DNA of 33,366 nucleotides from an uncultured Succiniclasticum sp. (GTDB lineage Bacteria; Bacillota; Negativicutes; Acidaminococcales; Acidaminococcaceae): NCBI GenBank assembly GCA_905235335.1, contig CAJOKZ010000007.1:1-33366 (forward strand), given 5' to 3'. The position numbers were made by a program, and so were the translations under genes. The notes below the pieces were generated by a model. It ran no database searches. It was given only the letters and a program-made list of their open reading frames with translations, and was not told where the DNA came from. The first letter of the stretch is position 1. Each line of letters starts with the position of its first letter. Positions 1 to 33,366 of the stretch are shown here, one piece after another.

Positions 1-42
1 CTGGAAGCGGCCCGGGAGGATAGATTGTTGCCGGTCAGGAAC

Positions 43-75
43 AAAGCCCCCGCACATTGTGCGGGGGCTTTTTCT
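43..75 (+). terminator. Rho-independent terminator of the gene left of the window
   Basis: A perfect GC-rich stem (positions 45-55 pair with 59-69, loop of three bases) is followed by a run of T. It must serve a gene that ends at or before the left edge; no coding sequence can be assigned to bases 1-42. Confidence 0.9.
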
Positions 76-117
76 TGCTTGAAGATGGTAATTTTTTGAT
101 GAAATCATATTTATTAC

Positions 118-146
118 TTGTTCATTTTCTATAAACACGATATAAT
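118..146 (+). promoter_or_regulatory. Sigma-70-type promoter for dapF
   Basis: TTGTTC (118-123) and a perfect TATAAT (141-146) are separated by 17 bases and lie about 80 bases before the dapF start. This is inferred from consensus only. Confidence 0.7.
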
Positions 147-224
147 TAAATGATAAAATATTGACAATGAGAAGTACGAGAATCAATATCGAGAAGTGAT
201 TAAATGGAACAAGGGGAGGAAAGG

Positions 225-1133
225 ATGAAATTTCAATTTTCCAAGATGCACGGTTGCGGAAATGACTATGTTTATGTAGACTGTACTCGGCAAGAAATTT
301 CCAATCCTGAGGCTGTGGCAAGATATGTAAGCCGTTATCATTTTGGTATCGGGAGCGATGGACTGATTCTGATCTGTCCATCGGAGGTGGCCGATTTTAA
401 GATGCGCATGTTTAATGCTGATGGATCTGAAGGGAAGATGTGCGGAAATGGTATCCGTTGTGTGGCCAAGTTCGTCTTTGACCATCATCTGACTGATAAG
501 AATCCTGTTTCGATTGAAACACTATCCGGTATCAAAACGATTCAGCTCACAATAAAAAATGACAAGGTTACGGAAGCCAAAGTCGATATGGGAGAACCGG
601 AGACACGGCCCCGTATGATACCGATGATCACGGATCATTATATTTTTGTGGACCAGTCCCTGGTATTGCGGGAAACTACTATCGTTGGCACTGACAATAA
701 AACATATAAGGAAAAGTTTTTCTTTAATGGAACTGCTGTATCCATGGGAAGTCCTCATTTTGTAGTGTTTGTCCCTGATGTGGATTCCATCGATCTGGAG
801 GAATTGGGTCCCCAGTTTGAACATCACAAACTGTTCCCCGAAGGTGTCAATACTGAATTTGTTCAGGTTATAGATGATAATACGGTAAAATTCAGGGTAT
901 GGGAACGGGGAAGCGGGGAAACTCTGGCCTGTGGTACCGGCGCTTGTGCCGTGACCTATGCCTGCATCCGCTTGAAGAAAGCCGGGACTATGGATAAGCC
1001 ACTGAATCTCCAGGCCCGGGGTGGGCTGCTAAGGGTGACGTATGAAAGTGGGAGTAACCATATCTTCCTTCAGGGACCCGCTGTTGAAGTATTTACGGGT
1101 GAGACTGATATTCCGGACGATGAATTAATTTAA
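225..1133 (+). CDS. dapF: Diaminopimelate epimerase
   Basis: Converts LL-diaminopimelate to meso-diaminopimelate, the direct precursor of lysine and of the peptidoglycan cross-link; cytoplasmic and cofactor-free. The protein is 302 residues, a little longer than the usual ~275. Both catalytic cysteines are visible in their family contexts: Cys73 in MCGNGIRC and Cys236 in GETLACGTGAC. The N-terminal signature KMHGCGNDYVYVD is present. I place the start at ATG 225 because a GGGGAGGA ribosome binding site sits just before it; an upstream in-frame ATG at 204 lacks one. dapL follows after 112 bases, so the two consecutive steps of the aminotransferase variant of the pathway lie together. Identification is secure. 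Confidence 0.97.
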   Translation: MKFQFSKMHGCGNDYVYVDCTRQEISNPEAVARYVSRYHFGIGSDGLILICPSEVADFKMRMFNADGSEGKMCGNGIRCVAKFVFDHHLTDKNPVSIETLSGIKTIQLTIKNDKVTEAKVDMGEPETRPRMIPMITDHYIFVDQSLVLRETTIVGTDNKTYKEKFFFNGTAVSMGSPHFVVFVPDVDSIDLEELGPQFEHHKLFPEGVNTEFVQVIDDNTVKFRVWERGSGETLACGTGACAVTYACIRLKKAGTMDKPLNLQARGGLLRVTYESGSNHIFLQGPAVEVFTGETDIPDDELI

Positions 1134-1245
1134 CAATTATGCAAACAATGCGATTTATGCTGTTTTATTATTACCGGTGTTACATGATAAAACCGGATAA
1201 ATAAGCGTATTGGAATAAATTATGGAATGAGGGGGAAAAGGCTGT

Positions 1246-2448
1246 ATGGCATGGGTAAATGAAAATTATGCTGCACTGGAGGATAGCTATCTGTTTTCTG
1301 AGGTGGCGCATAGGGTTGCGGCATTTACTGCGGTACATCCGGAAAAGAAGATTATCCGGCTGGGGATTGGGGATGTGACACTGCCCCTTGCTCCGGTTGT
1401 GGTAGAGGCGATGCAAAGAGCGGTTTTCGAAATGGGTGTGAAGGAAACTTTTCGGGGTTATGGGCCGGAACAGGGCTACGATTTCCTGCACGAGGCGCTG
1501 GTGAAATATTATGCCGGATTCGGCGTTTCGCTGGAATCATCAGAAATTTTTATCAGTGATGGCGCAAAAAGTGATTGTGGCAATATTACAGATATTTTTG
1601 ACGATGCCAATATCATCCTGGTCCCGGATCCGGTCTATCCGGTATATCTTGATACGAACATCATGCGCGGGCGTCGGATCATCTTCATGAAGGGAAGCCC
1701 GGAAAACCAGTTTCTGCCGATGCCGGATGATGCCGTCAAAGCTGATATCATATACCTGTGTTCGCCTAATAATCCGACAGGTGCAGCGTATTCCAAAGAG
1801 CAGTTGGAAGCATGGGTGGCCTATGCAAGGAAGCAGGATGCGGTAATTTTATATGATGCCGCTTACGAAGCGTTTATAGGGGATGAAACATTACCACGCA
1901 GCATTTTTCTGGTGGAAGGCGCAAAGGAATGTGCGATTGAATTGTGTTCGCTGTCCAAAACTGCAGGATTTACTGGAACCCGTTGCGGGTATACGGTGGT
2001 TCCGAAGGTGTTGAAACGAAAAACGAAGACGGGGAAGGAACTGTTTTTAAATAAGATGTGGCTGCGCCGACAGACTACCAAATTTAACGGAGTTCCCTAT
2101 ATAGTCCAACGAGGGGCCGAGGCGGTATTCACGCCAGAAGGACAGAAGCAGTGCAGGGAAAATCTGGCATATTATAAAGAAAATGCCAAACTAATCGGGA
2201 ATGTGCTGGAAGAGAAAAATATCTCGTATTATGGCGGAAAAAATTCACCTTATATCTGGATGCAGTGCCCGAACCACATGAAGTCGTGGGAATTTTTTGA
2301 TTATCTGTTGGAAAACCTGGGGATCGTGGGGACGCCCGGTTCCGGGTTTGGAAGCATGGGAGAAGGCTGGTTCCGCCTGACTGCATTTGCCAGCCGGGAG
2401 GCAACGCAGGAGGCCGTGGAGCGCTTCCGCAGTTTGCCGCCACAATAA
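1246..2448 (+). CDS. dapL: LL-diaminopimelate aminotransferase
   Basis: PLP-dependent aminotransferase that makes LL-diaminopimelate directly from tetrahydrodipicolinate with glutamate as amino donor, bypassing the acylated DapD/DapC/DapE route. The 400-residue length fits the DapL family. Visible landmarks are SPNNPTGA (173-180), the PLP-ring aspartate in YDAAYEAF (around 204) and the Schiff-base lysine K238 in SLSKTAGFTGTRCGY. The early segment RLGIGDVTLPLAP and the GYGPEQGY stretch are typical of DapL rather than of general aspartate aminotransferases. The ATG has a GAGGGGG ribosome binding site about ten bases upstream. Its product is the substrate of the DapF encoded just before it. No separate strong promoter was recognised in the 112-base gap. 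Confidence 0.93.
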   Translation: MAWVNENYAALEDSYLFSEVAHRVAAFTAVHPEKKIIRLGIGDVTLPLAPVVVEAMQRAVFEMGVKETFRGYGPEQGYDFLHEALVKYYAGFGVSLESSEIFISDGAKSDCGNITDIFDDANIILVPDPVYPVYLDTNIMRGRRIIFMKGSPENQFLPMPDDAVKADIIYLCSPNNPTGAAYSKEQLEAWVAYARKQDAVILYDAAYEAFIGDETLPRSIFLVEGAKECAIELCSLSKTAGFTGTRCGYTVVPKVLKRKTKTGKELFLNKMWLRRQTTKFNGVPYIVQRGAEAVFTPEGQKQCRENLAYYKENAKLIGNVLEEKNISYYGGKNSPYIWMQCPNHMKSWEFFDYLLENLGIVGTPGSGFGSMGEGWFRLTAFASREATQEAVERFRSLPPQ

Positions 2449-2469
2449 ATTTTCTAAAATGACTTAACT

Positions 2470-2498
2470 TTGTCACAAATAAGGATTAAAATAATAAT
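2470..2498 (+). promoter_or_regulatory. Probable promoter for the small secreted protein gene
   Basis: TTGTCA (2470-2475), 17-base spacer, AATAAT (2493-2498), with the start codon 65 bases downstream. It could also be the promoter for the Septu-like pair if the 3005 terminator is read through. Confidence 0.5.
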
Positions 2499-2562
2499 GC
2501 AAAGATAGTTTGTGTAACAATCGGAATTACAAAAATTGAATTATCAAAGGAGGATAATACCG

Positions 2563-2994
2563 ATGAAAAAGAAATTTATGTTGTTTTTAATGGCTGTAAT
2601 GGTGAGTGTTTCCGCAGTATGTTTTGCCAGCTATGGTACGGACTTGGATGCTGAGACAAAAATCGTGGATCAGTTCTTTACAGGAAAGGACTATAATAAA
2701 GTCGTTTCCCTTTTGGATCCGGCCCTTGCCAAAGATCTGACTGCAGAAAGATACAATAACATGTTCGCCGAAATGAATAAAGACCTCGGAAAGATGACGA
2801 GTAAGGATCTTCGCATTTACCGGGTGTTTGAGGACGGGCATATCTTATCGTATGCTGCAAATTTTGAAAAGGGAAAGACCATGGCTCTGGATGTTGTGTT
2901 TAAAGCCGAAAAGAATAAATTTTCCATTGTAGATTTCCGTATTTTTGATCCCAATGCACAGGCTCCTGCAGATAATGGTGCAGAAAAGAAATAA
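2563..2994 (+). CDS. Small secreted protein, DUF3887-like
   Basis: A 143-residue protein with a clear Sec signal peptide: MKKK, a hydrophobic core (about residues 5-19) and a probable cleavage after CFA at residue 22. The mature part of about 120 residues resembles DUF3887-type small alpha+beta domains by its layout: a helix with FFTGKDYNKVVSLLD, a second helix, then strands ending in FSIVDFRIFDP. That family link is from memory of the pattern and should be treated as weak. The start is ATG 2563 behind an AAAGGAGG site; an upstream in-frame TTG at 2536 has no such site and would bury the signal peptide. A strong terminator follows the stop codon. Function unknown. Confidence 0.75.
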   Translation: MKKKFMLFLMAVMVSVSAVCFASYGTDLDAETKIVDQFFTGKDYNKVVSLLDPALAKDLTAERYNNMFAEMNKDLGKMTSKDLRIYRVFEDGHILSYAANFEKGKTMALDVVFKAEKNKFSIVDFRIFDPNAQAPADNGAEKK

Positions 2995-3004
2995 TACAAA
3001 ACCG

Positions 3005-3037
3005 AACCGGGCAGGTAAAACTGTCCGGTTTTTTTAT
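3005..3037 (+). terminator. Terminator abutting the ribosome binding site of the ATPase gene
   Basis: Bases 3005-3014 pair with 3021-3030 (ten pairs, one G-U) with a six-base loop, followed by T7. The AAAGGAGG site of the next gene begins only a few bases after the T run, so there is no room for a promoter between terminator and gene. Confidence 0.85.
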
Positions 3038-3057
3038 AAAGGAGGCAATGGCGTCCT

Positions 3058-4407
3058 ATGCATGTATCAAAGATAAGAATGAGGAATTTTCGTTGCTATA
3101 CGGATTTTACTATGGAGTTCAGTCCAAATCTGACAGTAATCGTCGCGGAGAACGGAAAGGGGAAAACGGCGATCCTGGATGGTCTTGCGATAGCCATGGC
3201 ACCCTATCTGGCTGCTTTTTCGGGAATCAGGACACGGAATATCCAGTCGAATGATGTCCGTATGGTGCTGGAAGTGGCGACATCACGAAAAGAACTGCAG
3301 ATACAGCGGATGAAATATTTGCTTCCAGTGGTTCTGGAAATGGAAGTATTAGGAACCGATGGCAAGCCGTATTCCTGGAAAAGGGAGTTAAAGACAGTAA
3401 AGGGGCGAACTTCTTCCGTTACGGCCAAGTTTATTGCCGATTACGGAAAAAAAGTGGTCGAGGAACTTAATCGTCCCAATGATGCAGATATTATCCTTCC
3501 GGTCCTGGGATATTACGGCACCAGTCGTATGTGGAATGACAGCGTGCTGCTAAAACGGAAGGATGTTAACCTGTCCCGGACCAGCGGATATGTGGAATGC
3601 CTTGAGCCAAGCGGATCTTACAACACATTTGCCCAATGGTTCCGATACGCTTCGGAAAGCGCACTGGAGTATGACCGTATCATTGCGGAAAAACATCTGG
3701 ATGCGAAAAATCCATACAAAAATATTTTGAATGCTGTTAACAGGGCCATCATCACCTGTATCGAAAGTATGGGATGGAATGATTTAAAGTACAGTTTTGC
3801 AGCGCAGAACCTTCTGATTTGTCATCCGCAAAAAGGGGAACTGCCATTGGATGCCATGAGCGACGGGGCCCGCAGTGTCATCAGCATGGCAGCGGATATC
3901 GCCTATCGTATGGCACGACTGAATCCTGATTTAGGGGAAGAAGTGACGCTGAAAACACCCGGTGTCATTTTGATTGATGAAGTAGATATGCACCTGCATC
4001 CCTCCTGGCAGCAGACCGTTGTGAACGATCTGCGGAAAGCATTTCCGAGTGTTCAGTTCATTGTTACAACCCACAGCCCGCAGGTACTGACCAGCGTTCC
4101 CGCAGACTGTATCCGCATTCTGCGCTGGGATAATGATCTTGTGGATATTGAAGAGCCCGTATTCTCGCTGGGAGCGGAAAGCAGTCAGTTGTTATGGGAT
4201 ATACAGCATGTGGCAAGCCGTCCGTTGACACTTCCTATCGTTAGGACACTGCAGCGGTATCTGCAACTGGTCAATGAGGATAAGTGGGACAGCGAAGAGG
4301 CTCTTACACTGCGTAAACAGCTGGATCAATGGTCCAAGGGCCGGGAACCTGCGCTGTTACGGGCGGATATGGATATCCGTGTCCGTAATTTCCGCAGAAA
4401 AAAATAG
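3058..4407 (+). CDS. ptuA: AAA ATPase of a Septu-like (PtuA) defence pair
   Basis: A 449-residue ABC-type ATPase of the AAA_15/AAA_21 (RecF/OLD-like) class. In order: N-terminal KIRMRNFRCY strand, Walker A ENGKGKTAILDGLA (K36, T37), a long insert of about 230 residues, an ABC-signature-like segment LDAMSDGARSVISMAA (265-280), Walker B VILIDEVD (303-310) followed by MHLHPSWQQ, and the switch histidine H339 in IVTTHSPQVL. No TOPRIM domain is visible after it, which argues against an OLD nuclease. The next gene codes for a TIGR02646-type HNH protein, and this pairing is that of PtuA/PtuB from Septu systems and of the effector half of Ec78-type retrons. In Septu the ATPase complex controls the nuclease on phage infection; that role is inferred here. 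The start at ATG 3058 is about 13 bases from AAAGGAGG, slightly long; an ATG at 3048 is better spaced but opens a different 68-codon frame. Confidence 0.8.
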   Translation: MHVSKIRMRNFRCYTDFTMEFSPNLTVIVAENGKGKTAILDGLAIAMAPYLAAFSGIRTRNIQSNDVRMVLEVATSRKELQIQRMKYLLPVVLEMEVLGTDGKPYSWKRELKTVKGRTSSVTAKFIADYGKKVVEELNRPNDADIILPVLGYYGTSRMWNDSVLLKRKDVNLSRTSGYVECLEPSGSYNTFAQWFRYASESALEYDRIIAEKHLDAKNPYKNILNAVNRAIITCIESMGWNDLKYSFAAQNLLICHPQKGELPLDAMSDGARSVISMAADIAYRMARLNPDLGEEVTLKTPGVILIDEVDMHLHPSWQQTVVNDLRKAFPSVQFIVTTHSPQVLTSVPADCIRILRWDNDLVDIEEPVFSLGAESSQLLWDIQHVASRPLTLPIVRTLQRYLQLVNEDKWDSEEALTLRKQLDQWSKGREPALLRADMDIRVRNFRRKK

Positions 4408-4481
4408 ATTAGCGCCAGATTACAGGCAGAAAAAATTCGGGACGGGAAGATGGCACATGTTCAGCAGGGGAGGCGTGATAT

Positions 4482-5261
4482 ATGAAACGGGTACAAAAAA
4501 GTCCGGATGAACCGGTTTTGCTGGCTCGCTATAAACAACGCTATCCCCACGATACCTGGGACAAGTTCCACCACCGCAGCAGGGACGGTTATAGGCAGCT
4601 TAAATGGCAGATACTACATGATCAGCATGGGTTGTGTGCATACTGTGAAATTGATATCAGGCTGACAGATGAAGAGAACATGGTAGATGATTTCCGTGTG
4701 GAACATTTTCATCCGAAAAATGGAACGGAATATGAAGAGAAGAATTATCACCTTGAATGGGAAAACATGTTGGGAGCCTGCCATGGTGGGAGCCAGCCCC
4801 GGGTGGAGGGTGCGGGTTATCGTTTTTCCCGGATCAAGGAAGACAGGAGTTGCGACGTCCCTAAAGGTGGAAAGTCTATTCAGGCGGAAATACTGAATCC
4901 GTTGCAGATTCCGGCAAAGGAACGATTGTTTTCTTTTGATTCTTTTTCCGGTGCTATGTCGGTGGACAGGGAATCCTGTCCGGATGCATTGCGTATAAAA
5001 GCAGAAAACACGATTAGGGAACTGAATCTGAATGCGCCGCGTCTGAAACGGCTGCGTAAAGCGGTCATTGAAGTGCTGCAGGAGCAGGTTGCGGAAATGA
5101 CAGGGCTGGGGATGTCCGTTGGGGATTCGTTGGAGCAGTTGGCCAAAGAACTGTTAGTTCCGAATTCAGAAGATAAATATCCGGCATTTTTTACAACAAT
5201 CCGCTGGTTTTTGGGAGAGGCGGCTGAAACGGTGTTGAGGGAGCGAAACTATTTGATATGA
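4482..5261 (+). CDS. ptuB: HNH endonuclease of a Septu-like (PtuB) defence pair
   Basis: A 259-residue protein with the layout of the TIGR02646 family (PtuB / retron-associated HNH). Visible are the zinc pair C52-x2-C55 in GLCAYCEIDI, the HNH core VEHFHPKN (73-80, with H75 and H77), ENMLGACHGG (94-103, N95, C100, H101), a further cysteine at 124 in SCDVPKGGK, the ILNPLQI strand, and the conserved C-terminal IRELNLNAPRLKRLR. All expected metal and catalytic residues seem present, so the protein is probably active. It starts at ATG 4482 with AGGGGAGG upstream, 74 bases after the ATPase gene, and has no promoter of its own that I can see. In the family the nuclease cuts DNA when released from ATP-dependent inhibition by PtuA; here that is inference. 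No reverse transcriptase or retron RNA is nearby. Confidence 0.82.
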   Translation: MKRVQKSPDEPVLLARYKQRYPHDTWDKFHHRSRDGYRQLKWQILHDQHGLCAYCEIDIRLTDEENMVDDFRVEHFHPKNGTEYEEKNYHLEWENMLGACHGGSQPRVEGAGYRFSRIKEDRSCDVPKGGKSIQAEILNPLQIPAKERLFSFDSFSGAMSVDRESCPDALRIKAENTIRELNLNAPRLKRLRKAVIEVLQEQVAEMTGLGMSVGDSLEQLAKELLVPNSEDKYPAFFTTIRWFLGEAAETVLRERNYLI

Positions 5262-5304
5262 TCAAAGTATCGTGATTCCTATGTGATATGAAAATAACAA
5301 CAGA

Positions 5305-5470
5305 TTAAGGAAACGCTGATTAATTCGTCTGCACGCTGACCGGTGCTTTTTGTGACTGACTGCGTCAATGACCCTCAACGCAGCTGCGGCTGCGCCTTCG
5401 GGCCATTTCCTTGTCAGTCGCAAAAAGCCCTCGCTCATCGCACAAACTCATTTAATCAGCGTCTCCTTAA
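5305..5470. repeat. MITE-like inverted-repeat element, 166 bp
   Basis: Outer 19-base inverted repeats (5305-5323 and 5452-5470, 18 of 19 matching, each ending in TTAA) enclose a second inverted pair (5345-5360 and 5413-5428, 15 of 16 matching). The centre (5361-5412) is G+C-rich with small self-complementary segments. No credible gene lies inside. Nested repeats with matching ends fit a miniature inverted-repeat transposable element or a large folded RNA. No second copy was found in this window. Confidence 0.65.
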
Positions 5471-5481
5471 GAAATACGGCA

Positions 5482-5535
5482 GGCAAAGCATTTGCGGTTT
5501 CTGTGAGGGAGACCAGATGCTTTGCCATTTTCTTT
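5482..5535 (+). terminator. Possible terminator downstream of the Septu-like pair
   Basis: Bases 5482-5491 and 5517-5526 form a perfect 10-bp inverted repeat with a 25-base loop, followed by a T-rich ATTTTCTTTAT. The large loop makes this a weak call. The rest of 5262-5755 outside the inverted-repeat element holds no recognisable gene. Confidence 0.35.
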
Positions 5536-5755
5536 ATCATCCCGGCAGGATTTTTTTTCTTTCGGTAGAATAAGAATAGTTAAAGTATCGCCGGATATTT
5601 CATCGCAGTTTTTCTGAACATCTGGCGGATCGTACCCTTTGACGGTTGTTATTTTGTTTTAACAATACTGTCGGGGATTGCGGGGTGGACAGCCCCAGAA
5701 AAATCCGGGAGGAGATTCAAGCACTTGTTTTGGTGTTTGGATAAAGCACGATATT

Positions 5756-7120
5756 ATGTTGAATACAAAAGCATTCAAAGCATATGATATCCGGGGAATA
5801 TATCCGGAGGAAGTGAATGAAGAGCTGGCTTATCGTGTGGGCAAAGTATTTTGCGCTTTGTTCGGTGCGGAATCTGTGGTCGTGGGGCGAGATATCAGGC
5901 TGACCGGACCCGGGCTGGTCCGGGCCCTGTGCGATGGATTGCGGGACGGCGGGGCCAATGTGATCAATATCGGTCAGTGCGGGACGGAAATGATTTATTT
6001 CGCGACTGCATATCTGGATGCGGACGGCGGGATTATGGTTACCGCCAGTCATAACCCGGCGGATTATAACGGGATGAAACTGGTTCGGAAGGATGCACGG
6101 CCTGTGGGCACGGACAGCGGACTGAAAGAAATCGGGGAGATGGTTAAGGGGGACGATTTTCCCCACCATCTGGTAGCCGGCAAAGCGCGGGGCATCCTTA
6201 CGGAACAGGATATTACGGAACCGTATGTTGATCACATATTAAAATATATAGATCCGGCCAGATTGAAAACGGTGAAAATTGTCGCAAATCCTGGAAACGG
6301 AGGGGCGGGTCCTGTGCTGGACGCGTTGGAAAAGCATCTGCCGTTCCATTTGGTGAAAGTGAATTACGAGCCGGACGGCACGTTTCCTAACGGGGTACCC
6401 AATCCCATGCTGGAGGAAAACCGGAAATATACCGCGGAAGCCGTGCTGAAACATCACGCGGATTTTGGGATTGCCTGGGACGGGGATTTTGATCGGTGTT
6501 TCTTCTGCGATGAAAAAGGCAGGTTTGTGGAAGGATATTATCTTGTCGGATTACTGGCGGAGAATTTCCTGCACAAATATCCGGGTTGTAAAATTGTTTA
6601 CGATCCCAGATTGGTCTGGAACACAGAAAACATTGTAAAAAGCCATGACGGAATTCCAATTCGCTGTAAAAGCGGACATGTCTTTATGAAACAGTGTATG
6701 CGGGAAAACGATGCGGTTTACGGTGGCGAGATGTCCAGCCATCATTATTTCCGTGACTTTTCCTTCTGCGACAGCGGTATGATCACGGCGCTTATTGTTT
6801 CCGAAATGATCTGTTCTTCCGGAAAAAAATTGTCAGAACTGATTGGGGCTATGGAAGATGCATTCCCCTGCAGCGGGGAGATCAACCGTAAGGTTAAAGA
6901 CAGTGGGACAGTTCTTGCAAAGTTGGAAAGAAAATATGAAGAAGGCAAAGCGGACAGACTGGACGGCCTCAGTGTGGAATTTCCCGATTGGCGGTTTAAC
7001 CTCCGGGCATCCAATACGGAACCGGTAATACGGTTGAACGTGGAAACAAGGGGTGACAGGGATTTGTTGCAAGAAAAGACGAAGGAATTATTACAGGAAA
7101 TAGGCGGTGAACCGGCATGA
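5756..7120 (+). CDS. Phosphomannomutase/phosphoglucomutase
   Basis: Alpha-D-phosphohexomutase interconverting hexose 6-phosphate and 1-phosphate, feeding nucleotide-sugar synthesis. The 454-residue length and all four family loops fit: the phosphoserine loop TASHNPADYNGMK (S98), the Mg-binding DGDFD (242-246), the sugar-binding loop GEMSSHH (324-330) and the phosphate loop RASNTEPVIR (417-426). GEMSS with H is typical of the ManB/AlgC group that accepts both mannose and glucose phosphates. The next gene, galU, uses glucose 1-phosphate and overlaps it by four bases, which favours the glucose role. ATG 5756 starts the recognisable N-terminus (KAFKAYDIRG), but no good ribosome binding site precedes it; the nearest GGGAGGAG is more than 40 bases upstream. 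That region may be a leader. Confidence 0.92.
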   Translation: MLNTKAFKAYDIRGIYPEEVNEELAYRVGKVFCALFGAESVVVGRDIRLTGPGLVRALCDGLRDGGANVINIGQCGTEMIYFATAYLDADGGIMVTASHNPADYNGMKLVRKDARPVGTDSGLKEIGEMVKGDDFPHHLVAGKARGILTEQDITEPYVDHILKYIDPARLKTVKIVANPGNGGAGPVLDALEKHLPFHLVKVNYEPDGTFPNGVPNPMLEENRKYTAEAVLKHHADFGIAWDGDFDRCFFCDEKGRFVEGYYLVGLLAENFLHKYPGCKIVYDPRLVWNTENIVKSHDGIPIRCKSGHVFMKQCMRENDAVYGGEMSSHHYFRDFSFCDSGMITALIVSEMICSSGKKLSELIGAMEDAFPCSGEINRKVKDSGTVLAKLERKYEEGKADRLDGLSVEFPDWRFNLRASNTEPVIRLNVETRGDRDLLQEKTKELLQEIGGEPA

Positions 7121-8007
7121 GCATGAAATTTAAAACGATTACCCGGGCCGTGATTCCGGCGGCTGGCCTGGGAACCCGTTTTTTACCGGCTACCAAGGCC
7201 ACCCCGAAAGAGATGCTTCCAATCGTAGACAAGCCTACGATACAGTACATTGTAGAGGAAGCACTGGGCAGCGGTATCGAAGACATCCTGATCATTACCG
7301 GCCGCAGCAAACGGGCTATCGAAGACCACTTTGACCGGAGCGTCGAACTGGAATTAAACCTGGAAGAAAAAGGAAAGCAGGAACTGCTGGATATGGTGCG
7401 TGGCATTTCAGAAATCCGTATCCACTATATCCGTCAAAAAGAGCCAAGGGGACTGGGACACGCTATTTTATGCGCCAAACAGTTTATTGGAAATGAACCC
7501 TTTGCCGTATTGTTAGGCGATGATGTAGTGTATAATGATGAAAAACCTGCGTTGCGCCAGCTGATTGATATTTATGAACGGACAGGTGCTTCGGTCCTGG
7601 GTGTTCAGCAGGTGCCTCATGATAAAGTGTCTTCTTATGGCATTGTAGCGACGCGTGGCACCAGCGATCCGAGAACTTTTGCAGTAGCTGACATGGTGGA
7701 AAAGCCCCCTGTGGAGGAGGCGCCTTCCGATATGGCCGTGCTGGGGCGGTATATCATCACTCCGGAGATTTTTGAGATATTGGAACGGACCGATCCGGGC
7801 GCAGGCGGGGAGATCCAGCTGACAGACGGTTTGCGTGCCTTGTTGAAAATCCAGCCGATCTATGCGTATAATTTTGAAGGCCGCCGTTATGATGTAGGAG
7901 ACAAACAGGGTTTTCTGGAGGCTTCCGTCGAATATGCCTTGCGCCGGCCGGAATTACGGACCGGATTTTTACAATACCTGAACGGGATTGTTAAAAAAGA
8001 GAAATGA
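7117..8007 (+). CDS. galU: UTP-glucose-1-phosphate uridylyltransferase
   Basis: Makes UDP-glucose from UTP and glucose 1-phosphate. The 296-residue protein carries the nucleotidyltransferase signature PAAGLGTRFLPATKATPKE near the N-terminus, VDKPTIQYIVEEA, the GLGHAILCAK segment and the metal-site LLGDDV. Its ATG overlaps the stop of the upstream mutase gene (ATGA), a sign of translational coupling; an ATG two codons later is an alternative start. Together with the mutase before it and galE after it this gives a glucose-6-phosphate to UDP-galactose route for surface glycans. A terminator lies about 85 bases downstream, so galE is probably expressed separately. Confidence 0.95.
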   Translation: MSMKFKTITRAVIPAAGLGTRFLPATKATPKEMLPIVDKPTIQYIVEEALGSGIEDILIITGRSKRAIEDHFDRSVELELNLEEKGKQELLDMVRGISEIRIHYIRQKEPRGLGHAILCAKQFIGNEPFAVLLGDDVVYNDEKPALRQLIDIYERTGASVLGVQQVPHDKVSSYGIVATRGTSDPRTFAVADMVEKPPVEEAPSDMAVLGRYIITPEIFEILERTDPGAGGEIQLTDGLRALLKIQPIYAYNFEGRRYDVGDKQGFLEASVEYALRRPELRTGFLQYLNGIVKKEK

Positions 8008-8079
8008 ACCTGTGAAAAGAAAAATCTTTGGTTTCATCTGATCGGACAGATATGATTCAAAGTCCGGTTATGCTTTTAT

Positions 8080-8108
8080 TTGGTAAATCAGGCCGCTTGA
8101 TGTATAAT
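8080..8108 (+). promoter_or_regulatory. Probable galE promoter lying inside the galU terminator
   Basis: TTGGTA (8080-8085), 17-base spacer and a perfect TATAAT (8103-8108). The -10 box is in the loop of the hairpin described at 8092-8132. A second TATAAT at 8132-8137 has no -35 partner. Confidence 0.5.
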
Positions 8109-8132
8109 AAAAACAAGCGGCTTTTTATTTTT
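8092..8132 (+). terminator. Rho-independent terminator after galU
   Basis: An 8-bp perfect stem (8092-8099 with 8114-8121) and an 11-base T-rich run. The 14-base A+T loop contains a TATAAT. Confidence 0.8.
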
Positions 8133-8162
8133 ATAATATAATTATACAAGGAGACTATAGCT

Positions 8163-9155
8163 ATGAATATTTTAGTTACCGGCGGGGCAGGATATATCGG
8201 ATCCCATACGGTACGTGCGCTGGCAGTTGCGAAAGAATTTACGCCGATTGTATTTGATAACCTGTCAACAGGACACGAAGCCTCTGTACCGGATACCGTA
8301 CAGCTGATCACAGGTGACATCCACGATGTGCCTTTTTTAAAACATATCCTTGCTGAATATGAGATTGACGGGGTTATTCACTTTGCGGCCTCTTCCCTGG
8401 TGGGGGAATCCATGACGGATCCGGCGAAATATTATTACAATAATGTGGAAGGAACCTTGCATCTCCTGATCGCCATGCATGAAACGGGAGTGGATCACCT
8501 TGTGTTTTCTTCTACGGCAGCGGTGTACGGGGAACCGGAAAAGACACCTATTGAAGAAGATTTTCCTACAGTCCCGACCAATGTCTACGGCCGTACGAAA
8601 CTAATGATAGAGGCTATGATGAAGGATTTTACCATGGCCTATGATATGGACTATGTGGCTCTTCGATATTTTAATGCAGCCGGCGCTGCGCTGGACGGAA
8701 CTATCGGGGAGGATCACAATCCGGAGACCCATCTGATCCCGCTGATTTTAAAGACGGCTCAGGGTGTTAGGGATCATGTTTCTGTTTTCGGGACGGACTA
8801 CCCGACTCCGGACGGTACCTGTCTGCGGGATTATATCCACGTACTGGATTTGTCTGACGCCCATGTGCTGGCCATGCAGTATTTAGTGAACGGTGGCACA
8901 AGTAATGTGTTTAATCTGGGAAGCGAAGCCGGTTTCAGTGTACGGGAGATTATAGAGACCGCAAAAAAGGTGACCGGTATCGACTTCCGGGTTGAGGAAG
9001 AAGGACGGCGGGCCGGAGATCCGGCGGTGTTGATCGCTTCCAGCGCCAAATGTAAAAAGATACTGGGATGGAAGCCTAGATACAGTAATACAGAAGAAAT
9101 CATAAGATCCGCCTGGAACTGGCACAAGGCCCATCCTTACGGGTTTGGAGCGTAA
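8163..9155 (+). CDS. galE: UDP-glucose 4-epimerase
   Basis: Interconverts UDP-glucose and UDP-galactose with a tightly bound NAD. The 330-residue protein starts with the Rossmann motif VTGGAGYIGSHTV (5-17), has DNLSTGH after the second strand, the FAASSLVGES segment, the catalytic SSTAAVYGEP and the Y142-x3-K146 pair in NVYGRTK, and the YFNAAGA and LRDYIHVLDL segments typical of GalE rather than of other extended SDR proteins. ATG 8163 follows an AAGGAG site. It follows galU, whose product it uses, but a terminator and a probable promoter separate them. Confidence 0.95.
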   Translation: MNILVTGGAGYIGSHTVRALAVAKEFTPIVFDNLSTGHEASVPDTVQLITGDIHDVPFLKHILAEYEIDGVIHFAASSLVGESMTDPAKYYYNNVEGTLHLLIAMHETGVDHLVFSSTAAVYGEPEKTPIEEDFPTVPTNVYGRTKLMIEAMMKDFTMAYDMDYVALRYFNAAGAALDGTIGEDHNPETHLIPLILKTAQGVRDHVSVFGTDYPTPDGTCLRDYIHVLDLSDAHVLAMQYLVNGGTSNVFNLGSEAGFSVREIIETAKKVTGIDFRVEEEGRRAGDPAVLIASSAKCKKILGWKPRYSNTEEIIRSAWNWHKAHPYGFGA

Positions 9156-9185
9156 TCTGTGCTGGAATGTATTGTGGAAATTATC

Positions 9186-9194
9186 TGGTACAAT
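9186..9194 (+). promoter_or_regulatory. Possible extended -10 promoter for the ABC-F gene
   Basis: TGGTACAAT is an extended -10 element with no clear -35. A start about seven bases downstream would leave a leader of only 7-8 bases before ATG 9209. Confidence 0.35.
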
Positions 9195-9208
9195 GACGGA
9201 ATATAGAA

Positions 9209-11227
9209 ATGCAATTAACAGTTGATAAGATAGAAAAGTCATTTGGTGTTCAGGAAGTCTTCAAAGATGTGAGCTTCATGGTCGCCAAAGGGGAAAAAAT
9301 CGGGCTGGTGGGTGTAAACGGCAGCGGGAAATCCACGATGGTAAAATGCCTGTTGCAGCCGGGTTACGCAGACCGCGGAACCGTCAGCTTTGAACCCGGT
9401 ATCAGGGTGGGGTTTGTTGAGCAGGGATTTGACAGCATCGGAAATGAATCCGTATGGGATTTTATGATGAAAGCCAACCCCGAGATCATTGCCCTTCGGA
9501 AGAAGCTCAAGAATCTGGAAGTAGCGTCTGCTTCCGGCAGTCAGGATGTGCTGGACAGTTACAGCCGTGCGATCCAACGTTATGAATATCTGGAAGGGTA
9601 CAGCTATGAAGCCACTTTAAAGATGGTATTGTTCGGCCTGTCATTTCCGGAGCCGACGTGGAATATGAACGCGTCCAGTCTTTCCGGTGGACAGAAGACG
9701 CGCCTGATGCTGGCAGCTGCGCTGGTATCCTCTCCTGATTTTTTATTGCTGGACGAACCTACCAATCATCTGGATATCCGTATGATGGAATGGCTGGAAG
9801 GATATCTTCGGGCTTTTAAGGGCGGCGTACTGGTGGTAAGTCATGACCGGGCTTTCCTGGATCACGTGGCAACACGGATCCTGGAGATGGAAGGAGGACA
9901 TTTACGATCCTTTACCGGAAATTACACGAAATATCTGGCACAGAAAGATATTCTGATACGAACGGAAAGGGCGGCCTATGAGGCCCAGCAAAATTTTATC
10001 GCGGAACAGGAAGCTTATATCCGTCGTTTCAAGGCGGGCATTAAAAGCAAGATGGCAAGGGGGCGACAGTCCCGACTGAATCGGCTGGAGAGGTTGGATG
10101 CGCCGGTAGAGAACGAAACATTCTCTTTGCGGCTTCCTAAGGCGCCGGAATCGGCAGAGCGGGTGCTGGTTCTTGAACACTTGAAGGTGGGATACGGTGA
10201 AAACGTGCTGGTGCATGATGCTGACCTCATATTGCGCCGAAAGGATAAAGTGGGGCTGATTGGTCCCAACGGAAGCGGAAAGACGACACTGCTTCGCACG
10301 ATTTTAGGGGAAATTCCGGCCTTGGGAGGGGAAGCGAAGGTTGGAAACCGGGTAAAGATAGGATATTTTTCCCAAAGTTATGAACGGCTGAATCCTAAGC
10401 AGACACTGCTGGAAAATTTTTTGACCGAATACGGGCTTACGGACGAGCAGACGCGGTCCCTTTTGGGAGGCATGCTGTTCCACGGAGATGATGTGTTTAA
10501 AGAAATCGGCACACTGTCCGGGGGACAGAAAGCGCGCCTGGTACTGCTAAAACTGGTGCTGGATGGCGCAAACTTGCTGATTCTGGACGAACCGACCAAT
10601 CACCTGGATATTCTGGCGAAGGAAACGGTAGAGGCGGCACTGGAGGTTTTTGACGGAACGGTATTGGTGGTGAGCCATGACCGATATCTGATTAGTGAAG
10701 TGGCGGATCGGATTTGGGAGATTGAGGACCATCAAATCCGGGACTACAAAGGAAATTACGGGTTTTATCTGGAAGAAAAGGAAAAACGAAAAGAGACGGA
10801 AGATACCGGCATGGCCGGGCAGTTGAGGAATTCCCGGTCCCAGGGAACGGATCGTGGGATATCACGGACTGATATAGCAGGGGAAGCTGTAACGGCAGGA
10901 AATTCTTCTTATACTGCGAAACAAGATACACAAAAAATCCCCGACGAAAAAACCCGGCAAAAGGAATTGCAAAAAAAGACGATCCGCAAACACAGTCCGG
11001 CACAGCTGGCGGAATTGATAGAAGAGATCGAACTGCGCATCCGGGAACAGGAGGCCATGTTAGGATACCTGGATAAGCAGATTTCTGTTCCGGAAAACCA
11101 GATGGACATCAAAAAGAGCAGGGCTATGGCGGCTGAGCGGGAAGAATATGTTAACACAATCGATAAACTGGTGCAGAAATGGGAGGAACTGCTGGAGGAG
11201 CAGGAAATTCTGGAACAGGGAACGTAA
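9209..11227 (+). CDS. ABC-F family ATPase, Uup-like
   Basis: A 672-residue soluble protein with two ABC ATPase domains and no membrane segments, the plan of the ABC-F family that acts at the ribosome. Domain 1 has Walker A GVNGSGKST (35-43), LSGGQKTR and LLLDEPTNHLD; the linker has the long charged helical stretch including GIKSKMARGRQSRL; domain 2 has GPNGSGKTT, LSGGQKARL and LILDEPTNHLD. A low-complexity spacer of about 70 residues leads to a C-terminal coiled coil (about 590-670, IRKHSPAQLAELIEEI onward), as in Uup/YdiF-type members. It is more likely a housekeeping translation factor than an antibiotic-protection protein, but sequence alone does not decide. ATG 9209 has only a weak GGA upstream. 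Confidence 0.88.
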   Translation: MQLTVDKIEKSFGVQEVFKDVSFMVAKGEKIGLVGVNGSGKSTMVKCLLQPGYADRGTVSFEPGIRVGFVEQGFDSIGNESVWDFMMKANPEIIALRKKLKNLEVASASGSQDVLDSYSRAIQRYEYLEGYSYEATLKMVLFGLSFPEPTWNMNASSLSGGQKTRLMLAAALVSSPDFLLLDEPTNHLDIRMMEWLEGYLRAFKGGVLVVSHDRAFLDHVATRILEMEGGHLRSFTGNYTKYLAQKDILIRTERAAYEAQQNFIAEQEAYIRRFKAGIKSKMARGRQSRLNRLERLDAPVENETFSLRLPKAPESAERVLVLEHLKVGYGENVLVHDADLILRRKDKVGLIGPNGSGKTTLLRTILGEIPALGGEAKVGNRVKIGYFSQSYERLNPKQTLLENFLTEYGLTDEQTRSLLGGMLFHGDDVFKEIGTLSGGQKARLVLLKLVLDGANLLILDEPTNHLDILAKETVEAALEVFDGTVLVVSHDRYLISEVADRIWEIEDHQIRDYKGNYGFYLEEKEKRKETEDTGMAGQLRNSRSQGTDRGISRTDIAGEAVTAGNSSYTAKQDTQKIPDEKTRQKELQKKTIRKHSPAQLAELIEEIELRIREQEAMLGYLDKQISVPENQMDIKKSRAMAAEREEYVNTIDKLVQKWEELLEEQEILEQGT

Positions 11228-11365
11228 GCGGAAACGGTATTGAGAATGATGCCGTTACCTAACCTGGAACCTATAACCGGAGATGGGATTGGCGGTGTTC
11301 TTCGATCTGGTTTTCAGAATCTCATCCCGGACGGTTTCGACAGGTTTTTCTGTAGGAGTTTTTAT

Positions 11366-11851
11366 ATGTCGCATGAAGAATATATGGAGGCGGCGCTGGC
11401 AGAAGCTGAAAAAGCGTCAGCAATAGGGGAGGTTCCCGTGGGAGCTGTAATTGTCAGGGACGGAATGATTATAGCCAGAGCCCATAACATGCGGGAAAAG
11501 TGGATGGATGCAACGGCTCATGCCGAAGTGATTGCCATACGGAAGGCTTGTGAAAAGCTACAGAACTGGAGGCTGGGAGGCTGTACCTTATATGTTACAG
11601 TGGAGCCATGTCCCATGTGTGCCGGTGCCATTTACAACAGCCGTGTGGATACGGTGGTCTTCGGCTGCAGGGATAACCGGGCGGGGGCAGTGGAGTCCTT
11701 GTTCAATGTGTTGTCGCATCCGTTGCTGAACCATCAGCCACAGGTCATCGGCGGAATTCTGGAGGAACGTTGTGCCGCTGTAGTGAAAAATTTTTTCATA
11801 TCCTGCAGGGTTGCGGAAAAGGAGTTGCCGTCGGCGAATGATAAAGACTGA
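11366..11851 (+). CDS. tadA: tRNA-specific adenosine deaminase
   Basis: Deaminates A34 to inosine in the anticodon of tRNA-Arg(ACG). The 161-residue protein has the zinc deaminase motifs: H52-A-E54 in ATAHAEVIAI and C82-x2-C85 in EPCPMCAGAI. GEVPVGAVIV and the C-terminal FNVLSHPLLNH are TadA features. I start it at ATG 11366 because the family N-terminus (HEEYMEAALAEAEKA) begins there and TAGGAG lies upstream; an in-frame upstream extension of 42 codons to 11240 has no such support. A tRNA-Ser gene follows about 100 bases later. Confidence 0.93.
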   Translation: MSHEEYMEAALAEAEKASAIGEVPVGAVIVRDGMIIARAHNMREKWMDATAHAEVIAIRKACEKLQNWRLGGCTLYVTVEPCPMCAGAIYNSRVDTVVFGCRDNRAGAVESLFNVLSHPLLNHQPQVIGGILEERCAAVVKNFFISCRVAEKELPSANDKD

Positions 11852-11931
11852 TACGTGATGAGGCAACGGTACGGATGGTATCGGAAAGGAAAAAACTTTT
11901 CGAGAATTTATGTGCAAAGTTTTTAAAACTA

Positions 11932-11940
11932 TGCTATAAT
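11932..11940 (+). promoter_or_regulatory. Extended -10 promoter for tRNA-Ser
   Basis: TGCTATAAT, a full extended -10 element, ends 12 bases before the mature tRNA. The -35 region is poor. Confidence 0.65.
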
Positions 11941-11952
11941 ACATGTTGTTTC

Positions 11953-12041
11953 GGAGCGGTATCGAAGTGGTCATAACGAGGCGGACTCGAAATCCGTTAG
12001 CCGTCCGCGGCACGTGGGTTCGAATCCCACCCGCTCCGCCA
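11953..12041 (+). tRNA. tRNA-Ser (anticodon CGA)
   Basis: An 89-base class II tRNA. The acceptor arm (11953-11959 with 12031-12037) is perfect, G73 is the serine discriminator and CCA is encoded (12039-12041). The anticodon CGA at 11988-11990 reads UCG. A long variable arm lies before the perfect T arm (12014-12018 with 12026-12030, loop TTCGAAT). Confidence 0.96.
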
Positions 12042-12049
12042 ACCATCAA

Positions 12050-12193
12050 TTAAATTCGAACACTCTTCCATCCGATTGCACCATATATCAGTATCGCATG
12101 ATCTTCATAAACTGTGATCTTGGTTACAAACGTATGGATCAGCGTTTCGATATCCTTGTTTTTGTGTCCTAGGATATAATTCCTGATATAGTT
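12050..12193 (-). pseudogene. C-terminal remnant of a large serine recombinase
   Basis: On the - strand a frame of about 48 codons ends at TAA (12050-12052). Its product contains NKDIETLIHTFVTKITVYED and then AILIYGAIGWKSVRI. This matches the way the C-terminus of large serine recombinases usually reads (a helix with LIxxFVNKVxVYDD followed by a short strand). No resolvase catalytic domain or zinc domain is present upstream, and a shifted frame further up (KIDCEQLKYDIL, from about 12230) looks like more of the same decayed gene. It lies nine bases from the tRNA-Ser 3' end, a common attachment site for integrative elements. Family assignment is from pattern memory, not a search. Confidence 0.5.
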
Positions 12194-12212
12194 CTTAGTA
12201 TGTCGTATTTCA

Positions 12213-12246
12213 GTTGTTCGCAATCGATTTTGCGAACAGCTTTTTT
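12213..12246 (+). terminator. Terminator downstream of tRNA-Ser
   Basis: Bases 12213-12222 pair with 12231-12240 (ten pairs including one G-U) and are followed by T6. Confidence 0.75.
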
Positions 12247-12277
12247 GTTAGCCTAAAAATTTAATAGCTACAGTCTG

Positions 12278-12323
12278 GGAACCGATACCTGTCTGGAAAT
12301 GACGGATATCAGTTCCTTTTTTT
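12278..12323 (+). terminator. Long-stem terminator
   Basis: A 16-position stem (12278-12293 with 12301-12316; two mismatches, one G-U) with a seven-base loop and T7. It is the second strong terminator in 110 bases and has no recognised gene directly before it. The remainder of 12194-12428 holds the promoter at 12334 and nothing else I recognise. Confidence 0.8.
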
Positions 12324-12333
12324 AAGAAAGATG

Positions 12334-12362
12334 TTTAAAAAATTTATGATTTAAGTTATAAT
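12334..12362 (+). promoter_or_regulatory. Promoter for the isocitrate-lyase family gene
   Basis: TTTAAA (12334-12339), 17-base spacer, perfect TATAAT (12357-12362), 66 bases before the start codon. Confidence 0.6.
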
Positions 12363-12428
12363 TACAAATAGCATAAAGTTAAATGCCGGATGTTTGATTC
12401 AACCATTGATTTCGGGAGGGGCTAATCC

Positions 12429-13325
12429 ATGAAAGCAGCGACACAAAAACGGAAGGAATTACGGGCACTTTTCAGCAGCGGAAAAATCGTGCTGGTACCG
12501 GGAGTAGGCGACGCGCTGGCAGCAAAAATCGCCCAGGTGGCCGGCATCCAATGTCTGGCCATGGGAGGTTACAGTGTAACGGCAGTGCATCTGGCACAAC
12601 CGGATGTGGGGCTTTTATCCATGTCGGAGATGGCTACGGCGTTAAAGGAGATTTGCGATGCGACAGATATTCCTGTCATTGCTGACGGGGACAACGGGTA
12701 TGGCAATGCACTGAATGTAATTCGGACGGAATATGAATTTGAAAAAGCCGGTGCGGCCTGCATCTTTTTTGAAGATCAGGTCTGGCCGAAACGCTGCGGG
12801 CATATGGAAGGTAAGCAGGTGATCACATCAGAAGAGCATGCGCAGAAAATCCGTGCGGCTGTAGATTCGCGAATCGATAAGGAAACGCTGATCATGGCGC
12901 GGACAGACAGCCGTGCTGTATATGGAATCGAAGATGCGATCGCCCGTTGCAAACAGTATGCGAATGCCGGTGCGGAGGTGCTCTTTGCCGACGGGCTGTG
13001 CAGCCGGGAAGAAATTGAGCGGTTTGCCCGGGAATTGAAAGGGGAAGGCGCATTTCTGGCGGCCAATATGATCGAAGGCGGGAAGACACCGATTATTCCG
13101 GCCAAGGAACTGGAACAGATGGGTTATTCGATGGTGTTTTGGGCATGCAGCGCCGTCTATACTGTTTCCAAGGCCCTGTACGACCTGTTTACGGGATTAA
13201 AGGAGAATGGAACGACGGATGCGACGGTTTCCAATATGATCGAGTTTGGCAGGTTCAACCACTTCATCGGGCTGGATCATTACAAAGAACTGGAACGCAA
13301 ATACAAAGTTGATAGGGATGACTGA
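12429..13325 (+). CDS. Isocitrate lyase/PEP mutase superfamily enzyme (methylisocitrate or dimethylmalate lyase type)
   Basis: A 298-residue TIM-barrel enzyme of the superfamily that makes or breaks C-C or P-C bonds next to carboxylates. Seen directly are PGVGDALAAKIAQVAG at the N-terminus, the metal-binding ADGDNGYG (D86, D88), and the lyase signature KRCGHMEGK with catalytic Cys123. The cysteine in this loop indicates a lyase rather than PEP mutase. 2-Methylisocitrate lyase, 2,3-dimethylmalate lyase and oxaloacetate decarboxylase all remain possible; no methylcitrate synthase or dehydratase gene is beside it, which weakens the methylcitrate-cycle reading. GGGAGGGG precedes ATG 12429. The gene stands alone between a promoter and a terminator. 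Confidence 0.8.
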   Translation: MKAATQKRKELRALFSSGKIVLVPGVGDALAAKIAQVAGIQCLAMGGYSVTAVHLAQPDVGLLSMSEMATALKEICDATDIPVIADGDNGYGNALNVIRTEYEFEKAGAACIFFEDQVWPKRCGHMEGKQVITSEEHAQKIRAAVDSRIDKETLIMARTDSRAVYGIEDAIARCKQYANAGAEVLFADGLCSREEIERFARELKGEGAFLAANMIEGGKTPIIPAKELEQMGYSMVFWACSAVYTVSKALYDLFTGLKENGTTDATVSNMIEFGRFNHFIGLDHYKELERKYKVDRDD

Positions 13326-13334
13326 AAATGAAAG

Positions 13335-13383
13335 AAGACCTGCGGTGAAAGGGCGGAATGCTTTTTTACCGCAGGTCTTTTCT
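13335..13383 (+). terminator. Terminator of the lyase gene
   Basis: A perfect 12-bp stem (13335-13346 with 13368-13379), a 21-base loop ending in T6, and a short T-rich tail. Confidence 0.75.
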
Positions 13384-13457
13384 GTCACGGAAAAAACATA
13401 ATTTTTATGTAGCATACACTTGGAGTCCGGGAGAAATTTAAACAGGAATGTAGGACA

Positions 13458-13487
13458 TTCGGATTTTTACCGTAAGTGTGTTATAAT
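13458..13487 (+). promoter_or_regulatory. Possible promoter of the glycine-zipper protein gene
   Basis: A perfect TATAAT at 13482-13487, with a weak TTCGGA 18 bases upstream; the start codon is 44 bases downstream. Confidence 0.45.
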
Positions 13488-13530
13488 AAATCTGATTAGA
13501 AAGAACTTGTCCGATAGAAGGAGGATACCG

Positions 13531-14943
13531 ATGAAAAGATTTTTTGCGTTGGTTCTTTCAATCTGCCTGTTATGCAGTGTCGCTTTTGCGGAAGGGGAAA
13601 CGGCGTCGGATGCCGGCAGCGGTGAAAACAAATCCGGATCCCTGAATCTGAGCTCTTTACCGGAACGCAAAACCACCGGTTCGCTGGCGGACGTGCTGAC
13701 CGGGCAGGATGCGGACCGTATCCAGAAGGCGATTTCCGATTCCCTTGTCAGCTATGCGGAAAAAGAGGAATCCATGGCGCCGGATGTTTGGACAGAAAAA
13801 AGATTGCAGGAAAAGATGGAGAACGCATCTAAGGATAGGATTACAGAGATCGCCCAGGAGGTTATGGATACGATCCGGGAGACGGAAGAACAGAACAGAT
13901 CGTTGGCAGAAGCGATGCAGAAGGGTGAAAGCAAAAAAAGCTGGCTGGACGGGCAGCTGAAAAAATATATTACGAAGGCTGTGGAACTGACGGGTGATGC
14001 GCCGAAGGTGAATGGCAGCGGACGCAACAGTGGGTTCACCATTGCGGGAAAGAACTGGAAAGGCCAGGCCCTGAGCGAACGGGAAGCCCGGCTGATGCGG
14101 GACGATTTGGAAAATGACCGGGATAGCGGCATAAAAACCGCGGTAGCAGTGGGACTGGTGCTGGCGGCGGACAGCGGCCGGGTATCCATCATGAACCAGG
14201 CGGCACCCCGGCAGCTTACCATGATAGCCATCAATGCGGTTGAAGAAGCCAAGACGGTATTGAAAGTGAAAAAGGGCGTCATTACAGGAAAAGAGGGCGT
14301 AGCCAAACTGACCGATACGGCCATGACATCCATGATCGGCATGCTGGCAGGCTTTGATTACAAGCAAATTGGTTTTTTGGCAGGTACTGCTGCCGGAACG
14401 GCGGCCGGTGGGGCGTTGGAAGGAGCAACCGGAGGGCTCAGCCTGGGTTCCATTACCGTCAACGGTGCATTGCTGGGTGCGTATTTTGGTGAAAAGATTG
14501 GAAGCCGTATCGGGGAATCACTCAATGCGACTATGGATGAAAAGATGAAGGCCCGCATCATCACGGAATTCGAAAGCTTTTTGGGCGGAACGGTGGTGAC
14601 CGTACTGAACATCCATGATGTGCAGAAAGCCCTGGACAGCATGGAGAACGAAAGTGATGTCAAACTGACTGAAGAAGCGGCGAAAGTTGTGAACAAAGCG
14701 AAAGACAGAGCCGTTTCTCTGGGATCCGGCATCAGTGATACCATGAAATCCTGGGGCAGCAGGGCCGGTTCCGCTTTCGGGTCTTGGAAAAATGCCACAG
14801 GGACAACAATCAGATCCTGGGGCAGCAGCATATCGGATTTCTTTGGGGAAGCCGGTGAAAGTATCGGAAAAAGCTGGAACGGGGTGGTTCAAAAGGTAAA
14901 GGGCACGGTTAGTTTGGTGCCGGTTTTACCGGGAAACGCGTAA
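13531..14943 (+). CDS. Secreted glycine-zipper protein of unknown function
   Basis: A 470-residue protein I do not recognise. A Sec signal peptide is clear (MKRFFALVLSICLLCSVAFA, cleavage probably after residue 20). Residues 21-200 are charged and helical. Residues about 282-330 form a glycine/alanine-rich stretch (GTAAGTAAGGALEGATGG, then GALLGAYFGEKIGSRIG) with the small-residue spacing of a glycine zipper, suited to membrane insertion or tight helix packing. From about 400 on, the pattern S-W recurs with W408, W419 and W430 exactly 11 residues apart, then W449, as in amphipathic 11-residue repeats. The start follows an AAGGAGG site; 37 upstream in-frame codons are not supported. It is a single gene with its own terminator. 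A surface, pore-forming or envelope-associated role is possible but unproven. Confidence 0.8.
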   Translation: MKRFFALVLSICLLCSVAFAEGETASDAGSGENKSGSLNLSSLPERKTTGSLADVLTGQDADRIQKAISDSLVSYAEKEESMAPDVWTEKRLQEKMENASKDRITEIAQEVMDTIRETEEQNRSLAEAMQKGESKKSWLDGQLKKYITKAVELTGDAPKVNGSGRNSGFTIAGKNWKGQALSEREARLMRDDLENDRDSGIKTAVAVGLVLAADSGRVSIMNQAAPRQLTMIAINAVEEAKTVLKVKKGVITGKEGVAKLTDTAMTSMIGMLAGFDYKQIGFLAGTAAGTAAGGALEGATGGLSLGSITVNGALLGAYFGEKIGSRIGESLNATMDEKMKARIITEFESFLGGTVVTVLNIHDVQKALDSMENESDVKLTEEAAKVVNKAKDRAVSLGSGISDTMKSWGSRAGSAFGSWKNATGTTIRSWGSSISDFFGEAGESIGKSWNGVVQKVKGTVSLVPVLPGNA

Positions 14944-15009
14944 GCAGACTGTTCGATTATGTGCGAACGGAACTATTTGTGAGTTTGTGAATTTGAAGAA
15001 TGTTTGAGC

Positions 15010-15057
15010 GGCCTTGGGACGATAGCTGATAATATTGTCACGGGGCCCTGTTTTTTT
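15010..15057 (+). terminator. Terminator of the glycine-zipper protein gene
   Basis: Bases 15010-15020 pair with 15037-15047 (ten of eleven, two of them G-U), followed after three bases by T7. Confidence 0.65.
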
Positions 15058-15061
15058 GTGT

Positions 15062-15067
15062 TATAAT
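15062..15067 (+). promoter_or_regulatory. Isolated TATAAT before the interleaved-repeat region
   Basis: A perfect -10 hexamer immediately after the previous terminator. The only good -35 (TTGTCA at 15035-15040) is 21 bases away, longer than usual. A palindrome (TTTCAATTGAAA, 15067-15078) overlaps the presumed start point. Confidence 0.3.
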
Positions 15068-15080
15068 TTCAATTGAAAAT

Positions 15081-15235
15081 GTCAGGGACCGGCTCACACA
15101 GTGGTATTGGATATGGGAGTTTTTGCAGTATTGCGCCGGTCTGACTTATCGTTAGAAACTCCCAGCGTTAACAGATGGAAAAATGATACGGCAGACCAGA
15201 GCTGTTTCTGCAGATACGGATACCCGTATAATTTT
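15081..15235 (+). ncRNA. Candidate structured RNA with pseudoknot topology
   Basis: Two inverted repeats interleave. A is 15087-15093 and A' 15135-15141 (perfect 7 bp, extendable by four more pairs past a two-base bulge to 15081-15145). B is 15114-15122 and B' 15156-15164 (perfect 9 bp). The order A-B-A'-B' is that of an H-type pseudoknot. Downstream, a 6-bp hairpin (15214-15219 with 15224-15229) followed by T5 could end the transcript. The region matches no RNA family I can name, and it has no convincing gene. It could be a small RNA or the leader of trmO, whose start is at 15303. Structure is inferred from complementarity only. Confidence 0.4.
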
Positions 15236-15302
15236 TGCTGTTTGGTTTTTGTGTGCCGAAAACAATTTTAATTTGCTGATAATATGAAAAGAGGTTGATC
15301 CT

Positions 15303-15989
15303 GTGGCTGGAGCATTATTTCCCGTAAAAATCATCGGGCATATCCGAACCGATTTTTCCAGCAAGTTCGGTGTGCCCCGGCAGAGCGGTATCGTGGACGC
15401 ACTGGAAGCGAGGATTGAATTTGAAAAAGAATTTGCGCAGCCGGAAGCTTTTCGGGGTCTGGAAGGCTTTTCCCATCTTTGGATCATATGGCAGTTTTCA
15501 GAAGCCTTGCGGAATAACTGGTCCGCTACGGTGCGCCCTCCGCGCCTGGGAGGCAATACAAGGGTAGGGGTGTTTGCCACCCGTTCCCCGTTCCGCCCCA
15601 ATGCCATCGGCCTGTCGTCGGTTAAAATTCAAAAGATTGAATGGGATACGCCGAAAGGACCGGTACTCCATGTCCGCGGCGCAGATTTGATGGACGGCAC
15701 GCCAATACTGGATATAAAACCGTATCTGGCTTATGCGGATTCCCATCCGGAGGCAGTGGACGGATTTGCGGAACAAACCGCTTTTCAAAAGTTGAACGTA
15801 CATTTTCCGGAGCCTTTGCTGGCGAAGATTCCCATGGATAAGAGAGACGCTTTGCTTGGTGTACTGGGAGAAAATCCGGCACCGCAGTATCAGAAAGACC
15901 CGGAACGCATATACGGGTTCGGATTTGCGGGAAAAGAAGTACGTTTCCGTGTAAAGGACAATGACCTGACGGTGGTTGAAGTGGAATGA
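15303..15989 (+). CDS. trmO: tRNA (N6-threonylcarbamoyladenosine(37)-N6)-methyltransferase TrmO
   Basis: SAM-dependent enzyme that methylates t6A37 in threonine tRNAs. The 228-residue protein shows the UPF0066/YaeB fold signatures: IGHIRTDFSSKFGVPRQ near the N-terminus, EGFSHLWIIWQF, the hallmark ATRSPFRPNAIGLSSV, and GADLMDGTPILDIKPYL. The C-terminal extension with a DPERIYGF-like segment is also usual in bacterial TrmO. The start codon is a GTG at 15303 preceded by AGAGG; no ATG offers a better start. The 313 bases before it contain the interleaved-repeat region. Confidence 0.92.
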   Translation: MAGALFPVKIIGHIRTDFSSKFGVPRQSGIVDALEARIEFEKEFAQPEAFRGLEGFSHLWIIWQFSEALRNNWSATVRPPRLGGNTRVGVFATRSPFRPNAIGLSSVKIQKIEWDTPKGPVLHVRGADLMDGTPILDIKPYLAYADSHPEAVDGFAEQTAFQKLNVHFPEPLLAKIPMDKRDALLGVLGENPAPQYQKDPERIYGFGFAGKEVRFRVKDNDLTVVEVE

Positions 15990-16093
15990 TCAATAAAGGT
16001 GCAGAGCATGGACTCTGATCATGCCCTGACTCCGTCTGTTTCGGTAAGAATGGATTTTTCTGTGTGACGAAGCGGGCTGCCGGCCTGAAGATA

Positions 16094-16122
16094 TGTACAA
16101 ATCCCTGAACGTTTGCTATAAT
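16094..16122 (+). promoter_or_regulatory. Promoter of the thioesterase gene cluster
   Basis: TGTACA (16094-16099), 17-base spacer, and TATAAT (16117-16122) with an upstream TGC, so an extended -10 as well. It probably drives 16170 to at least 18508. Confidence 0.7.
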
Positions 16123-16169
16123 ATAATGTATGTTTTATTAATTTCCGATTTATGTTTCCAGGAGGTTTT

Positions 16170-16592
16170 ATGATAGCGATACGTGACAGGGTCAGGTTTG
16201 AGGAAACAGACCTGATGGCTGTGGTATATCATTCCCGATACCTGCCCTGGATGGAGATGGGAAGGGTCGCTTACCTGCGGGCATGCGGTGTGGATCTGAA
16301 CCGGATGATGGATGACGGTATCCTGTTTCCCATACGGGAGGTCAGCGTAAAATACAAGCATTCCGCCCGTTTTGACGATGAGTATGAAGTACAGACGACA
16401 ATGCGGGAATTCAATAAGGCAAAGATGGTCTTTGCGTATACGGTTGTGGATGTAAAAACCGGTACCGTGTTTGTGGAAGGTACGACTACCAACGTGTTTA
16501 CGGATAAAAGCGGAAAGATTCTCCGTCTGCCGAAGGACTGGTTTGAAAAAATTGATGCCGTGTACCAGCAGGAAAAGGCGGGGAAAAGGTGA
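16170..16592 (+). CDS. Acyl-CoA thioesterase, YbgC/4HBT type
   Basis: A 140-residue hotdog-fold protein. The family active-site segment is clear: FEETDLMAVVYHSRYLPWME, with the catalytic aspartate of the YbgC/4-hydroxybenzoyl-CoA thioesterase group (D in EETD) and the VVYHSRYL that follows. It should hydrolyse short or aromatic acyl-CoA esters; the substrate cannot be told. The start is ATG 16170 behind AGGAGG; an in-frame ATG at 16152 lies before that site and is less likely. It is the first gene of a run of closely spaced genes, and its stop overlaps the GTG of a 34-codon ORF. Confidence 0.88.
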   Translation: MIAIRDRVRFEETDLMAVVYHSRYLPWMEMGRVAYLRACGVDLNRMMDDGILFPIREVSVKYKHSARFDDEYEVQTTMREFNKAKMVFAYTVVDVKTGTVFVEGTTTNVFTDKSGKILRLPKDWFEKIDAVYQQEKAGKR

Positions 16593-16693
16593 CGGAAGAA
16601 CCACAGTCACAGCCGGGGCGTAAAGTCCTGATGAAGCAGCCGGGGCGGGTCCGGCTGAAAGCAGATACAGAGGTGTGTATTGATGGATTATGA
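16589..16693 (+). CDS. Possible 34-residue coupled small protein
   Basis: A GTG at 16589 overlaps the thioesterase stop (GTGA) behind a purine-rich GGGGAAAAGG. The frame runs 34 codons and ends at 16691-16693, overlapping the start of the next gene by 11 bases. The peptide is basic and contains two similar units, QPGRKVLMK and QPGRVRLK. It resembles no family I know. Coupling at both ends is what makes it worth listing; it may equally be a spacer with no product. Confidence 0.3.
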   Translation: MTEEPQSQPGRKVLMKQPGRVRLKADTEVCIDGL

Positions 16694-17324
16694 AATTATA
16701 CCTGTACCTACGCGTATCCTTACATCCCGTGATGATATCGTGGATGCAGTAAAGGAATACGGGAAAGGAAAGTTTGGACCGAATGATGTGATCTGTGCGG
16801 CAGAAAGTGTGGTGGCCATTACTCAGGGAATGGCGAAACGCTGCGAGGAATTTAAGCCTGGTTTTCTGGCGAAGACACTTTGTCACTTCTTCCCTTCTTA
16901 CGGCAGCATCAGCGGCTGGTACTGCATGCAGGCACTGATCGATACGGAAAGCAACGGAAAAGTATTGTGGGCATTTATTGTGGGCGCGCTGACTAAGCTG
17001 CTGGGCAAAAAAGGTGTGTTCTATCAGATGGCGGGATATCAGGCGCGGTTGATTGATGATGTGACCGGTACCATGCCGCCCTATGACAAACACATTGTTT
17101 ACGGGCCGAAGGATCCTTTTCGGGTCGTGAAAGAAATGAAAGAAGCCTGCGGTGTATATGGCGCGGTCATTGCAGATGTGAACGACCTGAAACGGGCGGC
17201 CATCATTGGTTGGACGGAGGGGGTGGATCCGGATGAGGTTTCCCGGATCCTGATCGATAATCCATTCGGCAACGCAAGCCAGAAGACGCCGATCTGTATC
17301 ATTAGAAATTATCATAAGGCTTGA
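16683..17324 (+). CDS. Coenzyme F420-0:L-glutamate ligase (CofE)-like protein
   Basis: A 213-residue protein resembling the CofE family. Supporting segments are the N-terminal IPVPTRILTSRDDIVDAV, DVICAAESVVAITQG, and the late GAVIADVNDLKRAAIIG, which matches the conserved metal/nucleotide region of CofE. Most bacteria of this kind are not known to make F420, and no other F420 genes are in the window, so the true substrate may be another amide or glutamylation target. The start ATG 16683 follows AGAGGTG; a TTG one codon earlier is possible. It is part of the cluster starting at 16170. Confidence 0.72.
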   Translation: MDYEIIPVPTRILTSRDDIVDAVKEYGKGKFGPNDVICAAESVVAITQGMAKRCEEFKPGFLAKTLCHFFPSYGSISGWYCMQALIDTESNGKVLWAFIVGALTKLLGKKGVFYQMAGYQARLIDDVTGTMPPYDKHIVYGPKDPFRVVKEMKEACGVYGAVIADVNDLKRAAIIGWTEGVDPDEVSRILIDNPFGNASQKTPICIIRNYHKA

Positions 17325-17338
17325 CGGAGGGACAGGAT

Positions 17339-17869
17339 ATGATCATAGTGGGAGCAATACTGGCAGCAGCCGTACTGGTCATCTTGTTCACGCTGCGCCT
17401 GATCTCTGCCCATGCGGCGGCAGATAAGCAGCTGGTATTCTGCAGGGAGAAGCGGACGCAGGCAGAGCTTGTTTCAAAGTCTGATGAAAAGATTGAATTC
17501 AGTATTGATGTGCCGTATGCGAACAAGAGCCGGAACGAAGGGATATTTCTGGATGCCTTTGTGCGCATCTATCTTCCGGACGAGCAGTATAACGGAGTCT
17601 TGTTGCGTGGGCGGGTGAATCATCCACAGGCACCCCGTACGGACGATTACTTTGAAGCGCGACTGGTGCCGCCGGGAGAAGAGGGATATCTGACCGTGAC
17701 GTTTGAGGCGACGCCGCGTAACGGTAAAAAGACGGCGGAAGAAGCCATTCTTGGCATGCCGGACGTGGAAGTGGCTCTGTATGTGGAGCGCAGGGGCCGT
17801 ATGGAACTGTTCCATAACAAGGAAAATATTTTGCTCACAAGAGAAGAACTGCAGAAGATGGCAGAATAA
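17339..17869 (+). CDS. Membrane-anchored protein of unknown function
   Basis: A 176-residue protein with one N-terminal hydrophobic segment (about residues 2-24: IIVGAILAAAVLVILFTLRL) and a soluble domain of about 150 residues rich in beta-type segments (IEFSIDVPYANKS, LDAFVRIYLPDE, GYLTVTFEATP, VEVALYVERRG). The layout suggests an Ig-like or beta-sandwich domain held at the membrane outer or inner face. I do not recognise a family. Start ATG 17339 lies behind GGAGGG, 14 bases after the CofE-like gene, so it belongs to the same transcript. rdgB follows after 48 bases. Confidence 0.75.
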   Translation: MIIVGAILAAAVLVILFTLRLISAHAAADKQLVFCREKRTQAELVSKSDEKIEFSIDVPYANKSRNEGIFLDAFVRIYLPDEQYNGVLLRGRVNHPQAPRTDDYFEARLVPPGEEGYLTVTFEATPRNGKKTAEEAILGMPDVEVALYVERRGRMELFHNKENILLTREELQKMAE

Positions 17870-17917
17870 AACCGGGTCCCCACAGGATCCGTTATGGTTT
17901 GATACAGGAGCGATGAC

Positions 17918-18508
17918 ATGGAAACACTGGTGATTGCGACATCCAACCAGGGCAAGCTGGATGAATTCAAAGAAATGTTTAAAGATGTGCCGGTCACATT
18001 GAAATGCCTGACAGATTATCCGCAGATGGTTCCTCCCAATGAAAACGGACGAACCTTTGCTGCCAATGCGAAGATCAAAGCGATGTATTATGCAAGAAAT
18101 TTGAAGGAATACTGCCTGGCAGATGACAGCGGCCTGGAAGTGAAAGCCCTTGACGGAGCACCCGGTGTGCGGAGCGCACGGTTTGCCGGGGAGGAAGCGA
18201 CGGACCGGGAAAACAATGATTTGCTCCTGCAGCAGATGAAGTTCCAAATTTCCAGAACCTGCCGGTTCCGGTGCGCTCTTGCCGTTTCAAACCCTAACGG
18301 GAAAATTGTGGCGGAGGCAGACGGAAGCTGTGAAGGTATGCTTTTGCATGAGCCTTTGGGAGACAACGGGTTTGGATATGATCCCTTGTTCTGGTCCACG
18401 GAACTGCACAAAGGGATGGGGGAGGCTACCGCAGATGAAAAAAACCGGATCAGTCATCGCGGCAAGGCGGTGAAAAAGCTGATCTCCAACTGGAAGAAAA
18501 TCAAGTGA
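17918..18508 (+). CDS. rdgB: XTP/dITP diphosphatase (non-canonical purine NTP pyrophosphatase)
   Basis: Removes dITP, XTP and ITP from the nucleotide pool by hydrolysis to monophosphate. The 196-residue protein has the HAM1/RdgB signatures: IATSNQGKLDEFKEMF (6-21), the general-base LADDSGLEV, the substrate loop GDNGFGYDPLF and the C-terminal SHRGKAV. Between these, GAPGVRSARFAG is also standard. CAGGAG precedes ATG 17918. In many Firmicutes rdgB is followed by a YfcE/MJ0936-type phosphoesterase, as here. Confidence 0.95.
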   Translation: METLVIATSNQGKLDEFKEMFKDVPVTLKCLTDYPQMVPPNENGRTFAANAKIKAMYYARNLKEYCLADDSGLEVKALDGAPGVRSARFAGEEATDRENNDLLLQQMKFQISRTCRFRCALAVSNPNGKIVAEADGSCEGMLLHEPLGDNGFGYDPLFWSTELHKGMGEATADEKNRISHRGKAVKKLISNWKKIK

Positions 18509-18654
18509 CCAAAATTTATTCCCCTTTGTATACTTGTCGTGCTTTATGCAAATACGGAAGAGCCTCCTGTCATGGCAGCCGGCTTTTGCGGCATGCAGAA
18601 GCTGATTGAGGAAGAGGAAATTCAAATTTAAGGAGAATCGAAACACAGCAGACC

Positions 18655-19143
18655 ATGAAAATAGGAATAATCAGTGATACACACGGAAGTATTCCCGCAA
18701 TCCGCAGGGTACTGGCGGTCGCGCCGCCGGTGGAATGCTGGATCCATTGCGGCGATTTTGCAGCAGATGCCAATACGCTGCATAATATGACGGGGCAGAA
18801 GGTGTATGCCGTCTGCGGAAACTGTGATGCCATGCGCGGGCACACAGAAGCAAAACCCGATTGTTACCTGCGGCTGGAGGGTTTCAGGGTATGGATCACC
18901 CACGGGCATCTGTATATGGATAAGACGAGACAGATTGCGGAACTGGCCCGCTGGGCTCAGGAACTTGATCAGGATATCGTGATTTTCGGTCATACCCATG
19001 TCCGGATTTTTACCCAGATAAACGGGATATGGCTTTTGAATCCCGGCAGCCCGTCGCGACCCAGGGAAGAAAGTCATGCCGGATTTGTTGTCCTTACCCT
19101 GAATCAGGGACAGATGCCGGCCGTGGAATTTATAGAAGTTTGA
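18655..19143 (+). CDS. YfcE/MJ0936-type metallophosphoesterase
   Basis: A 162-residue calcineurin-like phosphodiesterase. Metal ligands are visible in order: D8 and H10 in ISDTHG, D in HCGDF, N in CGNCD, H in THGH and the GHTH pair in IFGHTHVRIF. Length fits the stand-alone YfcE group, which cleaves phosphodiester bonds in small model substrates; the natural substrate is unknown. It follows rdgB, a common arrangement. The only AAGGAG (18630-18635) is about 20 bases before ATG 18655, unusually far, and no in-frame start lies closer. A short frame of 19 codons (18572-18631) ends at that site but is not supported as a gene. Confidence 0.9.
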   Translation: MKIGIISDTHGSIPAIRRVLAVAPPVECWIHCGDFAADANTLHNMTGQKVYAVCGNCDAMRGHTEAKPDCYLRLEGFRVWITHGHLYMDKTRQIAELARWAQELDQDIVIFGHTHVRIFTQINGIWLLNPGSPSRPREESHAGFVVLTLNQGQMPAVEFIEV

Positions 19144-19217
19144 AACATTTCGGTTTTAGAGGGAAAACACAAAGAAAAAATAATTAGGGCATAGGAATGA
19201 AAGCTGCAGATTGTTAT

Positions 19218-19245
19218 TTGCGACATTTGCACGAGCATGTATTAT
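19218..19245 (+). promoter_or_regulatory. Possible promoter of the fumarase operon
   Basis: TTGCGA (19218-19223), 16-base spacer, TATTAT (19240-19245), 23 bases before ATG 19269. Confidence 0.4.
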
Positions 19246-19268
19246 TGCAGACGAGGAGGGATACCAAC

Positions 19269-20114
19269 ATGCGCGAGATTGACGTCAAAGAAGTAACAAA
19301 GGCTGTTGCGGGCTGCTGTATCGATTCCTGTAACAACTTGCCGGAAGAGGTACTGGAAAAGCTGCAGGATTTCCGTAAGCAAGAGGTTTCACCTTTGGGA
19401 TGCCAGGTATTGGATACGATTATCGAAAACGCTAAGCTGGCTGCAAAAAAGCAGGTACCGTTATGCCAGGATACCGGTCTGACTGTCGTTTATATCGACA
19501 TTGGGCAGGACGTGCATTTTATCGGCGGAGACCTGTGGGATGCCATCCACGCCGGTGTTGCGAAAGGATATACCGAAGGGTATCTCCGGAAGTCTTCTGT
19601 GGATGATCCTGTTTTCCAGCGTAAAAACACACAGGATAATACACCGGCGATCATCCATTGCCGTATTGTGCCGGGGGAAAATGTGCATATCGTTGTACTT
19701 CCCAAAGGCTGCGGAAGCGAAAACATGTCCCAGCTGCGCATGCTGAAACCCGCCGACGGGTTGGAAGGCATCATGAATTTTGTGCTGGAAGCTGTCCGTA
19801 CTGCCGGTCCTAATCCCTGTCCTCCGGTAACGGTGGGTGTGGGTATAGGAGGTAATGCGGAGAAGGCTACGGAACTGGCAAAATACGCCCTGGCCCGTAA
19901 AATTGGCAACCATAATGCCAATCCTGAGTATGCCAGATTAGAAGAAGAACTGTTGCAAATGGTCAACAGGACAGGGGTAGGACCTGCAGGGTTAGGCGGC
20001 AGGACGACTGCCCTGGCAGTCAATGTGGAATATGCTCCGACTCATATCGGCGGTCTGCCCTGCGCAGTTATCTTCAACTGCCATGCTGCTCGCCGTTCCG
20101 AAGCGACTATTTGA
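19269..20114 (+). CDS. Fumarate hydratase class I, alpha subunit
   Basis: Catalytic Fe-S subunit that, with the beta subunit encoded next, interconverts fumarate and L-malate. The 281-residue protein has the likely [4Fe-4S] ligands C66 in PLCQDTG, C184 in GPNPCPPVTVG and C271 in FNCHAARR; their spacing agrees with that of E. coli FumA as I remember it. KGCGSENMS and GVGIGGNAEKA are also family features. L(+)-tartrate dehydratase (TtdA) is the close alternative, but a two-subunit fumarase is the common form in succinate/propionate-producing anaerobes. Start ATG 19269 follows GAGGAGGGA; an upstream in-frame ATG at 19197 has no comparable site. Confidence 0.9.
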   Translation: MREIDVKEVTKAVAGCCIDSCNNLPEEVLEKLQDFRKQEVSPLGCQVLDTIIENAKLAAKKQVPLCQDTGLTVVYIDIGQDVHFIGGDLWDAIHAGVAKGYTEGYLRKSSVDDPVFQRKNTQDNTPAIIHCRIVPGENVHIVVLPKGCGSENMSQLRMLKPADGLEGIMNFVLEAVRTAGPNPCPPVTVGVGIGGNAEKATELAKYALARKIGNHNANPEYARLEEELLQMVNRTGVGPAGLGGRTTALAVNVEYAPTHIGGLPCAVIFNCHAARRSEATI

Positions 20115-20126
20115 GGAGGAAATATC

Positions 20127-20693
20127 ATGAGTGAGATTAAATATATTACGACTCCGCTGACGGAAGAAACCGTTAAGAATCTGCATGCCGGTGATTTTGT
20201 GCGGATCACCGGTCCTATCTATACAGCCCGTGACGCAGCCCACAAGCGCATGTATGAAGCGCTGGGTCGCGGGGAAGGCCTGCCTTTTGATGTTAAGGAC
20301 AATGTGATTTATTATGTCGGACCGACCCCCGCCAAACCCGGTGAGGTTGTCGGCAGCGCCGGCCCAACCACCAGCGGCCGTATGGACAAATATACTCCTG
20401 CCATGATTGAACAAGGCATGAAGGGGATGATTGGAAAAGGCTTCCGTAACGGAGATGTGGTGGAAGCCTGCAAAAAACATCATGCTGTTTACCTTGTTGC
20501 CATCGGTGGCACCGCGGCGGTGATTTCCCAGTCCATCCGCAGTGAAGAGATGGTGGCCTACGAAGATCTGGGGCCGGAAGCTATCCGTCGTTACGATGTG
20601 GTGGATTTTCCTGCCATCGTAGGTATTGATATTGAAGGCAACGATGTTTATAAACTGGAGATTAGCAAATACAGGGAATTTTTGAACAAATAA
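20127..20693 (+). CDS. Fumarate hydratase class I, beta subunit
   Basis: The 188-residue partner of the alpha subunit encoded 12 bases upstream. It opens with the typical ITTPLTEETVKNLHAGD, has RITGPIYTARDAAHKRM, the GPTPAKPGEVVGSAGPTTS loop and GTAAVISQSI, all hallmarks of the C-terminal fumarase/TtdB domain. The ribosome binding site GAGGAGG is strong. Together the two make malate from fumarate or the reverse in the reductive branch of anaerobic metabolism. Confidence 0.92.
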   Translation: MSEIKYITTPLTEETVKNLHAGDFVRITGPIYTARDAAHKRMYEALGRGEGLPFDVKDNVIYYVGPTPAKPGEVVGSAGPTTSGRMDKYTPAMIEQGMKGMIGKGFRNGDVVEACKKHHAVYLVAIGGTAAVISQSIRSEEMVAYEDLGPEAIRRYDVVDFPAIVGIDIEGNDVYKLEISKYREFLNK

Positions 20694-20715
20694 CAGCATC
20701 GCGGAGGTGTTCTGC

Positions 20716-21366
20716 TTGCATCAGGCGGAAAAATATATCAAAGAGGTTGTGGAACAGGTCGGGAATCCTTCCTATATGCAGGATTTCCTGGACAGGGGGA
20801 AGGATAAGCAGGCAATTGCCGCTGTTGCGAAAAAGCTGCAGGAGTTCACGGAGAATATGTCATTGCTGCAGCCCATCGCCGTCAAGGGTTTTGTGGTTCC
20901 GTCCGGATCCCTGATGCTGTATCAGTACCTGATGGAAGATATTGATGCTGCGGAGGGGATGCTGCGGGAAGATTGTGAGAGTCAGGTCCTGCCTGAGGAG
21001 CACAGGGAAGAGATGCAGAAACGTGTCGGGATAGTAAGACGCCGCATGACGGAGATGATAGAATCCCTTTTATCCCAGCATATTGCTGACCAGATAGAGC
21101 ATCGTACAGATGAAAAGGCGGCTCAGTCTGCCATTCGGGAACAGGGGTTTCTGCCCCTCTACGTTGATGAAAAGACCATGGGAATTGTCTATAACACGCT
21201 GACGCTTCAGCTGCTGCTAGATCGTTTCAATCTGCTTTTTGAGGGGGTTTTTGATCCCATGGATCAGGAAACCGTTAAATCTGTTATGACTAATGTGTTG
21301 GTCCCGTATTGGAAAGGGCATGCCCAAGGCATTTTGTTTTCAATGGAAAAAGAAAATCCGGCCTGA
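20716..21366 (+). CDS. Conserved hypothetical protein following the fumarase genes
   Basis: A soluble, acidic, mostly helical protein of about 216 residues that I do not recognise. It has no signal peptide or membrane segment. It begins best at TTG 20716, spaced seven bases from GGAGGTG; a GTG at 20707 overlaps that site. It follows the fumarase beta gene by 22 bases and likely shares its transcript. The stop codon lies in the loop of a perfect 10-bp hairpin, so the gene and operon end together. Confidence 0.72.
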   Translation: MHQAEKYIKEVVEQVGNPSYMQDFLDRGKDKQAIAAVAKKLQEFTENMSLLQPIAVKGFVVPSGSLMLYQYLMEDIDAAEGMLREDCESQVLPEEHREEMQKRVGIVRRRMTEMIESLLSQHIADQIEHRTDEKAAQSAIREQGFLPLYVDEKTMGIVYNTLTLQLLLDRFNLLFEGVFDPMDQETVKSVMTNVLVPYWKGHAQGILFSMEKENPA

Positions 21367-21380
21367 AAGCCGGATTTTAA
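21353..21380 (+). terminator. Terminator overlapping the stop codon
   Basis: A perfect 10-bp stem (21353-21362 with 21369-21378) carries the TGA stop of the preceding gene (21364-21366) in its six-base loop. The stem ends in T4, and its A4 side could also serve - strand transcription. Confidence 0.7.
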
Positions 21381-21403
21381 CAATCTTTGTTAGTAGAGTA
21401 ACC

Positions 21404-21438
21404 GGCCGGGCGGATTTGAATCTACCCGGTATTTTTTT
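21404..21438 (+). terminator. Second tandem terminator
   Basis: Bases 21406-21414 pair with 21421-21429 (eight of nine), loop of six, then T7. The rest of 21439-21524 shows only a 5-bp hairpin (21518-21522 with 21529-21533) at the end of the converging gene. Confidence 0.7.
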
Positions 21439-21524
21439 ATGGTTTGGCATTTGCGTTGACGGGCATCCGTATGACCTGACGGGTCTGTACAATGATTTGC
21501 AAAATGCAGTAATATAGGCCGGAT

Positions 21525-22718
21525 TCAACCGGCTGTCCCGTATACGATCCGGCGATATCCGTCAGGATCGGTGTCTCCTTCGGTATTGATCAGGAGGATC
21601 ACCGAATTTTCTGTAATACCGAACCGTTTTCGCAGGGACGGGTTCTGCAGGATGCGGATGGCAAGTCCCAATGTGACCGCACCGGATTCCCCGGAGATAA
21701 CCGCGGGATCGTTTCCGGCAGGATGGGCATATGCTTTCATCCCTTCTTCGGCAATCCGGTCATCGCAGGCACAGAAGAAAGACGCGCGATCCCGCATGAT
21801 TTGCCAGGTGGTTTTGCAGGGGGTCCCGCAGTTGAGGCCTGCCATGATGGTTTGGGAATTACCGGGCAGGGAATGGATCTGGCCGTCGCCGTTTCTGATG
21901 GAGTGATAGACACAGGCAGCCTGGGAAGGCTCTGCGATTGTAATGAAAGGTGGTCTGTCCTGATAATGGTCCAGCAGATAACTCATCACGCCTCCTGCCA
22001 TGGCGCCGACTCCTGCCTGTAAAAATACATGGGTGGGCTGCAGATCCTTCAACTGGTCTGTAATCTCTCTGGCGATAGTCAGATATCCTTTGATGATCCA
22101 ATCCGGGATTTTCTCGTAGCCGTCCCAGGCTGTGTCCTGTATCAGGATCCAGCCGTTCCGGGCGGCCATATCTTTTGCATGGAGAACCGTTCTGTCATAA
22201 TTCAGGTCGGTAATGAAAGCACTTGCGGTTCCGGCCCTTTCAATCGCCAGTCTACGGGCTTCGACGGAACCGGCAGGCATATACACCGTGGCCTTGCAGC
22301 CGAAAAGTTTTGCCGCCCAGGAAACCCCCTTGCCGTGGTTTCCGTCTGTTGCGGTGACAAAATGAATCCTGCTGCACTGCTGCCGCACAACTTTTTCCTG
22401 AAAGTCACGATACCCGGTTTTTGCAGGATCCAGACCCAGCTGTTCACACAGAATCCGAAACATGGCATAGCTTCCGCCGAGCCCTTTAAAGGCGTTCAGG
22501 CCGAAGCGGGAGGATTCATCTTTCACTGCGATGCTGCGCACATGAAGCCGTGAGGATAATTCCTTCAGAAAATGCAGTTTGGTTGCGGAATAGGATGGGA
22601 GGCTGTTGTGAAACCGCATGGAGTCCAGTCCGTCCGCTTCTGTGAATTTTGGCGCGGTTCCCGGTTTTATTTTATTGACGAGTATGGAAATAGCGTCTGC
22701 AGTAAGGTCTTCCATCAT
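21525..22718 (-). CDS. dpaL: Diaminopropionate ammonia-lyase
   Basis: PLP enzyme that splits 2,3-diaminopropionate to pyruvate and ammonia. The 397-residue protein has the fold-type II PLP lysine K78 in RFGLNAFKGLGGSYA, the VTATDGNHGKGVSWAA loop, FLQAGVGAMAGGV as phosphate-binding glycine loop, and the C-terminal ISGESGAVTLGLA. These match DpaL/YgeX closely; threonine and serine dehydratases differ around the lysine. It is the third gene of a - strand trio, ten bases after the ATP-grasp gene. Two adjacent ATG codons (22718 and 22715) are possible starts behind AAGGA. Its usual ygeX neighbours (ygeY, ygeW) are absent. Confidence 0.9.
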   Translation of the reverse strand: MMEDLTADAISILVNKIKPGTAPKFTEADGLDSMRFHNSLPSYSATKLHFLKELSSRLHVRSIAVKDESSRFGLNAFKGLGGSYAMFRILCEQLGLDPAKTGYRDFQEKVVRQQCSRIHFVTATDGNHGKGVSWAAKLFGCKATVYMPAGSVEARRLAIERAGTASAFITDLNYDRTVLHAKDMAARNGWILIQDTAWDGYEKIPDWIIKGYLTIAREITDQLKDLQPTHVFLQAGVGAMAGGVMSYLLDHYQDRPPFITIAEPSQAACVYHSIRNGDGQIHSLPGNSQTIMAGLNCGTPCKTTWQIMRDRASFFCACDDRIAEEGMKAYAHPAGNDPAVISGESGAVTLGLAIRILQNPSLRKRFGITENSVILLINTEGDTDPDGYRRIVYGTAG

Positions 22719-22727
22719 GCATCCTTG

Positions 22728-23918
22728 TCACTCCGCTTTTTCGGAAGCATATTGTACAAATTCATCCATGGCTTCCCGGTCCGGAAGCAGGACCGTATAC
22801 ATTTGGTTTCCCATGGCGCCGGACAAGATCTCGGGCATCCGTTCGCACATTTTTATCCGGCTTCCGTACCTTGCCAGGATATCTTCCTGGCTGTGGGCAT
22901 AGCGATACCGGTCCCTCTGCCCGAAGTAAACACAGAACTGCTGGTCAGGATGTTTCGGCAGGCGGCGTTCATCAAAGACGATCATGTCGGCCCAGAGCTG
23001 GTACACGTCGGTAGAGTGGGCGAAGTCCATCATATCCGGCATATAGCCGCCGCCAGGACGCATATTTACTTCCAGCCCGATAAAATCACCGGTCTTTCCC
23101 AGTCCCTTTTTATCTTTTGTCAGCTTAAAAAATTCCATGTGGACAAACCGGCTCCTGACACCAAAGGCTTTTACTGTTGCACGGCCTCGTTCCTGAAGCT
23201 GCGGCTCTACGGACGGCGGCACATAAAAGCACAGTTCGAGCTGATTGTTCACCACATCCATGATGGGCGGAGAAATGCTCATGGACTCAAACAGCACGTT
23301 GCTTTGGGAATCCACAATGGCATCGTAGGAACAGATCAGTCCGGGAACATACTCTTCCATCACGTAAGAGTCTTCCGGCTTATCTGCGAAGAACTTCTCC
23401 AGATCCTCATCATTTTCAAGCCGGTACGTAGCTACTGCGCCAACGCCGTATTCCGGTTTTACGATGACAGGATAGCCAGCTTTTTTAATAAATTTAGCAG
23501 CCGATTCTATTGTTGTTATGGGAATCTGACGGGCAGTGGGAACCTTGGCTTTTGCATAATAAGGCTTCATGGCGGATTTGCTTCGATAGGCTTCGATTTC
23601 GTCTACATCCGGGCCGGACAGGATATTGAAATCTGTTCGCAGCATGGCGTCATGCTCCAGCCAGTACTCGTTGTTTGATTCCAGCCAGTGGATTTTACCG
23701 TACTTGAAGCTGAAAAAAGCGACGGCGCGAAACATTTGGTCGTAATCTTCCATGGATTCCACTTTATAATATTCGGTCAGGGCGCTTTTCAAGGCGGGGT
23801 CCAGCTGGTCATAAGGAGTGTCGCCGATGCCAAGGACATTGGCCCCGTTCTTTTTTAGCCGGTCGCAAAAGTTCCAATAGGTTCTTGGAAACTGGGGGGA
23901 GATAAATATAAAGTTCAT
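22728..23918 (-). CDS. ATP-grasp domain protein (carbamoyl-phosphate-synthase-like)
   Basis: A 396-residue protein with an N-terminal pre-ATP-grasp domain (MNFIFISPQFPRTYWNF, then LGIGDTPYD) and a central ATP-grasp domain. Nucleotide and metal residues can be placed: K154 in VIVKPEYGVGA, E188/E189 in VMEEYVPG, and E283/N285 in LEVNMRPGGG. Such enzymes join a carboxylate to an amine or thiol through an acyl phosphate. The substrate is unknown; it is not a complete carbamoyl phosphate synthase, which would be over 1000 residues. It starts at ATG 23918 behind GGAAAGGA rather than at an upstream in-frame codon at 23990. It is translated between the esterase and the diaminopropionate lyase genes. 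Confidence 0.85.
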   Translation of the reverse strand: MNFIFISPQFPRTYWNFCDRLKKNGANVLGIGDTPYDQLDPALKSALTEYYKVESMEDYDQMFRAVAFFSFKYGKIHWLESNNEYWLEHDAMLRTDFNILSGPDVDEIEAYRSKSAMKPYYAKAKVPTARQIPITTIESAAKFIKKAGYPVIVKPEYGVGAVATYRLENDEDLEKFFADKPEDSYVMEEYVPGLICSYDAIVDSQSNVLFESMSISPPIMDVVNNQLELCFYVPPSVEPQLQERGRATVKAFGVRSRFVHMEFFKLTKDKKGLGKTGDFIGLEVNMRPGGGYMPDMMDFAHSTDVYQLWADMIVFDERRLPKHPDQQFCVYFGQRDRYRYAHSQEDILARYGSRIKMCERMPEILSGAMGNQMYTVLLPDREAMDEFVQYASEKAE

Positions 23919-24041
23919 TCTCAAAATCCTTTCCGTGATGATGTTGATAAACAGAAACGAAATAATCCTTCTGCGGTCTGTGATACACATTGTGCCTGAA
24001 CGTATTCTGCTGCCGTCAGGCAGTATAGCAAACGCATATCT

Positions 24042-24806
24042 TTATATATTGTAAGATTTGCAATGCTGGAGTATATGGGGCAGGAAATACCGGTACATCT
24101 TTTTCCACCAGGGCCAGTCGTGATTCACGTCATAACCCCAGTAGTCACACCAGGCACCGATTCCCTTGGACTGGAACGCATCGTCCAAGATGTGCAGGGA
24201 GCGGATGCCTTCGTCTTCCCATGCGCCCTGTCCTACGCAGAATACAATCGCCCGCTGGTTGTACAGGCTGATATATGGATGTCCCTCCGGCAGGTTGGGC
24301 AAGAAGGAAGACGGGGAGTTGTCATACAATGTATTGTTCATCCAGGCTCCGAAAAAATAATGGGCATCATAACAACCAGAAAGCCCGACCACTCCTTCAA
24401 ACAAGTCCGGGCGCCGCAGGAAATCGATGGCAGCGTGGGTTGCACCCATACTGCAGCCCGTTGTCACTGGGCGGCGGTCCGAATGGTTGTGCTCGTGGAT
24501 TAGGGGAAGCACCTCGTCGATGATATAGCGGTAATAATTTTCCTGCCGTTCGGCCCGGAGTATTTTATCTCCGTAAGTATCGGACCAGCTTTCCGTATCT
24601 ACCGTGTCCACACAGAACAACTGGAACTGTCCGTTATCGATATAATCGGACAGGGTATCGATCATTCCGAAATTCTCAAAGTTATCGCAATACGAATCCT
24701 GTGTCGGGAACACGAGCAAGGGCCAGCCGCCGTTTCCATAGATGCGCAGATTCATGTTGCGCCAGAGATGATGGCTGAAATGGGAAACATCATAACGTGA
24801 CGGCAT
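24042..24806 (-). CDS. Esterase-family alpha/beta hydrolase (COG4947-like)
   Basis: A protein of about 254 residues with the putative esterase fold related to Fes and esterase D. The nucleophile S119 is in TTGCSMGATHA and the likely catalytic histidine is H229 in GYDVNHDWPWW. It has no signal peptide, so it acts in the cytoplasm. It is first in the - strand trio, behind a good extended -10 promoter at 24873. I start it at ATG 24806; AAGGAG is 12 bases before it, and an in-frame GTG at 24818 would touch that site. Pairing with an ATP-grasp gene suggests that it hydrolyses or transfers an acyl group in the same pathway; this is inference. Confidence 0.82.
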   Translation of the reverse strand: MPSRYDVSHFSHHLWRNMNLRIYGNGGWPLLVFPTQDSYCDNFENFGMIDTLSDYIDNGQFQLFCVDTVDTESWSDTYGDKILRAERQENYYRYIIDEVLPLIHEHNHSDRRPVTTGCSMGATHAAIDFLRRPDLFEGVVGLSGCYDAHYFFGAWMNNTLYDNSPSSFLPNLPEGHPYISLYNQRAIVFCVGQGAWEDEGIRSLHILDDAFQSKGIGAWCDYWGYDVNHDWPWWKKMYRYFLPHILQHCKSYNI

Positions 24807-24872
24807 TGGATAACACACTCCTTATAGTTCGTTTAAGGAATACGATGAATCTTTGTCTCCTTAATTTGTATT

Positions 24873-24881
24873 ATTATACCA
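24873..24881 (-). promoter_or_regulatory. Extended -10 promoter of the esterase/ATP-grasp/dpaL operon
   Basis: On the - strand TGGTATAAT, a complete extended -10 element, about 65 bases before the esterase start. The -35 is poor. Confidence 0.65.
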
Positions 24882-25109
24882 TAGACTTATGACAAATGTC
24901 CTGCATATTTTCTTTCGGTTCATTCTCTTGATTTGTTTTAAAGCATATAATTCCAGACAGAAACAATCTTGCATATTAGGATTATTCACAGCAACGGAAA
25001 ACGAAATGCCTTGTTCTATTCGGGGGCCTTGCAGCCGGAATGCGAAAGAAAAAGCAAAACCGGAAAATAAAAGACCTATATTAATTAGCTGCGGCTTTCC
25101 CTGACAGAT
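24882..25109. other. Gene-free stretch between divergent promoters
   Basis: Open frames of 94 codons (- strand) and 71 codons (+ strand) overlap here, but neither has a ribosome binding site or recognisable motif. No repeat or hairpin of note was found. Confidence 0.5.
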
Positions 25110-25138
25110 TAGACAATCATAGGAATTTGGGATATAAT
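25110..25138 (+). promoter_or_regulatory. Strong promoter of the site-2 protease/scp/cmk operon
   Basis: TAGACA (25110-25115), 17-base spacer, perfect TATAAT (25133-25138): 11 of 12 consensus positions. The start codon is 70 bases downstream. Confidence 0.8.
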
Positions 25139-25207
25139 AAATCAATTAAGCAGACATACGCTTTTGGTATGTTAATCAGTTAAAATTCTGTTTGGGGGTA
25201 CATTGCT

Positions 25208-25828
25208 TTGTTAGATTTTTCCACATTGTTATTTCGCGCTCCGGCGCTGTTGATCGCATTGACGATACATGAATACGCCCATGCCTGTGTTTCGGACAGT
25301 CTGGGCGATCCGACTCCGGAACTGCAGGGGAGGCTGACGCTGAACCCGCTGGCCCATCTGGATATTGTTGGCACACTGATGCTGGTGCTCTGCGGGTTTG
25401 GCTGGGCCAAACCGGTTGAGATCGATCCCCGGTATTATACTGATTACCGGTCGGGCTGTCTGAAGGTCTCCGCTGCCGGGCCCGGCGCTAATCTTTTCAT
25501 GTGCTTCCTGGCGGTCCTGATCATGACGGCTCGGGGCAGCATGGGTATGTCGAGCGGCTTTGTGAATCAGTTCCTGTACTGGCTTATGCTTTATAATGTT
25601 TGGTTTGCCTTTTTTAATCTGATACCGATCCCGCCATTGGATGGGTCAAGGATTTTGTCGACTTTTCTTGATTACGAAACAGCATATAAGTATGAAAACT
25701 TTGTAGGACGCTATGGATTTCTTGTCCTGATTGTCATTGTTTACAGCGGAATCTCCAATATGATCATCGGACCGTTGGCGTCCTGGTTCCTGCGTCTGTG
25801 TTACGCGGTTTCGGGAATAATTTTTTAA
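25208..25828 (+). CDS. Site-2 protease family (M50) membrane metalloprotease
   Basis: A 206-residue integral membrane protein of the small YwhC-like M50 group. The zinc motif HEYAH (H21, E22, H25) lies in the first membrane segment, and the second conserved motif is IPIPPLDGSRIL around residues 140-150, giving the third ligand aspartate. Four to five hydrophobic segments are visible. Its substrate is unknown. It starts at TTG 25208 with GGGGG about ten bases upstream; the family N-terminus fits this start. It is first in an operon that continues with scpA. Confidence 0.9.
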   Translation: MLDFSTLLFRAPALLIALTIHEYAHACVSDSLGDPTPELQGRLTLNPLAHLDIVGTLMLVLCGFGWAKPVEIDPRYYTDYRSGCLKVSAAGPGANLFMCFLAVLIMTARGSMGMSSGFVNQFLYWLMLYNVWFAFFNLIPIPPLDGSRILSTFLDYETAYKYENFVGRYGFLVLIVIVYSGISNMIIGPLASWFLRLCYAVSGIIF

Positions 25829-25904
25829 AGAGGTACCCCCGTCCTGCGGCAGACAGTTTCTGCGGCTGTTATTTTAGATCGCGGGATGGAAAAGGAGGCC
25901 GGCT

Positions 25905-26630
25905 ATGGCTGAACCGGTGGTCAGGGTCCTGGATTTTGAAGGGCCGCTGGATCTTCTGATACACTTGATTGAAAAAAACAAAATGGATATATATGATATC
26001 CCTATTGTTTCGGTGACCGACCAGTACATCAGCTATCTGCATTCCCTGAAGGAACTGGATCTGGAGGAGGCCAGCCAGTTTCTGGTCATGGCTTCGCTGC
26101 TGCTGCAGATTAAGTCCCGTATGCTGCTGCCAAAAGCGGAACCGGAAGATGGGGAAGAAACGGATCCCCGGGAGATGCTTGTGCAGATGCTTGTGGAATA
26201 CCGCAGGATCAAGGAGGCGGCAAAACGTCTCGAAGAAAGGAAATGTGAAGCGGCGCGGCATCATACCCGCAGACCGTTCTTTGCGGACAGCCGTTTCCGG
26301 CGCCTGCATTCTTATCCTGTCAGCGATTTGCTTCTCGCCCTTGCCGGCGTGGCCGGTCCGCTGGTTCGCCAGGTCGCGGTGGTGGAACGGCAGGAATATG
26401 ATGTGGGGACCAAGATGGAAGAAATCGTGATGCTGCTGGGAAAACACCCGGAGGGCATAGAATTTGAAAAAGCGTTTGTAAAGACCGGAAGCGTCAGCGA
26501 GAAGGTGGCCTCGTTTCTGGCTGTTCTGGAACTGTTGCGCATGAAGGTGGTGCGTATCAGCCAGAGCAGGACCTTTGCACCGATTTATCTGTTTTTGCAT
26601 AAAAGGGAGGAAGCGAATGCTGCAGGATGA
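25905..26630 (+). CDS. scpA: Segregation and condensation protein A
   Basis: Kleisin subunit of the SMC-ScpAB condensin complex, linking SMC heads for chromosome compaction and segregation. The 241-residue protein has the typical N-terminus VVRVLDFEGPLDLLIHLIEKNKMDIYDIPI, the ASLLLQIKSRMLLP segment and a C-terminal winged-helix region ending in APIYLFLHKRE. ATG 25905 has an AGGAGG site. Its 3' end overlaps the start of scpB by 14 bases, showing coupled translation of the two partners. Confidence 0.95.
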   Translation: MAEPVVRVLDFEGPLDLLIHLIEKNKMDIYDIPIVSVTDQYISYLHSLKELDLEEASQFLVMASLLLQIKSRMLLPKAEPEDGEETDPREMLVQMLVEYRRIKEAAKRLEERKCEAARHHTRRPFFADSRFRRLHSYPVSDLLLALAGVAGPLVRQVAVVERQEYDVGTKMEEIVMLLGKHPEGIEFEKAFVKTGSVSEKVASFLAVLELLRMKVVRISQSRTFAPIYLFLHKREEANAAG

Positions 26631-27267
26631 GAAACTGGGCCGGTTGGAAGCCGTCCTTTTCGCAGCGGGGGAACCGGTCGGCATACCGCAGCTGGCAGAA
26701 CTGCTGGGTGTCAATAAACCCCAGGCATGGGAACTGGTTTCCCTGCTGCAGGAAGAATACCGGACTGAAAGGCGCGGTCTGGAATTGCGGGAAGTGGCGG
26801 AGGGATGGCAGCTTTGTACAAAAGCATGTCATCACGAAGCGGTGTTGCAGCTTGCCGATACAATGGAGCTGAAATTGTCCAACGCCTCTATGGAAACTTT
26901 GGCCATTATCGCTTACCGCCAGCCAGTGACGAGGGCAGAGATGGAAGCAATCCGTGGTGTTAAGGTGGACGGCGTCGTAAATACCCTGCTGGAGTGGGAG
27001 CTGATTGCGGAAGCCGGGCGGAAGGAAACGGCCGGCCGGCCTATTTTATACAAAACAACAAAGAAATTTTTGGAAGTGTTCGGACTGAAATCCCTGAAAG
27101 ACCTGCCTGCCATGCCGGATGTGCTGGCTGAGGATGCAGAGAGGCATCCAAGGCAGCTTTCCCTGCTGGATATGGAGGCTGCGGAAGAAATGGAGATCTT
27201 GGATCCGAATCCGAAGGATCCAGAGGTTCGGGAGATTACGGATTTGGACCCAAAACCGGACGCATAA
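26617..27267 (+). CDS. scpB: Segregation and condensation protein B
   Basis: The 216-residue winged-helix partner of ScpA. Recognisable segments are RLEAVLFAAGEPVGIPQLAELLGV, the ETLAIIAYRQPVTRAEMEAIRGV stretch that is nearly invariant in ScpB, and GRPILYKTTKKFLEVFGLKSLKDLP. The acidic proline-containing tail is usual. I begin it at ATG 26617 after GGGAGG; in-frame codons upstream to 26575 belong to scpA sequence. Confidence 0.95.
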   Translation: MLQDEKLGRLEAVLFAAGEPVGIPQLAELLGVNKPQAWELVSLLQEEYRTERRGLELREVAEGWQLCTKACHHEAVLQLADTMELKLSNASMETLAIIAYRQPVTRAEMEAIRGVKVDGVVNTLLEWELIAEAGRKETAGRPILYKTTKKFLEVFGLKSLKDLPAMPDVLAEDAERHPRQLSLLDMEAAEEMEILDPNPKDPEVREITDLDPKPDA

Positions 27268-27394
27268 CAAATGGAGGCTTCCGGAAGGAGATATACGGGG
27301 GTATGCGTACCTACTTTAGTGTAGACACTGTTTCCCCGCAGGAACGCGCGTATCCGGGAGCTTCTGATAATGACAGGAACCGAGGACCATACTT

Positions 27395-28168
27395 ATGGAA
27401 GAACGTTTACAGAAGGTGCTGGCTCAGGCCGGCGTTGCTTCCCGGAGGGAAGCGGAGGAGTTCATCACGGCCGGACGCGTTGCGGTGAACGGTAAGATTG
27501 TAAGGGAACTTGGAACGAAGGTCGGCCCCAAAGCGTTTATTATGGTAGACGGGCACCCCATCCGCAGGGAACGGAAGATATATTTGCTGTTCTATAAGCC
27601 CAGGGGCGTGGTTACTACGATGAAAGATCCGGAGGGGAGAAAATCCATAGCGGATTATGTGAAAGACATCCCGCAGCGGGTGTTTCCGGTGGGAAGGCTG
27701 GATTACAATACGGAGGGCCTGTTGCTGCTCACTAATGACGGGGAACTGACGCAGGCCATGACACATCCCAGTCATGGTGTCCGGAAGACGTATGAAGTGA
27801 CGGTACCCGGCATCGTGCCCCAGGAAAAACTGGATATGCTCCGTGTCGGTGTCAGGCTGGAGGACGGCATGACGGCTCCTGCGATTGTCGATTTGACAGC
27901 CTATGATTATGACAAGAACCTGACACGCTTTACCGTAACAATACACGAAGGGCGGAACCGTCAGATACGCCGCATGTGCGATTATATCGGTTTCCCGGTG
28001 CGCTACCTTCGCCGGGTCAAAATGGGAACGCTGACCCTGAACGGGATGCGCCGGGGCGACTGCCGCGAGCTGTTTGATGAAGAGGTGGAGGCCCTGAGAC
28101 TGGAATGCGGGCTGGAAAGCAGTACGACCCGCCGCCGGAGAAAGGAAAACGGGAGACAGGATGGGTAA
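27395..28168 (+). CDS. RluB-family 23S rRNA pseudouridine synthase
   Basis: A 257-residue pseudouridine synthase. The N-terminal S4 RNA-binding domain is clear (RLQKVLAQAGVASRREAEEF), followed by the RsuA/RluB catalytic signature VGRLDYNTEGLLLLTNDGEL with the active aspartate, and GRNRQIRRMCDYIGFPV. Members of this group modify U2605 of 23S rRNA (RluB) or 16S U516 (RsuA); the location behind scpB is the RluB-type arrangement of Firmicutes. The start ATG 27395 has only a weak GAGG upstream. The preceding 127 bases hold another well-placed ATG (27303) in a different frame with no recognisable product. Confidence 0.92.
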   Translation: MEERLQKVLAQAGVASRREAEEFITAGRVAVNGKIVRELGTKVGPKAFIMVDGHPIRRERKIYLLFYKPRGVVTTMKDPEGRKSIADYVKDIPQRVFPVGRLDYNTEGLLLLTNDGELTQAMTHPSHGVRKTYEVTVPGIVPQEKLDMLRVGVRLEDGMTAPAIVDLTAYDYDKNLTRFTVTIHEGRNRQIRRMCDYIGFPVRYLRRVKMGTLTLNGMRRGDCRELFDEEVEALRLECGLESSTTRRRRKENGRQDG

Positions 28169-28177
28169 GGAGTTCTT

Positions 28178-29506
28178 ATGTCCAGGGTTGTCATAATCGG
28201 AGGAGGGGCTGCCGGACTGATGGCTGGTATTGCTGCCGCCCGTCAGGGCGCGTCTGTCACCGTGCTGGAACGCATGCAGGAGCCCGGCAAGAAAATGATG
28301 ATCACAGGAAAAGGTAGATGTAATATTACCAATTCCTGCGCCATACAGGATTTTATTCCGAATATTCCGGGAAACGGGAAATTTTTGTTTAGCGTATTGC
28401 AGCAGTTTAGCAATGAAGATCTTTTACAATTCTTTCACAGGCAGGGACTGGAGACTGTCACAGAGCGCGGAGGCCGGGTGTTTCCCGCTGATGGGAAGGC
28501 AAGAGATGTTATTGCGGTGTTGCTGTCAGCGCTTCACCAGGCGGGAGGGCGTCTTGTCACAGGAACCATGGCTGTCGGTTTTACGGTTAAGCCGGGCAGG
28601 ATAACCGGTGTGCGGTATCGTAATGTGCAAAATGACGGCCGTAAAGAGGGCCAGGATTATCGCAGCATCACGAAGGGAAAAGTGAAATTGGGTCCGGAAC
28701 GCACACTGGATACGGATGCTGTCGTTGTTTGTACCGGAGGGGCATCTTACCCGGGGACAGGTTCTGACGGAAATTTTGTGCCGGTGTTGGAAAACCTCGG
28801 CCTTGCGATGGAACCGCTGCTGCCGGCGCTGGTCCCGTTGGAACCGGAAGAGGGCTTTACCGAATTGCTTGACGGCTTGACACTCAAAAATATAGAAGCT
28901 TCTGTCCTGGCTGACGGAAAACCGGTTGTCAGGGAATTCGGGGAACTGCAGTTTATTCGCGGCAGCATCGCTGGTCCCGTCTGTCTGACCATGAGCCGCA
29001 AGGTTGCCAGGCTGCAGCATTTTACCAAATCTGAACTGGAATTGTCTCTGGATTTGAAACCGGCGCTTTCAGAAGAAAAACTGGATGAACGGCTGACGCG
29101 TGATTTTCAGGAATTCAGCAAAAGCAGGTTGTCAGAAGTGGCACGAAAGCTTTTACCCCATCCTATGGAAGAGTTTGTCCTGGATGCAGCCTTTTTGGAT
29201 GGCAGTAAGCCTGTCAGCCGGGTTTCCAGGCAGGAACGGCAGGAACTGGCTCATGCCGTAAAGCATGTGACAATCCCGCTGGTCGGGACGAGACCGCTGT
29301 CAGAATCAATCGTAACGGCAGGAGGGGTATCATTGAAGGAGATTAATCCGAAGACCATGGCGGCGAAACGGATATCCGGCCTGTACTTTGCTGGGGAAGT
29401 GATGGATGTAGACGGATATACCGGAGGTTTTAACCTGCAGGCAGCTTTCAGCAGCGGTTATGTGGCCGGGTTAAATGCGGCAGGGACAACATATCCGATA
29501 GGATAA
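28178..29506 (+). CDS. HI0933/YhiN-family FAD-dependent oxidoreductase
   Basis: A 442-residue flavoprotein of unknown substrate. Landmarks are the N-terminal dinucleotide fold VVIIGGGAAGLMAGIAAARQG, the family motif EPGKKMMITGKGRCNITNS, VVCTGGASYPGTGSDG in the middle, and the C-terminal GLYFAGEVMDVDGYTGGFN with NLQAAFSSG. These are the diagnostic HI0933-like (COG2081) segments. The gene starts nine bases after the pseudouridine synthase gene behind AAGGAG and belongs to the same operon. The family is widespread and annotated as NAD(P)/FAD-dependent, but the reaction is not established. Confidence 0.92.
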   Translation: MSRVVIIGGGAAGLMAGIAAARQGASVTVLERMQEPGKKMMITGKGRCNITNSCAIQDFIPNIPGNGKFLFSVLQQFSNEDLLQFFHRQGLETVTERGGRVFPADGKARDVIAVLLSALHQAGGRLVTGTMAVGFTVKPGRITGVRYRNVQNDGRKEGQDYRSITKGKVKLGPERTLDTDAVVVCTGGASYPGTGSDGNFVPVLENLGLAMEPLLPALVPLEPEEGFTELLDGLTLKNIEASVLADGKPVVREFGELQFIRGSIAGPVCLTMSRKVARLQHFTKSELELSLDLKPALSEEKLDERLTRDFQEFSKSRLSEVARKLLPHPMEEFVLDAAFLDGSKPVSRVSRQERQELAHAVKHVTIPLVGTRPLSESIVTAGGVSLKEINPKTMAAKRISGLYFAGEVMDVDGYTGGFNLQAAFSSGYVAGLNAAGTTYPIG

Positions 29507-29537
29507 ATACAATTCACTGGAAAAAGGATCTGCACAG

Positions 29538-29666
29538 ATGGGCATCGTAAAAGTAAAGCAGATTCAGGTTATTGGGCATAAACAAACTATGGTAAGTTCA
29601 GGTTTTGCGAATAAATATTATCGGCAGGGTGATAACTATGGAAAAAGGATTTGTCGTAGCCATTGA
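29538..29666 (+). CDS. Possible 42-residue ORF in the gap before cmk
   Basis: ATG 29538 with AAAGGA nine bases upstream opens a 42-codon frame that overlaps the cmk start by 29 bases. The first residues, MGIVKVKQIQVIGHK, resemble the beginning of V-type ATPase subunit I proteins, but nothing beyond that continues the resemblance. It could be a decayed fragment, a coupling peptide or chance. Confidence 0.2.
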   Translation: MGIVKVKQIQVIGHKQTMVSSGFANKYYRQGDNYGKRICRSH

Positions 29667-30306
29667 CGGACCTGCAGGTGCAGGAAAAAGCACAATTGCC
29701 AAACTGGCTGCGGGGAAATTGGGTTTTGCCTATATTGATACCGGTGCTATGTATCGCGCTGTGACATGGAAGCTGCTGCAGTCAGGAGAAACGTTTTCAC
29801 CGGGGATTGCCAGCAAGATTGCCAGAGAAATCAAGATCGTATTCCGTCCGGAAAATGCAGTGAACCGCGTGTTTGTGGATAATACGGAAGTGACGGATGC
29901 AATCCGTACGGCAGCGGTCACGCGATTGGTATCCAGTGTGGCCGCCGTGCCGGACGTACGCACCGCTATGGTAAGACAGCAGCGCCGGATGGGACAGGAA
30001 GGCGGTATTGTCATAGACGGACGGGATATCGGCACAGTGGTATTTCCCCAGGCTCAGTGTAAAATTTTCCTGACGGCAACTGTCGAAGAACGGGCGCGTC
30101 GCCGCGGAAAAGAACTGGAAGCCAAAGGTGAGAAAGTCGATTATATAAAACTGCAGGATGAGATTGCCTTCCGCGACAAACAGGACAGCGAGAGGGAGGT
30201 TTCCCCGCTGCGGCAGGCAGAAGATGCTGTCTATCTGGATACATCCGACATGAGCATCGAACAGGTCACGGACAAGATATTGGATTTAGTCCGTGAAAAA
30301 CAGTAA
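29638..30306 (+). CDS. cmk: Cytidylate kinase
   Basis: Phosphorylates CMP and dCMP to the diphosphates. The 222-residue protein has the P-loop IDGPAGAGKSTIAK (9-22), LGFAYIDTGAMYRAVTW, the CMP-binding VIDGRDIGTVVFP and the RDKQDSEREVSPL segment of the family. The start is ATG 29638 behind AGGGTGAT; an in-frame TTG at 29605 is unlikely. It is the last gene of the operon that starts with the site-2 protease; in many Firmicutes cmk is followed by plsC and ispH, which are absent here. Confidence 0.95.
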   Translation: MEKGFVVAIDGPAGAGKSTIAKLAAGKLGFAYIDTGAMYRAVTWKLLQSGETFSPGIASKIAREIKIVFRPENAVNRVFVDNTEVTDAIRTAAVTRLVSSVAAVPDVRTAMVRQQRRMGQEGGIVIDGRDIGTVVFPQAQCKIFLTATVEERARRRGKELEAKGEKVDYIKLQDEIAFRDKQDSEREVSPLRQAEDAVYLDTSDMSIEQVTDKILDLVREKQ

Positions 30307-30741
30307 TTTATGTGCCCGTCTGATACCGCCTTTACATTGCGGCCGAACGCTTCGGTGCCTGATTGTCCGCATGTTCCTTCGGCACGATGCGGTGACGCCT
30401 GCGGTTTCGTTCTGCAGCCTGGCTGTTATGACAGCCTTTACCGTTCCTCCTCGCGCCCTGCGGGAGCCGGCCGCTGCGTGCAGGGGGCATCACCCCGGGC
30501 CACGATGTTCGAATTTATCTTGCATTTCCTTATGCGGCAGATGCAAAGACGGCGCAACCCCGTCACCGATTGCGATTCCACGGACTCATGCGCCTGCGGC
30601 ATCGGAACCCGGGGCTTCGCCCCTCAGACAGCCTCGCCGCGACGGCGCCTTTCGTCTCGCGGAATGACGCAATCGTTTCCGACGGGCTGCCCCTGTCTTC
30701 GCCCTGCCGCGCCAGGGAACGCATGAAAAAATCGTTCCGTC
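30307..30741. other. G+C-rich, palindrome-rich gene-free region
   Basis: About 435 bases between converging genes. It is clearly richer in G+C than its left neighbours and full of short self-complementary pieces, such as GCCGAACGCTTCGGT near 30342, GGGGCTTCGCCCC near 30614 and the 6-bp inverted repeat 30716-30721/30733-30738. Long open frames cross it on both strands (for example + strand 30293-30667 and 30310-30726), as expected from high G+C, but none has a ribosome binding site or motif. It looks like a non-coding repeat of the kind scattered between genes; copy number cannot be seen here. Confidence 0.5.
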
Positions 30742-31620
30742 TTACGAATGTTCTGCCAGCCACCGTTTCACGATCGCGCCTGCTTCCCTGCAGCGCAGGG
30801 CGAGGTGGTGATCGTCGTCCTTCATGTAATGCAGTTCCTTGTCGCCGCCGGCCAGATCATAATTCGCCTGCGCCTGCTCCGGCGTTACGATGCAGTCCTT
30901 TTCCCCGTGAAGGATCAGGAGCGGCCCGTCCTGCCACCCTTGCAGCAGCGCGGCCAGGTCGTACTGAAGCAGGTCCGTGACAAAGGACGCCGGAATCTCG
31001 TCGTGCCCCCGCTCATCCGACAGCACGATGGCTTCCCCCTGTAAGGCCCGCTGAAACGATTCCTCCCCCAGCACCTGCACAAATGTTTTTTTCAGGCTGT
31101 TGGGCGCCGACCACAGCACCAGGCCGTCGGGGCGGTAGGTGTTCCTGGCGTGCCAGCTTTCCGGCCGCGCCTGTTCCGCGGCAGCGTAGCCCGCTACGCT
31201 GTCCCCCGTCGCAGGACTTGCCGCTTCCGCGACGTCGGCGCTGTGTTGTCCCGAAACCGGCCCGCCTTTCGGCGCTTCCTTCCCGCAGGCGGTAATGATG
31301 CAGGTTGCGCCGCCGAAGCTGCGCCCCAGCAGGAACAGTTTTTCCGGCCGCATCGTTTCCCGGACAAAATCCAGCACCGCCTTCAGCTCCGCCACCTGGT
31401 TGCGCAGCATGGTGCACCGGGTAAAGTTGAAGCGGACCACCGTGCAGACCGTTTCGCTGATCTCTTCCGCCAGCAGCGACGCGCGGCCGCCGCCGTCCAT
31501 GGAACCGCGGAACCCGTGGGCCATCACCAGCACAGTGCGGCGCCCGTTTTCCGATTCGCATTCGTGGATCACGCCCTGCAGCCCGCCGACAGGCCCTGCA
31601 AGAGAAAATTTCCGTTTCAT
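30742..31620 (-). CDS. Alpha/beta hydrolase, dienelactone hydrolase-like
   Basis: A 292-residue serine hydrolase. The oxyanion segment VMAHGFRGSMDGGGR (33-47), nucleophile S101 in LLGRSFGGAT, acid D242 in LHGEKDCIV and base H271 or H272 in DDDHHLALR are visible. It resembles YjfP/acylaminoacyl-peptidase-type small hydrolases; substrate unknown. Between about 114 and 160, where a cap is often inserted, there is an alanine-rich low-complexity stretch (including ADVAEAASPATGDSVAGYAA). GGAGG precedes the ATG at 31620. Codons are much richer in G/C at third positions than in the genes to the left. Confidence 0.85.
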   Translation of the reverse strand: MKRKFSLAGPVGGLQGVIHECESENGRRTVLVMAHGFRGSMDGGGRASLLAEEISETVCTVVRFNFTRCTMLRNQVAELKAVLDFVRETMRPEKLFLLGRSFGGATCIITACGKEAPKGGPVSGQHSADVAEAASPATGDSVAGYAAAEQARPESWHARNTYRPDGLVLWSAPNSLKKTFVQVLGEESFQRALQGEAIVLSDERGHDEIPASFVTDLLQYDLAALLQGWQDGPLLILHGEKDCIVTPEQAQANYDLAGGDKELHYMKDDDHHLALRCREAGAIVKRWLAEHS

Positions 31621-31909
31621 ATGACCTCCGACCCTCCTAAACCGCATCTGCCATTTCCGTAATTTGTTTGAAAAAATCCCCGCTCCACAAAGAAAGGACG
31701 GACCGGGCCATAATAAATGGCAGCGCATCCTTTTCTGCCTGCGTGACTGATTGCATAATGCGGCTCACTCAAAGCCTTCTTTGGCGACGCAATCTGAAAA
31801 AATAATCCTTAATAAAGTTGCAACCAAAGCGCAACGAAAAACTTTGCGTCCCGCCTTGATTGCAACGAATTCACGAAATGTTATGTCCCGTTTCCGACGA
31901 TGCCAGCCT
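31621..31909. other. Intergenic region with nested inverted repeats
   Basis: Contains a nested inverted repeat (31817-31827 with 31856-31866, ten of eleven pairing; inner 31830-31834 with 31844-31848) and a looser one around 31751-31796 (GATTGC with GCAATC). Neither has a T run typical of a terminator. No gene seen. Confidence 0.5.
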
Positions 31910-32752
31910 TTACGCAACACCGCCGCCGATTTTTTCCATAAAATCGGCCACTGCCTTGTTAAATTTATCCGCTTCCAGCCAGAACAAAAGGTGCCCGCCT
32001 TTTTCGAAGGGAACGAATTCGCTCTGCGGGATCTGGGACGCGATCCACCGGCCCTGCTTCACGCTGGCGGGGAAGATGCCGCTGTCCCCGGCCACCACCA
32101 GCACCGGAACCTCAATCGTCGGCAGCACATCCGTATAATCGCTGTAGCAGTAATCCCCGTACAACGCGATCCCCATATAAGGCGGCAGTTTCATCAGTTC
32201 CTCATACAGCCAGTCCATGCCTTCGGGCACTACGCCGTCTTTAAAAATTTTAGTAGCGAAGGCCTTCACAAACCCTTCGTGATTTTTCAGGATGCCGCTC
32301 ACGAACGCATTGAAGCCTTCCAGATTGTAATTGTGCAGACCGTGGGAATTCCACTCGCCGCTGCTGAAGGGGAACGGCGTCATGTCGATCAGCCCCAGCC
32401 CGGCCAGACGTCCCTTCTCTTTGCCAAACTGTTTCCAGTAGGACAGCATGGTAGGCCCGCCCATGGACCAGCCCATCAGCAAAATGTCATGCAGGTCCAG
32501 CGCGGTCACGACTTCCTGGATGTCCTGCGCCAGCCGGTCGATCCGGTACCCGTCGATCCCTTTGGAGGAACGCCCGTGCCCCCGCAGGTCGATGGTCACT
32601 ACCGTGTACCTGTCCCGCAGGCCTTCCGCGTTCTTTTTGTAAAAACGCCCGGAACAGCCCCAGCCGTGGATCAGCACCACCGGCCGGCCGCTTCCTTCGA
32701 CCTCATAATAAATGTGTGCGCCGTCGCTTACCTTTATCAAACCGCTTTTCAA
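31910..32752 (-). CDS. Alpha/beta hydrolase
   Basis: A 280-residue hydrolase of the haloperoxidase/enol-lactonase type. Visible are the oxyanion-hole VVLIHGWGCSGRF, VVTIDLRGHGRSSK, nucleophile S96 in LMGWSMGGP, acid D223 in VVAGDSGIFP and base H254 in FEKGGHLLFWLE. It carries a helical cap between about 125 and 200 and has no signal peptide. The start is TTG 32752, spaced seven bases from AGGAGG; an upstream in-frame ATG at 32821 has no ribosome binding site. Like its neighbour it is G+C-rich. The specific substrate cannot be told. Confidence 0.87.
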   Translation of the reverse strand: MKSGLIKVSDGAHIYYEVEGSGRPVVLIHGWGCSGRFYKKNAEGLRDRYTVVTIDLRGHGRSSKGIDGYRIDRLAQDIQEVVTALDLHDILLMGWSMGGPTMLSYWKQFGKEKGRLAGLGLIDMTPFPFSSGEWNSHGLHNYNLEGFNAFVSGILKNHEGFVKAFATKIFKDGVVPEGMDWLYEELMKLPPYMGIALYGDYCYSDYTDVLPTIEVPVLVVAGDSGIFPASVKQGRWIASQIPQSEFVPFEKGGHLLFWLEADKFNKAVADFMEKIGGGVA

Positions 32753-32877
32753 GATATTCCCTCCTTTTCCGCAACACCGGCCGTAAAAACGCCCGGCTCC
32801 GTAATACACAAGCCCTTTCATGCTGAATATGGAAACTGAAAAAACATGCGGCCTATGCGTATTTTCGACTTATGTAT

Positions 32878-32886
32878 ATTATACCA
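32878..32886 (-). promoter_or_regulatory. Extended -10 promoter of the TTG-start hydrolase
   Basis: On the - strand TGGTATAAT, with the surrounding TATGGTATAATA identical to the promoter of the esterase operon at 24873. The leader would be about 120 bases. Confidence 0.55.
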
Positions 32887-33174
32887 TAAAAATTGCAGTA
32901 AAGCATTACTTCTTGCCTGCGTTTGCCGGGAAGAGGAGCGGCCTCTGCATCGTGTTCCAAGGACGGAAAATTGAGCGGTGATAGACCGTGTCTATTTTAT
33001 TTTGTTTTAGCGAAATATATTATACGTTATCAAAAAAATATCCTGAAGCGCGTGCGTGTGTTGCCCATACGCGATTGTCACGCCATTCTTATCTTCCCTG
33101 GCGTTGTTCTTGTTTTCTTTTAAATACATCTGAAACCCTTGATAGCATCACGCAGCAGATTCTTGCAACGCATA

Positions 33175-33214
33175 AACAAAAACAGCGCAGCCTGTCAGTC
33201 TTGGCAAGCCGCGC
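33175..33214 (-). terminator. Probable terminator of the right-edge gene
   Basis: Read on the - strand, a G+C stem (33206-33214 with 33185-33193, seven of nine pairing) is followed by a T-rich run (33182-33175), about 57 bases after the stop codon. Confidence 0.5.
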
Positions 33215-33270
33215 CGGTGTGCGGGAATCATTACAAAGGCAATCATTCTTTTGTTTTACATTACATCTTG

Positions 33271-33366
33271 TTAAGCCAAAGAATATTTTTGAATCGCAGC
33301 CTTAACCTCTGCCACATCTTTCTTCAGGCGGGTTGCGATTTCTTCCGGCGACATGCCGCTGGCGTA
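33271..33366 (-). CDS. C-terminal end of an unidentified protein (cut by the window edge)
   Basis: The last 31 codons and the TAA of a gene that continues beyond the right edge. The visible part contains GMSPEEIATRLKKDVAEVKA, which looks like a short helix-turn-helix-style tail such as those closing Rpn/PD-(D/E)XK-type transposase-like nucleases, but 31 residues do not allow a family call. Confidence 0.55.
   Translation of the reverse strand, partial: YASGMSPEEIATRLKKDVAEVKAAIQKYSLA

Follow-up and report, generated by a model that had tools for sequence, protein, structure and literature searches.

Crossing complementary segments in a probable, lineage-specific trmO 5' leader of an uncultured Succiniclasticum species, most likely a fortuitous pairing

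The SAM-II, preQ1-I and fluoride riboswitches are loop-to-tail (H-type) pseudoknots. The DNA upstream of trmO, the gene for the tRNA m6t6A37 methyltransferase, in an uncultured Succiniclasticum sp. resembles them in the A-B-A'-B' order of its complementary segments and in its probable location in the 5' leader of a metabolic or RNA-modification gene, whereas it differs from them in having no useful Rfam score, no conserved core and no homologues in the genus. Other described systems to which this leader can be compared are attenuators with weak 5' terminators; the signal-sensing parts of attenuators have been described as diverse and fast-evolving (PMC2965389). Both combine a weak hairpin and a T-run with possible competing upstream pairings, while the leader considered here shows neither synteny nor sequence conservation before trmO, and terminator-like sites are also yielded by shuffles. 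As for the enzyme itself, TrmO of E. coli influences attenuation of the thr operon via tRNA-Thr decoding (PMC4132733).

The DNA under study is contig CAJOKZ010000007.1 of assembly GCA_905235335.1, analysed over 33,366 nt and hereafter called the window. Comparisons were made with genome collections comprising one genome per species for the genus (n = 14), the order (n = 63) and the class (n = 380).

Gene context and layout of the leader

The locus is composed of the following elements.

13420-14943, + strand: upstream gene; its longest ORF has 507 aa and its likely start is ATG 13531, giving 470 aa
15008-15057, + strand: strong intrinsic terminator behind the upstream gene, GGCCTTGGGACGATA...TATTGTCACGGGGCC followed by T7
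15056-15067, + strand: extended -10 element TGTGTTATAAT, probable trmO promoter
15074-15260, + strand: portion of the trmO leader specific to this species, with no counterpart in any relative examined
15081-15093, + strand: 5' arm of stem A, GTCA-GG-GACCGGC
15114-15122, + strand: 5' arm of stem B, TGGGAGTTT
15135-15145, + strand: 3' arm of stem A, GCCGGTC-TGAC
15156-15164, + strand: 3' arm of stem B, AAACTCCCA
15179-15236, + strand: terminator-like 3' part, in which CCGTATAATTTTT (15224-15236) has two alternative partners
15303-15989, + strand: trmO, with a GTG start after AAAAGAGG (Pfam TrmO_N, 4.8e-47)

No family was matched by the upstream gene in a Pfam search, and its orthologues (or fragments of them) in congeners are 80-84% identical. 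The C-terminus of its product (14700-14900) carries a short repeat of the SWGSSAGST/SISDFFG type (SWGSS-type), the copy number of which differs between species, with more copies in several congeners. The terminator of this gene has an MFE of -21.2 kcal/mol (z -3.65 versus shuffles) and sits where relatives have GCAGCYTGCC...GGCAGGCTGC-TTTT terminators. On the other side of the stretch, the Pfam match identifies the downstream gene as trmO, in keeping with the preliminary description of this DNA, which had placed the stretch upstream of it. The TATAAT reported there as lying just upstream is also present, at 15062-15067, within the extended -10 element, which a -35/-10 promoter scan did not recognise at 15056-15067. 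This element aligns with GTGTGATAAAATAAATTG (G051, G045) and GTGTGGTACAATAAA (G048) in the three closest species, and its surroundings can be set side by side as GTGTTATAATTTCAATTGAA in the window versus GTGTGATAAAATAAATTGAA in G051. Since the -10 context is aligned in these three species, the TATAAT at 15062 is probably the trmO promoter, and the stretch behind it would represent the trmO 5' leader. As synteny suggests, transcription would start just behind the box, directly after the terminator of the upstream gene.

Within this leader, the four segments lie exactly at the coordinates first given for them and, ordered A-B-A'-B', show perfect Watson-Crick complementarity. Stem A consists of a 7-bp core (15087-15093 with 15135-15141), to which the pairing of GTCA (15081-15084) with TGAC (15142-15145) adds four pairs beyond a 2-nt GG bulge, for 11 bp in total, while stem B has 9 bp (15114-15122 with 15156-15164), or 12 pairs once G-U is counted. 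The loops measure 20, 12 and 10-14 nt, and from these lengths an H-type pseudoknot made of the two stems appears sterically possible. In the nested ensemble, the mean pairing probability is 0.72 for stem B and only 0.06 for stem A/A'; stem A is unlikely there because A prefers other partners. For A', an alternative partner is found at 15188-15202, with a duplex energy of -12.5 kcal/mol, and this pairing and that with A are mutually exclusive.

The small hairpin with T5 described downstream of the stems is likewise present, at 15214-15236, where CCGTATAATTTTT can pair with ATACGG (15214-15219) in front of the T5 tail; this hairpin is weak, with 6 bp of which 3 are G-C. The second partner of the same segment is AAAAATGATACGG at 15179-15191, which provides 12 pairs. 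Over 551 nt, 3 terminator-like sites were found, as compared with 0.8 expected from shuffles.

Chance level of the crossing helices and stability of the fold

The frequency of crossing helices was evaluated in two ways, namely by length, where crossing pairs of perfect helices (minimum 7 and 9 bp, inside 90 nt) were counted and compared with dinucleotide shuffles, and by stacking energy, with G-U pairs and small bulges allowed. The stems had been called hard to explain by chance, and this holds locally: in the 245-nt region such a crossing pair is present in 11 of 3000 shuffles by length, and the -39.4 kcal/mol of A/B is reached by 0 of 1000 local shuffles. It does not hold, however, across the window. 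Although the A/B site alone passes the length test in the real 33-kb sequence, whole-window shuffles contain a mean of 0.25 such sites (5 in 20 shuffles), and by energy each shuffled 33-kb window offers about 1.1 equally good sites (range 0 to 3). Moreover, A/B ranks second by stacking energy in the real window, where 25805-25889 is slightly better; this top crossing-helix pair is probably a chance pairing. The A/B pairing thus stands out from the AT-rich sequence around it and is ordinary for a scan of the whole window. When the pseudoknot test was applied to 103 trmO upstream regions, the 7/9 criterion was passed by two of them, that of the window and that of an unrelated species (L086), which is about the chance rate.

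With respect to stability, the nested fold of the region is no better than that of shuffles (z -1.05), and the same applies to the MFE of the full leader (z -0.36), to the fold of the pseudoknot span (z -0.19) and to that of the opposite strand (z -0.87). The 3' part of the leader folds better than shuffles (z -2.5).

Relatives of the stretch and insertions at the leader

Of the 14 genus genomes, 10 carry the upstream gene, namely that of the window and nine more. In 8 of these nine it stands beside trmO on one contig, while G045 has the two genes on separate contigs that both end within this intergenic stretch. In congeners with both genes on one contig and no repeat inserted between them, the gap spans about 75-135 nt and contains a terminator, a Shine-Dalgarno sequence and mostly a TACAAT-like -10 box. 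No sign of stems A and B is seen in the gaps between the upstream gene and trmO of the congeners.

Searches beyond this locus covered DNA, structure and known RNA families. No DNA relatives of the stretch were detected in the 63 order genomes, the 380 class genomes, phages or plasmids, and the matches obtained in the family, order and class were only 22-43 nt in length; the longest falls where a glyoxalase-like gene begins, and the others are short and scattered. Searched against the genus and the order (63 genomes), a covariance model of 15079-15166 (stem A with its inner helix), which has a one-sequence basis and would miss diverged homologues, found the source sequence alone. In its own genome the stretch is single-copy, with a next best match of E 1.3, and its being a dispersed genomic repeat was rejected on this ground. 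The pattern GCCGGTCTGACTTATCG gave 3 matches on viral contigs, and the two that were read are both unrelated sequence without the pseudoknot. As to Rfam, the whole window contains only a tRNA at the gathering threshold, and a permissive scan of 14950-15320 returned nothing beyond snoRNA scores at chance level (15-16 bits); the stretch matched no family, which agrees with the initial remark that it fits no riboswitch or RNA class that could be named.

A lack of conservation in relatives, named beforehand among the findings that would refute a functional pseudoknot, was observed between species. This absence argues against an old RNA class and not against a young one. The step from pseudoknot to functional RNA is not borne out, as congeners do without the stretch, its sequence and structure are unmatched elsewhere, the z of the fold is at shuffle level and the stems are at the chance level of the window. 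The complementarity is real; a functional RNA feature is unsupported.

The leader position is occupied by dispersed repeats in two of the three closest relatives. In G051 (L012), a dispersed palindromic repeat lies directly behind the -10 box, with 57 copies in that genome and 19 in that of the window, and in G045 (end of L123, start of L004) the leader continues into a repeat of a second family, which has 23 copies there and at which the contig breaks. Because these sister species carry dispersed repeats at this site, it can be said to accept insertions. The stretch of the window shares with the genus repeats this position before trmO, whereas it differs from them in being single-copy and without significant similarity to them. 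Indeed, its local alignment to the genus repeats is no better than that of shuffles, and a decayed copy of these repeats was rejected accordingly. An insertion origin is therefore read from the neighbouring species, since no direct link to the known repeat families emerged. The 11-bp sequence GCTGATAATAT also flanks the species-specific stretch as an exact direct repeat (15025-15035 and 15275-15285), either by chance or as the faint trace of an insertion. Its interpretation as a target-site duplication was discarded, given that the loop of the upstream terminator contains the first copy and that no terminal inverted repeats were seen between the copies.

Elsewhere, the two dispersed, partly palindromic intergenic repeat families occur together at 30304-30363 (+ strand) and 30598-30710 (- strand), after a gene (29605-30306) that its sequence suggests to be cytidylate kinase-like. 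The first family is found in 11 of the 14 genus genomes, being missing from G050, G052 and G054, and the second has 12 copies in the genome of the window.

Readings of the leader and their implications

We regard the stretch as a lineage-specific trmO 5' leader that is most likely an old insertion or a drifted spacer and that happens to contain crossing complements. The approximately 185 nt that separate the promoter from the ribosome-binding site would be lineage-specific DNA, derived either from an insertion that is no longer recognisable or from spacer drift. The complements would be fortuitous and probably without selected function, and they may form transiently in the RNA. Against this reading stand the local shuffles, which almost never match A/B, the attenuator-like 3' part, with its stability and two alternative pairings near a T-run, and the negative result of the direct comparison with known repeat families.

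Among functional alternatives, the most credible is an attenuator whose A' would switch between A and 15188-15202, and CCGTATAATTTTT between the two upstream ATACGG copies. The stretch would then be a recently evolved cis-regulatory leader, whose early-folding A/B pseudoknot would set the partner of CCGTATAATTTTT (the terminator pairing with 15214-15219 versus that with 15179-15191) and thus attenuate trmO. This is unlikely overall, even if the promoter at a conserved position, the long leader, the mutually exclusive pairings of A' and the above-shuffle stability of the 3' part are consistent with it, and even if the absence of conservation is not fatal to it because the sensing parts of attenuators are reported to evolve fast (PMC2965389). 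Indeed, trmO and its promoter are conserved, yet no congener retains any trace of the stretch; moreover, the terminator hairpin is weak, the whole leader is no more stable than its shuffles and A rarely pairs with A' in the nested ensemble. When specified further, as a young pseudoknotted leader of one lineage that attenuates trmO according to a ligand or to the tRNA-modification state, with the switch of A' between A and the downstream segment controlling the 15214-15236 hairpin, the proposal becomes quite improbable.

Still less probable is a free-standing, trans-acting small RNA of about 160 nt that would begin at the 15062 promoter and end with the T5 (15236). Promoter-like and terminator-like signals do flank the stretch, and a pseudoknot can form in its core, but it is for trmO that this promoter is conserved in relatives, and the gene has no other evident promoter, so that trmO would be silenced if all transcription ended at 15236; in addition, the terminator is weak and no genome searched holds a homologue. 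Control of trmO by a leader peptide is scarcely credible: an ORF from ATG 15079 to TGA 15144 (MSGTGSHSGIGYGSFCSIAPV) is present, it starts about 5 nt behind the expected transcript start, a translating ribosome would decide the pairing of A because the ORF spans A to A', and a link between TrmO and attenuation is known from the E. coli thr operon, but the ORF has no Shine-Dalgarno sequence, a single Thr codon and no conservation, and ORFs this short are common by chance.

All in all, a lineage-specific leader with fortuitous complements matters little as the evidence stands, and it advises caution, in that chance alone should yield about one impressive crossing-helix pair in every 33-kb window. 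Were the leader functional, it would show that a regulatory leader can emerge inside a single species, and it would represent a trmO-linked regulatory RNA, of which a non-exhaustive look at the literature gives us no other example.
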